64,000 bases of DNA, taken from NCBI RefSeq assembly GCF_005860805.1, contig NZ_VCEJ01000002.1, positions 1,906,375-1,970,374 of the forward strand, written 5' to 3'. The position numbers were made by a program, and so were the translations under genes. Position 1 is the first letter of the stretch, and every line of letters starts with the position of its first letter. The notes beneath the pieces are model-generated. The model was not told the origin of the DNA, ran no database searches, and was given only the letters and a program-made list of their open reading frames with translations. Source of the stretch: Dyadobacter luticola. GTDB taxonomy: Bacteria > Bacteroidota > Bacteroidia > Cytophagales > Spirosomataceae. Of the stretch, positions 1 to 64,000 are shown one piece after another.

Positions 1-1836
1 ATTCTGGCCCACAGGCTTCACTACGTTCACAGTTAGATTGTTAACCGGATCTTTCACAGTCTGCAAGACCAACCCATAATTCCAATCCGATTTTGGAAAA
101 ACATTGAAATAATCACCCTCCTCTTTCTGCGTTTCCTTCTCCCATCTTTCCTCCAATTTCAATGCATATACCAGCGGCCCACGCTCAACCGTACGCGAAT
201 TCTTGCCCCAATTTGAAGTAGAAACCTGCATCGGCAGCTGCAATGTCAGCTTGTCACTATTTTTCCAAGTACGATTGATTGTAATCACTTGCCCGCCTTT
301 ATGTTTCCTTAACTCCTTGCCATTCAAGGCAATTACTCCCTCTTTACACCAGGAAGGAATTCTCAGCCGCAAAGGAAATGCGACATCCTTCGCCATCGAA
401 AATGAAAAATTTACGGCGTCCTCAAAAGGATAATTGGTCGCTTCATCAATAGTCACCTCCGTGCCCGAAGCACCCACTTTCGTCTTGATTTCATTCGGAC
501 TAAATGCCAAGGCCGCCAGCCCTTTATCCGCCGTAGCGTACCACAAATGACTCGCGAACTTCGTCCAGCTCTGGTGCATGTTGGCGAGGCAGCAAGTGTA
601 GCCGCTACGCATGCCCAGCACATTGTTCATTTCCCGGTCGAAAGGCAGCGAAAAGTCGAAAACACCGCGACTGATCTGTACCTGATTGGCGATCTGAAAG
701 TATTGTTTCGCATTGTAATCATCCGTAGTCTGCGTCGGTAACGCATTGAAAGTCATCCTTTCCAGCGCATCCATATATTGTATGTCGCCCGTGATGGCAA
801 TAATTTCTTCCAGTGAGTACATCGCTTCCGCAATCGCGCAAAGCTCAACTCCCTGCGTCGGCGCATTTCCGTGTAGATCTTCATCACCCGAAAAAACGCC
901 CATCGGCAAACCGTGCAGGTTCATAATATCCGTAAAACCCGTTTTAAGGTCGTTGAGATACTTTTCGTTTTTGGTTCGCTGATAATTAATGGCGGGAGAT
1001 TTCAGGGCCATGCCGACATTTACGGCATGCCGCTGCATCCATTTTTCGTTGTTTTGCTGGGCTGCCGCATTCATCACCCAGTCGCGGCTGCCGAGCAAAT
1101 TACTCCACGGAAAAGCCTGTGCTTCAATTCGTTCCGCCAGTTCCAGAAGTGATTTATCTTTGGTAATGTTGTAAAGCCACTGCGCCATCATCACATTATC
1201 CGCCCCGCGCGATTCTGCCCACTCGGTCCATTTTCCAAGAGGACAACTTTTCAGCGCCTGCGACTGATACTTAAAATACTTGGTCATAAAGGGGATTACG
1301 CGCGCATCATTCGTAGCCTGGTAATATTGCCGTATTACTTTCAGCATCACCATTTTAGGCCACCAATCTTCACCCGCCGCACAATTATCCGGCGTGATCT
1401 GCTTTTTCTTCTCCCGCTCCTCCTTCGTAATCGGCCCGAAATATCCCGAAGGCCGCTGATTCTCAATCGTCCAGTTAATGTATTTGGTCACTTTTCCCTT
1501 CATTGCCGGATCGTCCAGCAAATAAGCCAGCGGCACCGCGCCATCGAGCCAGTAAGGCGTCTCCTCCCAGCCATCCCCGTGGCCTCCCAGCCACCCATTA
1601 TCATTTTTCACCTTCGCATACACCTCATCCAAATGCCCAGTCGTCCCATTTTTCATAATCACCAACTGATCACGCAGCCAACCTTTCGGCTTGATTGAAC
1701 CTAACGGTATCTCCGTATACGGTTGTACCGGCTTGGGTTGGGCCTGAGTAATCGTATTCTGAGAAAGTAAAAGGAATAAAACGAGAATACTGATTTTTAG
1801 AAGCGAGAAATGAAGGTAGTAGGAATATTGGCGCAT
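1..1836 (-). CDS. GH127-family glycoside hydrolase (beta-L-arabinofuranosidase-like), 3' end outside window
   Basis: This is a secreted glycosidase of the GH127 (DUF1680) type, which releases beta-L-arabinofuranose or related sugars from plant glycans using a zinc-bound cysteine nucleophile. The protein starts with a signal-peptide-like stretch of about 32 residues and then shows the all-alpha barrel typical of the family. The metal and catalytic set is visible: Glu331 and Cys333 in a VELC string and the Cys415-Cys416 pair, matching the spacing of Glu338/Cys340/Cys417/Cys418 known from HypBA1. The start at 1836 gives a clean signal peptide. The frame is open to the window edge, so the C-terminal beta domain is incomplete (612 residues visible). 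The sugar specificity cannot be read from sequence. Confidence 0.85.
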   Translation of the reverse strand, partial: MRQYSYYLHFSLLKISILVLFLLLSQNTITQAQPKPVQPYTEIPLGSIKPKGWLRDQLVIMKNGTTGHLDEVYAKVKNDNGWLGGHGDGWEETPYWLDGAVPLAYLLDDPAMKGKVTKYINWTIENQRPSGYFGPITKEEREKKKQITPDNCAAGEDWWPKMVMLKVIRQYYQATNDARVIPFMTKYFKYQSQALKSCPLGKWTEWAESRGADNVMMAQWLYNITKDKSLLELAERIEAQAFPWSNLLGSRDWVMNAAAQQNNEKWMQRHAVNVGMALKSPAINYQRTKNEKYLNDLKTGFTDIMNLHGLPMGVFSGDEDLHGNAPTQGVELCAIAEAMYSLEEIIAITGDIQYMDALERMTFNALPTQTTDDYNAKQYFQIANQVQISRGVFDFSLPFDREMNNVLGMRSGYTCCLANMHQSWTKFASHLWYATADKGLAALAFSPNEIKTKVGASGTEVTIDEATNYPFEDAVNFSFSMAKDVAFPLRLRIPSWCKEGVIALNGKELRKHKGGQVITINRTWKNSDKLTLQLPMQVSTSNWGKNSRTVERGPLVYALKLEERWEKETQKEEGDYFNVFPKSDWNYGLVLQTVKDPVNNLTVNVVKPVGQN

Positions 1837-1883
1837 CAGTTTCAAAGATTTAGGCTGGCAGATATGATATCTAATGTTGCAAA

Positions 1884-2015
1884 TCAAAGAGTTTCCACCA
1901 AATCCGCAATCGTTTTCATCGGCAATATCATTTTTGCGGAATCAGAAAGCGGCACAAAACCATAACCGGCGTAAAACTTTTTTGCCCGCTCGTCAATAGG
2001 ATCAACGGTTATCAT
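1884..2015 (-). pseudogene. C-terminal remnant of a GNAT acetyltransferase toxin
   Basis: A 43-residue open frame encodes what looks like only the last part of a GNAT toxin of the kind paired with DUF1778/RHH antitoxins. The strings VDPIDERAKKFYAGYGFVPL and MILPMKTIADLV match the closing strands of such toxins (typically 'VD..DE.A..FYE.FGF.P', then 'LFLPM.TI'). The acetyl-CoA binding region is absent, and the frame is blocked by a stop a few codons upstream of its ATG. It begins one base after the stop of the HTH gene at 2017-2316, so it sits exactly where a partner toxin would be expected. It is most likely a decayed or recombined relic. Confidence 0.65.
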
Positions 2016-2016
2016 A

Positions 2017-2316
2017 TTACTTCCATCCCATTTCTTTTTTCAATTCATCAAGTGTCACGAAGTCCTTTTCTTTTTCAACTTTTTCCATGACTTTGCCGAG
2101 ATAGAAATCTTCTAACTCTTCATTATCAATGATCGCGAGGATTTTTTCGACCTCTTCAATAGTCCAGCTACCACGCTTTTTTTTAACTGAAAAATTGGGT
2201 GACGGAATGCCCAGCTTTTCTGCGATATATGAATTTTTGTAACCTGAATGTTTAATGAGCATACCAATGTTCTGTCTTAGTTCTTTGTAGTTCGCAACGA
2301 TCTTCAACATTGACAT
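2017..2316 (-). CDS. HTH-domain antitoxin-like protein (paralog of 3270-3563)
   Basis: This 99-residue protein has a helix-turn-helix core (about residues 18-60: NIGMLIKHSGYKNSYIAEKL, then a basic KKKRGSW turn) and an acidic tail ending in LDELKKEMGWK. It is clearly a paralog of the protein at 3270-3563: the regions around NYE/NYK, SGY+N, EKLG/KKLG, IDNE and the KEMGW terminus align without gaps. That paralog overlaps a RelE/ParE-type toxin gene, so this one is probably also an antitoxin or autorepressor. Its own downstream slot holds only a GNAT-toxin fragment. The intact frame suggests it is still expressed or was orphaned recently. Confidence 0.7.
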   Translation of the reverse strand: MSMLKIVANYKELRQNIGMLIKHSGYKNSYIAEKLGIPSPNFSVKKKRGSWTIEEVEKILAIIDNEELEDFYLGKVMEKVEKEKDFVTLDELKKEMGWK

Positions 2317-2677
2317 AATTTCCGTTTTTAGTAAATTTTGCTAATTAATTTTACCAAAAATACTAACATGGATTTTTATTGTCATTACGATCTCGGAAAT
2401 ATTAAATTGTAAAAACCTACCCGAACTACAAATATCAACACTCAAACTGTAAGTTTTTCTACCGTTAGTTCAACCAAACCGACCGCAGGAAAAGCGAGAT
2501 CGAAATGGTTTTTTAGACTCAAATATCATTTCTAACTTTCAAGTGCGACTTAAAAAAAAAACCAATTGAAATCACAAATATTGTTTCAAAACATACCCGA
2601 CAGAGAGCAGGTGAAAGTCCTGGCCTACTTGGTTTTTGTAGTCGCGCCACTGTCGGGTTTCACTTAAACTATCTTTT
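2317..2677. other. Intergenic region between divergent HTH and symE-like genes
   Basis: This 361-base AT-rich gap separates the divergent HTH gene (minus) and the SymE-like gene (plus). It holds poly-A stretches, a 25-base sequence that recurs near 59536, and a strongly structured segment at 2595-2658 described separately. No further open frame is convincing. Read on the minus strand, 2447-2494 could encode a short PAVGLVELTVEKL-like string reminiscent of linkers before T9SS sorting domains, but it is too short to call. Confidence 0.6.
2595..2658 (+). promoter_or_regulatory. Structured leader resembling a minimal cobalamin-riboswitch core
   Basis: Nine bases at 2595-2603 pair perfectly with 2650-2658 (ACCCGACAG with CTGTCGGGT). 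Inside are two hairpins: CAGG/CCTG (2608-2611 with 2619-2622), closing a TGAAAGT loop, and CTAC/GTAG (2625-2628 with 2638-2641), closing a nine-base loop TTGGTTTTT. The strings GGTGAAAGTCC and CGCCACTGT match, from memory, the most conserved parts of cobalamin riboswitches (the P4 loop and the B12 box), and ACAG/CTGT sits where helix P3 would be. The usual GGGAA and an obvious P6-P13 region are not seen. The element ends 19 bases before the ATG at 2678. Ligand binding is not shown; a non-ligand RNA switch is equally possible. Confidence 0.5.
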
Positions 2678-2908
2678 ATGCGATCGTCTCAAAAACCAAC
2701 AACCGAACCCAAAACATTCAAACTAAAACGCCCGGAAGTACGCAGTTTGAAAATTCAGCCGAAAACACGGTTTAATGTTTATGAAGAAAAGCAGGTACCG
2801 GAAATCAAATTATCAGGCGAGTGGCTGCGAAACCTTGGTTTTCAATCCGGCGAAAAAGTAAAAATCACTACCATGAATCAACTGCTGATCATTCAGCCTT
2901 TTGAATAA
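2678..2908 (+). CDS. SymE-like type I toxin family protein
   Basis: This 76-residue basic protein has a C-terminal SymE domain (about residues 46-74: PEIKLSGEWLRNLGFQSGEK followed by VKITTMNQLLIIQ). SymE proteins have an AbrB-like swapped-hairpin fold; E. coli SymE is an SOS-linked, RNA/nucleoid-associated toxin controlled by an antisense RNA. The N-terminal third is a lysine-rich, low-complexity extension. The gene stands alone between two HTH-antitoxin loci and has a structured leader whose apical loop is complementary to codons 5-8. No Shine-Dalgarno sequence is visible. Whether it is toxic or a domesticated regulator cannot be told from sequence. Confidence 0.75.
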   Translation: MRSSQKPTTEPKTFKLKRPEVRSLKIQPKTRFNVYEEKQVPEIKLSGEWLRNLGFQSGEKVKITTMNQLLIIQPFE

Positions 2909-2930
2909 TGTAAAACACAACTCACACGGC

Positions 2931-2967
2931 AAAGCCGCTTCTGATCATTCAGGGCGGCTTTTGTTTT
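2931..2967 (+). terminator. Intrinsic terminator after the symE-like gene
   Basis: AAAGCCGC (2931-2938) pairs with GCGGCTTT (2954-2961), and the stem runs into a TTTTGTTTT tract. It lies about 20 bases after the stop codon of the SymE-like gene. Confidence 0.75.
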
Positions 2968-2997
2968 GAAGAAACTTCTCAGCTTCAAACACATTAC

Positions 2998-3279
2998 TCA
3001 CTTCGGAGGAAAAGCATTGTAAAACCCACCTCTGACCGCAACCATAATGACAACTAAATCAGGGTGGACATACTCAATTCCCATCCGGTATTGGCCAATC
3101 CGAATACGGTAATAGTTTCCGCCCGGCCTCTGCCCTTCCATTTTGAGATAGTCAACATTCGCTGTCTCCAAACTATCCGAATTTCTTAGCGAATCGAGTA
3201 CAGATTTGATAGCTAACTGAGCTTTGGCGGGAATGCTTTTTAAGTCTTTGAGAAATCTCTTCTTATAGATTATCTCCAT
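2998..3279 (-). CDS. RelE/ParE-family toxin
   Basis: This 93-residue protein has the RelE/ParE toxin layout: an N-terminal strand and two helices (KKRFLKDLKSIPAKAQLAI), a central YYRIRIGQYRMGIEY strand pair, and a C-terminal strand with the basic residue AVRGGFYNAFP. Such toxins cleave ribosome-bound mRNA (RelE) or poison gyrase (ParE); the sequence does not decide which. Its start lies inside the end of the upstream HTH gene, with an overlap of about 10 bases, the arrangement expected of a translationally coupled antitoxin-toxin pair. It is intact and of normal length. Confidence 0.82.
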   Translation of the reverse strand: MEIIYKKRFLKDLKSIPAKAQLAIKSVLDSLRNSDSLETANVDYLKMEGQRPGGNYYRIRIGQYRMGIEYVHPDLVVIMVAVRGGFYNAFPPK

Positions 3280-3563
3280 CCCATTTCCTTGTAAAGCTCG
3301 TCGTGACTTATGGTATCATCGTCCTTTCTTGCCTCCATTTCCTGCATTAACCAAAAATCACTAACATCTTCATTATCAATAATTGAAGCTAGCTTTTTAA
3401 GTTCTTCAAGAGAAAAACTTTTGCGGTTTTTTTTAGCTGAAAAATTGACATTGCTCAATCCCAGCTTCTTCGCCAGGTAGTCATTCCGGTAACCCGAAAC
3501 CTCGATCAGTTCTCCGATATTCATAATGAATTTCTCGTAATTATTTACAATTTCAGTTATCAT
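3270..3563 (-). CDS. HTH antitoxin paired with the RelE/ParE-type toxin
   Basis: This 97-residue protein carries a helix-turn-helix core (about residues 17-60, IGELIEVSGYRNDYLAKKLG with a following KKNRKSF turn) and an acidic C-terminal tail (ARKDDDTISHDELYKEMGWR) likely to wrap the toxin. I chose ATG 3563 rather than 3626 because the protein then aligns end to end with its paralog at 2017-2316, and the extra N-terminal residues look non-coding. It overlaps the toxin gene by about 10 bases. Autorepression of the pair is expected from the family but no operator was identified. Confidence 0.75.
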   Translation of the reverse strand: MITEIVNNYEKFIMNIGELIEVSGYRNDYLAKKLGLSNVNFSAKKNRKSFSLEELKKLASIIDNEDVSDFWLMQEMEARKDDDTISHDELYKEMGWR

Positions 3564-3718
3564 GACTTTGGAACGTTCGAGTCTTTTTGTATCAATATCG
3601 ATACGAATATGTTCATAAAAATACACAAAATGTTGTCTTGAATAAAAAATTTCCGAAATCCGCTCCCCTGCCTTACCTTTAAAAACCGAAAAACTCTTAC
3701 AGAAAAACCAACATTCCT

Positions 3719-4360
3719 ATGCAGATCAATGACCTTAAAATCCTCTTTTTTGATATTGGCGGCGTGCTTTTGAGTAATGGCTGGGGGCATGAGTCGCGGA
3801 TTATGGCGGCCGAAAAGTTTGGGCTGGATTATAAAGAGATGGATCAGCTGCATAATTTCATATTCAATGTGTACGAAATTGGCAGCATTACTTTGGACCA
3901 ATACCTTGACACTGTGGTTTTTAATCACCCCAGAGATTTTGTGCGGGAAGATTTTAAGGAGTTTATGTACTCGCAATCCGTAGAGCTGCCGGGCATGCTG
4001 GCGTGGCTGAAAGAGTGGAAAAGAGATTGCGGTTTCCGAATCATTTCCGTCAATAACGAGGGCAAGGAGCTGAATGATTACCGCGTGCAAAAATTCAAGC
4101 TGCACACTTGCTTCGACGCATTTATCTCTTCCTGCGAAGTCAAAATGCGGAAGCCTGATCCGCGGATTTTCGAGCTGGCGATGGGCATTGCGCAGGCCAC
4201 GCCGAGTCAATGTGTGTATTTCGACGACCGCATTATGTTTGCCAATCTGGCCAAAGGGCTGGGATTGCGGGCGTATCAGCACACGAGTTTTGAGGCGACC
4301 AAAGAAATCCTGGAAGATCTTAAACAAGAAAAGTTCGCCAGGTTTGGCCCGACGAACTGA
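3719..4360 (+). CDS. HAD-superfamily hydrolase (subfamily IA)
   Basis: This is a 213-residue haloacid-dehalogenase-type phosphohydrolase, cytosolic, probably acting on a small phosphorylated metabolite. Motif I is FFDIGGVLL with Asp12 as nucleophile, motif II is IISVNNE, motif III is the Lys in KMRKPDP and motif IV is VYFDDR. The second Asp of the usual DxD motif is Gly14; the same DxG form occurs in YihX-like phosphatases, so activity is not excluded. The gene is monocistronic, runs toward the DinB-like gene and ends 24 bases from it. The substrate is unknown. Confidence 0.8.
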   Translation: MQINDLKILFFDIGGVLLSNGWGHESRIMAAEKFGLDYKEMDQLHNFIFNVYEIGSITLDQYLDTVVFNHPRDFVREDFKEFMYSQSVELPGMLAWLKEWKRDCGFRIISVNNEGKELNDYRVQKFKLHTCFDAFISSCEVKMRKPDPRIFELAMGIAQATPSQCVYFDDRIMFANLAKGLGLRAYQHTSFEATKEILEDLKQEKFARFGPTN

Positions 4361-4384
4361 TCATAAAACACTTAAAAAACTGAC

Positions 4385-4885
4385 TTAGAACGTTTTGTCA
4401 TCCGCGGACGGCCCGTAAATGCTGGGCACCGGAATTTCACTGATCCGCATGTAAACCGTCAGCTGCCCACGGTGGTGCACCCAGTGGTTGATCGTCGAGC
4501 TGACGCCTTCCAGTTTGGTTTGCGTGAAGAGTATTTCTCCGTATCTTTTCAAATGAAATTCGCCATTGAGATCCTCATCGGTAATACTTTTGAGCGACTC
4601 GATGGCGCCTTTGAAAACTTCCTCATAATGCGCAACCAGCTCGTCCTTTGTTTCCCATTCAAAGCGTTTATAAGTCGCAAAGTCCACCTCGCCTTCCTTG
4701 ATCATAAATGTGATCCACAGCGGAATTTCGGCTGTTAACAAGGTAAGGTACCGCATTTCCATGGACGTGGGATGCGGCTTAAAACCATACACCGATTCCG
4801 GAATGTTTTCCAGGCACTTTTTGGTGGACGTATACTCCGCTTCCAATTCCTTGATGAAGGCGGTCACAAGTGTTGAAGTAGCCAT
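4385..4885 (-). CDS. DinB/DfsB-family four-helix protein
   Basis: This 166-residue protein has the DinB fold: long amphipathic helices and a C-terminal INHWVHHRGQLTVYMR helix followed by PVPSIYGPSADD. DinB-type proteins are four-helix bundles that often bind a divalent metal through three histidines, and some act as thiol (bacillithiol-type) transferases. The two C-terminal His ligands are present (HWVHHRGQ). The N-terminal one, normally in a 'HLAELP'-like string, is replaced by Leu in LLTAEIP, so metal binding may be weakened. No pathway is suggested by the neighbours. Confidence 0.75.
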   Translation of the reverse strand: MATSTLVTAFIKELEAEYTSTKKCLENIPESVYGFKPHPTSMEMRYLTLLTAEIPLWITFMIKEGEVDFATYKRFEWETKDELVAHYEEVFKGAIESLKSITDEDLNGEFHLKRYGEILFTQTKLEGVSSTINHWVHHRGQLTVYMRISEIPVPSIYGPSADDKTF

Positions 4886-4978
4886 AAGGGTTTGGTTTTT
4901 ATGGAGTTGACTTCAAAAATAATGCCGGTTGAGGGAGCCACGAGTACACCAGCGGCAGCCGCGAATGTGTACGAATAT

Positions 4979-7480
4979 TTATTTCCTGCCGGATTTTAAC
5001 CTTACCGCTCTTTTCAGCATATCTGTTTCCTGTAAGATCTTATTTCTCAAAAAGTACGGATAATGCGGGTTTTCGGCTAAAAATTTGGTTGCAATGTCGG
5101 CGGCTTCTTTGGATGAATGTCCGGCGAAAGTGCTGTGAAGCCAGCGGGTTGGGAAGAAAATATCTCCGGTAAGCTGGATTTCCTGCAATAAGTCGAGCGA
5201 TGGGCGGAGGTATTTGATCGCGGATTTTTGCCGCAAAGGATGGTGCAAATAACCCACCGCATCCAGTACCCAGGCTTCTTTTTCCCGGTTCTCTTCCTTT
5301 TTTAATGTTTCAAAAAAAGTGTCACGCTGGGATTCATCGGGGTTCAAGGCGGGGATTACAAATTGCATCCGCGCTTTCCGATCAGGGTTTTTCGTGTTTT
5401 TTAATTGCTCGTCCAAAATGGATTTAGCACCATCTTTACTTTTCAAAGCCAGCTCGTAGGCCAGTGATATTTTATCATCTTCCGACAAAACCAGGTCTCT
5501 TATCACCAGCTTATCATTCCAAAGCGATTCCATTTTTTGCCAGCCATCGTCACTAAGCGCCAGACTTTTAAACGATCGAAAATAGGAAGTTTTGACGCCT
5601 TTATCCTTCGTTTTGTTGAGCAGCTCCCACAGTTTGCTTTCGACATCATGCTGGTGAGCGGCGCGCTGATCTTCATCCAGAAAAGTCCACCAGGCCGTTT
5701 GCAAGTTACCCAGCAAGTAATCCACCAGAAGCGGATTTTGCTCTTTTTCCAAAGTATTTAAAACATTGGAAATGAGCTGCTCGGGATCCGGATTGCCGTC
5801 TCGCAACAATCCCTCCCAAACATTCACCAGCATTGCACCCCGGAAAACCGGATTTTCAAAAAGTGAATCTTTCTTCGAATAGTTTTTGATAAAATAATCT
5901 TTACTCGCAGTGTCCATTTTGAAATAACCGTAGCCGGTACCATCCGCATTCGGGAAAACAATTTGCTGCCCATTTTCGGAAATGTCCTTCAAAACCAGAG
6001 GCTGTTCCCAAATGCGATTTGAAATAGAATCCTTCACTTGAGTCAAAGATTTTTTGGCATTGCGATCTGAAATGTAGTACTCCGGCATGCCCGGCGTTTT
6101 CACCCAAACATTGCTCCATTTTGTAATATTCAGCGGCGTGTTTTTATCAATAATCCCAATCAGATCGTCCCAGCGCGCATTTTTGAATGCATAGGTTTTT
6201 AGATATTCCTGCAAACTCTTCTGCATCAGGTTTTCACCGATCATCCTTTCCAGCTTCCGCATCACGATCGGCGCCTTCATATAGATGATGGCGCCATACA
6301 AAGTTCCCGCATTTTTGAGATTCCCGAGTTCCTGCAAAATCGGGTTGGTGCCAGCCGTCCTGTCGATCTCGTAAGCATTCGGATAATGTGCCAGCAGAAA
6401 GCGCAGGTTATGATTGATTTCCGGGAAGCTTGGATGCACGATTTTGGCGGCCATAAAATTGGCAAAAACCTCTTTCAGCCACACATCATTAAACCAGTCC
6501 ATCGTCACCAGATCGCCAAACCACATGTGCGCCGACTCGTGCGCAATCACACTAACGCGCGAAAGCAGCCGGTTCACCGAGGGATTTTCATCCAGAAAAA
6601 GCGCCGATTCATTATAAAAAACCGACCCCGGGTGCTCCATACCGCCGTATTGAAACGAAGGGATCAGCACGAAATCGAACTTGCCGAAAGGATAATCAAT
6701 GCCCGTATATTTTTCCAGCCAAGCCAGCGACTTGGCATGTAAATCGAAAACCTGGTCCCGATTTCGGCTTACTTTGGCAGTGTCCGTCTCGCGATAATAC
6801 ATGGTCATTTCCCGGCCGCCCACATTTTGTGTTTCCTTGAAAAACTTCCCCGCCGCGAATGCAAAAAGGTAAGAACTGATCGGTTTGGTGGGCGCAAATT
6901 GATAGCTTGATTTACCACCTTCCGCCGTTTTCGATTTCAAACTTCCATTTGAAACTGCCTCCCAATCCCGGGGCGTTTTCAACGTTAGCACATAAACCGC
7001 TTTCAAATTCGGTTGATCAAAAAGCGGGAAACAAGTCGAGGCACGATCGGGGACAAACAACGTGTAGAGATATTCGTCGCTGCGGTTCAGGGAAAGATTA
7101 CCGGCTGTAAATGTGATTGAAACCTGGTTCTTTCCTTTTCTTAAATGTTCGGATTGAATGACAATGTGCTCATTCACAAAATCATAGCTTACTTTCTCGC
7201 CAGCGACGAACACTTCACGAATATGTGAACTGTCGGAATTAAAATCAATCACCAGCGCAGAATCCAGCGAATTCAGTTTAAATGTGATCGTCTCTTTCCC
7301 ACTAATCGGCTCCGCTTTCACCGCCGGAATATCCAGCGCAATGTCGTAGCGAATGCTGTCAATGGTCTTTTTCCGATATTCATTCAGGGCGAAGGAAACG
7401 CCCTTTTCGGGCGGAGATGCCTTCTTGTGACACGATCCAAAAACAATCAGCGAAGCAAAAACAAAAAGTGAAATTTTCAT
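4979..7480 (-). CDS. M1-family aminopeptidase, lipoprotein
   Basis: This is an 833-residue zinc aminopeptidase of peptidase family M1. It has a signal peptide with a lipobox ending in Cys17 (VFGSC), so it is probably an envelope lipoprotein. An N-terminal beta domain precedes the catalytic domain, with GGMEH at 279-283 (the GxMEN exopeptidase motif) and HESAH at 314-318 followed 18 residues later by Glu337 (LKEVFANF), completing the HExxH-18-E zinc site. The C-terminal half is the helical ERAP1-like domain. I chose ATG 7480 because it gives the lipoprotein signal. It likely trims N-terminal residues from peptides outside the cytoplasm. Confidence 0.9.
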   Translation of the reverse strand: MKISLFVFASLIVFGSCHKKASPPEKGVSFALNEYRKKTIDSIRYDIALDIPAVKAEPISGKETITFKLNSLDSALVIDFNSDSSHIREVFVAGEKVSYDFVNEHIVIQSEHLRKGKNQVSITFTAGNLSLNRSDEYLYTLFVPDRASTCFPLFDQPNLKAVYVLTLKTPRDWEAVSNGSLKSKTAEGGKSSYQFAPTKPISSYLFAFAAGKFFKETQNVGGREMTMYYRETDTAKVSRNRDQVFDLHAKSLAWLEKYTGIDYPFGKFDFVLIPSFQYGGMEHPGSVFYNESALFLDENPSVNRLLSRVSVIAHESAHMWFGDLVTMDWFNDVWLKEVFANFMAAKIVHPSFPEINHNLRFLLAHYPNAYEIDRTAGTNPILQELGNLKNAGTLYGAIIYMKAPIVMRKLERMIGENLMQKSLQEYLKTYAFKNARWDDLIGIIDKNTPLNITKWSNVWVKTPGMPEYYISDRNAKKSLTQVKDSISNRIWEQPLVLKDISENGQQIVFPNADGTGYGYFKMDTASKDYFIKNYSKKDSLFENPVFRGAMLVNVWEGLLRDGNPDPEQLISNVLNTLEKEQNPLLVDYLLGNLQTAWWTFLDEDQRAAHQHDVESKLWELLNKTKDKGVKTSYFRSFKSLALSDDGWQKMESLWNDKLVIRDLVLSEDDKISLAYELALKSKDGAKSILDEQLKNTKNPDRKARMQFVIPALNPDESQRDTFFETLKKEENREKEAWVLDAVGYLHHPLRQKSAIKYLRPSLDLLQEIQLTGDIFFPTRWLHSTFAGHSSKEAADIATKFLAENPHYPYFLRNKILQETDMLKRAVRLKSGRK

Positions 7481-7550
7481 TGAATAAACTATTTCTCTCA
7501 GATTTGATATTTCAATTAACTTCAAGGCTTTGATCCTAATGTCAACTACC

Positions 7551-7565
7551 GTTACGTATCGTAAC
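7551..7565. promoter_or_regulatory. Palindromic operator candidate
   Basis: GTTACG and CGTAAC form a perfect 6-base inverted repeat around a 3-base centre. It lies in the divergent gap between the M1 peptidase gene (minus) and the small two-gene unit starting at 7603 (plus), where a regulator could control both. The HTH-like product at 7763-8038 is a possible ligand, but that is only suggested by adjacency. Confidence 0.35.
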
Positions 7566-7602
7566 AGATTTTTTATATATTTACTAAATCACACACTCAG
7601 TT

Positions 7603-7755
7603 ATGAATGAATTTGACCTGAGAATGAGGCTGGCGGCACTACGTCAGTATTTTCGCGACAATCAAGAAACATTATCACAAGAACAAGTTGATGAAATTCT
7701 CGATGTAATTTCTAAGATTCTGGAAGTTTTGAGAGAATTGGTCAGCCGAAGATAA
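7603..7755 (+). CDS. Small hypothetical protein (50 aa)
   Basis: This short frame encodes a 50-residue, mostly helical protein beginning MNEFDLRMRLAALRQYFRDN and ending in a leucine/isoleucine-rich amphipathic helix (EILDVISKILEVLRELVSRR). Hydrophobic positions are spaced like a coiled coil, suggesting oligomerisation. It ends 7 bases before the ATG of the next gene, so the two are probably co-transcribed. I do not recognise a family. The close spacing and the clean helix pattern are the arguments that it is a real gene. Confidence 0.5.
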   Translation: MNEFDLRMRLAALRQYFRDNQETLSQEQVDEILDVISKILEVLRELVSRR

Positions 7756-7762
7756 CACGAAC

Positions 7763-8038
7763 ATGGAGACGATCACAAAAATAGAAGACGATCTGAAAAA
7801 TTTGCTTTCCGATGCTAGGGAGGCACTTTCCAATGCGCAAAATTACCTTTCAAAAGATGGAAAGAAATATGAGCTGCACGACTGGATCACCATTGCTGAG
7901 TACTGCAAACGGTTTAACATTCCAAACACGCAGACAGTTAGCAACTGGATAAAACGGGGTGTCATCCCAGAGGAAAATATGGTCGTGATTGAAGAGTGTA
8001 ACAATATCCGGCTAATCAAGGCTATACCATATAACTAG
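7763..8038 (+). CDS. Small HTH-like (MerR/excisionase-type) protein
   Basis: This 91-residue protein has an N-terminal acidic helix and a central WITIAEYCKRFNIPNTQTVS segment followed by NWIKRGVIPEENM, which reads like the winged-helix start of MerR/excisionase-type DNA-binding proteins ('the ...VSNWIKRGVIP...' recognition region). It is the second gene of a unit with the 50-residue frame at 7603-7755 and is followed by a strong terminator. No toxin or enzyme partner is obvious. A role as a small local regulator is plausible, with the palindrome at 7551-7565 as a candidate site. Confidence 0.6.
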   Translation: METITKIEDDLKNLLSDAREALSNAQNYLSKDGKKYELHDWITIAEYCKRFNIPNTQTVSNWIKRGVIPEENMVVIEECNNIRLIKAIPYN

Positions 8039-8050
8039 GCCCGACAAAAA

Positions 8051-8078
8051 ATAGCCCGAGACGCGAGTCTCGGGCTAT
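8051..8078. terminator. Bidirectional intrinsic terminator
   Basis: A perfect 12-base stem (ATAGCCCGAGAC at 8051-8062 with GTCTCGGGCTAT at 8067-8078) closes a 4-base loop. It lies between the convergent genes ending at 8038 (plus) and 8105 (minus), with an A-rich flank that gives a T tract on the minus strand. Confidence 0.75.
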
Positions 8079-8104
8079 AATATAACCTTGTACAGAAAAA
8101 TCTT

Positions 8105-8602
8105 CTAAGCCGCATTCGTCACGCGCCTTACCAGCGGCATGCCGCCGTAATCTTCCCACAATCCCAATAGCAACTTCTGCTCTTTGGGCGTGTGTAGTCC
8201 GAAATCGATCAGGATTTCGCCGTCCTGGATTCTTCTTTTAAAATACTCGGCGTAATCATCGGACATTACTGAGCTCGACATGGCACGCAGGCCGCCTTCG
8301 TTCAGCTTTCCGACAACTACAAGGGCCAGTCCCGGAATCGCCACAAACCTACCATACACATCCAATGCATCCGAGATCCTGGTTACCTGTAGTTTCTTTC
8401 TGTGGTGTTTAAGATTATCTGTATAAAAATCACTTCCAGAGTGATGATATAGTTTTCCACAAGTTTCTTCCGACATGATCAGCGTGATTTCTTCCGCCTC
8501 ATAGCCGAGTCCGATCAGCGTTTTATATGCATTTTCCGCATCCTCGCGGGTAGCAAATACGCCGGTCATGGTACTGATTTTTTTTGGTGTCGATGTTTCC
8601 AT
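8105..8602 (-). CDS. General-stress-protein-17M-like (YflT) domain protein
   Basis: This 165-residue soluble protein begins with the small alpha/beta domain seen in heat-induced stress proteins such as YflT (MTGVFATREDAENAYKTLIG, then LGYEAEEITLIMSEET). The remainder (FVAIPGLALVVVGKL, then a helical region and a GEILIDFGLH strand) is common in Bacteroidota hypothetical proteins of this kind. No catalytic residues are evident and the biochemical role is unknown. A near-perfect 20-base palindrome upstream (8639-8658) may control it. Confidence 0.6.
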   Translation of the reverse strand: METSTPKKISTMTGVFATREDAENAYKTLIGLGYEAEEITLIMSEETCGKLYHHSGSDFYTDNLKHHRKKLQVTRISDALDVYGRFVAIPGLALVVVGKLNEGGLRAMSSSVMSDDYAEYFKRRIQDGEILIDFGLHTPKEQKLLLGLWEDYGGMPLVRRVTNAA

Positions 8603-8638
8603 AGCGCTAAGTGTGCAAAATGGTTGAAAAGTATGTTG

Positions 8639-8658
8639 CTTATTAAATGTTTAATAAG
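8639..8658. promoter_or_regulatory. 20-base palindrome upstream of the stress-type gene
   Basis: CTTATTAAA and TTTAATAAG are exact inverted repeats separated by TG. The site lies 36 bases upstream of the start at 8602 in the divergent gap toward the DUF1080 gene, a position suited to an operator. It has no T-tract or loop typical of a terminator. Confidence 0.4.
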
Positions 8659-8892
8659 TGTTGATTTTATGTTGCCGCAGGTTACTACCATTTTCGTGCC
8701 GCGGACGTGTAAGTAAACTATACGTCAGCTTTTTAGCTCAAAAATCCAGTTTTCACTGATACGCCATCGTTGCAAGCTCTGTGGCATTTGCTCCCCAACC
8801 AACAAAAACAGCTTCCAAAAAGAGTAATTACAAATTCGCATTTGCTTATATCGGCAGCCGGAGTTAGCCGGTAAATCAACCTGACCAATCAA

Positions 8893-9678
8893 ATGAACGG
8901 ACAATTATCTAAAATAGCAGCCTCCATCGCAGCGCCTCTCGCTATTGCTTTTTGCTTAAATTCTGTGAGTTATGCCCAGGTGGGTGTGGGTACCAAGCCA
9001 ATCAAAGGCGCAGAAATGTATCTTGATGGCAGCCGAAAAATGCTGGATGACAAGTGGATTTACTGGGAAGGCCCGCGCTTTTCGGCCAAGCCGCCAATCA
9101 AGTGGACGGTGGTGAATGACCCGGTCGATAAAGGTACCGTAATCAATTGCAATGATCCGGCATCCCAGGGCGGGCTTTACGGGTCCGCAGACATTGTTAC
9201 CAAAAAACAATTCAAAGATTTCCGGGCGCACGTGGAGTTTTTGATCACCAAACCGGGCGGCAACAGCGGGGTATATCTGCAAAATCGTTATGAAATCCAG
9301 GTGCTGGATGGCGACACGACTTCGCACGGTATGGCGGCGGTGATCAACGAATCCAAATCACCTTATTATGCGTACAATGGGATCGGAAAATGGAATTCTT
9401 ATGACATTCTCTTCCGTGCGGCGCGTTTCAAAGATGGCAAACTGGTGGAGCAGCCGATGGTCACCCTTTATTTCAATGGTAAAAAAGTGCATTCCAATCA
9501 AAAAATCAGCCAGGTTTGGGGCGGACCGAACTCCGGAATCGACGGCGGAAATGATGGTGGAAAAGGGATTACCGACAAACCGGGTGGTTTGAAACTACAA
9601 TCCGAAGGCCACGATGTCTACTACCGCAACATTTGGATCAAGGACATGGAGCTGGACAAAGCTGATACAGATTTTTAA
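8893..9678 (+). CDS. DUF1080 (3-keto-disaccharide hydrolase domain) secreted protein
   Basis: This 261-residue exported protein has an N-terminal signal peptide ending near VSYAQ. One DUF1080 domain (about residues 45-255) adopts a concanavalin-like beta sandwich; visible family strings include FRAHVEFLITKPGGNSGVYL, QNRYEIQVLD and GIGKWNSYDILFRAARF. Characterised relatives hydrolyse 3-keto-glycosides made by sugar dehydrogenases. The neighbouring sorbosone-dehydrogenase-like and cytochrome genes fit an oxidative sugar pathway, but the substrate is not determinable here. A strong terminator follows. Confidence 0.82.
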   Translation: MNGQLSKIAASIAAPLAIAFCLNSVSYAQVGVGTKPIKGAEMYLDGSRKMLDDKWIYWEGPRFSAKPPIKWTVVNDPVDKGTVINCNDPASQGGLYGSADIVTKKQFKDFRAHVEFLITKPGGNSGVYLQNRYEIQVLDGDTTSHGMAAVINESKSPYYAYNGIGKWNSYDILFRAARFKDGKLVEQPMVTLYFNGKKVHSNQKISQVWGGPNSGIDGGNDGGKGITDKPGGLKLQSEGHDVYYRNIWIKDMELDKADTDF

Positions 9679-9694
9679 AAGTCGATTTAACATT

Positions 9695-9737
9695 AAAAAA
9701 ATAGTCCTGCTTCCTTACGAGGCAGGACTATTTTTTT
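9695..9737. terminator. Bidirectional terminator after the DUF1080 gene
   Basis: ATAGTCCTGC (9701-9710) pairs with GCAGGACTAT (9722-9731), flanked by A7 on the left and T8 on the right, so it can work in both directions. It sits between convergent genes. Confidence 0.8.
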
Positions 9738-9761
9738 GGAAGACCTTTCTAAAAGTCTGGC

Positions 9762-11060
9762 TTACTTCTTTTTATAGTCAATCTTGAAAATCGTCCCGTT
9801 CAAATCATCGGTGACATAAAGTGCGCCGTCGGGGCCTTGCGCCAGTCCGCACGGACGATGCTGGATCGGGCCGCTCGGTTTTACAAGGTCTACGCCTGCG
9901 AAGTTATCTGCAAAAATCTCCCACTTACCAGGCTTACCATTTACAAAAGGCACAAAAGCAACCATATAGCCTTTTTTCAGCTCCGAAGACTGGCTGTGAA
10001 AAGCAATGAACGCTCCGTTTCTATATCGTGCAGGAAACATATTCCCGGAATAGAACATCAGCGCATTTGGGCCTAAATGTGCCGGAAATGCGACCAGCGG
10101 GTTGATTGCTTTTTCACCGGAAGCCGTTTTTCCGTCGCCGCCATATTCCGGTGCGAGGATCTTTTTGTTCTGGAAATGATCGTAATAAATGTACGGCCAG
10201 CCAGCATCGTCACCTTCTTTGAGCTTGTAAAAGGTTTCGGCAGGAAGCTCCGCACTTTGCTTGGGCGTGTAGTATTGCGGGAACAAATCGTCGAACTTGC
10301 CACGACCGTGGCTGGTCACATACAAGGCATTGGTTTTGTTGTCCCAATCCATTCCAACGGCATTTTTGACGCCAGTTGCATACCGTTTTCCGTCGCTGAA
10401 TGTCTGGTTTTGCTGGTCGGCCTTGAATTTCCAAATACCACCCGCAGAGTCGAGGATCGAGCAGGGCGACATGCCTTTTCCGGAACCCGCCTGGCGGCAG
10501 TTATCATTCCACGAACCTACCGTCACATATAAATTTCCCGAATTATCCACCGCCACAGGTTTTGCATTATCGCGCCCATGGTCCGCCAGACCGGAAACAA
10601 TCAGCTCAGGCTTGTCCATATCGATGATTTCTTCCTTCTCATTCAATTTATAGCGGTACACGCCTTTGTTGGAAGAACTGTACAGATAACCATTTTTGAT
10701 GGTCACACCGGTACCGGGAAAATCTCCAAAAAGTTTCTGTTCATCCAGTGTTCCGTCACCATTTGCATCCCGAAGCAGGTAGGTACCTTTTCCATCTTTT
10801 AGTTTGGAAAGCCGGACATACATCGAGCCGCCTTTTCCGATCGTCATGTGCCTCGTCGGGCCCAGGTCGGTCGCAAGGATCTGGGCGGAAAATCCGGCGG
10901 GGAGCTTAATGTCTTTTGCTTCGACGGGCACAAATTTTCCGTCGTTTTCAGGAGAGGTAACCGTCATGCTTTTATAGGCAAAGAGGCAGGTTGTCGCGGC
11001 CAGTGCCAGCGTGGTTGCGACCAGCGTAGCTCCGGTTTTCTTCAATAAATTTTTTTGCAT
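9762..11060 (-). CDS. Sorbosone-dehydrogenase-like secreted beta-propeller protein
   Basis: This 432-residue exported protein of the PQQ-type glucose/L-sorbosone dehydrogenase superfamily folds as a beta propeller and may oxidise a sugar aldehyde. Family strings include FSAQILATDLGPTRHMTIGK, GRDNAKPVAVDNSGNLYVTV and HRPCGLAQGPDGALYVTDD near the end. I chose ATG 11060, giving the signal peptide MQKNLLKKTGATLVATTLAL; upstream residues in the longer frame do not look coding. There is no heme motif, so electrons would go to a partner. The DUF1080 gene is convergent across the terminator at 9695. Confidence 0.75.
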   Translation of the reverse strand: MQKNLLKKTGATLVATTLALAATTCLFAYKSMTVTSPENDGKFVPVEAKDIKLPAGFSAQILATDLGPTRHMTIGKGGSMYVRLSKLKDGKGTYLLRDANGDGTLDEQKLFGDFPGTGVTIKNGYLYSSSNKGVYRYKLNEKEEIIDMDKPELIVSGLADHGRDNAKPVAVDNSGNLYVTVGSWNDNCRQAGSGKGMSPCSILDSAGGIWKFKADQQNQTFSDGKRYATGVKNAVGMDWDNKTNALYVTSHGRGKFDDLFPQYYTPKQSAELPAETFYKLKEGDDAGWPYIYYDHFQNKKILAPEYGGDGKTASGEKAINPLVAFPAHLGPNALMFYSGNMFPARYRNGAFIAFHSQSSELKKGYMVAFVPFVNGKPGKWEIFADNFAGVDLVKPSGPIQHRPCGLAQGPDGALYVTDDLNGTIFKIDYKKK

Positions 11061-11218
11061 GCAATCGAAAAATTGAGTGGTTAATGTTGGACCTGATAGC
11101 AGCCCATTTTCTTGAAAAGATCGGCGGCAAAGTTTGCTACTTGAACGCGACTGCAATTTTAGCTAAATGTGGATGGAATGGTTTTTTAAATAACCGGACA
11201 AACTTAAATATCAATGCT

Positions 11219-11545
11219 ATGAACCCAAACGACAACGACGCAGACCAATACGATGAGGATCTGCCAGGTAACTATCCGCCTGAGGAAGACATATTCAGAC
11301 AAGGTTTGATAGAAGAGGACATTGACCCTGAAAATATAGACCGAATCAAAGATGAACCGGGTGAAGATCCCGAAGAATGGAATGAAAAATCTTTTGCATC
11401 CGACCGCGTAGGCGACGATCTGGACATTCCGGGATCGGAGCTGGACGATGACGACGAGATGATCGGCCGTGAAGATGAGGAAAATAATTATTACAGTCTG
11501 GGCGGAGATAACCACGAAGCCCAGGAGGAAAATCAGGGCGATTAA
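11219..11545 (+). CDS. Highly acidic small protein, unknown function
   Basis: This 108-residue protein contains by my count 41 Asp/Glu and only 6 Lys/Arg, with no signal peptide or membrane segment. It is rich in Asn, Gly and Pro and probably largely disordered. I chose ATG 11219 because the longer frame adds a hydrophobic, non-matching N-terminus. Conserved-looking pieces are YPPEEDIF, GEDPEEWNEKSF and GDDLDIPGSELDD; similar acidic proteins are common in Cytophagales without assigned function. A terminator follows directly. Confidence 0.65.
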   Translation: MNPNDNDADQYDEDLPGNYPPEEDIFRQGLIEEDIDPENIDRIKDEPGEDPEEWNEKSFASDRVGDDLDIPGSELDDDDEMIGREDEENNYYSLGGDNHEAQEENQGD

Positions 11546-11567
11546 TGTTGTTCCAGATTTCTCATTG

Positions 11568-11602
11568 AAAGGCCTGATAACAACTATCAGGCCTTTTGTT
11601 TT
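11568..11602 (+). terminator. Intrinsic terminator after the acidic-protein gene
   Basis: AAAGGCCTGATA (11568-11579) pairs with TATCAGGCCTTT (11585-11596), followed by TGTTTTTTGG. It is placed just after the stop of the acidic-protein gene. Confidence 0.8.
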
Positions 11603-11669
11603 TTGGTTAAAAAAAACGGCAAGTATGAAAAATCCGGCTGATGCTTTTTTGTAAAAACTACCTTACAAA

Positions 11670-12848
11670 ATGGCCGCATTTACCCCCGAAGCATTTAAGA
11701 AAGAATTCATTGCGATCCTCGATTATTGGGAAAAATACGGTCCTGATCCGGAAAAAGGAGGATTTTATGGTAGGGTAAATGCTGATAACCAGCCAGTCAA
11801 AGATTCAGACCGCTCGGTGGTTCTGACCGGCCGCATTCTCTGGACATTTTCGCTCGCGCACCGGCTGCTGAAAGAAGCTAAATATTTAACATTGGCCGAC
11901 CGCGCCTATCAGCAGCTGGTCAAGCACTTCTTCGATCCTGAACACGGCGGCGTGTACTGGTCTGTCAAAGCCGACGGAACTCCGCTCGAAACAAAAAAGC
12001 AGATTTACGGCAATGCATTTGCGATGTATGGACTGGCGGAGTATTACCGGATAACGCATCATAAACCGGCACTCGAAAAAGCGCAGGAGCTTTTTAATAT
12101 CATTGAAAAACATGCATTTGATCCCGTAAATGGCGGTTACCGTGAAGCTTTCGCGCGCGACTGGTCGGCTACGGATGATTACATTCTGAGTAAAAGTCCG
12201 TGGGTAAAGAGCATGAACACGCATTTACATTTGGTGGAAGCCTACACCAATTTATACACCGTTTGGCCGGATGCAAAGCTGAAAAAGCAAACCGCCAACA
12301 TGCTGGACGCGATCATCACGCACATTGTCAATCCTGAAACGGAGAGCATGGAGCTGTTTTTTGATGAAAAATGGAAGCCTAAAGATCATGTCATTTCTTA
12401 CGGGCATGACATTGAAGCTTCGTGGCTGCTTTTCGAAACTGCGGAAATATTGCATGATGAAAAGCTAATCGCGAAAATGAAGAAGAAATCCATCGCCATG
12501 GCTACTGCTGCGAGCAAAGGTCTGGCCAAAGATGGTGCATTAAACTACGAATACGACCCCGAAACGAAACATTTGCAGACCGACAGGAGCTGGTGGGTTG
12601 CTGCCGAGCAGCTGGTGGGTTTTTATAATGCATACCAGCTGACCAAAGATCCGCAGTTTAAAATAAAGGCCGAGCACAGCTGGGATTATGTGGTCAATGA
12701 ATTTATTGACAAAGATAAAGGTGAGTGGTTCGGTACGGTGAAAGAAGATGGTACGCCGGTCAAAGGAGATAAAATCAATTTTTGGAAATGCCCCTACCAC
12801 AATTCCCGCGCCTGCGCTGAAATGTGGCGACGCGTTTCCAAAGCCTAA
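11670..12848 (+). CDS. AGE-family sugar 2-epimerase (cellobiose/mannobiose 2-epimerase-like)
   Basis: This 392-residue cytosolic enzyme of the N-acylglucosamine 2-epimerase superfamily has an (alpha/alpha)6 barrel and interconverts a sugar and its C2 epimer. The conserved aromatic and His positions are visible: His185/His187 in NTHLHLVEAY, His246 in SYGHDIEASWL and His377 in CPYHNSRACAEM, plus GGFYGRV and GGVYWSV glycan-binding turns. Length and motifs fit cellobiose 2-epimerase-type members better than GlcNAc epimerases. Its position among secreted sugar enzymes supports carbohydrate catabolism. Confidence 0.82.
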   Translation: MAAFTPEAFKKEFIAILDYWEKYGPDPEKGGFYGRVNADNQPVKDSDRSVVLTGRILWTFSLAHRLLKEAKYLTLADRAYQQLVKHFFDPEHGGVYWSVKADGTPLETKKQIYGNAFAMYGLAEYYRITHHKPALEKAQELFNIIEKHAFDPVNGGYREAFARDWSATDDYILSKSPWVKSMNTHLHLVEAYTNLYTVWPDAKLKKQTANMLDAIITHIVNPETESMELFFDEKWKPKDHVISYGHDIEASWLLFETAEILHDEKLIAKMKKKSIAMATAASKGLAKDGALNYEYDPETKHLQTDRSWWVAAEQLVGFYNAYQLTKDPQFKIKAEHSWDYVVNEFIDKDKGEWFGTVKEDGTPVKGDKINFWKCPYHNSRACAEMWRRVSKA

Positions 12849-12865
12849 AAAATCCGGCTTTCCTA

Positions 12866-15040
12866 TTAATTTAGGAACATTTCATCGATTAGCAGCAATG
12901 CTTTTTTTCCTTTATTGGAATGCCAGTCAGGGATTTTGCCATTTGGTTTTGCCACGACCTTGATCCAGGTAACCGTCTGCGGACTGAATTTTCCCTCGAC
13001 CGTTTTCAGGCTTGGGGTATCCCCTTTTTTAGGCAGCGGCGCCTTGAATTTCGTCAGCAGCTTCATATTATCCGGGCTGCTTCCACCCCAGATTTCAACC
13101 AGATCGGGTGGAAAAATGCTCGTCGCTTCCTCGATCATGTAATGTACGCCGAGGGACGAAATTGTGATCGGCTTTTTAAATTCAGAAACAAACACCATGT
13201 CATTGTCCCTAACGCCCGCCCAGTTGTTAGCCCAGGCGGGATTGTTAGCTCCGATAACACCCAATTTCTTGTCAAAAAATGTCTTGGCGCCCTCCGCCTG
13301 GTGCACGCGGTTGAGTGGCGCGAGCAGGTTTGAGCTATCAGGCACATACGCGCTCTTAAAAAACTCAAATGTCGCCATTTCACTGCCGTACCAGCCTTTT
13401 TTATAAGCCTTTGCCTTGATTGTCTCATTTTTGGTGATCACCGTTTTATCGTCCAAAAGCGGCGAACTAATGCTATCCGGCTCCGTCCCGTCCATGGTAT
13501 AACGGATATCCACGCCCTTGATCGGGTGTTTGATGTTCAATGCCAGGGACTGGGCGAAAATCGTGGAGCTGTTCTTTACCTGCGGCGGGTTCAGGCGCAG
13601 CGGACTTTTTCCGTCGTCTTTAAAACCACCGATAATGTCCAGGTTCTTGCTGGCTTTTTGCAGCTGCTCCACATCGGCAGCCGATAGTTTTGTATCCCAA
13701 ACCGCGACGGTTTTAAGACTTTTCAGATTGGGTAATAAACCTTTAAAATCCTCCAAACCTAACTTAGTGCCTGATAATGTCAGGTTTTGCAAATGTTTTA
13801 AGGTTGACAATTCTTTCAACCCGGCGGCGGTAACATCCGTGAAATTGAGGTCGAGCTTGTGCAGATTTTCAAATTGCGTGATGCTTTTGATATCCGCATC
13901 TTTTACAGGCATTTTATTGAGATTCAATGCAATAACCTGCTTTTTGATTTCACTCAGCTCGTCCAATTGCTTGGAACTGTAAGATGCGCTGTTATAAATA
14001 TTCACGGCCAATGCCGGGGATTCTCTCGCCAGCGGAAGAATGGTGCGATAATCGGTATTCAGCTTGGCGATTTCCGCTTCATCCACGGCCGGAAAATCGT
14101 ATTCTTCCTGCTGCTCAGCAGGCAAAAGGTAGGCGGCCGCCAGGATGCGCAGAGAATCTTTTTCAGGAAAATCGGTCACTTTTTTCTTGAAATCCGCATT
14201 GCGTTTTACCCATAATGTCAGCAGCGAAATCTCCTGCAAGGTCAGCTGCGACTTCCCGCTCGGTGGCATGTGCTTCTTATCGTCCATCGGTAAATGTGCC
14301 CGCTGCAAAAGCAAACTGATCTGCGGATTGCCCGGAACGAGCAGTTTACCCGATTTGCCGCCCTTCATAATCGAAGCCGGGTCGCTCAGGATCAGCTCGC
14401 CTTTTAATTTATCGGGATTGTGGCAACTCGTACATTTCTGGTCAAAAATCGGCTTGATCACATTGGTATAAACCACCGCCTGGTCCAGCGGGACCGCCGC
14501 CATTTCTTTCTCAATCGAAACCGGCTCCCAGATAAAATCGCTGCCGTGCGTCAGCGCAGCGCCATAATGTCCGGTCATAACCAACCCTACAACAGTAATA
14601 AATGCGCTCACTTTTGCAACCGGCGCCTTATACCAGCCAGTATTTCTGATCCAGTAAATAATCGAAGCGATGAAAAAAATTCCCGCGCCGGTCCATTTAT
14701 GCCAGGTCAATGTTGGGCCTTCATATCCATCTTCCTGCGAAAGGAAAATACCCATGATGACCGTCACAGCCGCAAAAAGCGACCCGATCAGCAATAAGCC
14801 TTGGAGGAAATTTTTATAAAATGTATTGGTCGAATATTCAGGCTGGAAGCGGAAAAATTCCAGCAGCATTGCCAGTAGCAAAATGACGATCGGGAAATGC
14901 AGGATCAGTGGGTGCATGCGCCCGATCGTTTGCAGCCAGGCCGGAATGACCAGCTTACTTTCGAAGAGCAGCAGAAAAAGAATGAAAATGTTGGAAGCAA
15001 TCAGAACCTGTTCCGCAAAAACCCTGAATCTTAAATGCAT
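12866..15040 (-). CDS. Membrane protein with planctomycete-type cytochrome c, LRR and chitobiase C-terminal-like domains
   Basis: This 724-residue protein starts with about five membrane helices (roughly residues 12-160, DUF2231-like, including IGRMHPLILHFPIVILLLAM). A planctomycete-type cytochrome c domain follows, with heme motif CTSCH at 203-207. A leucine-rich stretch (about 385-475, FENLHKLDLNFTDVTAAGLK), a chitobiase/hexosaminidase C-terminal-like domain (IRYTMDGTEPDS) and a discoidin-like end complete it. The extracytoplasmic part may bind glycans and accept electrons. It is the last gene of a three-gene operon with DUF1501 and PSCyt1-DUF1549-DUF1553 genes. Confidence 0.8.
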   Translation of the reverse strand: MHLRFRVFAEQVLIASNIFILFLLLFESKLVIPAWLQTIGRMHPLILHFPIVILLLAMLLEFFRFQPEYSTNTFYKNFLQGLLLIGSLFAAVTVIMGIFLSQEDGYEGPTLTWHKWTGAGIFFIASIIYWIRNTGWYKAPVAKVSAFITVVGLVMTGHYGAALTHGSDFIWEPVSIEKEMAAVPLDQAVVYTNVIKPIFDQKCTSCHNPDKLKGELILSDPASIMKGGKSGKLLVPGNPQISLLLQRAHLPMDDKKHMPPSGKSQLTLQEISLLTLWVKRNADFKKKVTDFPEKDSLRILAAAYLLPAEQQEEYDFPAVDEAEIAKLNTDYRTILPLARESPALAVNIYNSASYSSKQLDELSEIKKQVIALNLNKMPVKDADIKSITQFENLHKLDLNFTDVTAAGLKELSTLKHLQNLTLSGTKLGLEDFKGLLPNLKSLKTVAVWDTKLSAADVEQLQKASKNLDIIGGFKDDGKSPLRLNPPQVKNSSTIFAQSLALNIKHPIKGVDIRYTMDGTEPDSISSPLLDDKTVITKNETIKAKAYKKGWYGSEMATFEFFKSAYVPDSSNLLAPLNRVHQAEGAKTFFDKKLGVIGANNPAWANNWAGVRDNDMVFVSEFKKPITISSLGVHYMIEEATSIFPPDLVEIWGGSSPDNMKLLTKFKAPLPKKGDTPSLKTVEGKFSPQTVTWIKVVAKPNGKIPDWHSNKGKKALLLIDEMFLN

Positions 15041-15082
15041 TTAAATTTTACCCGAAATATTGACCAATAATTAAGATTCAGC

Positions 15083-16537
15083 CTAGCTGATAATGTCACG
15101 CACCACCTTACCGGACACGTCGGTGAGCCGGTATCTTCTTCCTAAATGTTTGAAAACCAGCTTCTCATGGTTCAATCCCAGCTGATGCAGGATCGTCGCC
15201 TGAAAATCGTGGACGTGCACCGGATCTTTGGCAATGTTATAACCCAGCTCGTCGGTCTCGCCGTAAACCATCCCCGGCTTAATGCCGCCGCCAGCCATCC
15301 AGACTGTGAAGCATCTCGGGTGGTGGTCGCGGCCGTAATTATCTGCCGTCAGCTTGCCCTGGGTATAGCTGGTCCGGCCAAATTCACCGCCCCAGATCAC
15401 CAATGTTTCATCCAGTAAACCTCTCTGTTTCAAATCCGTAACCAATGCTGCCGACGCCTGGTCTACGTCCATCGCCTGTTTGGCAATTTCAAAAGGCAGG
15501 TTACCGTGCTGGTCCCAGCCCTGGTGGTAAAGCTGCACAAAGCGTACGCCGTTTTCGGAAAGCTTGCGTGCCAGCAGGCAGTTAGCTGCATAGGTACCGG
15601 GCACCAGACATTCGGGGCCGTAAAGTTTAATAATGTCATCCGATTCTTTGGAAAGGTCCATCACTTCCGGCACCGCCGTCTGCATCCGATAAGCCATTTC
15701 ATATTGCTTGATCTTGGCCGTGATTTCCGGATCGCCGAACTCCTGGTAGGATAACTCATTCAGTTTGGACAAGTTATCTAGCATATCCCGCCTGTCGTGA
15801 CGGTCCATACCTTCCGGATCGCGGAGGTAAAGAACCGGATCTTCGCCCTTGCTGAACTGCACGCCCTGGTGCACAGAATCAAGGAAACCGTTTGACCATA
15901 ATTTGGAATAAACCCCCTGACCATTACCGACGCCGCGCGAAAGCAAGACCGTAAAATTCGGCAGGTTTTTATTTTCATTTCCCAGACCATAACTCAGCCA
16001 CGAACCCATACTTGGGCGGTTACCTTGCTGAGAACCAGTCTGTAAGAATGTTAGCGCAGGGTCGTGGTTGATCGCCTCGGTATACATCGACCGGACAATG
16101 CAGATGTCATCGACAATCTTGGAAGTGTACGGCAACAAATTGCTCACCCACGCCTGCGACTGTCCATATTGCTTGAAATCCACAAAAGAACCCACCAGCG
16201 GAAATGATGCCTGATTGGCCGTCATACCCGTCAACCTTTGGTTACCACGAACGGATGGCGGAATTTCCTGGCCCATCATTTCCCGCAGCTTAGGTTTATA
16301 GTCAAAAAGCTCCTGCTGCGACGGTGCGCCATTCTGAAACATATAAATTACACGCTTTGCCTTTGGCGCAAAATGCGGTATTCCCGGCGCAAATCCTTCC
16401 TCATCAGTACCTTTTCCACTTAATAATCCGGGCATCAGCAATGAACCCAACGCCACGCCGCCGAGGCCCAGGCTCATGCTGGACAAAAAACGTCTCCTGT
16501 TAAAATTGAACCCGTGTTCTAAGATTTCCTTTTCCAT
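15083..16537 (-). CDS. DUF1501 family secreted protein (Tat signal)
   Basis: This 484-residue protein is of the DUF1501 family, a branch of the alkaline phosphatase/sulfatase-like fold. A twin-arginine signal is visible (NRRRFLSSMSLGLGG near residues 13-27). Family strings include YMFQNGAPSQQELFDYKPKL, HDPALTFLQTGSQQGNRPSM, LVIWGGEFGRTSYTQGK and GRDHHPRCFTVWMAGGG. DUF1501 genes nearly always accompany DUF1549/DUF1553 cytochrome genes, as here, but their reaction is unproven. It is the middle gene of the operon, with gaps of about 45 bases on each side. Confidence 0.85.
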   Translation of the reverse strand: MEKEILEHGFNFNRRRFLSSMSLGLGGVALGSLLMPGLLSGKGTDEEGFAPGIPHFAPKAKRVIYMFQNGAPSQQELFDYKPKLREMMGQEIPPSVRGNQRLTGMTANQASFPLVGSFVDFKQYGQSQAWVSNLLPYTSKIVDDICIVRSMYTEAINHDPALTFLQTGSQQGNRPSMGSWLSYGLGNENKNLPNFTVLLSRGVGNGQGVYSKLWSNGFLDSVHQGVQFSKGEDPVLYLRDPEGMDRHDRRDMLDNLSKLNELSYQEFGDPEITAKIKQYEMAYRMQTAVPEVMDLSKESDDIIKLYGPECLVPGTYAANCLLARKLSENGVRFVQLYHQGWDQHGNLPFEIAKQAMDVDQASAALVTDLKQRGLLDETLVIWGGEFGRTSYTQGKLTADNYGRDHHPRCFTVWMAGGGIKPGMVYGETDELGYNIAKDPVHVHDFQATILHQLGLNHEKLVFKHLGRRYRLTDVSGKVVRDIIS

Positions 16538-16585
16538 AATTTCTAGCTGTTGGGCATTTTGCTGTTAGTCGTTGGCTTTCAGCTT

Positions 16586-18907
16586 TTAAGATTTTGTGAT
16601 CGTCTCTTCCAGATTATAAATCGTCGAAATGACGCGCATTAGTGATGCTAATGCCTTCTTATCCATGTTCTTGGTCATCGGATATTCCCCCACTGCCACC
16701 ATTTTTTCCGCGGCTTGCGGCTTCATATTTTTTAGCTGCTGGTCGTAGTAACTGGTAAGTACATCCAGTTCTTTTTCGCTCGGCGTCCGGCAGACGATCA
16801 GCCTGAATGCTTTGATCAGCTTTTCTTTATTGTCTGTTTTCTCCTGTAAAAGTCTGGACGCCAACACCCTGGATGCTTCCAGTACCGCCGGATCATTCAT
16901 CATCACCAGCGCCTGCAAAGGTGTGTTCGTTTTCAACCGCCTTACTTCGCACAAATCCCGGTTACTTGCATCGAAAATGCTCATCGTCGGCGGTGGTACC
17001 GTCCGTTTGATCAATGTATACATCCCGCGCCGGTAAAGTGCCCCGCCATGATCCTGGTTGTACACCGAAAGTAATCCCCTACCTGATGTGGCACCTTCCC
17101 ATAAACCAGCTGGTTGATAAGGTTTTACGCTTGGCCCGCCGATGGTTTTATTCAAAAGTCCGCTGCTGGCAAGTACCATATCTTTCACAAATTCGGCATG
17201 GATCCGGTAGCGGGAGCCACGCGCCAGCAGCACATTATCCGGATCTACGGCCAGCTTTTCCTTCGTCACCACCGCCGACTGTCGGTAAGTTGCCGAGGTA
17301 ACCATTTGTTTCACAAGCCGTTTGATGTCCCAGTTATGCTCCATAAAATCCACCGCGAGCCAGTCCAGCAGCGCGGGGTGGCTTGGCAATTCTCCCTGCA
17401 TACCGAAGTCGCCGGACGTTTTTACAATGCCTTTTCCAAAGAATTCCTGCCACAAAATATTCACATATACCCTGGCAGTCAGCGGGTTTTTCTTGTCAAA
17501 AAGCCATTTTGAAAGTCCGAGGCGGTTTTTTGGATATTTATTGTCGAAAGGTAAAATCGAGGATGGCGTGCCTGGCTGCACTTCGTCTCCGGGCGCATCA
17601 TAAACCCCTCTTTTCAGGATGTAAGTTTTGCGGGTAGAATCCAGGTCGCCCATCACCGAAACGATCAGGCGGTTGGTATCAGGCTTGTTCACGAATGTCA
17701 GAATGTTCTTCACATCGTCGTTGCTGATCTCCATCAAAGGTTTTTTCGCATAAGTCTCTGGCCCGCCGATCACCGACTCGATCCCTACCTCATTCACATT
17801 ATTAAAAAACGCAAACATCTGATAGTATTCCTTCTGCGAAAACGGATCGTATTTATGGTCGTGGCAATGTGCACATTCCAGCGTCACGCCCAGTAACCCT
17901 TTGCCAAAGAGATCATTACGGTCGGTCACGTACATGATCCGGTATTCTTCCGGGATGACGCCGCCTTCTTCGGTAATTTTGTGATTTCTGTTAAAACCGG
18001 TAGCCAGCAACTGCTCTTTGGAAGCATTTGGAAGCAAATCACCAGCCAGCTGCCAGGTCACAAAATCGTTGTAATGCATGTTGTTGTTGAACGCATGGAT
18101 CACCCAGTCGCGCCACGGCCACTGCGTCCGGTAACCGTCGTCCTGGTAACCATGCGAGTCGGCGTAGCGGGCCAGATCCAGCCAGTGAATCGCCATTTTT
18201 TCGCCGTAGGCCGGATTTTTCAAAAGCTTATCGACCATCTTTTCGTAGGCGTCGGGACTTTTGTCAGCGGCGAATTCATCCATCATTTGCAAGGTTGGCG
18301 GTAGGCCTACCAAATCAAGACTGAGCCTTTTTAGCAGACGCTCCTTATCAGCCTCTTCGTTGGGCTCGATGCCTTTTTGCTCCTGTTTTTGAAGAATAAA
18401 ATGGTCAATTTCATTTCTGGGCCAGTCTTCATGCTCCACTTCCGGTACGGCCGGTTTTTTCGGTGCCACAAATGCCCAGTGCTTTTCATATTTCGCCCCT
18501 TGCTTGATCCATTTTCCGATCAGATCCACCTCCCGCTGCGTAAGTTTCAGGTTGGAGCCGACCGGCGGCATGCGGAGTGAGGTATCCGGGGTGGTAATGC
18601 GGAGGTACGCTTCCGAAAGGTCTGGTTTCCCAGCGACGAGCGCATGTGCTTTCGGATTGTCTTTTAATGCTTTAAATGCACTTTCCGCCACATCGAGCCG
18701 CAATCCGGCTTCACGCTTGTTGGCATCCGGGCCGTGGCACGCTAAACATTTATCAGAAAGAATGGGTCTGATATCAAAGTTGTAGCTGACAGTTTCGGGA
18801 AGTTTTTCGTCCGACGGCTGACTGGAAGAATTTTGATTACAGGAATGTAATATCAGCGCGGCCCACGCGACGAGCATGGTGCAAATTATTCTGGACTTCA
18901 AATTCAT
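16586..18907 (-). CDS. PSCyt1-DUF1549-DUF1553 cytochrome c lipoprotein
   Basis: This 773-residue envelope lipoprotein has a lipobox at Cys23 (LILHSC). A PSCyt1 cytochrome domain carries heme motif CLACH at 54-58, followed by DUF1549 (from about residue 155, with RLSLDLVGLPPT and a second CxxCH in ECAHCHDHKYDPFSQ) and DUF1553 (RLGLSKWLFDKKNPLTARV onward). These multi-domain cytochromes are abundant in Planctomycetes and some Bacteroidota, and are linked by context to extracellular sugar oxidation. First gene of the operon running to 12866. The substrate and redox partner are unknown. Confidence 0.87.
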   Translation of the reverse strand: MNLKSRIICTMLVAWAALILHSCNQNSSSQPSDEKLPETVSYNFDIRPILSDKCLACHGPDANKREAGLRLDVAESAFKALKDNPKAHALVAGKPDLSEAYLRITTPDTSLRMPPVGSNLKLTQREVDLIGKWIKQGAKYEKHWAFVAPKKPAVPEVEHEDWPRNEIDHFILQKQEQKGIEPNEEADKERLLKRLSLDLVGLPPTLQMMDEFAADKSPDAYEKMVDKLLKNPAYGEKMAIHWLDLARYADSHGYQDDGYRTQWPWRDWVIHAFNNNMHYNDFVTWQLAGDLLPNASKEQLLATGFNRNHKITEEGGVIPEEYRIMYVTDRNDLFGKGLLGVTLECAHCHDHKYDPFSQKEYYQMFAFFNNVNEVGIESVIGGPETYAKKPLMEISNDDVKNILTFVNKPDTNRLIVSVMGDLDSTRKTYILKRGVYDAPGDEVQPGTPSSILPFDNKYPKNRLGLSKWLFDKKNPLTARVYVNILWQEFFGKGIVKTSGDFGMQGELPSHPALLDWLAVDFMEHNWDIKRLVKQMVTSATYRQSAVVTKEKLAVDPDNVLLARGSRYRIHAEFVKDMVLASSGLLNKTIGGPSVKPYQPAGLWEGATSGRGLLSVYNQDHGGALYRRGMYTLIKRTVPPPTMSIFDASNRDLCEVRRLKTNTPLQALVMMNDPAVLEASRVLASRLLQEKTDNKEKLIKAFRLIVCRTPSEKELDVLTSYYDQQLKNMKPQAAEKMVAVGEYPMTKNMDKKALASLMRVISTIYNLEETITKS

Positions 18908-19056
18908 AAATACAGGTTCAGGAGACTATACAATTTCTTGCTAATATAAAATTAACTAAAAAAATGTACATTTATTGATACAATAATGCAGAATTCCGGC
19001 CGCCCAACTGTCCTGTTCTATACTGTTCCTTCATATTCCTAACAGCATTTTTTACA

Positions 19057-19704
19057 ATGAAGAAATTGATACTCTGCGCGATACTGCTTAACGCCGCCTC
19101 ATTGATGAGTTTTAAACCTGCCAAAATCGGGGTTTTTGAGAAGAATGCGGACATTGGAAACCCAAAACTCGCTGGCTCCTCGCGCTACGACGCCGCAAGC
19201 AAGACTTATTTTCTCAAAGGTTCAGGCTACAATATTTGGTTCGAGCGCGACGAATTTCAGTATCTTTTCAAAGAATTGACCGGCGATTTTACAGTTACTG
19301 CTGATTTTGAATTAATCGGAAAAGGTACCGACGGGCACCGCAAAGTAGGCTGGATGGTGCGGGAATCCACGGCAGGCGACGCCTCGCATTTGAGCGCCGT
19401 AGTTCACGGCGACGGACTTACGGTTTTGCAGTGGCGGGTTGCGAAAGGAGAAAAAATGCGTGATCCCGAGGATGAGATTTTCAGCAAAGAGAAGAACATT
19501 CAAACCGTCCGCATCGAAAGAAAAGGCAATGTGTACACCATGCTCGCCGCTGCCAAAGGTGCTCCTCTACAAGCAGTTGGGTCGCATGAAATGAAGAATT
19601 TTTCTGATAAAGTTTTGGTCGGCCTTTTTATATGTTCCCACAATCCTGAAATCCTGGAAGAAGCGAAGGTGACGAACGTACAAATTGTTCAACCCAAAAA
19701 ATAA
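19057..19704 (+). CDS. Secreted DUF1349-like beta-sandwich protein
   Basis: This 215-residue protein has a signal peptide (MKKLILCAILLNAASLMSF). A concanavalin-like domain of the DUF1349 type follows: FKELTGDFTVTADFELIGKG, HRKVGWMVRESTAGDASHLS and VLVGLFICSHNPEILEEA are typical strings. Such domains bind or act on glycans in secreted proteins, but no catalytic residues are known. The gene converges on a T9SS protein gene with only 5 bases between the two stop codons. Confidence 0.65.
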   Translation: MKKLILCAILLNAASLMSFKPAKIGVFEKNADIGNPKLAGSSRYDAASKTYFLKGSGYNIWFERDEFQYLFKELTGDFTVTADFELIGKGTDGHRKVGWMVRESTAGDASHLSAVVHGDGLTVLQWRVAKGEKMRDPEDEIFSKEKNIQTVRIERKGNVYTMLAAAKGAPLQAVGSHEMKNFSDKVLVGLFICSHNPEILEEAKVTNVQIVQPKK

Positions 19705-19709
19705 TCGTC

Positions 19710-20924
19710 TCAGTTTTTTACCAAAACCTTGAAGGACCGGGATTGTCCGGTAGTTAATGTCAGGTTAAGAATGTAAGCGCCCGACGGCATTTTACTTACA
19801 TCAAAACCTTCCCGAAATGTAGATCCGGGGCAAATCACCGATTGGCCGCTGACATTCAAGAGCCTGGCTTCCAATAAATTTTGCTCGTCGAAGCCGCGCA
19901 TAAACAACCTGCCGGAAACGGGATTAGGATAAACCACGACGTTTTCCCCACTAAATGTTACTGTCCGGATTTTGCTGTATGCGAAAGTTTCATCCTTATC
20001 GACCATTTTCAAACGATAGTAACTGGTACCAGCCAGCGGCGTTTCGTCCATAAATGCATATTGCAGCTGCGACGAGGAGGAATCGTCTGCAAACGATTTT
20101 GAAATAACGGTGCCGAATGTAAACCAGGATTTCGCGTCGGCGCTTCGTTCCACCTCGAAATGGCTGCTGTTTACTTCCGAGCTGGTAACCCAGTCCAAAC
20201 TCACGGATTTCTCTATAATCAATGCATTGAAACTTACCAGTGTTACCGGCAGCGCGCCATCGGTGGCCGCTCCAAGTGTGTAAACCTGGTAAGCATCGGG
20301 TATGAAAGCCGCATCCGTCGTAATCGAGCCGGAAGTGAGATCACTCGCGCCACCTAATATCGAATTCTGATCATATTTCGAAGCAATTTTTACCCACTTC
20401 GAACCATTCCATCCGACGATCGTCAGCTGTTTCAGGCCTTTTCCATCGGTGATTGCACTGATGTTACTGTTTGAATTCCAGGACAATGTGATGCGTGTAG
20501 GGCTGCCACCATTGATATCCCAATACTCTTTTGTACTCACTTTTTTTACGTCCTGATTGATGGAAGCTGCGTTAAACGGGCCGCCGAGAGGCAGAACCCC
20601 AAAGTTTCCGCCCATCGGATTGCTGGTAACCGCGATGGTAGGATCGACGCCGAAATACGCGCCGGTAGTTTCATTCCCCTGCGCCGCAAAGGGGCGGAGC
20701 GCACCATCGTCCCCCACCGGGAAAACGAATGTATCATTCCCTGATTTCTTAATATAGCCATCAACGAAATTCTCCCCACCCATCACACCGGTCAACACCG
20801 AAGCGCCGAAACTTACTATACCGATTGGAAAGTCTCTTTTTGTATTGATAACAGCTGTCCGTTGAGAAACAGCCCATTGTGAAGTATTTAACAAGAGAAA
20901 AATTATAGTAATTATTTTATTCAT
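19710..20924 (-). CDS. T9SS type A sorting-domain secreted protein
   Basis: This 404-residue exported protein has a signal peptide (from ATG 20924, MNKIITIIFLLLNTSQWAVS). A beta-rich central part (GGSPTRITLSWNSNSNISAI) precedes an ALPVTLVSFNA linker domain and a type IX secretion C-terminal domain (NVVVYPNPVSGRLFMRGFDE to SFKVLVKN). It should cross the outer membrane through the T9SS and be cell-surface anchored or released. The central region has no recognised enzyme motifs, so it is possibly an adhesin or surface-layer component. I chose the inner start because the extra 15 residues precede the signal. Confidence 0.82.
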   Translation of the reverse strand: MNKIITIIFLLLNTSQWAVSQRTAVINTKRDFPIGIVSFGASVLTGVMGGENFVDGYIKKSGNDTFVFPVGDDGALRPFAAQGNETTGAYFGVDPTIAVTSNPMGGNFGVLPLGGPFNAASINQDVKKVSTKEYWDINGGSPTRITLSWNSNSNISAITDGKGLKQLTIVGWNGSKWVKIASKYDQNSILGGASDLTSGSITTDAAFIPDAYQVYTLGAATDGALPVTLVSFNALIIEKSVSLDWVTSSEVNSSHFEVERSADAKSWFTFGTVISKSFADDSSSSQLQYAFMDETPLAGTSYYRLKMVDKDETFAYSKIRTVTFSGENVVVYPNPVSGRLFMRGFDEQNLLEARLLNVSGQSVICPGSTFREGFDVSKMPSGAYILNLTLTTGQSRSFKVLVKN

Positions 20925-20957
20925 ATTATTAAATAGTTCTAACACATCAATTTTCGC

Positions 20958-20989
20958 AAAGTAATACATTGTAATATTACTATTACTTT
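20958..20989. promoter_or_regulatory. Nested palindromes in the divergent gap
   Basis: AAAGTAATA (20958-20966) and TATTACTTT (20981-20989) are exact inverted repeats enclosing a 10-base palindrome GTAATATTAC (20971-20980). GTAATA therefore appears in several orientations. The site is between the T9SS gene (minus, start 20924) and the methyltransferase-like gene (plus), where an operator could act on both. Confidence 0.4.
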
Positions 20990-21074
20990 ATACAAACAAT
21001 AACTCTAAATTGACGGTGATAAAAAGTCTTTCGGAATCGAAACCTTTGAAAGAAATATCGGTGGAAGTGAAAGT

Positions 21075-21734
21075 TTGGCGGGGCTATCGTACTTTGTGCG
21101 AGCATTATTTCTACTCAACATGGGATTACGAACCTATTTCAGGGAGAACTTTCTCCTTGACATCCGGCCTTATAAGCCGAAAAACCTGCGTACGCCAGCT
21201 AATATGCTGGACATTGTTTCGGCCTGGAAAGGACTGGAACAGATCATTGAGGATATGATCGAACAATTTGGTCTCAGCCGCGATAAGTGCATTGAGTTTG
21301 GTGTAGAGTTTGGCTACTCCTCCGTTGTTTTTTCCAATTATTTCAAATCAGTGACGGGGATCGACACATTTGAAGGGGATGAACATACCGTTAACAAGGA
21401 TGAACACTTCGCAGAAACGAAGGCCCGGCTGGCAGGTTATCCCAACATTCGCCTGGTAAAATCTGACTATAAGGATTGGATCAAGACTGACAATCAGCGA
21501 TATAACATGGCGCACGTCGACATTGTCCACAATTACGAAGAGACTTACGAATGCGGCTTGTGGGCAGCCCGGCACAGTGACTGCACGATCTTTCATGATA
21601 CCGAAAGTTTTCCGGCAGTGAGGCAGGCGGTGAAGGATATCGCGAAAAGCACGGGTCAGGAATTATACAACTACCCCCTGCATTATGGGCTGGGTATTTT
21701 GGTTGATAAAAAATCGATCAGCAAAAAAAGATAG
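21075..21734 (+). CDS. Class I SAM-dependent methyltransferase-like protein
   Basis: This is a protein of about 219 residues with a Rossmann-type methyltransferase core: DKCIEFGVEFGYSSVVFSNY (motif I region), VTGIDTFEGDEH (motif II acidic residue) and MAHVDIVHNYEETYECGLWA. It resembles methyltransferases of the Methyltransf_24 kind whose targets are sugars or small molecules. The start is uncertain: TTG 21075 or ATG 21120. The frame stays open and coding-like upstream to 21009 with no standard start codon before TTG. It lies 2 bases before the nucleoside hydrolase gene and is probably co-transcribed. Substrate unknown. Confidence 0.65.
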   Translation: MAGLSYFVRALFLLNMGLRTYFRENFLLDIRPYKPKNLRTPANMLDIVSAWKGLEQIIEDMIEQFGLSRDKCIEFGVEFGYSSVVFSNYFKSVTGIDTFEGDEHTVNKDEHFAETKARLAGYPNIRLVKSDYKDWIKTDNQRYNMAHVDIVHNYEETYECGLWAARHSDCTIFHDTESFPAVRQAVKDIAKSTGQELYNYPLHYGLGILVDKKSISKKR

Positions 21735-21736
21735 CG

Positions 21737-22678
21737 ATGGCCGACAAAATCCCCATCATCATCGACTGCGATCCTGGTCACGACGACGCGTTAATGCTGA
21801 TGCTCGCTTTTGGTAGTGAAATGTTTGACATAAAGGCAATTACCATATCTGCCGGCAACCAGACGCAGGATAAAACCCTGACCAATGCGCTCAAAATCCT
21901 GACATTGATCGGGGCGAATGTGCCTGTCTACCGCGGTGAAGAAAAGCCGCTTTTCCGCGAACTGATCGTTGCCGATTACGCGCATGGTGAATCGGGGCTG
22001 GATAGTCCTTCGCTGCCGGCGCCTGGCTTCCTTCCTCAACCGGAAAGTGCAGCAGACGGGATTGCGCAGATTTTGGCGGCTTCCGAAAATAAAACTACCA
22101 TCGTCCCGACAGGCCCGCTGACGAACATTGCGGTTTTTTTGCAGCGGTATCCACATTTAAAAGATAAGATCGAGCGCATCTCGCTGATGGGCGGCGGGAT
22201 TTTCCGGGGTAATATGACCCCGCTCGCCGAGTTCAACATTTACGTTGATCCCGAGGCAGCAGCGGTTGTATTCCGCTCAGGCGTACCGATTACCATGTGC
22301 GGCTTGGATGTGACAATGAAGGCTTTGGTTTTTCAGAAAGACATTGAATTATTCCGGTCGCTGGGAAACAAATCCGGGAAGGTAGCAGCAGAGTTGATGG
22401 ATTTCTTTTCCATTTATTACCGCGAAAACCATCCCGAATTGGAGGGCGGAGCTGCGTTGCACGATCCCTGCGCGGTTACCTGGCTGATGAATCCTGGGAT
22501 CTTTAAAACCAAGTCGTGCTACGTGGATGTAGAAACTACCGGCGAACTCACAACCGGCGTGACGGTGGTGGACTTTTATCATGTCTTGCAAAAAGATCCG
22601 AATGTAATCGTCGCTTATGATCTGGACCGCGACGCCTGGCTCGACCTGATTTTCAATGCAGTGAAGAATTTGCCCTGA
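21737..22678 (+). CDS. Inosine/uridine-preferring nucleoside hydrolase
   Basis: This 313-residue enzyme cleaves the N-glycosidic bond of ribonucleosides, giving base and ribose, in purine/pyrimidine salvage. The calcium and catalytic motif DCDPGHDDA begins at Asp10 with Asp12, Asp16 and Asp17. VPTGPLTNIA, ISLMGGGIFRGNMTPLAEFN and LHDPCAVTW follow in order as in IU-nucleoside hydrolases. The length is normal and no signal peptide is seen. It follows the methyltransferase-like gene by 2 bases and converges on the efflux gene with 4 bases between stops. Exact nucleoside preference is not readable. Confidence 0.88.
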   Translation: MADKIPIIIDCDPGHDDALMLMLAFGSEMFDIKAITISAGNQTQDKTLTNALKILTLIGANVPVYRGEEKPLFRELIVADYAHGESGLDSPSLPAPGFLPQPESAADGIAQILAASENKTTIVPTGPLTNIAVFLQRYPHLKDKIERISLMGGGIFRGNMTPLAEFNIYVDPEAAAVVFRSGVPITMCGLDVTMKALVFQKDIELFRSLGNKSGKVAAELMDFFSIYYRENHPELEGGAALHDPCAVTWLMNPGIFKTKSCYVDVETTGELTTGVTVVDFYHVLQKDPNVIVAYDLDRDAWLDLIFNAVKNLP

Positions 22679-22682
22679 AATA

Positions 22683-23915
22683 TTATAGGACTACGGAAAC
22701 TTCGTCCTCCACGTCGCTGGTACGCGCGTGGTGCTTCACAATGCTGTTTCCAATGTAAAGGATCGCCAGCCCGCCGACTGCGCAAAAAACCATCATACCT
22801 ACCATCGGCATCGCAGTTTGGTTATGTAAAAGACTGACTACTGCGGAGATGAGCGCCCCCGCACCCATCCGCCAGCTCCCAAGCAGCGCCGACGCACTGC
22901 CGGTATGTCTGCGAAAAGGCGCCAGCGACAATGCAGAAGTATTAGGGCCGGTAAGTCCCTGACCGGTCAGAAATAAAAACATGACGCCCACCAAACCCAG
23001 CAAGCCGAACCAGTTATTATAAACCCCGGCAATTAAAATTACCCCTAACAAGCTCTGATATAGCAATGTTACCTTGATAATCTGCTCACTGGTAAACTTT
23101 TTCAGCAACAAGTGGTTCAGCTGCGTCGAGCCGATCATCGCAAATGCCAGGAATGCGAAAATCCAGCCATACTGCTGCTCGGTAACATGGTGAATGTTCA
23201 TAAAAACGTCCGATGATCCAGCGATATAAGCAAAAGTAGAAGCATTGGCTAAGCCGCCCGCTGCGGTATAAATCGCAAATTGAGGTTGTTTGATCACGGT
23301 ACCGTAGCTCGTCAAAACAGCTTTGGGTTTCAGCGAAACGGTCACGTCGGGATCTTTTCCTTTTGGCAGGAAAAAATAAACTGAAATGACAATAAGCGAT
23401 ACAATGCCCGCCAGAATGATAAAAACCCACTGCCAGGCTACATTGGCCGTCACATAACCACCTACCGTCGGCGCAATCATCGGCGAAACAGCGATGACGA
23501 GCGTGATAAATGAAAACGCCTCCGCCCTACGCTCGACCGGGAAAATGTCACTTACCAGCGCCTGAGAAGCCACCAGCCCTGCGCATCCGCCCATCGCCTG
23601 CAAAAATCGCATCCCGATCAGCGCGTCTACCGAAGAGGTTAGCGAGCAACCGAAAGACGCGATAATGTGAATGATCAGCCCGGTATAAAGCGGTTTTTTA
23701 CGTCCGAAACGATCTACCAGCGGCCCATACAAAACCTGGCCGAGGCAAATGCCGATAAAATAACTGGTAAGAGAAAGCTGAACTTTGTCGATGGTAGTGC
23801 CCAGATCTGCGGCGATCCTGGGGAAACCGGGGAGGTACATATCGATGGAAAACGGGCTTACCGTGGCCAGCGACCCCAAAATGAGAATGGTAAAAAAGTA
23901 TTGCTTATGACTCAT
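22683..23915 (-). CDS. Bcr/CflA-family multidrug efflux MFS transporter
   Basis: This 410-residue inner-membrane drug:H+ antiporter of the Bcr/CflA subfamily (12 helices) exports bicyclomycin, chloramphenicol or similar compounds. The strings FSIDMYLPGFPRIAADLGT in helix 1, LYGPLVDRFGRKKPLYTGL in loop 2-3 (the MFS signature) and RFLQAMGGCAGLVASQALVSD are characteristic. The start at 23915 gives a short cytosolic lead before the first helix. It is monocistronic, with a terminator-like hairpin upstream at 23973. The actual substrate is unknown. Confidence 0.88.
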   Translation of the reverse strand: MSHKQYFFTILILGSLATVSPFSIDMYLPGFPRIAADLGTTIDKVQLSLTSYFIGICLGQVLYGPLVDRFGRKKPLYTGLIIHIIASFGCSLTSSVDALIGMRFLQAMGGCAGLVASQALVSDIFPVERRAEAFSFITLVIAVSPMIAPTVGGYVTANVAWQWVFIILAGIVSLIVISVYFFLPKGKDPDVTVSLKPKAVLTSYGTVIKQPQFAIYTAAGGLANASTFAYIAGSSDVFMNIHHVTEQQYGWIFAFLAFAMIGSTQLNHLLLKKFTSEQIIKVTLLYQSLLGVILIAGVYNNWFGLLGLVGVMFLFLTGQGLTGPNTSALSLAPFRRHTGSASALLGSWRMGAGALISAVVSLLHNQTAMPMVGMMVFCAVGGLAILYIGNSIVKHHARTSDVEDEVSVVL

Positions 23916-23972
23916 GGCAACTGCACTGTGTTATTTCAGAACCTGCGGTTGTCGGGTTAAAGTTCCTGCCAC

Positions 23973-24014
23973 AAAAAAATCCCGGTTGCAGTACATCGCG
24001 ACCGGGATTTTTTA
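23973..24014. terminator. Intrinsic terminator of the LEA-like gene
   Basis: AAAAAAATCCCGGT pairs with ACCGGGATTTTTT across a 14-base loop. On the minus strand it follows the stop at 24028 and ends in a T tract. Confidence 0.75.
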
Positions 24015-24027
24015 AAATCGGCGATAA

Positions 24028-24372
24028 CTATTTGTTATCTGTTTTATCTTTCACGTCTTCTTTTAGCTCTTTCGCTTCTTTTTTAGTCGCTTTGTAAGCT
24101 TTCTTCGTTCCTTTTTTTGTTGCGTCGTATGCCTTTTCGGTTCCGTCAGCTACTTTTTCAGCGCCTTTTTTAGCACCATCACCTACTGCTTCGGCTCCTT
24201 CTTTGGTTTTTTCACCAACCACCTTCGCGTCCTTTTTCATTTCTTTACCTGCTTTTCGGCCGGCTTCCTTCGTTTCCTGCGCTGCTTTATCAGCTTTTGT
24301 TTGTGCTGTTTCCTGTGCAAAAGCGGCCGATGACAATCCTATCATTGCAGCCAGAACAAATACTTTTTTCAT
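24028..24372 (-). CDS. Secreted Lys/Ala-rich LEA-like protein
   Basis: This 114-residue protein has a clear signal peptide (MKKVFVLAAMIGLSSAAFAQ). The mature part is an uninterrupted Lys/Ala/Glu/Thr-rich amphipathic stretch with recurring units such as KAGKEMKKDAK, KKGAEKVADGTE and KKGTKKAYKATK. The roughly 11-residue periodicity resembles late-embryogenesis-abundant proteins or apolipoprotein-like helices, suggesting a periplasmic stress or envelope-stabilising role. No fold-defining motif is present, so the function is inferred only from composition. I preferred ATG 24372 over 24381 for the signal. Confidence 0.6.
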   Translation of the reverse strand: MKKVFVLAAMIGLSSAAFAQETAQTKADKAAQETKEAGRKAGKEMKKDAKVVGEKTKEGAEAVGDGAKKGAEKVADGTEKAYDATKKGTKKAYKATKKEAKELKEDVKDKTDNK

Positions 24373-24585
24373 GATTCCCAATTTTGTTGAATGTTCCGCC
24401 AGGCAAAGCCTGGTTACGAAGACATCAACAAAAATCGTTCCCTGAGTTAATATCCTCCTCGGTAATCAAATCAGTATCCGGCAGAGATTCCGAAAGTTTC
24501 TGCCAATGGTCAGTGTTTCCATAATTTTTACTTTACGATAATTTATTGATTTACCTATCAAACAAAAAAACACCCCACAAAAAAA

Positions 24586-24620
24586 GACCCCGACCAAATA
24601 TGGCCGGGGTCGATTTCTTA
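24586..24620 (-). terminator. Intrinsic terminator of the pyrophosphatase gene
   Basis: GACCCCGACC (24586-24595) and GGCCGGGGTC (24602-24611) form a near-perfect stem with a 6-base loop. On the minus strand it lies just after the stop at 24631 and is followed by T residues. Confidence 0.75.
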
Positions 24621-24630
24621 ACTTGATAAT

Positions 24631-26853
24631 CTATTTCAAAACCTTAGCCTGATGAGAGGCAAAAAGCTGATCGGCCTTAACCTGCGCTTTCTCCGCAGTC
24701 ACTTTTACCTCCGTTTTTATTTTCAGATTCATACTTTCCGCATGTTTGTTTGTACCAATGTGTGGCGCGATAACCAGCGACACGATGGACATGAGTTTTA
24801 TCAGAATATTCATGGATGGGCCGGAAGTATCTTTGAAGGGATCACCTACGGTGTCACCCGTTACAGCCGCTTTGTGCGGTTCTGATTTTTTATAAAATGT
24901 CTCGCCATTGATCACAGCGCCTTTTTCAAAAGACTTTTTAGCATTGTCCCAGGCTCCACCGGCATTGTTCTGGAAAATCCCCATTAAAACACCCGAAACC
25001 GTAACCCCTGCCAGTGTTCCTCCCAATACTTCGGGACCAAACAGGAAACCTACGAGTACCGGCACAATCAGGGCAATCAAACCGGGCGCTACCATTTCGC
25101 GGATCGAAGCCTGCGTAGAAATGGCAACGCACTTTTCATATTCGGGTCGGGCAGTACCTTCCATGATCCCCGGTATTTCACGGAACTGGCGGCGTACCTC
25201 TTCAACCATTTTCATGGCAGCGCGGCCTACTGCGGCGATTGCGAGCGAAGAAAATATGAATGGTATCATCGCGCCCACGAACAATCCTGCAAGCACATTG
25301 GCTTTGTAAATGTCTATGGAATTGATCCCGGCAACTCCGCAGAATGCTGCGAACAATGCCAGCGAAGTCAATGCTGCTGAGGCGATTGCGAAACCTTTTC
25401 CAGTTGCCGCCGTGGTATTACCAACCGCATCCAGAATATCGGTACGCCCGCGCACCTCTTCGGGTAAATGTGACATTTCTGCAATACCACCTGCATTATC
25501 AGCAATCGGGCCGAATGCATCGATTGCGAGCTGCATCGCAGTGGTTGCCATCATCCCGGCTGCGGCAATCGCAACGCCGTACAGACCTGCAAATTCATAG
25601 CTTATAAAGATACCCGCAGCCAAAACCAGGGTCGGGATCACCGTCGATTCCATACCTACCGACAGACCGCCGATAATGTTGGTCGCGTGGCCTGTTGAAG
25701 ATTGATTTACAATCGATTGCACCGGTCTCTTACCCATCGCCGTGTAAAATTCCGTTACCATCGACATAATTGCACCCACAATAGAACCAAGTAAAATAGC
25801 CAGATACACATCCATGGAAGTGAAATCCACGCCGCGAATCGTTAATGTTCCTTCTGGCAACATCCAGATAGTCAGCGGGTAGCTTACAACCAGAACAATA
25901 ATGATCGAGCCCCAGTTACCGCGGTTCAAAGCGCCCTGGACATTACCATTATCATCACCAACACGTACCAGCAGCATACCAATGATGGAAGCGATCAGCC
26001 CCATTCCGGCAATGACCATCGGCAATAAAATCGGCGCGATACCACCAAAATTATCGGTTCCCTGCGCCACAATTTCACGTCCTAAAACCATGGTTGCGAG
26101 GATCGTAGCCACATAAGAACCGAACAAATCCGCACCCATACCTGCCACATCACCCACATTGTCACCTACGTTATCCGCAATGGTTGCAGGGTTACGCGGA
26201 TCATCTTCCGGGATACCCGCCTCTACTTTACCCACAAGGTCAGCACCAACGTCGGCTGCCTTTGTATAAATACCACCGCCCACGCGCGCAAAAAGTGCGA
26301 TCGACTCAGCGCCCAAAGAAAATCCAGCCAGTACTTCCAGTACTTTTTCCATACCCAGACCATTTACATCGGCCGGGTCAACAAAAACAGAATAAAGAAT
26401 AATAAACAAACCGCCCAAACCGATCACGGCAAGACTCGCTACGCCTATACCCATCACAGAACCTCCTGTAAATGAGACCTCTAATGCTTTTGTTAAGCTT
26501 GTGCGCGCAGCCTGTGTGGTGCGAACATTGGATTTGGTGGCGATGTTCATGCCGATATAGCCGGCAAATGCAGAGATAAATGCCCCTACAACGAAAGAAA
26601 TCCCGATGAAAGGACTTGAATTTTCTACCAGTGTACCTGAATAGCCTAATAATATACTGACAATGATTCCAAAAATGATGAGTACGCGCCATTCGGCTTT
26701 GAGGAAGGCAAGAGCGCCGTCAGCGATAGCGTCTGCAATTTCTTTCATCTGAGGGCTCCCCGAATCCTGCTTGACCACCCAGCCTCGTTTAAAGAACATA
26801 ACCAGCAAGCCAATTAGACCCAGTGCTGGCACTAAATAGGTAATGTTACTCAT
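24631..26853 (-). CDS. hppA: Membrane-bound ion-translocating pyrophosphatase (K+-dependent type)
   Basis: This 740-residue, about 16-helix membrane enzyme couples PPi hydrolysis to pumping of H+ and/or Na+. The catalytic signature is complete: [29 protein letters not shown] (only cited in pieces), [20 protein letters not shown] and the C-terminal [24 protein letters not shown] carries Ala at the position that is Lys in K+-independent enzymes, so this should be the K+-dependent subfamily. The pumped ion cannot be settled by eye. A candidate promoter lies at 26892-26922 and a terminator follows the gene. Confidence 0.94.
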
Positions 26854-26891
26854 GCGCGTTACAGTATTTGGTTAAAGGTTTTTTAATTCCG

Positions 26892-26922
26892 TAAATATAG
26901 AGAATGAGACCTCATAACAAAA
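26892..26922 (-). promoter_or_regulatory. Candidate Bacteroidota promoter for hppA
   Basis: On the minus strand TTTTG (26918-26922) is followed 18 bases later by TATATTTA (26892-26899), close to the Bacteroidota -33 TTTG / -7 TAnnTTTG consensus. It lies about 40 bases upstream of the ATG. Confidence 0.4.
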
Positions 26923-27003
26923 TCTGAAAAGGCGAATTTTTGATTAATTCGTATAGATTTTATGAAAATTTGTAGAAGTGACAATATGGCTGCGGGTGTC
27001 GAT

Positions 27004-28173
27004 CTATACTTCTACGCGCTTTTTGCGCAGCATGGAGAGGAATAAGTAAGAAATACCGAAGCTCAAACCCGCCATCGCAAAAGCCAGGATCGTTCCGCCG
27101 ATTAAATATTGTACGAAATTGACATGGATGGATTTCAGCGACAGGTCTTTCATTGATTCCAGCTGCACACCCTTTTTGTAAAACAACCCGCCGAATTTGT
27201 AGCTCCCGAAAATGATAAATGGAATAAAAGGCGGAATGCTGATATTGGCCGCCGTGAGAAACAGTACCTTGTTCATTTTGAAATAGATCGAAAGCGGGAT
27301 ACCTACCAAAAGCTGAAAGCCCCAGATAGGCAAAATGCCCATAAAAAAGCCAAATGCGATCGACCGAGCCTTGCTTACATTTGATTCCTTGGGCTTGATC
27401 GCCTCGCTTTTGATCGTTTCCCAAATGCCTTTTTCGCGCAGTTGTACCCACAGCCTCTTGGGAAGATAGTAGAGCAATGTGAGGACGACGAGCCAGGTGT
27501 TGAGGATGCTGATCCTGGTAAAATCCCGCCATGGCCGGAAATGCGTAACCCGCTCATTTTTATCGTAAATCACCTGAATGTTGACGGACAGGATAGGTAT
27601 ATTTTTCCAGGCAAGTTTTACAATCACCTCAATCTCAGTCTCAAACTTGGTTGTAAAAAGCCTGGTCGTTTTAAGTGGTTCCAGTGGGTAAAGCCTAAAA
27701 CCTGTTTGTGTATCAGGTAATGTCAGCCCGGTTTCAAATTTGAACCAGAAGTTCGAAAACTTATTTCCGAAAGAGCTCTTACCTGGTACCCCCTCCTGCT
27801 GCATGTTCCTGGAACCCATCAGCAATGCGCCCGGATCTTGCGCCGCTGCTTCGATAAAAATCGGAATGTCGGAAGCTAAATGTTGCCCGTCAGAATCGAT
27901 CGAAATCGCATTTTTATAACCCAGCCTGATCGCTTCCTTGAACCCTTTTCGCAGAGAATAACCTTTGCCCCGATTTTTTTCATTGTTCAGGATTGTCAGG
28001 CGGTTTCCATATTGAGATAAAATATCCGCCGTAGCGTCGGTGGAACCGTCATTAATGACAATAACATCCTGCTCGCCAGCATATTGTAGCACACTGTCGA
28101 TGACCCGTCGAAGTGTTTTTTCATTATTATAAGTGGGAATAATGATGCAGCACTGAATGTCTGAGAGGGTCAT
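27004..28173 (-). CDS. GT2 glycosyltransferase fused to a DUF2062 membrane domain (flexirubin locus)
   Basis: This 389-residue protein has an N-terminal family-2 glycosyltransferase domain: CCIIIPTYNNEKTLRRVIDS for nucleotide binding and SIDSDGQHLASDIP holding the DxD-like metal site. A C-terminal DUF2062 domain with membrane helices follows (AFGFFMGILPIWGFQLLVGI and AMAGLSFGISYLFLSML). This fusion is a regular member of flexirubin/aryl-polyene loci, but its sugar and acceptor are not known. It is the last gene of the 16-gene minus-strand block, 18 bases after the dehydratase-like gene. Confidence 0.82.
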   Translation of the reverse strand: MTLSDIQCCIIIPTYNNEKTLRRVIDSVLQYAGEQDVIVINDGSTDATADILSQYGNRLTILNNEKNRGKGYSLRKGFKEAIRLGYKNAISIDSDGQHLASDIPIFIEAAAQDPGALLMGSRNMQQEGVPGKSSFGNKFSNFWFKFETGLTLPDTQTGFRLYPLEPLKTTRLFTTKFETEIEVIVKLAWKNIPILSVNIQVIYDKNERVTHFRPWRDFTRISILNTWLVVLTLLYYLPKRLWVQLREKGIWETIKSEAIKPKESNVSKARSIAFGFFMGILPIWGFQLLVGIPLSIYFKMNKVLFLTAANISIPPFIPFIIFGSYKFGGLFYKKGVQLESMKDLSLKSIHVNFVQYLIGGTILAFAMAGLSFGISYLFLSMLRKKRVEV

Positions 28174-28191
28174 AAAAAACGTAGATCGGGG

Positions 28192-28548
28192 CTATAAGTA
28201 AGTCGCCTGCATTTTGAAGAAAGTTACCCCGCCGAAGTCACCTGACGCCACAACATCCAGACTTTCAGACTCTTTATATTTCAATTGAATATTGATCACC
28301 GGAGTCTTATTCGGATCGAGCACTTCGAGAAATTTGCAGGTCCTGATTTGTTTTAATGTAACATTTCTGTTGAGCTGCCTCTGCAAAACTGCTTTCACGA
28401 AACCGATTTGAACAACACCAGGAGTGACCGGCGAGCCAGGAAAATGCCCCTGGAAAATCCGGTGACTAGCATTGATGAGTATCTCTGAAATAACACCCTC
28501 TGCTGTTGGGGCAATGTTCTGAATGTTGTATAAGTCATTTTCCAGCAT
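28192..28548 (-). CDS. Hot-dog 3-hydroxyacyl-ACP dehydratase-like protein
   Basis: This 118-residue single hot-dog domain has the FabZ/FabA-type string HRIFQGHFPGSPVTPGVVQI, with His35 as candidate catalytic base. It may dehydrate 3-hydroxyacyl-ACP during polyene extension. It is shorter than FabZ and lacks an obvious distal Glu/Asp helix, so it could instead be a stand-alone partner of the second hot-dog protein at 34510. It lies between the LolA-like and glycosyltransferase genes. Confidence 0.75.
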   Translation of the reverse strand: MLENDLYNIQNIAPTAEGVISEILINASHRIFQGHFPGSPVTPGVVQIGFVKAVLQRQLNRNVTLKQIRTCKFLEVLDPNKTPVINIQLKYKESESLDVVASGDFGGVTFFKMQATYL

Positions 28549-28559
28549 TTCAATATCCT

Positions 28560-29192
28560 TTATAAATCCTGAAATAGGCTATCCTTGATTTCCTGGTTGA
28601 ACTTCTCGTTTTGGAATTTCATCACACTTTTATCACCGCTTTTTTCAAAAAAAGAGAGCTCTTTCAAATGCAATGTGTTTTTTGAAAAGACCAGCGAGAT
28701 CTTTTGGTAAACGTTTTTGAGCCTTCGGTTCACCGGCGTCAGCATGATTTGATACTGATCCGCACTTTCCAGCGCCGCCAGGGAAAATGCTTTATTTTGC
28801 TGGAAATCTCCGTTCACTAAACCGATCATCAGCTCTTTGATCTGCGCCGCCATTCGGCCAGCTTGTCCAACGTTTTTCTCCTTTCCAGCTTCCTGGACGC
28901 GTAATTTATCACCGTTAATTAATATCACGTATTTAACCGGCGACCTCTGCTCCCAGCGCATTTTGTCTTTCTGTTTATAATAAAAAGCGCCAGAAGACAA
29001 CTCCGGTTCCTTCAAAACCGCCAGATATTTCTCCTCCGTGAAAGATGCCTGTATAGAATTGGTGGACTGCGAGGTCTTCTGCAATTCGGCTAAAACTTTA
29101 TCCGGATTAGCGACCGGCTTGAATGTTTGTGCCTCCGACCGAATACATATCAGGCTGGTTAATAACAGAAAAATCAGCTTAATTCTGATCAT
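28560..29192 (-). CDS. LolA-like outer-membrane lipoprotein carrier protein
   Basis: This 210-residue periplasmic protein has a signal peptide (from ATG 29192, MIRIKLIFLLLTSLICIRSE) and the LolA half-barrel: SIQASFTEEKYLAVLKEPEL, SGAFYYKQKDKMRWEQRSP, YVILINGDKLRV. LolA proteins shuttle lipoproteins or lipids across the periplasm. A dedicated copy in pigment loci probably carries the aryl-polyene lipid toward the outer membrane together with the MMPL protein at 39883. Its start overlaps the end of the deacetylase gene by 14 bases. The longer start at 29228 would spoil the signal peptide. Confidence 0.82.
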   Translation of the reverse strand: MIRIKLIFLLLTSLICIRSEAQTFKPVANPDKVLAELQKTSQSTNSIQASFTEEKYLAVLKEPELSSGAFYYKQKDKMRWEQRSPVKYVILINGDKLRVQEAGKEKNVGQAGRMAAQIKELMIGLVNGDFQQNKAFSLAALESADQYQIMLTPVNRRLKNVYQKISLVFSKNTLHLKELSFFEKSGDKSVMKFQNEKFNQEIKDSLFQDL

Positions 29193-29949
29193 AAGGTTCT
29201 TTCTGGATAAGTTGGTGCAATGGCACAATCTTGTGTCCCTTTTGCTGGCAATGTTCGATGATATCGGCCAGCGAATCGGCAGTTACTTGCAGGTGATCGT
29301 GCAGCAGAATGATGTCGCGCGCGTTCAGTTCGGAAATGATCTTGTTGATAATCTGGTATTTATTGTTGGCCCGCGTGTCCAGACTCCGCAGTGACCAGCC
29401 TATCGAATCCAATTGCAATTCTTTCAAAACCGAAGCATATCTTGGATTGGTCACGCCAAACGGCGGCCGGAAAAAAAGTGGCGTCTTACCAATCACATCC
29501 CGGATTACCTCATTGCAATGTGCGAGGTCATTCTTCAATTTTTTGCTTGAAAAAAATCCGATCAGATAATGATGGCTGAATGAATGATTGGCGATAACAT
29601 GGCCTTCTTCATGAATCTGGCGAAGTAAGTCCGGGTATAAAATTGCATTTTTTCCGATCACGAAAAAGGTCGCTTTGACGCCTTTTTCTTTCAATATTTC
29701 CAAAACCTTCGGTGTTGTTTCAGGATTCGGCCCATCGTCGAAAGTGAGTGCAATACCCTTTGTTTTACCGACATTAACCGATTTCAGGAAATAATTCGAC
29801 TGGATTTTGAAAGAACCGTAAGAAGTCGCGCCGATATAAAGTAGGATGATCAGGATGAAAACCGGCCATAAAAAATCCGTCTCCCAAAAAATGATTCCAC
29901 TCAGGGCAAAGACAGTGATCGCGGCGAAGGTAACAATGTTATGCTTCAA
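29179..29949 (-). CDS. Polysaccharide deacetylase-family protein (CE4 NodB domain)
   Basis: This 256-residue protein has two N-terminal membrane segments and then a NodB-type domain. Motif 1 is LTFDDGP with Asp71/Asp72 and motif 2 is NHSFSHH with His122/His126, the metal-binding set. PLFFRPPFGVTNPRY and DIILLHDH provide the later motifs. Such enzymes remove acetyl groups from N-acetyl sugars. In flexirubin/aryl-polyene loci its substrate is not established. It overlaps both neighbours, the chain-length-factor gene by 11 bases and LolA by 14, indicating translational coupling. Confidence 0.82.
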   Translation of the reverse strand: MKHNIVTFAAITVFALSGIIFWETDFLWPVFILIILLYIGATSYGSFKIQSNYFLKSVNVGKTKGIALTFDDGPNPETTPKVLEILKEKGVKATFFVIGKNAILYPDLLRQIHEEGHVIANHSFSHHYLIGFFSSKKLKNDLAHCNEVIRDVIGKTPLFFRPPFGVTNPRYASVLKELQLDSIGWSLRSLDTRANNKYQIINKIISELNARDIILLHDHLQVTADSLADIIEHCQQKGHKIVPLHQLIQKEPYDQN

Positions 29950-30874
29950 GGGATTGGACGAGCATTAAGCCTAAATTATTTTTAATCAGCGCATTATAAA
30001 TCAAAACATTCCTGATCGGCTTATTTTGAGCTATCGAATCGACGGCATAATGTAACGCAAAAGATGATGCCGTGGGATAAATGCCTGAAAAATCTGTGTA
30101 ATCAATACATTTCTCAGTATCTATTTCGGCGAACTCCGACAAGTTACCCGCATACAAAATCAGGTCCAGCGCTTTCAGATCAACGTTGTTATCCTTCAAA
30201 AACTTGGCCGTAGCATCTTCCACATTACTAACCAAGCCCCAGGATTGCGCATCACTGATTTTTGCCAGGCTACCCGACGTTTTTTCATTTGAAACAACAA
30301 AAAAACTCGCACCGGAAGTAAGCTGCTTTTCCTGGTAAACATGCAGACGATGAGCGACTTCTGACAAAAATTCAATGTGTTCGTCCGCAGCTCCCACAAG
30401 AATATTTTCTTCGCCTTCGGCAAGCAGCAGCATCGCGTCCTGCAAAGCATGTTCAAAAGACAAGGTATTTTGGGTGTGCGTCATGTTATAGCCATGATTT
30501 CCAATGCTTAAAGAAATCTGGCCGCCCATGGTATTGTGGGTAGATTGGATAAATGAAGTTGGCGGAAGGAGGCCTTCGATTGTGATGGAATTGTTCAGAA
30601 ACTTCTCAGTATCAAGCAAACAACCTAACCCGGTACCAACGATGATCGCGCCCGGCTGCTCAATTTCAGCTTGTTGAATACATTCCTTCGCGCAAGCCAC
30701 GGACATGCGCAGAATTTTGCTCATTCTTCTCAGCAAACCCGCGTCGATGTATTCTTTATATTCCGGATTAATAAGTGCTGACGATTCGCCCAAAACTTCC
30801 AGCAATGCTGAAAAACCGGCATTTTTGAATGTTGGCTGGTGAGAAATCGTCGATGCTGCGGAGATGTAAGCCAC
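29939..30874 (-). CDS. Ketosynthase chain-length-factor-like protein
   Basis: This 311-residue thiolase-fold protein resembles ketosynthases (AGLLRRMSKILRMSVACAKE, IVGTGLGCLLDTEKFLNN, GGQISLSIGNHGYNMTHTQN) but has no cysteine where KAS enzymes carry the nucleophile; that segment reads THTQNTLSFEHAL. It is therefore best seen as a non-catalytic chain-length factor that pairs with an active ketosynthase, probably the next gene at 30883. It is shorter than full KAS proteins. A paralog lies at 46534-47580. Confidence 0.77.
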   Translation of the reverse strand: MAYISAASTISHQPTFKNAGFSALLEVLGESSALINPEYKEYIDAGLLRRMSKILRMSVACAKECIQQAEIEQPGAIIVGTGLGCLLDTEKFLNNSITIEGLLPPTSFIQSTHNTMGGQISLSIGNHGYNMTHTQNTLSFEHALQDAMLLLAEGEENILVGAADEHIEFLSEVAHRLHVYQEKQLTSGASFFVVSNEKTSGSLAKISDAQSWGLVSNVEDATAKFLKDNNVDLKALDLILYAGNLSEFAEIDTEKCIDYTDFSGIYPTASSFALHYAVDSIAQNKPIRNVLIYNALIKNNLGLMLVQSLEA

Positions 30875-30882
30875 TACGAATG

Positions 30883-32067
30883 TTAAATATGCCCTGTAAA
30901 AACCAGGGATGAATTATTTCCTCCGAAACCGAAAGAATTGGAAAGTACGGCGGTGACCGGTCTGTCGGTCTGTAAGCTAATTATCGGTACTAAGCCGGTT
31001 TCAGCGATTGGTTCCTGGTAGTTCAGGTTTGGATAAATCATTTGATTTTGAATCGCCAAAACCGAAAATACCGCCTCTATCGCACCCGCAGCCGCCAAGG
31101 TATGTCCGGTAAAACTTTTGGTAGAGCTAAATGCCGGGATCTGTTCACCAAAAATATTCTTTAAAGCCACCGATTCTGACAAATCATTGTTTTTCGTGCC
31201 GGTACCGTGGGCATTTACATACGTGATCTGATCTTTTTTTATACCGGATTTCTTGATCGCGTGATCGATAGCCAAAGTAGCGCCGGTACCTTCGGGAGAA
31301 GAAGCCGTCTGGTGGTACGCGTCCGCAGCATTAGCCCAGCCGCTTACATAGGCGATGGTTTTGTTGCCGGAAAAGGCAATACTTTTTTCGTTTTCCAATA
31401 ACAAAAATGCAGCACCCTCTCCCAAATTCAGTCCGCTGCGCGACTCGTCAAAAGGCCTGCACCACTGATCGTCGTAAATCATCAAAGACCGGAATCCATC
31501 GATCGTAAACTTCGTTAAAGCGTCACTTCCACCGACCAAAACACGGTCCAGTTTGCCTGCAAGCAGCATTCTGGCACCCAGCATGATCGCATTTGCGCCT
31601 GAGGAACATGCCGTAGAAAGTGTGTCAATGTATCCTGATATGCCTAAATGCCGTGCAATTCTCTCTGTGGTGTTACCACTGTCATGCGTCTTTAACAGTG
31701 TAAAGTCAGGATCGGATTGTGCAAGATAATCTTTGTAAAAATGCTCCGTCCGGTCCATGCCGCCTACCGAAGTTGCTGAGATAATTCCAGTGCGAAGTTG
31801 TTCCGAATGTTCATTTTCGCCCCAGGCTTCTCGCGCAGCTTTTAAACCCAATAAGGAAGTTCTTGAAACGTTTCCGGCGCCCGTCCCAAGTTGCTCTTTC
31901 AAGTCATTACTGGAAATCTTTACCTCTCCCACTAACAATTCGCGACCGGCATCCAACAAAGTTATCCCGCCAATTCCCGATTTGCCTTCCCTTAAAGAAG
32001 CCAGATTTTCAGCGACGGACAGCCCGATGGCAGAGACAATTCCAAGACCGGTGATGCGGACGCCCAT
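30883..32067 (-). CDS. Beta-ketoacyl-ACP synthase II-type enzyme
   Basis: This 394-residue KAS I/II-type condensing enzyme should elongate the polyene on ACP. The active-site Cys154 lies in DTLSTACSSGANAIMLG, and the two catalytic His lie in YVNAHGTGTKNND and KSFTGHTLAAAGAIEAV. The C-terminal FGFGGNNSSLVF glycine-rich turn is complete. I chose ATG 32067 because the MGVRITGLGIVSAIG start is the normal KAS beginning. It sits 4 bases after the ACP gene and 8 bases before the chain-length-factor gene, so the three are probably translated together. Confidence 0.9.
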   Translation of the reverse strand: MGVRITGLGIVSAIGLSVAENLASLREGKSGIGGITLLDAGRELLVGEVKISSNDLKEQLGTGAGNVSRTSLLGLKAAREAWGENEHSEQLRTGIISATSVGGMDRTEHFYKDYLAQSDPDFTLLKTHDSGNTTERIARHLGISGYIDTLSTACSSGANAIMLGARMLLAGKLDRVLVGGSDALTKFTIDGFRSLMIYDDQWCRPFDESRSGLNLGEGAAFLLLENEKSIAFSGNKTIAYVSGWANAADAYHQTASSPEGTGATLAIDHAIKKSGIKKDQITYVNAHGTGTKNNDLSESVALKNIFGEQIPAFSSTKSFTGHTLAAAGAIEAVFSVLAIQNQMIYPNLNYQEPIAETGLVPIISLQTDRPVTAVLSNSFGFGGNNSSLVFTGHI

Positions 32068-32071
32068 TTGA

Positions 32072-32329
32072 TCAGCCTTTTCTTTTTTGAACGTACGCGG
32101 CCATGGTATTGATGGTCTTGAACGCATCCTTGCCCTCATCCGGATTAGTCACCTGAATACCGTGGTATTTTTCCAGTAAAACGATGAGTTCCAGCGCATC
32201 GATCGAATCCAGGCCAAGACCTGAATCATTGAAAAGTAGTGCGTCGTCAGCAATGTCGGCCGGGGTGATATCTTCCAGGTTAAGCTGTTCTATGATCTGC
32301 TTTTTCAGATCCTCTTTTAAATTGTCCAT
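32072..32329 (-). CDS. Acyl carrier protein 1 of the pigment locus
   Basis: This 85-residue four-helix acyl carrier protein has the phosphopantetheine attachment Ser42 in GLGLDSIDALELIVLLEK. It should carry growing polyene chains between the ketosynthases, FabG and dehydratases. It is acidic and distinct from housekeeping AcpP. It is placed between the KAS-like 208-residue gene and the KAS gene, 4 bases from the latter. A second ACP lies at 35798-36064. Confidence 0.9.
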   Translation of the reverse strand: MDNLKEDLKKQIIEQLNLEDITPADIADDALLFNDSGLGLDSIDALELIVLLEKYHGIQVTNPDEGKDAFKTINTMAAYVQKRKG

Positions 32330-32350
32330 CCGTTGAATGTTGTGCCTTAA

Positions 32351-32977
32351 TTAGTTATGAATGATTTCAGGACCGGCGATATTCGAAAGGTTTTCTATAT
32401 TAAGTTCCGGCTTGCCCGTCCCGGCCTGTTCGATCAGGAAAAGAAATGCGTGGATCTTGTCCCCTAAAATTTCGAGCCACCCACAAAGCGCTGTTTTTGA
32501 GCCTGTCGAAAACAGGATTTGCGTGTGGGTGAGGAAAAAATCAGGAGTGAATTTAGGCAAAACAGCAAACATATTTTCGCCGTACCATTTATTCAAAATC
32601 GCAATTTCACCCAGGACAATGTTCGGTAAAGTGTATACAAAAAGCGAGGGGCTTGGGGCGCCATTATGTTCGTAGGAATTGATAAAACGCAAATCTGTAT
32701 CCGCGCTCGACGATTTGTTGGCAAAAATGAGGGCGATTTCGTCATCCGCATAATCATTTACAATGTATGGAGCGGCACGTTTGATCAGCTCGGACGCCAG
32801 ATATCCGGCCTGGGAGAGCGTATCCATTTTGTAAAATTTGGGATAAACGAATTCCTGCGCCTTGTAAATCTGCTTGAACCACGCATCTTCCGAACTTTTG
32901 TCCAGCGTAGCAACCAGCTCTCCATTGACTGAACAGACATTTTCGCGCAGGTGACAATATGCTGTGATGAAACTCAT
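32351..32977 (-). CDS. Short ketosynthase-like (3-oxoacyl-ACP synthase annotated) protein of the pigment locus
   Basis: This 208-residue protein resembles the N-terminal part of a ketosynthase (EIALIFANKSSSADTDLRFI, PSPSLFVYTLPNIVLGEIAI) but has neither a catalytic Cys motif nor the NAHGT/KxxxGH motifs. Similar short proteins are regular members of flexirubin loci. It probably serves as a structural or initiation partner rather than as an active synthase. Its start overlaps the upstream KAS gene in an ATGA (32974-32977). Confidence 0.65.
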   Translation of the reverse strand: MSFITAYCHLRENVCSVNGELVATLDKSSEDAWFKQIYKAQEFVYPKFYKMDTLSQAGYLASELIKRAAPYIVNDYADDEIALIFANKSSSADTDLRFINSYEHNGAPSPSLFVYTLPNIVLGEIAILNKWYGENMFAVLPKFTPDFFLTHTQILFSTGSKTALCGWLEILGDKIHAFLFLIEQAGTGKPELNIENLSNIAGPEIIHN

Positions 32978-34056
32978 AAACTCCTGATGATCAGTGAAGC
33001 ATTTCCGCCTCCAAAGCCCGATGCCGTTTTCAAAACTGTATTCAGCTCTTTCTGCCGGTTTTCTGTAATGATATTCAGGCTCCTAGAAGTTCCCGTTTCG
33101 CCAAAACCGACACTTTTCAGCAAGGTACTATTTCGCATCATTTGCATCGAAGCCACTGTTTCGATTACCCCCGCGGCACCCAATGTATGACCGAAATAAC
33201 CTTTCAAACTATTGAGTGGAATGTGACTTAAACCCGCCCGATCAAAAGCAATCGCTTCCATTTCATCATTAAAAACAGTAGCCGTGCCGTGAGCGGAAAT
33301 AAAATCGATTTCTTCACCGCTGATTTGATTGGCATTCAATGTCTTGCCAATACTTCTGAAAAGTCCCTCTCCGGTCCGCGATGGGCCCGAAATGTGGTTC
33401 GCATCATTGGCGCTGCTGCCGGTCAGTAAATGTAGGGGAGATTCTGAGAAGATACTTTTTTCGGCCGAAACCACCACCGCGCCGCAGCCTTCACCCAATG
33501 TAATTCCGTTTCTGGCAGCATCGAAAGGTTTGCAGGGCTGGTCACTGATTGCAAAGAGCGACTGAAAACCGTACACGACAAAATCGGAAATGACATCGCA
33601 GCCAATGACGACGGCGTGATCGTAAATTTTATTTTTGACAAGATTTCCCGCAACATTAATCGCTAAAACACCTGAAATGCAGGCATTTGAAATAACAACC
33701 GGCTGGTTGGCGAGCTTAAACTCTTCCACCAACATTGCGGCGGGTGACTGAAACTGGTCTGTAACATTGACGTCCAGCGCACCTTTGGTCGAGCTTAAAA
33801 TGACAATCGTCCGCTCCGAGCTAAGTACATTCCTGTCAATTTTCTCAGCAATTTGAGATAACGCTCTAATAGTCAATGCAGTGAACCGACTTTCGGCTGC
33901 ATGGTTCTGAATACTGCCCAGGAACAAATTTTCATCATTATATCCCGCTGCGTTCACTTTCGTAATGCCCGACCGGTTTTCCGACAGCGCACGCCAGTTT
34001 TCTTCGGTGGTTTCCCCCAGCGGACTAATGATGACTTCTGCGCCTATATAGGACAT
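32974..34056 (-). CDS. Beta-ketoacyl-ACP synthase (short form)
   Basis: This 360-residue KAS-fold enzyme has nucleophile Cys126 in VVISNACISGVLAINVAG, His in FISAHGTATVFND and the KGYFGHTLGAAGVIE lysine-histidine motif, so it should be catalytically competent. It is shorter than KAS II enzymes, lacking part of the N-terminal segment. It overlaps the short KAS-like gene by 4 bases. Together with 30883 and 36259 the locus carries three active ketosynthases, consistent with separate starter and extension steps. Confidence 0.85.
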   Translation of the reverse strand: MSYIGAEVIISPLGETTEENWRALSENRSGITKVNAAGYNDENLFLGSIQNHAAESRFTALTIRALSQIAEKIDRNVLSSERTIVILSSTKGALDVNVTDQFQSPAAMLVEEFKLANQPVVISNACISGVLAINVAGNLVKNKIYDHAVVIGCDVISDFVVYGFQSLFAISDQPCKPFDAARNGITLGEGCGAVVVSAEKSIFSESPLHLLTGSSANDANHISGPSRTGEGLFRSIGKTLNANQISGEEIDFISAHGTATVFNDEMEAIAFDRAGLSHIPLNSLKGYFGHTLGAAGVIETVASMQMMRNSTLLKSVGFGETGTSRSLNIITENRQKELNTVLKTASGFGGGNASLIIRSL

Positions 34057-34076
34057 TGAGTATTTTGTAATCTGGT

Positions 34077-34490
34077 CTAAACCTTATTTTTTTCCTTCCA
34101 AAGCCTGTAAAAGTCCGGCGTCAGCAGTTCCAGCGTCCGGCTTTCCTTGTCCAGAAAAACCTGCATCGTTTTTCCCACTGCGGACAACTCTCCGGTAGTA
34201 ATGTTCCAGACTTCGTATTCAAACTGAATTTTGGCAGACTTGGCTGCCACATACCTGGTAATAACCTTGATCGCCTGCCCATAGTATACCGGCGCTTTGT
34301 GATCGATCTCCGATTTGACGATCGGCGTAAAGTATCCTTTGTCGAAAATCGTAAGATATTCCAGTCCGTAAGCCTTGCCGAAAGCCTCGCGACCGTCTTC
34401 AAAAAATTTGAGGTAATTCCCATGCCAAACTACTCCCATCGCGTCAGTTTCACTAAATCGTATATCAATTTCGATTTCCGAAGCAATCAT
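34077..34490 (-). CDS. Acyl-CoA/ACP thioesterase (4HBT hot-dog)
   Basis: This 137-residue YbgC-type hot-dog thioesterase has RFSETDAMGVVWHGNYLKFF, containing catalytic Asp16 and His23 and the HGNY motif. It is likely to release or edit acyl chains from ACP in polyene biosynthesis. The closest neighbours are the KAS gene (20 bases downstream) and a second hot-dog gene upstream, so it is part of the same operon. Chain preference is unknown. Confidence 0.85.
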   Translation of the reverse strand: MIASEIEIDIRFSETDAMGVVWHGNYLKFFEDGREAFGKAYGLEYLTIFDKGYFTPIVKSEIDHKAPVYYGQAIKVITRYVAAKSAKIQFEYEVWNITTGELSAVGKTMQVFLDKESRTLELLTPDFYRLWKEKNKV

Positions 34491-34509
34491 ATTTTTCCAT
34501 GTTAAGGGG

Positions 34510-34929
34510 TTATCCAGTCACGACAATCTTCATTTCACATCCGAGCAATATACGCCCTTCCATGAAACTTTCCCCTTTAACAAGATAAATATTTCCTAAC
34601 TGGTGCATGGGTGTCACCACCGTCTGAATCGTGGAATTTACCGTTGGCAGGCCGAAAACTTCCAGCTTGCTGATCGCCCCGATGAAGCCAACTTTCGGCT
34701 CTCCCTCCCCCTCCCGGTCGAGGTAACCAAATGATGCTGCGCAAGTTTGGGCAATGTTTTCGATCAGACCCGACTCTTGTAAAAAACCGTTTTCAACCAG
34801 CACATTGTCTTCTTTTACAAAAAGATCCGACTCGAATCGTTCCGTCGTGGCGCTGATCAAATTATCGATCATTATGAAAGGTTCGCGGTGCGGAATGTAT
34901 TGGGTGATGGCTTCTTTGGGTACGAGCAT
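34510..34929 (-). CDS. Hot-dog 3-hydroxyacyl-ACP dehydratase (aryl-polyene type)
   Basis: This 139-residue protein contains the dehydratase signature IPHREPFIMIDNLI with His14 and the partner helix SGLIENIAQTCAASFGYLD. It resembles ApeP-type dehydratases of aryl-polyene clusters, which act on 3-hydroxyacyl-ACP to give the enoyl intermediates of the polyene. The start codon overlaps the stop of the upstream acyltransferase gene at 34929. It probably works with the smaller hot-dog protein at 28192. Confidence 0.83.
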   Translation of the reverse strand: MLVPKEAITQYIPHREPFIMIDNLISATTERFESDLFVKEDNVLVENGFLQESGLIENIAQTCAASFGYLDREGEGEPKVGFIGAISKLEVFGLPTVNSTIQTVVTPMHQLGNIYLVKGESFMEGRILLGCEMKIVVTG

Positions 34930-35795
34930 CAGTTGAAAAAATCAAAATAGTTGAACCATTGCTCCGGGTAAGCCTTCACTTTTCGTTCGAGTTCCTCCAC
35001 GTATAACCGGGTAATTTCTTCGGGTTTCATTTTCGTCGTGATAGGCTTGGTCGAGCTTAAATGATAGCTGTATTTTCCATTTTTTGCTGCAAACACAAAT
35101 GTTACCGGCGCATTGAATTTGCTGGCAATGATAAAAGGCCCGTACGGAAACTTCGCCTTTCTTCCCAGGAAATCGAGCTCAATGTATTTGGAACCGTCGA
35201 GATACCGGTCGGAATGTATCGCAACAAGCTCATTGTTCACCAGCGCATTACGGATCGAGATAATGTGTGAAAGATCATCCTTAATCGCAATGACTTTAAA
35301 ACGCGAGCCGCCGGTCGACAACTCCATGAATTTTTTAATGTTCTCCACTTCGGCGTCGAGCATCACAATGTTGATCGTCGGCGTGATGCGGCCTTTGAGC
35401 AGGTTACCGGCTGTTTCCCAGTTTCCCAAATGCGCGCTCAGCAAAATACCGCCTTTGCCTTGGTCACGGATATCGATCAGATACTGCTCATTTTCAAATG
35501 TGTGGGTAAATTGTCGATCCTTCCCCAGCAGAAACGCTGCCCGATCGACCAATGTCTGGCCGAAAATATAGAAGTTCTTGCGCACCAGTTTGTTAGCCTG
35601 GTTATGCGAAATGTGAAGGGTATTTTTATAAAAATCGAAAAGCGCTTTTTTGGGTTTACGGGCGAACAAAAAGTAGTAATATGTTACAACCCGTAAAAGA
35701 AGGTAGGCAAAATTGAGCCCGAGGAAATTGATAAAAAACAGGAAGATCTTGTAGCCGGTTAAAGACCCTCTGGTCTTCCCATCCCAACGACTCAT
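34929..35795 (-). CDS. LpxL/HtrB-type lysophospholipid acyltransferase
   Basis: This 288-residue membrane-associated acyltransferase of the LpxL family has motif HLGNWE with His122 and Glu127 (the HX4[D/E] catalytic pair). VAIHSDRYLDGSKYIELDFL is the usual second conserved block. In pigment loci such acyltransferases are thought to move the finished aryl-polyene acyl chain onto its lipid acceptor. An N-terminal hydrophobic segment (FLFFINFLGLNFAYLLLRVV) anchors it. It follows the second ACP gene by 2 bases. Confidence 0.85.
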   Translation of the reverse strand: MSRWDGKTRGSLTGYKIFLFFINFLGLNFAYLLLRVVTYYYFLFARKPKKALFDFYKNTLHISHNQANKLVRKNFYIFGQTLVDRAAFLLGKDRQFTHTFENEQYLIDIRDQGKGGILLSAHLGNWETAGNLLKGRITPTINIVMLDAEVENIKKFMELSTGGSRFKVIAIKDDLSHIISIRNALVNNELVAIHSDRYLDGSKYIELDFLGRKAKFPYGPFIIASKFNAPVTFVFAAKNGKYSYHLSSTKPITTKMKPEEITRLYVEELERKVKAYPEQWFNYFDFFN

Positions 35796-35797
35796 TC

Positions 35798-36064
35798 CTA
35801 CAATGCCAGTTTCCTGCCGACCAGTCGATAGAAATCTCCGAATGTAGAAATTTCCTTAAAATCCTCGCCTGTAAGCTTGACGTTGAGGTTTTCTTCAATG
35901 AGCACCACCAGGTCCACGTAGTCAAGACTATCGAGATCCAGTGTGTCTTTCAGATTGTTTTCAGGAAGAATCAGATTCCGGTCTACCTCAAATTCCTCAG
36001 ATAAAAAATCTCTGGTTTCTTCTATTACTTCGTCCAAACTCATTTTTACGTCGTTAGCATGCAT
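35798..36064 (-). CDS. Acyl carrier protein 2 of the pigment locus
   Basis: This 88-residue acyl carrier protein has Ser46 in KDTLDLDSLDYVDLVVLIEE as the phosphopantetheine site. The DLDSLD context resembles the ACPs of aryl-polyene clusters more than AcpP. An inner ATG at 36043 is an equally good start. The gene is 2 bases from the acyltransferase gene and 194 bases from the upstream ketosynthase gene; that gap holds nothing else recognisable. Confidence 0.88.
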   Translation of the reverse strand: MHANDVKMSLDEVIEETRDFLSEEFEVDRNLILPENNLKDTLDLDSLDYVDLVVLIEENLNVKLTGEDFKEISTFGDFYRLVGRKLAL

Positions 36065-36258
36065 GGCAGCAAAATTAGTTTATTCTGACTGATAGTTTAA
36101 AAATATTCCTAAATTTTAAAATATTACGACAAGCACACACAATAATCTACGGCAAAAATCATTGCAGCCCCATCGACTTTCAGGGAGAACAAAACTAACA
36201 AATAAGGGATTGCAGAAAGTGCCGCTTGAGAAGTATTGCAAGTGCCCGGAAATGTCGG

Positions 36259-37476
36259 TCAAACTTTTCTTAGGATCAATGTGGAGTTGGTACCGCCGAA
36301 GCCAAAGGAGTTGGAAAGCACGCAGTCCATGTTTTGCTCGCGCGTTTCGGCTATAATGTTGATCTTCGCGGAATCCTCGTCTGGATTCTCAAAATTGATA
36401 TTCGGCGCGATAAAGGAGTTTTGCATCATCAGGATCGAGTACACAATTTCGCTCGCCCCAGCCATCCAGCATTCGTGCCCGGTCATAGATTTGGTGGAGC
36501 TGACCGGTACTTTTTCTCCGAATACTTCAAAGATCGCCCGTGCCTCGCTCCCATCGCCTACCGGTGTGGAAGTGGCATGCGCATTGATATAATCCACTTC
36601 ATTCGTCTGAATACCAGCTTGTTTCAGCGCCATGTTCAGCGAACGGATCTGTCCGTCGATACTCGGATTTGAAATGTGGTCACCATTTGACGAAAAACCG
36701 TAGCCGATCAACTCGGCCAGGATCGGTGCGCCTCGGTTAATGGCCGATTCGTAAGATTCTAAAATTACAGTTGCCGCACCGCCGCTGGGGATCAGGCCGT
36801 CGCGGTCACGGTCAAATGGTCTTGATGCCTTTGCCGGTTCGGATTCACGGACTGAAAATGTACCCAATCCATCGAAACTGGCCATGGAAGCGGCATTGAT
36901 TTCCTGCGCCCCGCCGCAGATCACGCGGTCCTGCAAACCCTGACTGATCATCAGATACCCCATCCCGATGGAGTGGGAGCCCGACGCGCAAGCCGCGCTC
37001 AATGTAAAATTGATGCCTTTAAGCTTGAAAATCGTAGAAAGGTTCATGTTCACGGTGCTATTCATATTCTGAAAAATAGCTCCGCTGCCAATCAATGTTG
37101 TATCGTGCTTTTCTTTGGCTTTATCGATCGCCTCTACGACGGACGCCGCTGTGCTATCGTTACCATATATAATGCCGGTTTCCGTTTTTTCCAGAAAATC
37201 AATGTCGAGGCCTGAATGTTCCAGCGCTTCCTTGGTGGCCATGTAAGCGTAAATCGCCGGCTGGTGCATGCCTACGCGCTGTCTTCGGGAAAGGAAATTT
37301 TTAAGATCCGGCTCCTTCACCATGCCGGTCAGGGCCGACCGGAACCCAAAATCCTTCCGACTTTGGTCAAAAATAATACCGCTTTTGCCTGCATACAGCG
37401 ATTTTGCAACTTCTTCCAGGTTTTCGCCCAGACAAGAATAAATTCCAATACCGGTTATGACAACGCGCTGGCTCAT
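36259..37476 (-). CDS. Beta-ketoacyl-ACP synthase (aryl-polyene type)
   Basis: This 405-residue KAS II-fold enzyme has Cys163 in TLSAACASGSHSIGMGYL, His in INAHATSTPVGDG and Lys/His in STKSMTGHECWMAGASE, all consistent with an active condensing enzyme of the type that elongates aryl polyenes. It lies 2 bases after FabG and starts the ketosynthase set of the operon. GFGGTNSTLIL closes the fold. It probably uses ACP-bound malonyl units. Confidence 0.9.
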   Translation of the reverse strand: MSQRVVITGIGIYSCLGENLEEVAKSLYAGKSGIIFDQSRKDFGFRSALTGMVKEPDLKNFLSRRQRVGMHQPAIYAYMATKEALEHSGLDIDFLEKTETGIIYGNDSTAASVVEAIDKAKEKHDTTLIGSGAIFQNMNSTVNMNLSTIFKLKGINFTLSAACASGSHSIGMGYLMISQGLQDRVICGGAQEINAASMASFDGLGTFSVRESEPAKASRPFDRDRDGLIPSGGAATVILESYESAINRGAPILAELIGYGFSSNGDHISNPSIDGQIRSLNMALKQAGIQTNEVDYINAHATSTPVGDGSEARAIFEVFGEKVPVSSTKSMTGHECWMAGASEIVYSILMMQNSFIAPNINFENPDEDSAKINIIAETREQNMDCVLSNSFGFGGTNSTLILRKV

Positions 37477-37478
37477 GG

Positions 37479-38210
37479 TTACGAATAAATACCTCCGTTG
37501 ATGTTGATGACCTCGCCGGTAATGTACGCGGCTTTGTCCGAAACGAGGAAGCTCACCAGATGCGCCACTTCCTCCGCCTTTCCGAAACGGTTCATGGGGA
37601 TCATTTGTTTCAATTCCTCTTCATTCAAATCTTTGGTCATATCGCTGGTGATGAAACCGGGCGCTACCACATTTACCGTAATCTTGCGTTTGGCTACCTC
37701 CTGCGCCAGTGACCGGGATGCTGCAATGATCGCTCCTTTCGCCGCCGAATAGTTCACCTGACCGGGAACACCTTTCAGGCCCGATACCGAGGCAATATTC
37801 ACGATCCTGCCTGAACGTTTACGCAGCATTTGCTGGATCGCGTTTTGAGTAACATTAAAAAGACCTTTCGCCGAAACGTCCACCACATCGTCCCAATCCT
37901 TTTCCGGCATCCACATAAACAACCCGTCGCGGGTAATTCCGGCATTGTTGACCAAAACACTGATGGTCTTGTCTTCGTTTTTTTCCTTCCAGCCGTTCAG
38001 CGCTTCATCGACTTCCGTCTTGGTCTGAACATTGAATTGCAGTAACTCCCCACTTCCGCCAACTGACTGAATTTCAGCCAATGTTTCCTCCGCCGCCTGC
38101 TGGTTTGAAGCGAAATTCACCAGGATATGCAGCCCGTGGTCTTTCGCGAGTTGAACTGCGATCGCCCTGCCCAGTCCTCGGGAAGCACCGGTAACCAATG
38201 CGCAGCTCAT
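37479..38210 (-). CDS. 3-oxoacyl-ACP reductase (FabG-type SDR)
   Basis: This 243-residue short-chain dehydrogenase has the NADPH-binding TGASRGLGRAIAV motif near residue 7, NNAGITRDG, and the catalytic Ser/Tyr154/Lys158 set in NYSAAKGAIIAASRS. It should reduce 3-oxoacyl-ACP to 3-hydroxyacyl-ACP during polyene extension. It overlaps the ammonia-lyase gene by 4 bases (ATGA), so the two are coupled. This is likely a pathway-specific copy rather than the housekeeping FabG. Confidence 0.88.
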   Translation of the reverse strand: MSCALVTGASRGLGRAIAVQLAKDHGLHILVNFASNQQAAEETLAEIQSVGGSGELLQFNVQTKTEVDEALNGWKEKNEDKTISVLVNNAGITRDGLFMWMPEKDWDDVVDVSAKGLFNVTQNAIQQMLRKRSGRIVNIASVSGLKGVPGQVNYSAAKGAIIAASRSLAQEVAKRKITVNVVAPGFITSDMTKDLNEEELKQMIPMNRFGKAEEVAHLVSFLVSDKAAYITGEVININGGIYS

Positions 38211-39736
38211 AATTGAAATGGAGTTTCTTTAATGTATTCGTAAACGGCCGCAATACTCTCAGCCTGAGGCACATCTTCTTTCACAAAATGTGCTTTTGTC
38301 CTGATTTGCCTGTACACAGAAAGTGCATTGGGAGATAAACCTTCCTTTTCCTCAGGATCGAGCAGGTCGATCGCCTGGCAGATGGCCATTAAATGGATCG
38401 ACATCACCTGAAATGAATTTTCCAATACCTGCTTTGCCAGCACCGCACTGTTTGTTCCCATACTCACAATGTCCTGATTATCATTGTTATTAGGAATGCT
38501 ATGCACATAAACCGAGTTGGAAAGCGCCTGATTTTCGGCGGTAGTGGAAGTTGCGGTAAACTGTACACCTTGAAAACCAAAATTCAGTCCCCAGGTACCC
38601 GCATTCAAAAATGGGGGAAATTTATTGTTCAGCTTGCTGTTCATCAGGAAGTTAAGCTGCCGCTCCATTAGCATGGAGAGTTTGGTCAGCACAATTTTAA
38701 CTTTATCCATTTCCAGCGAGATATAGTCGCCATGAAAGTTTCCGCCATGGAAAACATTGTCGTCTTCGGGACTGACAATCGGGTTATCATTGGTCGAATT
38801 CAATTCATTCTCAACCACTTCCTGCGCATAAAGTAAGGTATCGAGTATCGGTCCCAAAATCTGGGGTACGCACCGGATCGAATAATACTCCTGGATCTTC
38901 CGCTCAAATTCTTTCCGCTGCATCGCGGTATCATCTTTGAACAATTCTTCGCGGCTGCGGATCATTTTACTGCCCGCCACAAAATCCCGCATTTGCTGCG
39001 CAATCAGCTGCTGACCTTTATGATGTTTCACCGCATTCAGTTCTTTTGAAAAGGAATCATCAAATGCTTCAATCACTTCATTTAGCATGGAAGAAGCTGC
39101 TACGGCCCACTGCATCAACCTTTTAGCATAAATCAAATTGATAGCCGCGATACCCGTCATGCAGGAAGTACCATTAATCAGACCGAGGCCGTCTCGCAGC
39201 TCCATTTTAAGCGGCGCAATGTTCTTCTCAGCCAGTACTTCTGCCGTGTTCCGGCGGATACCATCCTGATACACATACCCTTCGCCGATCAGGTTTAAAC
39301 CTAAAAGAGATAATTGGACCAGGTCACCGCTCGCGCCGACGCTGCCGTGCTCGAAAATTTCTGGGGTAATGTTGTTGTTCAAAAAAGCAACCAACTGCTT
39401 GATCACCGCGGTACTTACGCCCGAGTTGGCCTGTAAGAAAGAGTTAAGCCGCGCCACCATCACACTCCGGGCATAAATGTCATTAAGCGGTTTGCCGATC
39501 CCGCTCGAATGGCTGCGGATCAGGTTGTATTGCAGGTTGCTAAGCTTGTCGGTTTCAATGCGGTACTGCGCCATCGGGCCGAACCCGGTGTTGATTCCGT
39601 ATATAATTTTATCTTTGGAAAAATTCGTTAGAAAGGCAAAGGATTTTGATACTTGATTGAGTGCGTCTTCGGCTAAGATAAATTCCGTCTTGTCAAAAGA
39701 ATACTGCTCGATCTGAGCTAATGAAATACGATTCAT
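38207..39736 (-). CDS. Aromatic amino acid (tyrosine) ammonia-lyase of the flexirubin locus
   Basis: This 509-residue MIO-type lyase removes ammonia from an aromatic amino acid to give the aryl-acrylate starter of the pigment. The cofactor tripeptide Ala135-Ser136-Gly137 is in HGSVGASGDLVQLS and catalytic Tyr46 in IIYGINTGFGPMAQYR. The selectivity pair is Ser75-His76 (LIRSHSSG), as in the tyrosine-active enzyme of Flavobacterium johnsoniae and also in histidine lyases, so context favours tyrosine. It is the first gene of the 16-gene operon and overlaps fabG by 4 bases. Confidence 0.85.
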   Translation of the reverse strand: MNRISLAQIEQYSFDKTEFILAEDALNQVSKSFAFLTNFSKDKIIYGINTGFGPMAQYRIETDKLSNLQYNLIRSHSSGIGKPLNDIYARSVMVARLNSFLQANSGVSTAVIKQLVAFLNNNITPEIFEHGSVGASGDLVQLSLLGLNLIGEGYVYQDGIRRNTAEVLAEKNIAPLKMELRDGLGLINGTSCMTGIAAINLIYAKRLMQWAVAASSMLNEVIEAFDDSFSKELNAVKHHKGQQLIAQQMRDFVAGSKMIRSREELFKDDTAMQRKEFERKIQEYYSIRCVPQILGPILDTLLYAQEVVENELNSTNDNPIVSPEDDNVFHGGNFHGDYISLEMDKVKIVLTKLSMLMERQLNFLMNSKLNNKFPPFLNAGTWGLNFGFQGVQFTATSTTAENQALSNSVYVHSIPNNNDNQDIVSMGTNSAVLAKQVLENSFQVMSIHLMAICQAIDLLDPEEKEGLSPNALSVYRQIRTKAHFVKEDVPQAESIAAVYEYIKETPFQL

Positions 39737-39827
39737 TTAGGGATGGCGTAGTTTTAATAGTGTAAAATAAATCTTTTTTTGCGGTTTTGCCAAGCTATCG
39801 GGTCCCGCGTCAGCCGCCGCCCGGACG

Positions 39828-39857
39828 TTGCCGGATTTGGACATTTCATTAATTTTG
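39828..39857 (+). promoter_or_regulatory. Candidate promoter of the MMPL fusion gene
   Basis: TAATTTTG (39850-39857) matches the Bacteroidota -7 element TAnnTTTG exactly, with TTG at 39828-39830 nineteen bases upstream. It is about 25 bases before the ATG at 39883, inside the divergent gap facing the ammonia-lyase operon. Confidence 0.5.
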
Positions 39858-39882
39858 TGGCGCACTCACGTTTTTCGTTTCA

Positions 39883-42800
39883 ATGGTCGGAGATTTATTG
39901 TTAAGACTGAATCAGTTTCTTTCCCGACATAAAACCGCATTCTTTCTTGGCCTCTCGCTCGTTATTCTAGCCCTGCTCACCGGGGTTGCGCGACTGCGTG
40001 TTTCCGAGAGCATTTTTGCCACATTACCAAAAGGTAAAAGCTTCGAGGAGTTCAACCGGCTCGTCGAAAGTAAGAACATTATCAACCAGATCGTCTTTTC
40101 TATTGAGGTACCGGCCGAAACCAGCACCGATGAGGCCAGGCTGGTGGCCGAAGCATTTTCAGATTCGCTCAGGCGACATACCAAAGGTTTGATACGCAAC
40201 ATCCAGTCCGAGCGGCCGGATGTGCAGGAAGATGTGTACCAATATGTTTACAGTCATTTTCCACAGCTGATCGGCCCGGAATATTACCGGCATATTCAGT
40301 CGCGGCTTTTGCCGGATACCATTCGCCAGTCTGTCAATTCGGTGTATAACCAGCTGATGACACCCGGCGGCTCATTTTTGAAAAAATTCGTCCTCAATGA
40401 TCCGCTTGGTATTACCGGCCGTTTTTTCCGGGAACTGAATGCCAATAACAATGCGGGCGGGATGATCATGGAAGACGGCATGATGTTCACCGCCGACCGT
40501 AAAAAAGTACTGGTTTTTGCCTCCACCGCCTACGATTCAGGGAATTCCGAGCATAATGTGGAGTTGTTTGACCTGACGGAAACATTCAAAAAAAACTGGA
40601 ACAAGCAGCATCGGTATAATCATTTCACCTATTTCGGCACATTCGAAATTTCCGCCCGGAATGCGATCCAGGTCAAGCAGGATTCTTATTATACATCTTT
40701 TTTTGCGCTGGCGGGCATTCTTCTGCTGCTGGTATTCTATTACCGGAAAGTGCTGGTGCCGGTTTACATTATACTCCCCGGGGTTTTCGGTGCCATTTTT
40801 GCCCTCGGAATCATTGGCTATATCCGTCCCGAAGTTTCCGGAATTTCACTCGCGACCGGCGCAGTCATTTTCGGTATTCTGCTCGATTATGCCTTCCACT
40901 TTTTCACCCATTTAAGGCACACCCATTCGATTCCTACCGCGATCAAGGAAGTGAGCGGGCCGTTGCTGACGGGAAGTTTTACTACGGTAATGGCATTCAG
41001 TGCGTTACATTTCGCCAACTCCACGGTTTTACAGGATTTCGGGCTGTTTTCCTCGCTAAGCTTGTTGGGCGCAGCATTGTTTACATTGATCGCGCTGCCG
41101 ATTATTCTTTCGGCAACCTCCTTTGACTATACCAAAAATGCGAAGCAGGAAAGAACATTTTCATTTCCTGCTATTCCAAATAAATGGCGATCTGCGGTCC
41201 TGGGATTTATCGCGGTTTTGACCTTGGTATTCCTCTACTTCGCGCGGTTTACGGAGTTTGACAGCGGTTTCGAAAACCTGAGCATTCAAGATGAAGACCT
41301 GCGCGCGCGCGAAGAAGCATTAACAGGATTAAACCCGAAAAAAGAAAAACGGATCTACGTTTTCGCAGCCGACGCTAACCGAAATCGTGCAGAGGAGGCT
41401 AATTTCAAGGTGTATGAAAACCTCAGCGCATTGCACCGGAAAGGTCAGGTCAACAGCTTTGTTTCCTCCGGCTCACTGCTGGTACCGCGCGGGTTAAGTC
41501 TGGAAAGAAACCGAAAATGGCACGAATTCTGGAATCTCGGCCGAAAAGATTCCACATTTAACATATTGGATAAATCGGCCGCGACCATCGGTTTTAACCG
41601 CTACGCTTTCGAAGATTTCAAAGACTGGACTTCGCAGCGCAATCAGGCGTCGGTTTCGCTGGATACCCTTTTCAATGAGCTAGGCATCGATAACCTGATC
41701 GATAGCCGGAGCTCCGGGACTACATTTATTTCCACAGTTGTTTTAAATCAAGATCAGCTTGCGCCCGTCAAATCCACATTAAGAAAGATTCCCGGCGTTG
41801 AAATTTTTGATCGCGGCGAGCTGGCCGGCGAAATGCTATCGATGGTCAAAAACGATTTTAACTATCTGCTGCTCATCTCAGCCGGAATCGTTTTCCTAAC
41901 ATTGCTGGTCGTCTACGGCCGCATTGAATTAACATTGTTATCTTTTCTGCCGATGGTGATCAGTTGGATCTGGATACTCGGCATCGCGGTGATCTTGGGC
42001 ATCAAATTCAATTTTGTGAATGTCATCGTCACCACATTCATCTTCGGTTTGGGTGACGATTTTAGCATTTTCGTCACCGACGGGCTGCTCGGTAAGTATA
42101 AGTACAAAAAAGATACGCTCCACTCCTACCAGTCGGCCATCGTACTCTCGGCCACCACGACCATCATCGGCACCGGCGTGCTCTTTTTTGCCAAACATCC
42201 GGCCATACATTCCATATCACTGATCAGCGTACTCGGCATTCTCTGTATCCTGTTTATTTCCTTCATTTTCCAGCCGGTACTTTTCGATTTTTTTGTCCAA
42301 AACCGGATAGCCCGCAAAAAAGCGCCGGTCACTATGCTGCCATTTTTAATCAGCATTTCCAGCTTTACTTATTTTCTTGCAGGATGTCTTTTTCTGCATT
42401 CCAAGCTGGTTACCATTCTTTTATTACCCATTTCCAAGTCCCGGAAAAAAGCGATGATCAACAGTTCGCTTTCTTTTTATGCGAAGACCGTGATCTACTC
42501 CGGGCCGCATGTAAAAAAGCATTTTTCAGGGCTTGAAAACCTGGACATGAACCGTCCAGTAATTTTTATAGCGAACCATACATCTTTCCTGGATATTTTG
42601 CTGGCCATTATGCTGCACCCGAAAATTGTGCTCATGGTGAAAGGCTGGGTGTATAACTCGCCGTTTTTTGGTCCGATTATCCGGTATGCGGGCTATGTCT
42701 ATACCGACGACGGCCCGGAGGAGAACATTGAAAAAGTAAGACAGCTTGTGAAAGAAGGTTATTCCATCATGATTTTTCCGGAAGGTACCCGCTCCGAGGA

Positions 42801-43728
42801 CGGCCACATTACCCGTTTTCACAAAGGCGCATTTTTCCTGGCCGAACAATTAAACCTTGACATTCAGCCAGTTCTGATCCACGGGGCACATGATGTTTTA
42901 CCGAAAAATGACTTTTTGATCCGTCCCGGCGCGCTGAACGTACGTGTGTTGCCACGACTGCATTACGCAGGCGAAAAGTGGGGCATGCAGCTCAGGGACA
43001 AGACCAAAAATATGACGGCGTATTTTCGTGCGGAGTATGAAAGTTTCAAATCCGAAATGGAAGATGCGACGCTGCTGAAACACAAGATCTTTACCAATTA
43101 CGTGTTCAAAGGGCCAGTTTTGGAATGGTATTTCAAGATTAAGTGGCGGCTGGAAAGTAAGAATTTTACTTATTACAATGAGCTGATCGGTGACCGAAAG
43201 CATATACTGGACATTGGCTGCGGGTACGGTTACCTTTCGTTTTTTTTACATTATAAAAATGAAAATCGCATCATCATCGGTGTGGATTATGACGAGGAAA
43301 AAATACAGATCGCGCAGAATAGCTATAACAAAACTGAGCACTTGGAGTTTGTATATCAGGACATTATGACCATGGATATCAGTCGGCAGGACGTCATTTT
43401 CCTTAATGATATCCTGCATTATTTGTCTAGGGAAAAACAGGTAACATTGCTTAACCGCTGCGCGGCGGCACTCAATCCAGGCGGCATTCTATTCATCCGC
43501 GACGGCATTACGGATTTGCGGGAAAAACATAAGAACACACAGAAAACAGAAGCCTTATCCACCGGTTTGTTTTCATTCAATAAAAAGGAAGAGGAATTTT
43601 CTTTCTTTTCGTCACAAGACATTAAAAACTTTGCTGAGCGCCAGCAGCTTGGAGTAGAAATGCAGGAACATTCCAGCAATACTTCCAATGTGCTTTTTAT
43701 CCTGAGAAAACCAGCTCCGCAAAACTGA
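39883..43728 (+). CDS. MMPL transporter - PlsC acyltransferase - SAM methyltransferase fusion
   Basis: This 1281-residue protein has three parts. The first (about 1-840) is an MMPL/RND exporter with a large periplasmic loop and two helix bundles (GILLDYAFHFFTHLRHTHS; FGLGDDFSIFVTDGL). Next is a PlsC-type acyltransferase with His899-Asp904 (NHTSFLD) and FPEGTRSEDG from 965. The last (from about 1090) is a class I methyltransferase with ILDIGCGYG at 1108-1116. The whole fusion suggests that lipid attachment, methylation and export of the pigment are physically coupled at the inner membrane. It is divergent from the biosynthetic operon. Confidence 0.85.
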   Translation: MVGDLLLRLNQFLSRHKTAFFLGLSLVILALLTGVARLRVSESIFATLPKGKSFEEFNRLVESKNIINQIVFSIEVPAETSTDEARLVAEAFSDSLRRHTKGLIRNIQSERPDVQEDVYQYVYSHFPQLIGPEYYRHIQSRLLPDTIRQSVNSVYNQLMTPGGSFLKKFVLNDPLGITGRFFRELNANNNAGGMIMEDGMMFTADRKKVLVFASTAYDSGNSEHNVELFDLTETFKKNWNKQHRYNHFTYFGTFEISARNAIQVKQDSYYTSFFALAGILLLLVFYYRKVLVPVYIILPGVFGAIFALGIIGYIRPEVSGISLATGAVIFGILLDYAFHFFTHLRHTHSIPTAIKEVSGPLLTGSFTTVMAFSALHFANSTVLQDFGLFSSLSLLGAALFTLIALPIILSATSFDYTKNAKQERTFSFPAIPNKWRSAVLGFIAVLTLVFLYFARFTEFDSGFENLSIQDEDLRAREEALTGLNPKKEKRIYVFAADANRNRAEEANFKVYENLSALHRKGQVNSFVSSGSLLVPRGLSLERNRKWHEFWNLGRKDSTFNILDKSAATIGFNRYAFEDFKDWTSQRNQASVSLDTLFNELGIDNLIDSRSSGTTFISTVVLNQDQLAPVKSTLRKIPGVEIFDRGELAGEMLSMVKNDFNYLLLISAGIVFLTLLVVYGRIELTLLSFLPMVISWIWILGIAVILGIKFNFVNVIVTTFIFGLGDDFSIFVTDGLLGKYKYKKDTLHSYQSAIVLSATTTIIGTGVLFFAKHPAIHSISLISVLGILCILFISFIFQPVLFDFFVQNRIARKKAPVTMLPFLISISSFTYFLAGCLFLHSKLVTILLLPISKSRKKAMINSSLSFYAKTVIYSGPHVKKHFSGLENLDMNRPVIFIANHTSFLDILLAIMLHPKIVLMVKGWVYNSPFFGPIIRYAGYVYTDDGPEENIEKVRQLVKEGYSIMIFPEGTRSEDGHITRFHKGAFFLAEQLNLDIQPVLIHGAHDVLPKNDFLIRPGALNVRVLPRLHYAGEKWGMQLRDKTKNMTAYFRAEYESFKSEMEDATLLKHKIFTNYVFKGPVLEWYFKIKWRLESKNFTYYNELIGDRKHILDIGCGYGYLSFFLHYKNENRIIIGVDYDEEKIQIAQNSYNKTEHLEFVYQDIMTMDISRQDVIFLNDILHYLSREKQVTLLNRCAAALNPGGILFIRDGITDLREKHKNTQKTEALSTGLFSFNKKEEEFSFFSSQDIKNFAERQQLGVEMQEHSSNTSNVLFILRKPAPQN

Positions 43729-43761
43729 TACGCACCTTTTTACACTTCGACACCAATTTAA

Positions 43762-45297
43762 ATGCAAGCAGCCACCGGCCAAAAAGAGTATGATTTTGTG
43801 ATTGTAGGGAGTGGTCTGGGCGGACTGGCTTGTGCCGGTATTCTCGCGAAGGAAGGATATAGTGTGGTTGTTTTGGAAAAAAACCATCAGATCGGCGGGC
43901 ATTTGCAGGTGTACAGCCGCGGAAAAAGCATTTTCGACACCGGCGTACATTATGTAGGCAGCCTCGATCCGGGCGAAAATCTTTACCAGTTTTTCAAGTA
44001 CCTCGGCATTCTGGACAAGCTGAAATTGAAGCGGATGGATGAGGACAAGGTAGATGTGATCCGCTTTGATGACGGTAGCGAATATGCTTACGCTCAGGGA
44101 TTTGAGCATTTTGAAGAGCAGCTTATCTCCTATTTTCCCGAGGAAAAAAATGCGATTGAGACTTACTGCGAAAAGATCAGGGATATATGCAGCAAGTTTC
44201 CGCTCTATAACCTGCGGGTTTCTGATGAAAACCATTACCAGACCGACGGCAGCGTCACCGGCCTCAATGCGTATGATTACATTGCTTCGCTGACGGAGAA
44301 TGTCCGGCTGCGTAACGTGCTGGCTGGCGCAAATTTGCTTTATGCCGGCGTGAAAGAAAAAACACCTTTTTACGTCCATGCACTGATCACAAAAAGTTAT
44401 CTTTCAGGCGCTTATAAGTTTATTGATGGCGGCTCGCAAATTGCGATCCAGCTGAGCCGGGTGATCCGCCAGCACGGCGGCCAAATTTTCAAGCATAAAA
44501 AGGTGGTATCTGCCAATTACCACGAAAACGGCGAGGTCTCGGAAGTAGTCCTCGAAAATGGTGAGACGGTGCGGGGCAGGCAATTTATTTCCAATGTACA
44601 CCCGTCCATGACGATCGATATTTTTGGCAGCGACCGGTTTTTGAATGTGTATAAAAACCGCGTGCACGGCCTGAAAAATAGCATTTCAACATTTCTGGTG
44701 CATATTACTTTCCTTGAAAAAAGTTTTGAATATCTTAACTACAACATTTACCAGCATCATATAGATAATGTCTGGGACGGCGTGGAGTACGATCAGGAAA
44801 CGTGGCCGCAAACCTATTTTATCTGCACACCATACATTTCAAAAACCGGTCAATACGCTGATTCTATGTCGATTATGACTTACATGAATGCGCAGGAGAC
44901 CGAAAAATGGAGCGGAACTTTCAGCACCGTCGCCGAGCCGGGAAAACGAGATGAGGAATATCTGGAATTCAAAAAAGAGAAAGAAAAACAGGTGATCCGG
45001 AAATTGGAGAATGTCTTTCCGGGTATTTCTGAGAAAGTTAAATCGGTCCACAGCGCGTCTCCGCTCACATTCCGGGATTATATCGGCAACCGCGACGGCT
45101 CACTATATGGAATCGAAAAAGATTCCGGCTCTGCGGCGCGGACGCAGATCAACACAAAAACAAGGATTCCCAATCTGCACCTGACCGGCCAGAACATATC
45201 TTTGCACGGAATATTGGGGGTGACGGTAAGTGCGTTCATCACGTGCTTTTCTTTTATAGATAAACATATACTCGTTGATAAAGTTAAAAATGCCTGA
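43762..45297 (+). CDS. FAD-dependent oxidoreductase (phytoene-desaturase/isomerase-like)
   Basis: This 511-residue flavoprotein has a dinucleotide-binding VGSGLGGLACAG motif at residues 16-21, GGHLQVYSRGKSIFDTGVHY in the CrtI/retinol-saturase manner and a C-terminal TGQNISLHGILGVTVSAF flavin motif. Relatives saturate, desaturate or isomerise polyenes, so oxidation or isomerisation of the polyene chain is likely. The gene lies 33 bases after the fusion gene and its end overlaps the next flavoprotein gene by about 23 bases or less, depending on the true start. Its exact reaction is unknown. Confidence 0.82.
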   Translation: MQAATGQKEYDFVIVGSGLGGLACAGILAKEGYSVVVLEKNHQIGGHLQVYSRGKSIFDTGVHYVGSLDPGENLYQFFKYLGILDKLKLKRMDEDKVDVIRFDDGSEYAYAQGFEHFEEQLISYFPEEKNAIETYCEKIRDICSKFPLYNLRVSDENHYQTDGSVTGLNAYDYIASLTENVRLRNVLAGANLLYAGVKEKTPFYVHALITKSYLSGAYKFIDGGSQIAIQLSRVIRQHGGQIFKHKKVVSANYHENGEVSEVVLENGETVRGRQFISNVHPSMTIDIFGSDRFLNVYKNRVHGLKNSISTFLVHITFLEKSFEYLNYNIYQHHIDNVWDGVEYDQETWPQTYFICTPYISKTGQYADSMSIMTYMNAQETEKWSGTFSTVAEPGKRDEEYLEFKKEKEKQVIRKLENVFPGISEKVKSVHSASPLTFRDYIGNRDGSLYGIEKDSGSAARTQINTKTRIPNLHLTGQNISLHGILGVTVSAFITCFSFIDKHILVDKVKNA

Positions 45298-46537
45298 GAT
45301 TATGCAAACGGTTGATGTTGTTGTCATTGGTGCCGGACCAGCCGGAACAGTTGCGGCTTCTTATTTGAAGAAACAGGGGTACCAGGTGACCATTTTGGAA
45401 AAAGAAAAATTCCCAAGATTTCAGATCGGTGAAAGCCTGCTGCCGTGCTGCATGATGCACCTGGAAGAAGCCGGGCTGCTGGAAGCGGTGAAAGCACGGA
45501 ATTTTCAGAAGAAAACCGGCGCGGCATTTATGAAAGGCAACAAAAGATGCGAGTTCTTTTTTTCGCAGCAATTCACCAAAGGCTGGACGTGGACCTGGCA
45601 GGTAAAACGCGCCGATTTTGACTTAACATTGGCAGAAGCAACCCGCGAAAAAGGGGTGGACGTCAACTTTGAATGTGAGGTTCTGAGCGTACAATGCGGC
45701 CCTGATGAACAAACATTGGAATACCGCGATAATGAGGGCGGATCGCATTCGATCAAATGCAAATTTATCATCGATTCGAGTGGCTACGGACGTGTTTTGC
45801 CACGACTTTTTGACCTGAGCAAACCTTCGGCCTTTACGCCGCGCGGCGCGGTTTTCTCGCATTTGGAAGATAAAAACCGTACGCAGGTAGCCAGCAATAA
45901 CATTTTCGTGCATTCTTTCGACAACAATAAATCGTGGATCTGGGCGATACCTTTTTCCGACGGCTCAACTTCGGTCGGGATTGTGGGGGATAAGGAAAAA
46001 ATTATTGCGCTGGCCGAAAATGGCGGTGAAAAGTATAAGCATTTCATCCAGAACTTCGAGGATCTGCACGGCCGGTTTGCCGATTCTGAATTTAAATTCG
46101 AGCCGCGCCACATTCTCGGTTATTCCATTGGCGTGAAGAAAATGTTCGGTGAAGGTTTTGTGCTTTCCGGAAACAGCACCGAATTCCTGGATCCGATCTT
46201 TTCATCGGGCGTCACTTTCGCTACCGCATCGGGGCTGCTCTCAGCCAAAATGACCGAAAGGCATTTAAAAGGTGAAAATGTAGATTGGAAAAAAGACTAT
46301 GAAGATGTGATCCAGAAAGGCATCGACGTTTTCCGCAGCTATGTCACCGGCTGGTACAGTGGTGATTTTCAGACGATTGTTTTCGCCAGGGATATTGATA
46401 ATGATATTAAAAACCAAATCTGCTCGGTACTTGCCGGCTACGTTTGGGACCACACCAATCCTTTCGTCAAAAAGCATGATACGATCCTGCCAACGCTGGC
46501 AAAAGTGATCAAAATGAAGGAGCAAAGTTTGGCTTAA
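45275..46537 (+). CDS. Flavin-dependent halogenase/monooxygenase-like protein
   Basis: This 420-residue protein has the FAD-binding GAGPAG motif (from Gly19), GESLLPCCM, and WIWAIP at 221-226, matching the WxWxIP signature of flavin-dependent halogenases. Lys79/Lys80 sit in a KKTGAAF segment where halogenases carry their catalytic lysine. It could chlorinate the aryl ring (chloro-flexirubins are known) or hydroxylate it; the family contains both. Starts at 45275, 45290 or 45302 are possible; the first overlaps the previous gene. Its stop codon shares the TTAA at 46534-46537 with the convergent gene. Confidence 0.8.
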   Translation: MIKLKMPEIMQTVDVVVIGAGPAGTVAASYLKKQGYQVTILEKEKFPRFQIGESLLPCCMMHLEEAGLLEAVKARNFQKKTGAAFMKGNKRCEFFFSQQFTKGWTWTWQVKRADFDLTLAEATREKGVDVNFECEVLSVQCGPDEQTLEYRDNEGGSHSIKCKFIIDSSGYGRVLPRLFDLSKPSAFTPRGAVFSHLEDKNRTQVASNNIFVHSFDNNKSWIWAIPFSDGSTSVGIVGDKEKIIALAENGGEKYKHFIQNFEDLHGRFADSEFKFEPRHILGYSIGVKKMFGEGFVLSGNSTEFLDPIFSSGVTFATASGLLSAKMTERHLKGENVDWKKDYEDVIQKGIDVFRSYVTGWYSGDFQTIVFARDIDNDIKNQICSVLAGYVWDHTNPFVKKHDTILPTLAKVIKMKEQSLA

Positions 46538-47580
46538 AACTGCTTGTCGAGCAGGATAAATCCGTGCTGCGTTCCTTTGACGTGGTTGTAAATCAGGACA
46601 TGAGTCGTTTTCCCGGATAATCCGGCGCTGTAAACACATTCAGCTGGGGCGATTTTTCCGCCGAGCAGCTGCACGCCCATCCAGGTAGCAAATGCGGACG
46701 AAGTTGGGTAATCGCCCACCATATTTTTGAATGTATAGGTGTTGCTTTCAGGAAAAAGCCGGCTTTGCAGGTTCTTGAAAATGTAGTCCGTACGGTTATC
46801 GCCGCTAAATCCTAGGATTAATGTATCAATATCATCTGGCGAAAGGCTGTTTTTCTCAAGAAAATACAAAAGTCTTACTTCAATCTCATTTTCAGGCAGA
46901 TAACTACTCTGATCTAAATCTTTTATCCGGGCTATGGCCTGATCCGGCTCCGAACTAAGCACAAACATCGCTGCGCCCTCACCATTGACAGAACCGGGGC
47001 TATCGGTCGAAAGTAATGTCGCAGAAGTAAACTGCCCACTTTTGAATGCGCCGCTAAGGGAATCGATGTTGTGGTTGTAATCTGAGATTTCGTCCACATT
47101 TCCCACTAATAATCTTTTCGCGTTTCCTTCTTCGAGCAACATCATGGCGTCCAGCAAGGCCGCTTCAAATGCAAGACCATTGTGAACGTGGGTTGTGTTG
47201 TAACCTGTGATTTTGCTCATTAAAGCCAGGTTACCAGCGACGGCATTGGGCGTGCTTTGAACAAAATTTGTCGGCGTCAATGTGCCTTCGTTGTAATCCA
47301 CAATCTGATTGAGAAATTTCAGGCAGTCTTCCAGCCCACCATTTGCGGTGCCTAAAATAATGCCGTCTACATTCGAAGATTTGATGAGTGGTAAACCCGC
47401 CCCCACTCCCATCCTGACCGCCTTGCCCATTCTTCTCAGCAAGCCGGCCGGGATCAGCGGCCCGTAATCGGGTTCAATAGCCGGGTATCTGTCGCCTTCA
47501 TAAACTTTTACCTGACCGTCGAAAAAAGAATTGTCAAAAGTTTGTTGAGGTGAAATACAGGCGGTACTAATGATATACAT
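46534..47580 (-). CDS. Second ketosynthase chain-length-factor-like protein
   Basis: This 348-residue thiolase-fold protein is a paralog of 29939-30874 (AGLLRRMGKAVRMGVGAGLP, ILGTANGGLEDCLKFLNQIV, TPTNFVQSTPNAVAGNLALM). The nucleophile position reads THVHNGLAFEAAL, without cysteine, so it should be non-catalytic and pair with an active ketosynthase. It is convergent with the halogenase-like gene and lies apart from the main operon, which makes its partner uncertain. It may set the length of the resorcinol-side or polyene chain. Confidence 0.75.
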   Translation of the reverse strand: MYIISTACISPQQTFDNSFFDGQVKVYEGDRYPAIEPDYGPLIPAGLLRRMGKAVRMGVGAGLPLIKSSNVDGIILGTANGGLEDCLKFLNQIVDYNEGTLTPTNFVQSTPNAVAGNLALMSKITGYNTTHVHNGLAFEAALLDAMMLLEEGNAKRLLVGNVDEISDYNHNIDSLSGAFKSGQFTSATLLSTDSPGSVNGEGAAMFVLSSEPDQAIARIKDLDQSSYLPENEIEVRLLYFLEKNSLSPDDIDTLILGFSGDNRTDYIFKNLQSRLFPESNTYTFKNMVGDYPTSSAFATWMGVQLLGGKIAPAECVYSAGLSGKTTHVLIYNHVKGTQHGFILLDKQF

Positions 47581-47615
47581 TCCTAAAATAACATTGAGTT
47601 TGGTGGTTGGACTTT

Positions 47616-49247
47616 TTACCGGGCGTCCGAAATGAACTTCCTAATCTCCGCTGCGTAAGCATCGATTTGCTTGCGCTTTTCTTCTTCATTCCACCCCAAT
47701 TCCCGTGCCATCAGAGCAGCAACCTCGGGCAGGCAGTTCAGGGTTTCATTCCAATCGGTGATTTCAAGCCGGATTCGTCGCGCCAGGAAGTCCCTGGGCG
47801 TCACGGCCATTTCGTGCCGGACGGTATGAATCACTTCGGCTTTAATGTAGGGATATTGAGCGACCAGTCTCTCTTTCAACGCAGGCTCCGCCAAAACAAT
47901 ATCGCCGATCAGTGACGCTCTTGATCCATATTTTTTTACTAAATGCTGCGAAATATCTTCCAACAAACCTGTTTTATCTGACAATGTTTTCCAGGAATCG
48001 AAGCTGTAATTTTCCCCGCCAGCCAGGATATGGTTATCCGTCGTGCAAGCATTTTGACGTGCAAAAATCTCATCAGCCTGGTCGATGGTATCCTTTGCCA
48101 TCAGGCGGTAAGTCGTCCACTTTCCACCCAGCAAGCTCACCAGCCCCGAAGCCGCATCCACTTCCACTTCATGATCACGCACCAGACTTTTTGTTGATTT
48201 GGAAGGATCCGCCGCCAAAAGTGGCCGCAGCCCACCGAAGCCGGACTTCAAGTCACTGATGTTGATTTGTTTGGCTAAGTAAGGATTGAGCGTATCCGCG
48301 AGATATTGCATTTCCTGCTGGTTCAATGTTGGTTCCGCGTTGAGCTCGTCATTCTCCGTATCTGTCGTCCCCACCATCGTAGCGCCTTCAAAAGGAATCG
48401 CAAAAACGACCCGACCATCGGAAGTTTTCGGGATGAGCATGGCATATTCACTGTTCAACGTTTCAGGCGGCAGCATAATGTGGACGCCTTTGCTGGGCCT
48501 CAGCCGTTCAGATAATGTTGTATTTGCCAAAAGGCGCACTGCGTCAGAAAACGGTCCTGTACAATTAATGAATAGTTTGGCGCGCACATGTAAATTTTCG
48601 CCGGTAATCACATCCGTCAGTCCCGCACTGGTCAGCTTCCCATTTTTGTCTTTTTCAAAACCATCAACATTCAAATAATTCGCGATTGCTGCGCCACTTT
48701 CAGAGGCAGACTGCGCCAAAGCCAGGCAGTATCTTGCATCATCCAGCTGGCCGTCGTAGTAGAGTACGCCGCTGTGCAATTTCGTTTTGTTCAATGTGGG
48801 CATTTTCGCGAGGACTTCGCTTTTGCTCAGCCACTTGCTTTTTGGCAGGGTATCATTGATCGCAAATGCGTCGTACATCTGCAAGCCGATTTTGAAATAC
48901 AACCCTTCAAACCAGGAACTTACTGGCGTCATCAATGCCAGCGGGCGGGCCAGGTGCGGCGCGTTTTTAAGCACCGTATGCCGCTCCTCCAACCCATGAC
49001 GGACTTGTTTCAGCTGCGCAAAATCGAGTTTTTTGAATGCTTGTTCGAGGTATCTCACCCCTCCGTGGATCAGTTTGGTGGAACGCGAAGAAGTCTCCGA
49101 AGCAAAATCTTTTCTATCAATCAAGGCAACCTTATACCCACGCAAAACCGCGTCTAGCGCACATCCGGCCCCACTCGCCCCCGCACCGATTATACAGATA
49201 TCAAATTCTTCATTTTTTAATCTATCGAGAGAAGCAATGCGGTTCAT
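47616..49247 (-). CDS. glpD: Glycerol-3-phosphate dehydrogenase/oxidase
   Basis: This 543-residue membrane-associated FAD enzyme oxidises sn-glycerol 3-phosphate to dihydroxyacetone phosphate and passes electrons to the quinone pool. The FAD-binding IIGAGASGAGCALDA and the signature SRSTKLIHGGVRYLEQAF are both present near the N-terminus, and MVGTTDTENDELNAEPT and SLLGGKWTTYRLMAKDTID fit the later domain. The C-terminal DUF/alpha-helical GlpO domain is complete. It is monocistronic; no glpF/glpK neighbour is seen. Confidence 0.92.
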   Translation of the reverse strand: MNRIASLDRLKNEEFDICIIGAGASGAGCALDAVLRGYKVALIDRKDFASETSSRSTKLIHGGVRYLEQAFKKLDFAQLKQVRHGLEERHTVLKNAPHLARPLALMTPVSSWFEGLYFKIGLQMYDAFAINDTLPKSKWLSKSEVLAKMPTLNKTKLHSGVLYYDGQLDDARYCLALAQSASESGAAIANYLNVDGFEKDKNGKLTSAGLTDVITGENLHVRAKLFINCTGPFSDAVRLLANTTLSERLRPSKGVHIMLPPETLNSEYAMLIPKTSDGRVVFAIPFEGATMVGTTDTENDELNAEPTLNQQEMQYLADTLNPYLAKQINISDLKSGFGGLRPLLAADPSKSTKSLVRDHEVEVDAASGLVSLLGGKWTTYRLMAKDTIDQADEIFARQNACTTDNHILAGGENYSFDSWKTLSDKTGLLEDISQHLVKKYGSRASLIGDIVLAEPALKERLVAQYPYIKAEVIHTVRHEMAVTPRDFLARRIRLEITDWNETLNCLPEVAALMARELGWNEEEKRKQIDAYAAEIRKFISDAR

Positions 49248-49400
49248 CAGCAGGAGAAAATAGGTCTGAGTAAATTAAGCCTGCCGCAAAAGTACAAAGT
49301 CAGGGGGATTATCGAGCCAATGGTACAATAATTGCTCCTTCCATACCAACACGCTACTAATCACCTGAAACAAAAATCAATTTAACTAAAACTGAAAATT

Positions 49401-49859
49401 ATGGGCTTACTATCGTTTTTTACGGGTGCGGGGGAAAAGGTTTTCAAAAAAGAAGATGTTGCCGCGCCTACTCCTGCCGCAGAACCGCTCCGCGCCAGTG
49501 CCTTGCTCGCGCATGTCAAGTCGCTGGGATTGAAATACAATAACCTGACTGTGAAGACTTCCGGTGATACGGTCACCATCATTGGAGAAGTGGCCAACCA
49601 GGAAGATGCGGAAAAAATCGCTTTGGCGGTAGGTAATGTGGAAGGCGTAAAAGCGGTCGATGACCAACTGAAAGTAGCCACGCCAGCGCCTCCTGCCACT
49701 TATCACACTGTGGAAAAAGGCGACACGCTTTCAAAAATTGCCCAGACCGTTTATGGCGATATGATGAAATATCCGATCATTTTTGAAGCGAATAAACCCA
49801 TGCTGACGGATCCGGACAAAATTTATCCCGGACAAGTTTTAAGAATCCCGGCAGCATAA
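49401..49859 (+). CDS. BON-LysM protein (Kbp/YgaU-type)
   Basis: This 152-residue protein has a BON domain (about residues 30-95, KSLGLKYNNLTVKTSGDTVT followed by VEGVKAVDDQLKV) and a C-terminal LysM domain (YHTVEKGDTLSKIAQTVYGD to YPGQVLRIPAA). The layout matches E. coli Kbp (YgaU), a potassium-binding cytosolic protein. There is no signal peptide, consistent with the cytosolic relatives. A terminator lies directly behind it, facing the rplI gene. Confidence 0.85.
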   Translation: MGLLSFFTGAGEKVFKKEDVAAPTPAAEPLRASALLAHVKSLGLKYNNLTVKTSGDTVTIIGEVANQEDAEKIALAVGNVEGVKAVDDQLKVATPAPPATYHTVEKGDTLSKIAQTVYGDMMKYPIIFEANKPMLTDPDKIYPGQVLRIPAA

Positions 49860-49878
49860 AACGCTAAGTATAGACATA

Positions 49879-49910
49879 AAAAAAAGCAGCCCGAGAGCTG
49901 CTTTTTTTAT
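49879..49910. terminator. Bidirectional terminator between the LysM gene and rplI
   Basis: AAAAAAAGCAGC (49879-49890) pairs with GCTGCTTTTTTT (49897-49908) around a 6-base loop, with A and T tracts on the two sides. It separates convergent genes. Confidence 0.85.
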
Positions 49911-49925
49911 GTCCTTTAAAGAAGA

Positions 49926-50372
49926 TTAATCTTCTGCCGCAATTACATTCAAAGTAATTTTTGGTTTCACTTCTTTGTGAAGATCGATGGTTGCAGAATA
50001 TGTACCGATCGATTTAACATCGTCAACGGTAATTTTCTTGCGATCGATATCGAAACCTTTGGCTTTCAGAATGTCAGCCACTTGGGTATTGGTTACACGT
50101 CCGAAAATACGGCCGCTTTCCCCTACCACAGTTTTGATATCAATAGTCAGGTCACCGATAGCAGTTGCGATATCTTCCGCATCTTTTTTCAGCTTCTCAG
50201 CTTTGTGCGCTGCCTGACGAACGTTTTCAGTAACGATTTTGCGGTTGGATGCATTAGCCAAAAGCGCAAATCCCTGAGGAATAAGATAGTTACGACCGTA
50301 ACCTGCTTTCACAGTCACGATATCGTTCTTATAGCCTACTCCTGCTATATCTGTTATAAGTATGATTTCCAT
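49926..50372 (-). CDS. rplI: Ribosomal protein bL9
   Basis: This 148-residue 50S protein binds 23S rRNA near the L1 stalk base. The N-terminal domain signature is MEIILITDIAGVGYKNDIVT followed by VKAGYGRNYLIPQGFALLA, and a helix connects to the C-terminal domain (FGRVTNTQVADILKAKG). Normal length. It is last in the rpsF-rpsR-rplI operon, the standard bacterial order, 21 bases after rpsR. Confidence 0.97.
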   Translation of the reverse strand: MEIILITDIAGVGYKNDIVTVKAGYGRNYLIPQGFALLANASNRKIVTENVRQAAHKAEKLKKDAEDIATAIGDLTIDIKTVVGESGRIFGRVTNTQVADILKAKGFDIDRKKITVDDVKSIGTYSATIDLHKEVKPKITLNVIAAED

Positions 50373-50393
50373 TGTTTGTAGCTTCTTTCTTTA

Positions 50394-50645
50394 TTATTTC
50401 AATTGATCAGCAACAAATGGCAATAACGCCAAGTGACGTGCTCTTTTAACAGCCTGGGAAACTTTGCGCTGATATTTCAGGCTTGTTCCGGTAAGACGGC
50501 GAGGAAGGATTTTACCTTGCTCATTGATCAGCTTCAACAAGAAATCAGGGTTCTTGTAGTCGATATATTTAATGCCAGCTTTTTTGAAACGGCAATATTT
50601 CTTGCGGTTAATGTTCTTTTCAACCGGCTCGTTTACGAGTGACAT
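50394..50645 (-). CDS. rpsR: Ribosomal protein bS18
   Basis: This 83-residue 30S protein has the bS18 core [20 protein letters not shown] then [20 protein letters not shown] and [20 protein letters not shown]. It pairs with bS6 on the platform of the small subunit. It starts 3 bases after the rpsF stop and is followed by rplI. Confidence 0.97.
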
Positions 50646-50648
50646 AGC

Positions 50649-51029
50649 TTATGCGTTTTCGGTTTTAGATTCAGCAGATTCTTCTTTTTTCCTTCCAACA
50701 AGTCCTTTACGTTTTTTCTCGTTGTAAGCAATTGAATGCTTGTCAAGGACGATAGTCATGAAACGCAAAACGCGCTCATCGCGACGGAATTCTGTTTCCA
50801 AAACGTCAACTACATTGCCTTCGGTTGAAGTGTACTCCACAACATGGTAGAAGCCAGAGTTTTTCTTTTGGATAGGGTAGGCCAGCTTGCGCAATCCCCA
50901 ATTTTCTTCATGTACAATCTTGGCACCATTAGAGGTGATGATTGACGTGAATTTTTCAACGGCGTCCTTTGCCTGGGCCTCAGACAAAATGGGAGTTAGA
51001 ATGAACACCGTTTCATATTGCTTAGACAT
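50649..51029 (-). CDS. rpsF: Ribosomal protein bS6
   Basis: This 126-residue 30S protein has the bS6 beginning [20 protein letters not shown] and the conserved [20 protein letters not shown]. An acidic tail ([15 protein letters not shown]) extends the C-terminus, as in many Bacteroidota. It is the first gene of the rpsF-rpsR-rplI operon. The hairpin at 51060-51093 upstream could be the terminator of the preceding gene or part of the leader. Confidence 0.97.
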
Positions 51030-51059
51030 ACGGTAAAATGGTTAATTATAAAATGTAAA

Positions 51060-51093
51060 ACCCTCACTTTGGCATAACTACCAAAATGAGGGT
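51060..51093 (-). terminator. Hairpin between the coiled-coil gene and rpsF
   Basis: On the minus strand ACCCTCA and TGAGGGT form a 7-base stem continued by TTTGG/CCAAA with an 8-base loop, followed by TTTTACATTTTAT. It fits a terminator for the gene ending at 51168, but as it is 31 bases before rpsF a ribosomal-protein leader is possible. Confidence 0.45.
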
Positions 51094-51167
51094 GCAAAAA
51101 TAGGGCTTGAAATCCGAAATTCCAAGCCACTATGTATCTTAAAAACGAGTTATCTGGCCTTAAAGTC

Positions 51168-52109
51168 CTACTTCACTGTAAAATCTCCCTGCCCGATCTT
51201 GAAACCTTCACTATAAACCTCAATTGCGTACTTGCCGTCTTTCAAAGGAATACCGCCGCGGCCATAGAAAATATCTACTGATTGATTGGTATTCGTGAAA
51301 GAAACCGTCTGCTTCGAGCTGTAAATCATCTCTTTACCATCCATCATAAATGAACCTGAGCCGGTCGCCATGTCCGAAAGGACGGCACCATCGGGATCAA
51401 GGATACGCAGGTAAATGTCTTTTTCATTTTGCTTGGCAACTGCATTTTCACCCAGCTTGAAGTTTATCCGCAGCTTATCGATGCGCTTTGCACGATAATT
51501 TCCACCTTCACGCTCCTTACCTTTTGCAGATACTGCATTGACAGTCAGGTTTTCAGCACGTAAAGCAGAAGCGATGTTTACCTTTTCAGCCAGCTCTTTA
51601 TTTTGCGCAGAATAATTGTTCACTGAGTCAGCCAGAAGCTGCTTCTCGGATTCGAGGCCGGTCACTTTCTGGTTCAGCTCCTCGTTTTTAGAATTAGCAA
51701 GCCCCAATTCCTCCCGCAACCTGGAAATTTCCCCGTCTTTTTCAGACAAAACTCCTTCGTAGGACTTGATCTTTTTATTATAATTGGCAGCAGAATAAGT
51801 ACTTGAATTTTTCAGCTCCTGCTTATCCTTTTCCAGCTGCGCTTTCAATGCAATCAGAGAATCGACGCTGCCACCCAGCTTCTGGATTTCCGCGATTTTT
51901 ACGTCCAGCTCCGCCGAGATCGAGTCCAGCTTGGTTTTAATCGAAAGGACTTCCTCAGTCTTCGCAGTTATAATTTCGTCCTTCGCAAGATTCTCCTGTT
52001 TTTCGTGGTATATGAAGTACACAAGCACCAGATTGAGCAACAACAGAACTGCCAGAGCAGCCCATAACAGAGTCTTTCGGTCTTGTTTTTGTTCCTGATT
52101 ATAGTCCAT
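51168..52109 (-). CDS. Membrane-anchored coiled-coil protein, unknown function
   Basis: This 313-residue protein has a short basic N-terminus and one membrane helix (residues about 13-33, LLWAALAVLLLLNLVLVYFI). A long coiled coil (about 36-185) rich in Lys/Glu/Leu heptads follows, and then a beta-rich extracytoplasmic end (RIDKLRINFKLGENAVAKQN to GKYAIEVYSEGFKIGQGDF). Such proteins are frequent in Cytophagales with no assigned role. A structural or envelope-tethering function is plausible but only by shape. It is divergent from the YggS-type gene. Confidence 0.65.
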   Translation of the reverse strand: MDYNQEQKQDRKTLLWAALAVLLLLNLVLVYFIYHEKQENLAKDEIITAKTEEVLSIKTKLDSISAELDVKIAEIQKLGGSVDSLIALKAQLEKDKQELKNSSTYSAANYNKKIKSYEGVLSEKDGEISRLREELGLANSKNEELNQKVTGLESEKQLLADSVNNYSAQNKELAEKVNIASALRAENLTVNAVSAKGKEREGGNYRAKRIDKLRINFKLGENAVAKQNEKDIYLRILDPDGAVLSDMATGSGSFMMDGKEMIYSSKQTVSFTNTNQSVDIFYGRGGIPLKDGKYAIEVYSEGFKIGQGDFTVK

Positions 52110-52250
52110 ACAGAAGGTTAAATTTTAAATTTTAGTTGGTAAAAGAACTATGTTTTTTTCAATTTTGAAATATGTTAACATCGAATTCTGGTAACCGCCG
52201 GACATTTTCCTGATTTAACAGATTAATTATCAAAAAATTAGTACTGCTCA

Positions 52251-52913
52251 ATGCCTTCGATCGCCGAGAATATTGCCCGTTTGGAAAAAGGATTAAAACA
52301 GGAAACGAAGCTCGTGGCTGTTACTAAAACCAAGCCAGTAGAGGCGCTCATGGAAGCCTATCAGGCTGGCTCCAAACGCTTTGGTGAAAATAAAGTCCAG
52401 GAAATGGTGTCCAAGTTCGAGGCACTGCCGAAAGATATTGACTGGCACATGATCGGGCATTTACAAACTAATAAGGTCAAATATATTGCGCCTTTTGTTA
52501 CACTGATCCATTCGGTCGATAGCTTTAAACTGTTAAAGGAAATTAATAAAGAGGCGGCAAAAAGTGAGCGTATCATTGAATGTCTCCTGCAAATATTTAT
52601 TGCGAGCGAAGAAACCAAATTCGGTCTGTCAGAGGAAGAAGCGGCTGAAATTTTAAACTCGCCTGATCTCGCAGCCTTGACACATATAAAGGTTATAGGA
52701 TTGATGGGAATGGCCTCTAACACAGAAGATACCAACATTATCCGCACCGAATTCCGCGGATTAAAGGCGCTTTTCGAATCATTCAAAAAACTGGAAAACG
52801 ACCGGATTGAAATGCGGGAACTCTCCATGGGCATGAGCGGCGACTATGAGATTGCCATGGAAGAAGGCAGCACATTGATCCGGGTCGGCAGCGCTATTTT
52901 TGGCTCGCGGTAA
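52251..52913 (+). CDS. YggS-family pyridoxal phosphate homeostasis protein
   Basis: This 220-residue PLP-binding protein folds as an alanine-racemase-like barrel and buffers pyridoxal 5'-phosphate and amino/keto-acid pools. The Schiff-base lysine is Lys26 in KLVAVTKTKPV. RFGENKVQEM and DWHMIGHLQTNKVKYI are diagnostic, and the end MRELSMGMSGDYEIAMEEGS with TLIRVGSAIFG is complete. No neighbour in a B6 pathway is seen. It ends directly next to the convergent glycosyltransferase stop. Confidence 0.93.
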   Translation: MPSIAENIARLEKGLKQETKLVAVTKTKPVEALMEAYQAGSKRFGENKVQEMVSKFEALPKDIDWHMIGHLQTNKVKYIAPFVTLIHSVDSFKLLKEINKEAAKSERIIECLLQIFIASEETKFGLSEEEAAEILNSPDLAALTHIKVIGLMGMASNTEDTNIIRTEFRGLKALFESFKKLENDRIEMRELSMGMSGDYEIAMEEGSTLIRVGSAIFGSR

Positions 52914-53969
52914 TCAGGCGATTTCCAGCTTACTCATCACCTGCTCCACTTTATCCTGCACAAATTCAAATGTCAGCTCGCGGCAGGGAACACCCAGCTG
53001 GCGCACAAAAACCGCGTTTTCCTGCCGTCCGTATCCGCCGGAATAAGGATTGTAATCCGGAAAATTGTTCAGGGAACCCATCAAAATGATCCCAAATGTG
53101 CCGGTAGCATTTCCTAAATGCGAAGGCCCGCTGTCCAGACCGATAAATAAACTCGCCCTGCGTATCACCTCCGCGGTTTCCAGGATTGTCAGCTTTCCAC
53201 AAAGATTTCTGAAAGACTGTGTACTGACGTTCAGGCAGCTCTCCTGCCCTACCTCAACGATTTCATAATCATAAGTCTCGGCCAGCCACGCCACCAGTTG
53301 TTCCCACCGCTCCGAGGGCCAGTCTTTCGGCGCGTAATTCGAGCGGCAATGCAATACCACGAAACGCTCAGGCAAATTCAGCGAATCAACTTTATGGCGC
53401 TGGGCATCCTGCAAATACAATCTCGGCTGATCATCTCCGGGAAATGCCGTTTTGGGAGGGATTAAATCGCCGGTCTGCGCAAAAACTTCCAGCAGGTTTC
53501 CGTAATCGAAATAATTGAAAATGTTGATGTTACGCCTCTCTGCGACCGGATTCTCAATGAAGACATTACAGGTCGGGCAATGATTGTTGTTCCTGAATTG
53601 CAGTTCAAAAATCTCATCGAATACATTTCCTTTAAAAAGTACGTCGCGCTGGGTGACACAGAATTCTGTAAAAACCTCATTGATAGCAGGGTTACATTCG
53701 ACCAGACATTGGTAAGCAGGTTTTGTAAACCAGACAATGTGGGCGTCGGGATAAAGTGAGCGGACGTAGCGGGAAATGGGCTCAGCGGCAATGATATCGC
53801 CGAAATGTTCGGTCCTGACAATCGCGATGAGTTTCTGGTTTTTCGCCAGCCGCGATTTCACATTTTTGAAATAAAGCCTTGCTTTATAACCCAGCGCATG
53901 GGCTGTAAAAATGTGTGTATATTTTTTATAACGATGAGTCCAGAGCTGGATAAAGCTTTCTAATGCCAT
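52914..53969 (-). CDS. Glycosyltransferase family 9 protein (heptosyltransferase-like)
   Basis: This 351-residue GT9-type enzyme has the GT-B layout: IAIVRTEHFGDIIAAEPISR at the N-terminal domain and ASLFIGLDSGPSHLGNATG in the donor-binding C-terminal half. Relatives transfer heptose or other sugars from ADP-sugars onto lipid A core in the inner-membrane leaflet. The starts at 53987 and 53969 are both possible; I prefer the second because the extra six residues include two Cys and no motif. No lipid A core gene is adjacent. Confidence 0.8.
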   Translation of the reverse strand: MALESFIQLWTHRYKKYTHIFTAHALGYKARLYFKNVKSRLAKNQKLIAIVRTEHFGDIIAAEPISRYVRSLYPDAHIVWFTKPAYQCLVECNPAINEVFTEFCVTQRDVLFKGNVFDEIFELQFRNNNHCPTCNVFIENPVAERRNINIFNYFDYGNLLEVFAQTGDLIPPKTAFPGDDQPRLYLQDAQRHKVDSLNLPERFVVLHCRSNYAPKDWPSERWEQLVAWLAETYDYEIVEVGQESCLNVSTQSFRNLCGKLTILETAEVIRRASLFIGLDSGPSHLGNATGTFGIILMGSLNNFPDYNPYSGGYGRQENAVFVRQLGVPCRELTFEFVQDKVEQVMSKLEIA

Positions 53970-54108
53970 TGTGCAAGTCTTTTCCACTTTGGGCGAAAAG
54001 TTGTGTCCCGCCCTATTTTGAAGCTCGCAAGATAATAAAATTGCCGCAAAGAGTTGGTTGCGCCTCGCCCGGGGTCTAACTTTACCTGCAACAAAATAAT
54101 CCGATCAA

Positions 54109-54486
54109 ATGAAATTTATGATACAAGCCGGCGGCATCCTGGGCGCGCTGGCAGTAGCTCTGGGCGCCTTCGGTGCACATGCATTAAAAGGTATGCTGGA
54201 AGCTTCCAACCGCACCGAAACATTTGAAACTGCTGTAAAATACCAGTTTTACCATGCGCTAGCAATGGTTTTGGTAGGATTACTCATGCAGCGTGCAGGC
54301 GCAGACGCGATCAAGTTACTGGGCTGGTCGGGCAATGCATTTGCAATAGGTGTGATTATTTTCTCCGGCTCACTTTACGCAATTTGCTTCACCGGAATCA
54401 CCAAATTCGGCGCCACCGCTCCGATTGGAGGATTGGCATTGATAGCTGGTTGGGTTTTGCTAATTATTGCAGCAGGAAAGCTGTAA
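54109..54486 (+). CDS. DUF423 family small membrane protein
   Basis: This 125-residue protein with four predicted membrane helices belongs to the DUF423 (YwdK-like) family. The signature GALAVALGAFGAHALKGML near the N-terminus and VKYQFYHALAMVLVG and ITKFGATAPIGGLALIAGW further on are characteristic. The function of the family is unknown. It converges on rodA with one base between stop codons. Confidence 0.85.
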   Translation: MKFMIQAGGILGALAVALGAFGAHALKGMLEASNRTETFETAVKYQFYHALAMVLVGLLMQRAGADAIKLLGWSGNAFAIGVIIFSGSLYAICFTGITKFGATAPIGGLALIAGWVLLIIAAGKL

Positions 54487-54487
54487 A

Positions 54488-55771
54488 TCAGCCTCTTGAT
54501 AAGGTAAAAGGCCTCTGTGCGTCGATTTTTAGAAAAATAAAAAGGAGTATCGAAAACGACCACAGTGACGATCCGCCGTAACTGAAAAACGGCAGTGGGA
54601 TACCGATCACTGGCATTAGGCCGATGGTCATACCAATGTTGACCAAAAAGTGGAAGAAGATAATGCCCGCCACGCAGTAGCCGTAAACCCTCGCAAAGCG
54701 GCTACGCTGTCGCTCGGCCAAGACGACCAGCCTGGAAATCAGTGCGATAAAAAGAAATACTACTACTGCTGTCCCCGCAAAACCGTGCTCCTCGCCGACG
54801 GTACAGAAAATAAAATCCGTGCTTTGCTCGGGTACGAAATCAAATTTTGTCTGCGTCCCCTGCAAAAATCCTTTCCCGGTAAACCCGCCGGAACCAATCG
54901 CAATTTTAGACTGAATCACATTCCAGCCAATGCCACGTGGATCAGAATCCGGGTCGAGCAAAACCATAATCCGGCCGCGCTGGTGCTTTTGGAGCACATT
55001 ATTCATAAAGAAATCCACCCCGAAAACGATCCCGATCATCACAAATGCAATGATGATCGTAGCCCAAAGTCCTCCCCTCCTTCGAGTCATAACCGGCATC
55101 AGCCAGATTACCAGTCCCGCAATCACGATGATCGTTCCGGCGATGTACCATTTTACAAAAAGTAATGTAATAATGAGCAAAGCCGCCATCACCATGCCAA
55201 TAGCCGGGATAAAACCAGGCATTCCTTCTCGGTAAAGGACGATCGCAAATGAGGCGAAAACCAGCATGGAACCGGTTTCATTGGAAAGCAAAATCAGAAA
55301 TGCGGGAAGCGCAATAATGCCGATAATCGGGTAATAATCTTTGAGTTTCCGGGTCAGACTGATCGCCGGGTCGCTGAGATATTTGGAGATGGCCAAACTC
55401 ACTGCCAGCTTGGAAAACTCGGCAGGTTGCAGTGAAAACGCGCCAATTTTAATCCAGGAGCGAGATCCGTTAATGTTAGAACCCGCAAAAAGCACCATCA
55501 CCAGCAGCAGGATCACGACTGCATATATAATAAAGGAGAATGTTTCATAAAATTTATAATCAATCACCAGGATACAGATAATCAGCAGCGCCGCCGTACC
55601 GATCCACATTAACTGTTTTCCAGCATTATTGGATAGGTCGAACATGCTGGTACGTACCTCCGGATTGTAGACCGCGGCGTAAATATTGATCCAGCCAATC
55701 GCCAGACAAGCCATATAAATGAGCACGACCATCCAATCCACATTCTTGGTAATCGGTTTGTTCTCAGCCAT
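54488..55771 (-). CDS. rodA: Rod-shape peptidoglycan polymerase RodA
   Basis: This 427-residue SEDS-family glycosyltransferase has about ten membrane helices and polymerises glycan strands from lipid II for cell elongation with its partner PBP2. Characteristic strings are GSRSWIKIGAFSLQPAEFSK, ETGSMLVFASFAIVLYREG, EQSTDFIFCTVGEEHGFAG and IGLMPVIGIPLPFFSYGGSS. It is 36 bases after mrdA in the same operon, as usual. The length is slightly longer than E. coli RodA. Confidence 0.93.
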   Translation of the reverse strand: MAENKPITKNVDWMVVLIYMACLAIGWINIYAAVYNPEVRTSMFDLSNNAGKQLMWIGTAALLIICILVIDYKFYETFSFIIYAVVILLLVMVLFAGSNINGSRSWIKIGAFSLQPAEFSKLAVSLAISKYLSDPAISLTRKLKDYYPIIGIIALPAFLILLSNETGSMLVFASFAIVLYREGMPGFIPAIGMVMAALLIITLLFVKWYIAGTIIVIAGLVIWLMPVMTRRRGGLWATIIIAFVMIGIVFGVDFFMNNVLQKHQRGRIMVLLDPDSDPRGIGWNVIQSKIAIGSGGFTGKGFLQGTQTKFDFVPEQSTDFIFCTVGEEHGFAGTAVVVFLFIALISRLVVLAERQRSRFARVYGYCVAGIIFFHFLVNIGMTIGLMPVIGIPLPFFSYGGSSLWSFSILLFIFLKIDAQRPFTLSRG

Positions 55772-55807
55772 TTGTTGGTATTTGAAATGCTTGTTTGGAA
55801 ATAAATC

Positions 55808-57739
55808 TTAACGATTGAGCGCAACCGGCTTGTTCACTGCGGTCGGCTTTACAGGAGTTGCAGGCTTCACGGGCGTCGCAGGTTTTTTCTTGGTAGTATC
55901 GGCAGGTATTGGTTTTTTCTGGCCAGGCAAAACTACCTTGCTCATGAAATCAGCCTTCAACATTCGCTCTTCCAGTGCCTTGTTGGTCACTTTGCCCGTC
56001 AAATATTTTTCAATCACAAGGTTGGCAATCGGCGCCGCAGCAGAACCTCCCGCACCCGCATATTCCACAAAAACTGCGATTGCAATTTTCGGATCATCAA
56101 CCGGCGCAAATGCGATGAAAATCGAACTATCATCCCCGCGCTTGTTTTGCGAAGTACCCGTTTTTCCGGCGATCTCGATGCCTTCTACCTTTGATCGTCT
56201 GGCAGTTCCGCCTTCCACCGCACCAATCATCCCCTCGATCACCGGCTCAAAATTGTGCGCGTCAACACCCGTTTCGTGCCGCACCAGGTAATCCGGGTTA
56301 ATAACCTTTTTGTCACCGATACCATGAATAACGTGCGGCGTATAAAAGTAGCCGCGGTTCGCAATAATCGCCGCCACATTGGCCATTTTCAAAGGCGTAA
56401 TCAGCAACTCACCTTCGCCGATACTCAAAGAATAAATGTTGGAAAATTTCCACCGGTACTCGCCATAGAAGCGGTCGTAGTATTTTTTATCGGGCAAATT
56501 ACCCTTGTACTCACTCGGCAAATCGATCCCAAGCCGCTGACCAATACCGAATTTACTGATCCGGTCGTGCCAGTTGTCGAGCCCAACCGCAGATGCGCGG
56601 AAGGTATTTTGAATGTTGTTTTTATAAATCAGCCGACGAAAAACATTGTAGAAATAAGGATTGCACGAATGCATAACCCCGAGTGCTACCGTACCAGTCG
56701 CCGGGTGATTGTGGCAATGCATCGGACAATTGGCATGTGTAAAACCGCTCCCCGGCGTGATCACGCCCTCCTGCAAACCAATCAGCGCCTGGATCAGCTT
56801 AAATGTCGATCCGGGACGGTAACTCGCCATAACCGGCCGGTTGAAAAGTGGTTTGTAGGGGTTTCGTACCAGCGCCGCAAAGTTCTTCGAAAAGTATCGG
56901 CTAGCCAGAATGTTGGGGTCATAAGTCGGGGCGGAAACCATGGAAATGATCTTGCCAGTCTTCGGTTCAATCGCTACCACACTACCTACCTTATTGACCA
57001 TCAGGCTGTCTGCATATTGCTGCACGTCCAGATCAATGCCGGTATAAAGGTTTTCACCCGCGACGGCCATGGTATCCAGCTCGCCGTTTTTCCAGGAACC
57101 TTTGTACACGCCAGCCACATTCTGCATTACGAATTTCGTCCCGCGCTTGCCGCGCAGCTCGTTTTCATAAATTTTTTCAATTCCGCTTTGACCAATATAG
57201 TCGCTCTGGCGGTAGTAAGGTTCCTCCTGCTTTTCTAGCTGGGTTTTCGTGATCTCACTCACATATCCCAAAGTATTCGCAAGCGTCGGCGCAGTGTAGG
57301 TTCGCAATGAACTTTTGGCAAATTCAAAACCGCCGTAATCCACCATAATGTCCTGAATAGAAGCGAAATCCTCCTTGGACAACTGCCGTAAAAACAGCGA
57401 AGGCTTCACCCGGCTGTATGCACTTGCAGCCGCCATCAGGCTGTCAAAATCATGTCTTTCAATCCCCAAAACCTGACAGAAACGCAGGGTATCGTCCACC
57501 CTCGCCTTGTAGGGTGTCACCAGGAGATCATAAACGGGGGTATTATATACGATCAGCTTTCCTTTCCGGTCATAAATCTGACCACGAAAAGGGATTTCGA
57601 TCACGCGTTTGATGGAATTGCTGGACGATTCGATGGAGTAACTTTCATCCAGGACCTGTAAGTAAAAAAGTCGCAGCAAATAGATCAAACCAACGATGGC
57701 GAAAAAGCCGATGATTACGAAGCGACGATTTTCAAGCAT
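55808..57739 (-). CDS. mrdA: Penicillin-binding protein 2
   Basis: This 643-residue class B PBP crosslinks side-wall peptidoglycan with RodA. One N-terminal membrane helix (FVIIGFFAIVGLIYLLRLFY) precedes the pedestal domain with IPFRGQIYDRKG. The transpeptidase domain shows Ser311-x-x-Lys314 in YRPGSTFKLI, the SCN motif in HSCNPYFYNVF and KTGTSQ near residue 526. A Thr/Pro/Lys-rich tail ends the protein. The gene before it is an NFACT gene rather than mreD, so mreBCD are elsewhere or distant. Confidence 0.93.
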   Translation of the reverse strand: MLENRRFVIIGFFAIVGLIYLLRLFYLQVLDESYSIESSSNSIKRVIEIPFRGQIYDRKGKLIVYNTPVYDLLVTPYKARVDDTLRFCQVLGIERHDFDSLMAAASAYSRVKPSLFLRQLSKEDFASIQDIMVDYGGFEFAKSSLRTYTAPTLANTLGYVSEITKTQLEKQEEPYYRQSDYIGQSGIEKIYENELRGKRGTKFVMQNVAGVYKGSWKNGELDTMAVAGENLYTGIDLDVQQYADSLMVNKVGSVVAIEPKTGKIISMVSAPTYDPNILASRYFSKNFAALVRNPYKPLFNRPVMASYRPGSTFKLIQALIGLQEGVITPGSGFTHANCPMHCHNHPATGTVALGVMHSCNPYFYNVFRRLIYKNNIQNTFRASAVGLDNWHDRISKFGIGQRLGIDLPSEYKGNLPDKKYYDRFYGEYRWKFSNIYSLSIGEGELLITPLKMANVAAIIANRGYFYTPHVIHGIGDKKVINPDYLVRHETGVDAHNFEPVIEGMIGAVEGGTARRSKVEGIEIAGKTGTSQNKRGDDSSIFIAFAPVDDPKIAIAVFVEYAGAGGSAAAPIANLVIEKYLTGKVTNKALEERMLKADFMSKVVLPGQKKPIPADTTKKKPATPVKPATPVKPTAVNKPVALNR

Positions 57740-57859
57740 TCTGCACTATGGATTCCTGTTCCTATTTTCACACGAAGATCGTCATATCACCAGACTTATC
57801 AAAGCCCGCGAATCGCGAAAAAGTCCAAAATCGGGGAATGTTTAACAAATATTGACAAC

Positions 57860-59446
57860 TTATTCTCCCCTTGCGACGACCATCAAAACCCGCTCTTTAT
57901 CAATCACAACCGCACCTTCCGGCAGGCCTTTCGGTTTTCTGACAAACTTTTTGGGCGTGTAAATTACCGGGCAGAGCGAGTCGTTCTTTCTTTTGGAATA
58001 AAATGCCGCCAATTCTGCAGCACGCTCGATCACGGGAGCAGGAAAATTTTTACCGGGCTGATTTTTAAGGACTACATGAGAGCCGGTTACGTCTTTGGCG
58101 TGGAGCCAGAGATCTTCCTTAGTAGCGTATTGCTTCGTGAGCAGATCATTGTTTTTCGCATTCCTGCCAATCAAAATCGTGTAGCCCATAAACTCCACTT
58201 TTTTGAAAAGCTCGTCCACATTTGCGGCAACATGGGTGTGATTCAAGCCGTGTGATTTAATGTAAGCACGCAGCTCCCGCAGTGATTCCATATTTTCGAT
58301 CTGCGTCAAATGTTCTTTCAGCGAAACTTTTTCCCGCTCCCGCGCTTCCAGACTATCACTCAGCCGACTGATCTCAATCTTTTCGTTTTTCGATTTGCGG
58401 TAATAAGTCTCCGCATTTTTCTGTGCCGACAAATCTTTTTTCAGCTTGATCGTCACCGGCTGATCGCGATAGAAGTCGTATAATTCCGCTTTCTCGGCGC
58501 GTTCGGGAATCTGGTGTAGATTGGCCATGATAATGTGCCCGAGCTCATCATTTTTGATCGCGTTTTCAAGCTCCACCAGTTTGGAAAAAGTATTATCAAG
58601 ATAGTTTTCTGTCTGCTGGATCCGCTTGCGCAGGATTCTCAGGATTTCCGCTTTCTCCGCATCAATGCCGCTCTGACGGATAAATGTCAGATAAAAAGCA
58701 TTCAGCGCCTCCATCGGATCACTGTATTTAGCCTGGATATCACCCATTTTGAGCAGCGAAAGCGCGGGAATCAGGTCAATTTTAGTAATGTAAAATTCGG
58801 AAGCATTTAATTGTTTCAGCAAATCCTCGATTACATTCCAGCGCTCCTCGGCAATTTCAATGTCAGCAAGCCTGTCACGCAAATATTGGTTTACCAATTT
58901 TCCGAAAGTCGGAAAAAGCGCATCGTGCTTTAACTTATTTTCAAGATAAGCCTCAAAAGACTGATCAATTTCCCGGTCCAGCAAATCAACCCTGATGTTC
59001 CGATCAGCCAGTAACTTATTATTAAAAAGCTGCGTAACATTCCCCCCCGCATCCACCCCGATCAAATTCGACCGATTACCGAACATTTTGAAAACCAGCC
59101 TTTTCCCATCCTGAAAACGCACCTGCACCGCCCGCTCATTCTGAAAAACCGCCACAAAATCGACGACGGCATTTTCAAAATCCGTAAAAAGATTGACGCT
59201 ATTCTTCCGCGCCCGGTCAAATTTTTCAGGAAAACTCAGACAAGAAAACCGTGACGTCAATGTTGCCTTGATAAAAAATGGCTTTACCAATTCCTCCCCA
59301 ACATTATCCGCATCGGTTTCAGGTTCAGCAAAAACCAAAATCAACTCATCCTTTTCCTGACTAAAAGCCTCCACAAAAGCCTTCCCCGCCAATTCGCGAT
59401 GCAACCGCGGCGCAAGCTGTTTCAAAAAATAATAATTCTGATGCAC
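57860..59446 (-). CDS. NFACT/RqcH (Rqc2)-family protein
   Basis: This protein of about 528 residues has the NFACT-N fibronectin-binding domain (VHQNYYFLKQLAPRLHRELA), a long coiled coil (about 270-420) and the C-terminal NFACT-R domain (GYTILIGRNAKNNDLLTKQY, LWLHAKDVTGSHVVLKN). RqcH-type proteins bind stalled 50S subunits and add C-terminal Ala tails; others bind fibronectin. I chose GTG 59446 because the family starts at this VHQNYYF position; the frame is open upstream to 59551 but does not look coding. It is 120 bases upstream of mrdA. Confidence 0.82.
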   Translation of the reverse strand: MHQNYYFLKQLAPRLHRELAGKAFVEAFSQEKDELILVFAEPETDADNVGEELVKPFFIKATLTSRFSCLSFPEKFDRARKNSVNLFTDFENAVVDFVAVFQNERAVQVRFQDGKRLVFKMFGNRSNLIGVDAGGNVTQLFNNKLLADRNIRVDLLDREIDQSFEAYLENKLKHDALFPTFGKLVNQYLRDRLADIEIAEERWNVIEDLLKQLNASEFYITKIDLIPALSLLKMGDIQAKYSDPMEALNAFYLTFIRQSGIDAEKAEILRILRKRIQQTENYLDNTFSKLVELENAIKNDELGHIIMANLHQIPERAEKAELYDFYRDQPVTIKLKKDLSAQKNAETYYRKSKNEKIEISRLSDSLEAREREKVSLKEHLTQIENMESLRELRAYIKSHGLNHTHVAANVDELFKKVEFMGYTILIGRNAKNNDLLTKQYATKEDLWLHAKDVTGSHVVLKNQPGKNFPAPVIERAAELAAFYSKRKNDSLCPVIYTPKKFVRKPKGLPEGAVVIDKERVLMVVARGE

Positions 59447-59611
59447 GTCTCTTTCTTGATTTCGGGCAAACTTAGGGAGATTTTGTGCGGCTGAAAAACT
59501 TCGACTGCAATTAGGTGAATGCGACGACTTCGTCAACCGATAGTTCAACAAAACCGACCGTTAGAAAACTGGATTGAGTTTCTGAGGCTTTATCCGTTAC
59601 TTTCAAAACAG

Positions 59612-59665
59612 AGTGACGTCTAAATGAATGATTAAAATTTTCATTCATTTAAATGTCGCTTTTTT
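59612..59665 (+). promoter_or_regulatory. Hairpin with T tract abutting the start codon of the RHS gene
   Basis: AAATGAATGA (59622-59631) pairs exactly with TCATTCATTT (59641-59650) around TTAAAATTT. An outer AGTGAC/GTCGCT pairing (one G-T) extends it, followed by six T directly before ATG 59666. It looks like a terminator or attenuator in the leader. Confidence 0.5.
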
Positions 59666-62600
59666 ATGAGATTCAGGCTTTACGGCTGCTGCTTAGCACT
59701 TTTAGTACCCCTCACAAATCCGTGTTTTTCCCAAATCCCGGCAAAACCGAAAACACTCCAAAGTCCTACTGCCGCCAATTTTGATCAGCACGGGAACATT
59801 CCGGTCTCACTTTTCACGGGGAAGCCGGAGATTAACATTCCGCTCTATCAGGTTTCGAATCAGGAACCGGATATTCCGATTGAATTACAATATGATGCCT
59901 CAGGCGTCCGTCCGGACGCGCATCCCAGCTGGGTGGGCCTGAATTTTAATCTTTCCACGAATTACGCGGTGATCCGTACGATCCGGGACGGGCCTGACGA
60001 TTGTCCGTACCAGGACAGCCGGGGCAAGCTGGGCTACTTTTTCACGGCCAATCTGGTCAATGATAACAACTGGAATACGGCGGCAGGTATCAAATCCATC
60101 GCTGATAACAGTACGCTGGGCAGAGATATGGAGCCGGATGAATACACATTTAATCTGCCCGGAATCGCCGGAAAGTTTTACTGGGGGCATGATGGAAAAT
60201 TCAAAGTTGCTTGCGACCGGCCAGTCAAAGTGGAATGGAGCTCGCTCGCGATGGATACCAAGCCACCTTTCACGCCACCCAGCAACCAGGTCGACGTATT
60301 TAGCATTTGGAAAGGCAAGCCAAATTATCGGGAGCATGCCAAAGGCTTTATCATCACCGACGAATTGGGTATCCGCTATGAGTTCGGCGGCACGAATGCG
60401 TACATGGAATATGGCATCGATTTCTTCGCGCAGGGTTCTGAAACCTGGAACTGCAATGCCTGGTATCTCAAATCGATCACACGGGCTACCGGGCAGGTGA
60501 CCGATTTCAGTTATGAAAGAGGCCCTATGATTGCGCAGATGTACTTTTCATTATACCAGGCGCAGTATAAGGTCAACGGTGGCGGATTTCTGGACGCCAG
60601 TTGCTCCGCCAATCCATCACTTTTTCCTGTGAGCGGACCAATTAACGGAAAGCTCATTTCGCCGATTTACCTGAAAGAAATTACTGGCACCAACTACAAA
60701 ATCAAGTTCCTTTCGTCCCAAAGCACTGAGCTGCGGTACGATGAAAACATTTTTTCGGCGTATGTGAATTGGAACAAAGATCAGTTCGGCGGAAACAGCC
60801 GGACATTGGACATTCTGACCTATCTCTATCCCTGCTTTTATCCGCCTGAAACTGCGACGCCCGGTTGCGTGGAAACGAATCCGCCGCTTTCCAGCTTGCT
60901 GGCAGCATTGCAATGGAAAAAACTCGATAAAATCCAGGTTCAAAGTGCTGCCGGGACGACCATCAAAGAGTTTGAATTCACCTACAATAACCTGGCTACT
61001 GAGCGGCTGATGCTGCAAAAAGTGCAGGAAAAATCGGGCGCTAAAGCTTTGCCTCCTCATGAATTCACCTATTTCACCTCACCCGCGATTGCACTACCAC
61101 CCTATGCACGGTCGCACACCGACCACTGGGGATTTAATAATGCAAAACTGATCGCCGCCGCTGATTTCAGCATTGCTAATTTTTTCAATAATTATGGCGC
61201 AACATTCCGTTCACCGGATGCAGACAGCAAATATGTAAAGCTTGGCTCACTGATTAAGATTAAATATCCGACCGGCGGCATGACAGAATTCACGTTCGAG
61301 CCGCATACTTATTCAAAGGAGGTCAAAGAAAAAAGGTGGTTGGGATTCGATACGTACGCCGCCGACAAGCTTTCGGGCGGCCTTCGAATTAAACAAATCA
61401 AAACCTACGACCCCAACATTGCAGGATCGGAAATGACCAAAAGTTATGCTTATGTATCCGGATTCAATGCTGCTGCGCCGAATGCAGCGTTGCTTTCAAG
61501 CGGTGTATTGGGCGGCAAGGCACAATATTACTGGCCTGGCTATCAGCCCAAACCCGATGGCAACTTCACTTACACGGAAGATGTATTTTCGACACAATCG
61601 GTGCTGCCCGGCTCGGAAAACAGTTATGGCTCACATATTGGTTATTCAGAAGTAGTTGAGGCTACTTCAACCGGCGGCTGGACAGTCTACAAGTTCACCA
61701 ATTTCGATAACGGTTACCCCGACGCCGCGCCATCCGGAACATTGCAATCGAGCAGCACGGCTTATCAGCCTTATAATTCAAATGCTTTCCAGCGCGGAAA
61801 GAAGATTTCCGAGGAACATTACCTGCAAAATGGAAGCCTAGCTGGGAAAACAACATTTCAATACAGTCTGATTGGAAATTTAACAGACTACTCTGCCCGA
61901 GCAGAACGAACATTGGTTCGCCTGCTTTGTGATGGGGACAATCGGGTTTACGAAGGAACAGCCTATTTGATCGATGTCCGGAAATTTCTGCCTACGCAGG
62001 AATCCAACATTACTTATGACCAGGACAGCCCGGCTCAGTATTCTTCCACATTTACCAAAAATTATCAGTACTGGCCAAATGGTCAGCTGCATATCGAAGG
62101 ACATCTGAACAGTGACGGCAAGGAGTTGAAAACCTGGTACGTCTATCCTGCCAACCTGAATGACCCGGTAAGCGTGGCGATGATTGCCAAAAATATGATC
62201 GGCAAGCCGACGTCTGTCTTTCATTATACCGGCACCGAAATGCAGCCGGTCGCATTGAAGCTGCACAATGTCATATTCGGGCTGTTTAACGGACTTTATC
62301 TTCCCAAAAAAGTAGAAAGTGGCGTCGGCACTGCATTGCCGATGGCTATGGTGACGGACATCGATTTTCTCACCTATGATGCCAGGGGAAACTTGCTTAC
62401 TTATAAGGAGCGAAACGGATCGACCACCAAGCTGGACTACTACGGAGCTGCAGACATTGGCAAAACCGATTTGTTAAAACAGCGTACCGATTTTGACGGC
62501 ACCACATTACCCGGCGTCACGACTTTCACGCACAAGCCGGTGGTCGGCATGGAAAGTTTTTCGGATGCAAATGCCAAAACTATTTTCTATGAATACGATG

Positions 62601-63289
62601 ATTTTGGGCGATTGAAGAATGTTCGCACCGCAAGCGCGGGTGGTGCAGTCCGCGTATCCTATTGCTATAATTATGCGGGACAACTCGTGGATTGTGCCGC
62701 GCTTGCACCGACGGGCAGCATTGCTGCCGGATCATTGTCCCTGCTATCCGACGCCGCACTTCCGGTGACCTTGCTGGAATTTGAAGCTTTTGCCCAAGAA
62801 AAGATTGTGTTGCTAAAATGGTCGACTTCGATGGAAACCAATAGCGACCACTTTGACATTGAGCGCAGTTCAGACGGAAAGCGCTGGATTAAGATCGGAT
62901 CCGAAAAGGCATTTGGAGAGAGCGATACCCTAAAATCTTATGATTTTGTTGACCTGAAACCGCTGGCCGGCGAGAATCTATACCGCTTAAAAATGATCGA
63001 TACAGACAGCTCTTTTGCTTACAGCCGCCTCCGTAGTGTCTTGGTCGACGATCCTGAAAAACTGATTCTCTATCCAAATCCGGTAATTGTTGAGAACAGC
63101 ATTCAATTGCAGACCGATGATTTAGGCCAAATCAGGGACATTACCGTCTTCGACTCTTCAGGAAAATCAGTCTTGAAATCCGCCGCAGCCGGGTCAATTA
63201 AAGTCGCACACCTCGCGGCCGGGATTTACATTGTCCAAATCACTTATACCGACGGCAGCATCCGCACGCAACGCATTGTGAAGCAGTGA
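59666..63289 (+). CDS. Large secreted RHS/YD-repeat-like protein with T9SS sorting domain
   Basis: This 1207-residue exported protein starts with a signal peptide (MRFRLYGCCLALLVPLTNPC). A long beta-rich SpvB/RHS-like region follows (IPVSLFTGKPEINIPLYQVS; PTGGMTEFTFEPHTY) and some YD-type repeats near residues 900-1000 (FLTYDARGNLLTYKERNG, YEYDDFGRLKNVRT). It ends with an ALPVTLLEFEAFAQ linker and a T9SS C-terminal domain (LILYPNPVIVENSIQLQ to RIVKQ). It is probably a large surface or released protein; no toxin domain is visible. An RHS-type gene follows 34 bases later. Confidence 0.8.
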   Translation: MRFRLYGCCLALLVPLTNPCFSQIPAKPKTLQSPTAANFDQHGNIPVSLFTGKPEINIPLYQVSNQEPDIPIELQYDASGVRPDAHPSWVGLNFNLSTNYAVIRTIRDGPDDCPYQDSRGKLGYFFTANLVNDNNWNTAAGIKSIADNSTLGRDMEPDEYTFNLPGIAGKFYWGHDGKFKVACDRPVKVEWSSLAMDTKPPFTPPSNQVDVFSIWKGKPNYREHAKGFIITDELGIRYEFGGTNAYMEYGIDFFAQGSETWNCNAWYLKSITRATGQVTDFSYERGPMIAQMYFSLYQAQYKVNGGGFLDASCSANPSLFPVSGPINGKLISPIYLKEITGTNYKIKFLSSQSTELRYDENIFSAYVNWNKDQFGGNSRTLDILTYLYPCFYPPETATPGCVETNPPLSSLLAALQWKKLDKIQVQSAAGTTIKEFEFTYNNLATERLMLQKVQEKSGAKALPPHEFTYFTSPAIALPPYARSHTDHWGFNNAKLIAAADFSIANFFNNYGATFRSPDADSKYVKLGSLIKIKYPTGGMTEFTFEPHTYSKEVKEKRWLGFDTYAADKLSGGLRIKQIKTYDPNIAGSEMTKSYAYVSGFNAAAPNAALLSSGVLGGKAQYYWPGYQPKPDGNFTYTEDVFSTQSVLPGSENSYGSHIGYSEVVEATSTGGWTVYKFTNFDNGYPDAAPSGTLQSSSTAYQPYNSNAFQRGKKISEEHYLQNGSLAGKTTFQYSLIGNLTDYSARAERTLVRLLCDGDNRVYEGTAYLIDVRKFLPTQESNITYDQDSPAQYSSTFTKNYQYWPNGQLHIEGHLNSDGKELKTWYVYPANLNDPVSVAMIAKNMIGKPTSVFHYTGTEMQPVALKLHNVIFGLFNGLYLPKKVESGVGTALPMAMVTDIDFLTYDARGNLLTYKERNGSTTKLDYYGAADIGKTDLLKQRTDFDGTTLPGVTTFTHKPVVGMESFSDANAKTIFYEYDDFGRLKNVRTASAGGAVRVSYCYNYAGQLVDCAALAPTGSIAAGSLSLLSDAALPVTLLEFEAFAQEKIVLLKWSTSMETNSDHFDIERSSDGKRWIKIGSEKAFGESDTLKSYDFVDLKPLAGENLYRLKMIDTDSSFAYSRLRSVLVDDPEKLILYPNPVIVENSIQLQTDDLGQIRDITVFDSSGKSVLKSAAAGSIKVAHLAAGIYIVQITYTDGSIRTQRIVKQ

Positions 63290-63323
63290 GTGGCGGTTTT
63301 TTCCAACATTAAATTTCATTCAA

Positions 63324-64000
63324 ATGATCATATCAATCAAAAACACACTTTTGCTGCTTGCTCTCCTCCCGCTAGCTGCGCTGGGACAGCAAACAAATAG
63401 TCGTAACTACATAATTTCTCGCACTTACAAACAATCCGGTGCGGACGCGAATGATATAAGTAAAGTAGTGACCGAAGTCCGGTACCTGGACGGGCTGGGA
63501 AGACCTTTGCAAAATGTTGTTATCGGGCAAAATCCCTCCGGAAATGACATCATTGAACCAGTCGAGTTTGATGGTGCAGGGCGGCAGGTCAAAAGTTTTC
63601 TTCGTTATGCCGCTGCCGGTAATGGCGCATTTCAAAATAATGCAGTTGCCAATGCTGCCACCTGGTACAATGCTAATTCGGCGGGATTACAGGCTTCTGA
63701 CCTGGCTCGTCCCTATCTGGAAAACTTCTTTGAGGAGTCACCGCTGAGCCGTGTTAAAGGTCAAAGACAGCCGGGTGCAAAAAGCGCCTATTCGGTTGTA
63801 AAGTATAAAACCAATTGCTGCAACGAGCTGAAAAGATACGATTACGACCTGACGACCAATACAATTTCCCAACCCGGTGGCTACGCGCCGGGCACGATCA
63901 CATTTGTTCAGACAACCGACGAAGAAGGAAAAACCGTTTCGGAATACACCGACCTCACCGGCGCGATGGTCTGTCGGCAGGTAACCGCCGCTGCGGGTGT
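63324..64000 (+). CDS. DUF6443 RHS-family protein, N-terminal part (3' end outside window)
   Basis: The gene starts at ATG 63324 and is open to the window edge (225 codons). A signal peptide (MIISIKNTLLLLALLPLAAL) precedes a DUF6443-type N-terminal domain: NYIISRTYKQSG, VRYLDGLGRPLQNVVIGQN and VEFDGAGRQVKSFLRYAAAG are characteristic of Bacteroidota RHS proteins. Such proteins usually continue into many YD repeats and a variable C-terminal toxin or effector domain, which lies beyond this window. It is probably co-transcribed with the upstream RHS gene. Confidence 0.82.
   Translation, partial: MIISIKNTLLLLALLPLAALGQQTNSRNYIISRTYKQSGADANDISKVVTEVRYLDGLGRPLQNVVIGQNPSGNDIIEPVEFDGAGRQVKSFLRYAAAGNGAFQNNAVANAATWYNANSAGLQASDLARPYLENFFEESPLSRVKGQRQPGAKSAYSVVKYKTNCCNELKRYDYDLTTNTISQPGGYAPGTITFVQTTDEEGKTVSEYTDLTGAMVCRQVTAAAG

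Follow-up and report, generated by a model that had tools for sequence, protein, structure and literature searches.

What kind of RNA precedes the SymE-family gene of Dyadobacter luticola, and what would it do to the expression of that gene? In the window, by which we mean the whole 64,000-nt stretch of DNA that was analysed, the gene lies at positions 2678–2908 of the forward strand and encodes a 76-aa protein matching Pfam PF08845 (SymE_toxin) at 45.8 bits, against a cut-off of 29. The original prediction had placed a cobalamin-riboswitch-like leader in front of it, folded as a three-way junction with an apical loop able to pair with the symE coding start, and all of the strings that it named were found in place. 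The closing stem, P1, consists of ACCCGACAG (5′ strand, 2595–2603) paired with CTGTCGGGT (3′ strand, P1′, 2650–2658), and between the two strands lie the P4 hairpin CAGG-UGAAAGU-CCUG (2608–2622), with a T-loop-like loop, and the P5 hairpin CUAC-UUGGUUUUU-GUAG (2625–2641). GGTGAAAGTCC at 2610–2620 is the sole match in the window at up to one mismatch (0.86 expected by chance), CGCGCCAC is located at 2643–2650, and the loop TTGGTTTTT at 2629–2637 is complementary to AAAAACCAA at 2691–2699, both strings being where they had been reported. The latter nonamer has five copies on the forward strand of the window (2557, 2691, 3703, 46409 and 59330); the copy at 3703 had been noted before, and that at 2557 had been overlooked. 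The copy at 2557 belongs to a second site complementary to the leader. We designate as A the start-codon region of symE (2679–2699; UGCGAU at 2679–2684 plus AAAAACCAA at 2691–2699), as B the antisense segment of the leader (2629–2646), and as A′ the upstream site (2544–2565; TGCGAC...AAAAACCAA), which resembles the symE start and is complementary to B as A is. The first base of A is the U of AUG. B stops immediately ahead of NCAC, the final four letters of the conserved string CGCNNCAC (2643–2650), a string that covers the last letters of B and the first of P1′. A′ was selected by eye because it resembles A, and the promoter region was visible during this choice. All of these elements are on the forward strand.

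Homologous loci were collected in several searches. Searching 48 genomes of the genus at the protein level yielded 46 SymE matches, spread over 28 genomes; 31 loci were read, namely 30 of these matches and L003, the remaining 16 being covered by the R1 model search only. The leader motif was present in five of the 31 (L001, which is the window's own locus, L004, L005, L006 and L007), and the covariance model R1 was built from these five. R1 found the leader as a single copy in the window's own genome, and gave accepted matches in 5 of 222 genomes of the family (8 with any match), in 5 of 390 of the order (6 with any match; two new genomes with loci L042–L044) and in 4 of 395 of the class (5 with any match; three new, L045–L047). 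When a DNA pattern was run over a genome collection of 84,980 species, 39 stretches were obtained, of which 16, including L078, were judged real, five of them being loci already known from the model searches. The total is 22 distinct Bacteroidota leader loci, in hosts that include Dyadobacter crusticola, Sphingobacterium, Olivibacter, Ferruginibacter, Chitinophagaceae, Cyclobacteriaceae and Sporocytophaga; these loci are related, and counts across them are not counts of independent events. A SymE reading frame adjoins the leader in 21 of the 22, and L065 has the leader and an A′ site without a SymE frame in the downstream stretch read. Three of the 21 frames are damaged or unusual: that of L043 is cut short, L044 has no ATG and has lost the 5′ arm of P1, and L078 has ATA. 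Low-scoring model matches at L038–L041, L048, L118 and L121 were set aside as leaders (in L041 and L118 the T-loop string is present and CGCNNCAC is missing; the others lack the T-loop string as well), and L057 and 22 other stretches of the 39 from the pattern search were set aside as chance, as were four viral matches.

The association was also viewed from the side of the protein. A SymE profile gave 25 matches in 395 genomes of the class. The leader accompanies the four that score 112 bits or more, and the 21 others, all at 65 bits or less, lack a leader of their own; this score gap is partly built in, the four leader-bearing proteins having been members of the profile. A SymE fragment (L113) lies 1.2 kb downstream of the L045 leader. 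As regards phage carriage, a search at the protein level found no viral relative, and as regards plasmid carriage, one plasmid record contains a distant SymE (41% identity). Just upstream of the leaderless SymE paralogues L002, L009 and L011, a divergent HTH-like gene appears by eye to be present, which may represent another mode of control.

Alignment of 21 leaders (L044, with the 5′ arm of P1 gone, was left out) showed that 98.2% of the cells in P1 and P4 are paired, that 8 of the 13 pairs contain changes on both sides, in 39 cells, and that the covariation score was reached by none of 500 shuffles. In P4, the four pairs are formed in 100% of the cells over the 21 sequences, two of them with changes on both sides, and RNAalifold, run unguided, recovered the same P1 and P4 helices. 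The invariant letters include GGTG-AAGTCC (P4), GAG (end of P1) and CAC (start of P1′), and CGCNNCAC is conserved in the alignment, L078 differing. Every one of the 22 loci allows a P5 hairpin of at least 3 bp (a weak one in L065); this count was made without a control. Single-sequence folding of 2595–2658 (z = −2.28) kept the outer 9-bp stem and dropped the T-loop hairpin, and that of 2580–2720 gave z = −0.28; folding alone is therefore weak evidence for a three-way junction. As regards the junction proposed originally, the stem and the T-loop hairpin covary in homologues, but the minimum-energy fold does not contain the hairpin. Taken together, the alignments indicate that the leader is a conserved folded RNA with covarying stems.

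The assignment to the cobalamin riboswitches was not borne out, as no Rfam cobalamin model matched the window or the eight homologous loci scanned. At gathering level no Rfam family matched the window, and the cobalamin families had no window match at gathering thresholds and none at E up to 10 in 2400–2950; eight homologous loci were likewise negative for them at E up to 5. Over the window's own genome, RF00174 at E up to 1 detected only C3:299519–299719 (L032), at 103.1 bits and above the Rfam cut-off. This genuine-looking switch elsewhere in the genome is a positive control for the negative result at the leader, and the identification was rejected on the grounds that the covariance models fail at the leader, whereas RF00174 works elsewhere in the genome. 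In cobalamin riboswitches, the P4 hairpin carries GGUGNAANUCC, and the junction letters are GGGAA and CGCNACUG. Compared with this consensus by eye, the leader has a GAGARC-like flank of P4 and CGCNNCAC on the 3′ side, only B lies between P5 and P1, and further aptamer helices are absent. The string GGTGNAAGTCC is invariant in the 21 aligned leaders, for part of which this motif was itself the search pattern. We take it to be a T-loop-type hairpin, and such a hairpin explains the string common with cobalamin switches. A minimal or divergent cobalamin riboswitch with its L5 loop pairing with the coding start could claim this hairpin, as well as loop pairing to an expression region further downstream, comparable to L5–L13 in the cobalamin switches treated in PMC9600662; in view of the missing model matches even under permissive settings, the sole RF00174 match of the genome being elsewhere, the different junctions, the absence of the peripheral helices between P5 and P1 and the adjoining SymE frame in 21 of 22 loci, we regard it as scarcely credible. 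The GGTGNAAGTCC string can thus mislead, being present here without any cobalamin model match, and the leader is best read as a candidate RNA family with no Rfam 15 match here.

The proposal that the loop can pair with the SymE coding start was upheld: the complementarity of the inner segment is kept across the homologues as the sequences change. At positions 1–17, ungapped, B:A is 92.2% paired in 21 loci, against 74.3% ± 1.5 with the letters dealt anew and 37–50% in slid controls, and B:A′ is 80.2% paired in 19 loci, against 64.1% ± 1.6 with the letters dealt anew. Swapping A among loci with dissimilar B (174 swaps) lowered the pairing of positions 6–17 from 89.7% to 52.1%, and swapping A′ (148 swaps) lowered it from 73.7% to 42.8%, the first five A′ positions being omitted from the swap test and kept in the 1–17 count. 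Mean duplex energies were −25.5 (cognate) versus −11.1 kcal/mol (swapped) for B:A, and −20.4 versus −9.3 kcal/mol for B:A′. In a scan of ±700 nt, no site surpassed A as partner of B in 18 of 21 loci, the exceptions being L001, L005 and L078; A′ ranked first or second in 15 of 19, the exceptions being L001, L004, L006 and L058. The B:A duplex of L046 has 19 bp unbroken and the A′:B duplex of L045 has 18 bp including two G-U, and in L078, where the UGCG core is replaced in A′, B and A, B still pairs with both, with one core mismatch to A. Two of the A′ sites are weak, that of L004 being equalled by 2 of 8 swapped partners and 16 of 300 shuffles, and that of L058 by 2 of 7 and 22 of 300. The window copy is weak as well: A ranks fourth and A′ third by energy within ±700 nt, and the pairing of B with either needs an internal loop. 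The window's own loop–coding pair is therefore not outstanding by energy, and the evidence beyond chance comes from the other loci. With regard to the original prediction, the homologues thus display both covarying stems and a retained loop–coding complementarity, and the partner is the symE coding start as proposed; the pairing, however, extends beyond the nine bases of the loop and takes in the start codon, and A′ offers B a further partner. These comparisons indicate that B is conserved in its complementarity to A and to A′.

The position of A′ relative to the promoter suggests where this second partner would stand in the mRNA. A predicted Bacteroidota −7 promoter box, TAACTTTC, with five of six consensus letters, lies at 2533–2540 in the window and places the predicted +1 at 2545, about 135 nt ahead of the symE ATG. 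If the G of A′ is taken as +1, all of the 19 loci except L007 have a −7 box at −12 to −5 (18 of 19), and at other positions the rate is 35 of 3971; the count of 18 is not blind, as A′ had been chosen with the promoter region in view. The box has the form TAnnTTTG, with at least five of the six letters, in 16 loci, and TAnnTTGY in L004 and L005. Its spacing is as reported for Flavobacterium psychrophilum (PMC9723704), and on account of this spacing A′ is the predicted first stretch of the mRNA. Upstream of the promoter, a CCGTTAGTT(N)ACCCATC-like element was seen by eye in four loci of the genus (window, 2462 onward; L004, L005 and L006).

A′ at the predicted +1, and the likeness of A and A′ within each locus, are also what might be seen if these sites were DNA operators, with SymE, an AbrB-fold protein assigned to the AbrB superfamily in PMC1891008, repressing its own promoter through TGCGA repeats at A′ and A that are inverted at B. 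Against this, B belongs to an RNA structure that covaries, its changes go along with those of A over as many as 19 bp, and operators need no long, locus-specific complementarity. The counter-evidence from G-U pairs alone is modest (53 G-U versus 26 A-C in cognate pairs; 478 versus 366 in swapped pairs), and of the 98 positions at which A and A′ are unlike, 34 retain pairing in both, versus 25 expected, a difference compatible with either level, RNA or DNA. As a whole, operators appear an improbable explanation.

An antisense function of B can be compared with SymE/SymR of Escherichia coli, the same toxin family, in which SymR, encoded opposite symE, is described as an antisense RNA that covers the start and represses SymE (PMC4147584), a complementary RNA being aimed at the symE start codon (PMC1891008, PMC4147584). 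Whereas SymR is a separate RNA from the opposite strand, the antisense segment here is inside the leader of the predicted mRNA itself, and it has a second target at the predicted 5′ end. A reverse −7 box, CAAANNTA, occurs in 5 of 21 loci, at a common position only in L058 and L083, and a SymR-like antisense RNA transcribed from a promoter of this type was set aside as a candidate, no reverse box being shared beyond these two. The locus has type I features, a SymE family match (toxicity being putative) and an RNA complementary to the toxin start in 21 loci, but in cis. B might nevertheless act in trans, if a processed or prematurely ended leader served as a small antitoxin RNA binding A′ and A of other symE transcripts, so that the 5′ UTR of the toxin would itself encode a type I antitoxin. 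B is antisense-RNA-like in being G/U-rich (260 of 374 letters) and inside a closed stem, both complementary sites are on the predicted mRNA, L065 retains the leader and the A′ site without symE, and a reverse −7 box at a common position was seen in L058 and L083 only; yet no stand-alone leader accompanies the single copy in the window's own genome, and a cis-linked partner makes action in trans needless. We consider such action rather unlikely.

The module, its covarying stems, both complementarities and the promoter geometry are all contained in the sequences. We propose, with a probability of about 0.6, that the start codon of a type-I-like SymE toxin mRNA is hidden by its own leader through strand exchange. 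Transcription would start at the predicted position 2545, so that the mRNA opens with A′, and P1, P4 and P5 would display B. In cells, B would pair with A′ or with the start-codon-bearing A, never with both; A′:B and B:A have B in common in sequence and would be mutually exclusive, the 5′ end being predicted only. We infer the order of events from the order of synthesis: A′ and B would be transcribed before A, and A′:B could form first. Once A had been made, the B:A duplex, the stronger one in 15 of 18 loci, would usually take over and block translation. Since B:A is usually stronger and buries the start codon, the settled mRNA would be OFF. Reopening of the start would require a signal, for which binding of a ligand or protein by the T-loop core, processing of the 5′ end and ribosome occupancy of an upstream ORF are candidates.

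Folds were computed without pseudoknots, P1 beside A′:B or B:A being possible only as a pseudoknot. For the nascent RNA up to P1′, A′:B appeared in the minimum-energy fold of 10 loci out of 18, and P1 in that of 8. For the RNA extended to +45 of symE, B:A was present in 15 of 18, with the first eight bases of the start region 13–19% unpaired; L005 and L078 had A′:B instead of B:A, and the window copy (L001) kept P1, with the start 61% unpaired. As an extension of the strand-exchange proposal, it is conceivable, as a tentative suggestion, that the leader represents a new class of Bacteroidota regulatory RNA, in which a T-loop aptamer-like domain senses a signal and makes B switch from a “decoy start codon” at +1 to the real SymE start or back. 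If this were true, toxin and RNA antitoxin would be fused in one transcript, scattered over the phylum and outside the RNA families searched.

The upstream ORF deserves consideration of its own. In the window it has a TTG start and runs through the structured leader (2566–2667, forward strand; coding putative), its stop codon ending 10 nt ahead of the symE ATG. An ORF with an NTG start passes through P1 in 17 of 18 loci versus 7.4 expected after spacer shuffling, and one with an ATG start in 15 of 18 versus 4.5 expected. The ORF opens 17–46 nt into the predicted mRNA and overlaps the symE start out of frame in 15 of 17 loci, those of L001 and L006 stopping before the symE ATG; two different frames relative to the RNA are used, and L078 has no such ORF. 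A conserved upstream peptide was rejected, as no codon-position bias was found in the homologue spacers: differences at positions 1/2/3 numbered 76/64/76 of 280 each in eight loci and 7/18/12 of 60 each in four further loci. Hok is opened by coupled translation of an overlapping upstream ORF, Mok. Similarly, ribosomes on the upstream ORF could melt B:A and open symE by coupling, with the RNA structure tuning the process. The excess of ORFs through P1 (15 of 18 with ATG; 17 of 18 when GTG and TTG are included) and the out-of-frame overlap speak for this account; the lack of codon-position bias, the use of two frames, the missing ORF of L078 and the early stops in L001 and L006 speak against it, and as a self-sufficient explanation we consider it very improbable. 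The ORF is possibly a means of ribosome coupling rather than a proven gene, and such coupling could be the trigger step of the strand-exchange mechanism instead of an alternative to it.

A further locus was found after the hypothesis had been formed. The model R2, run over 395 genomes of the phylum, gave matches in three, two of which (G000 and G1110) were accepted, and a search of 60 relatives of G736 gave no further accepted leader. In L116, found with R2, the box TATATTTG stands four bases ahead of GCGAAACG, and reading of the sequence identified, besides an A′ site, B as GTTTGTCGTTTCGCA and A as TGCGAAACGACAAAC, forming 15 bp, with an ATG upstream ORF and CAT for CAC. L116 resembles L080, is only partly independent and is excluded from all counts. 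In L119, from the same genome as L116, the T-loop is altered and the contig breaks off 45 nt past the match. L043, L044, L065 and L119 are damaged copies, which fits the expectation for a toxin module under turnover.

Several other reading frames surround symE in the window. Next to symE, a ParE-like toxin is encoded at 2998–3279 on the reverse strand (PF05016, 25.3 bits; cut-off 23), and upstream of it lies an antitoxin-like ORF at 3270–3560 on the same strand, with an HTH_26 score of 19.3 bits, below the cut-off of 22. The ORF at 2017–2316 (reverse strand) is an apparent paralogue of the latter, with 71% nucleotide identity over 87 bp; no ParE-like ORF is listed beside it, and symE is located between the two antitoxin-like copies. 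A short frame at about 1890–2010 (reverse strand) looks by eye like the end of a GNAT acetyltransferase, has no Pfam match and is possibly a broken gene.

Among known toxin mRNAs, those of hok and aapA3 (PMC6733600) and of timP (PMC11228461) are described as using alternative folds, with alternative leader structures, one of which hides translation initiation, and with the involvement of elements at the 5′ end. The present leader differs from these in its T-loop domain, its Bacteroidota host and the lack of an Rfam family match, and in that a single segment, B, serves two targets resembling each other, one at +1 and one at the start codon. The abstract of a 2025 article (PMC12390103) states that type I toxin-antitoxin systems had been found only in Proteobacteria, Firmicutes and Tenericutes, and seven putative type-I-like pairs are mentioned for Bacteroides thetaiotaomicron in PMC7366714. 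No such SymE leader appeared in the titles or opening lines of the abstracts of the best-matching open-access papers on SymE, including SymE in Bacteroidota, or on riboswitches together with toxin-antitoxin systems. The two alternative partners of B suggest a new way of keeping a toxin gene off. If the strand-exchange reading is true, it would provide a candidate RNA family with transcript 5′ ends predicted to the base, and co-transcriptional strand exchange would be testable in a short natural leader. Bacteroidota would then silence SymE in a way of their own, with the antisense segment in the leader and the first bases of the mRNA mimicking the start codon.
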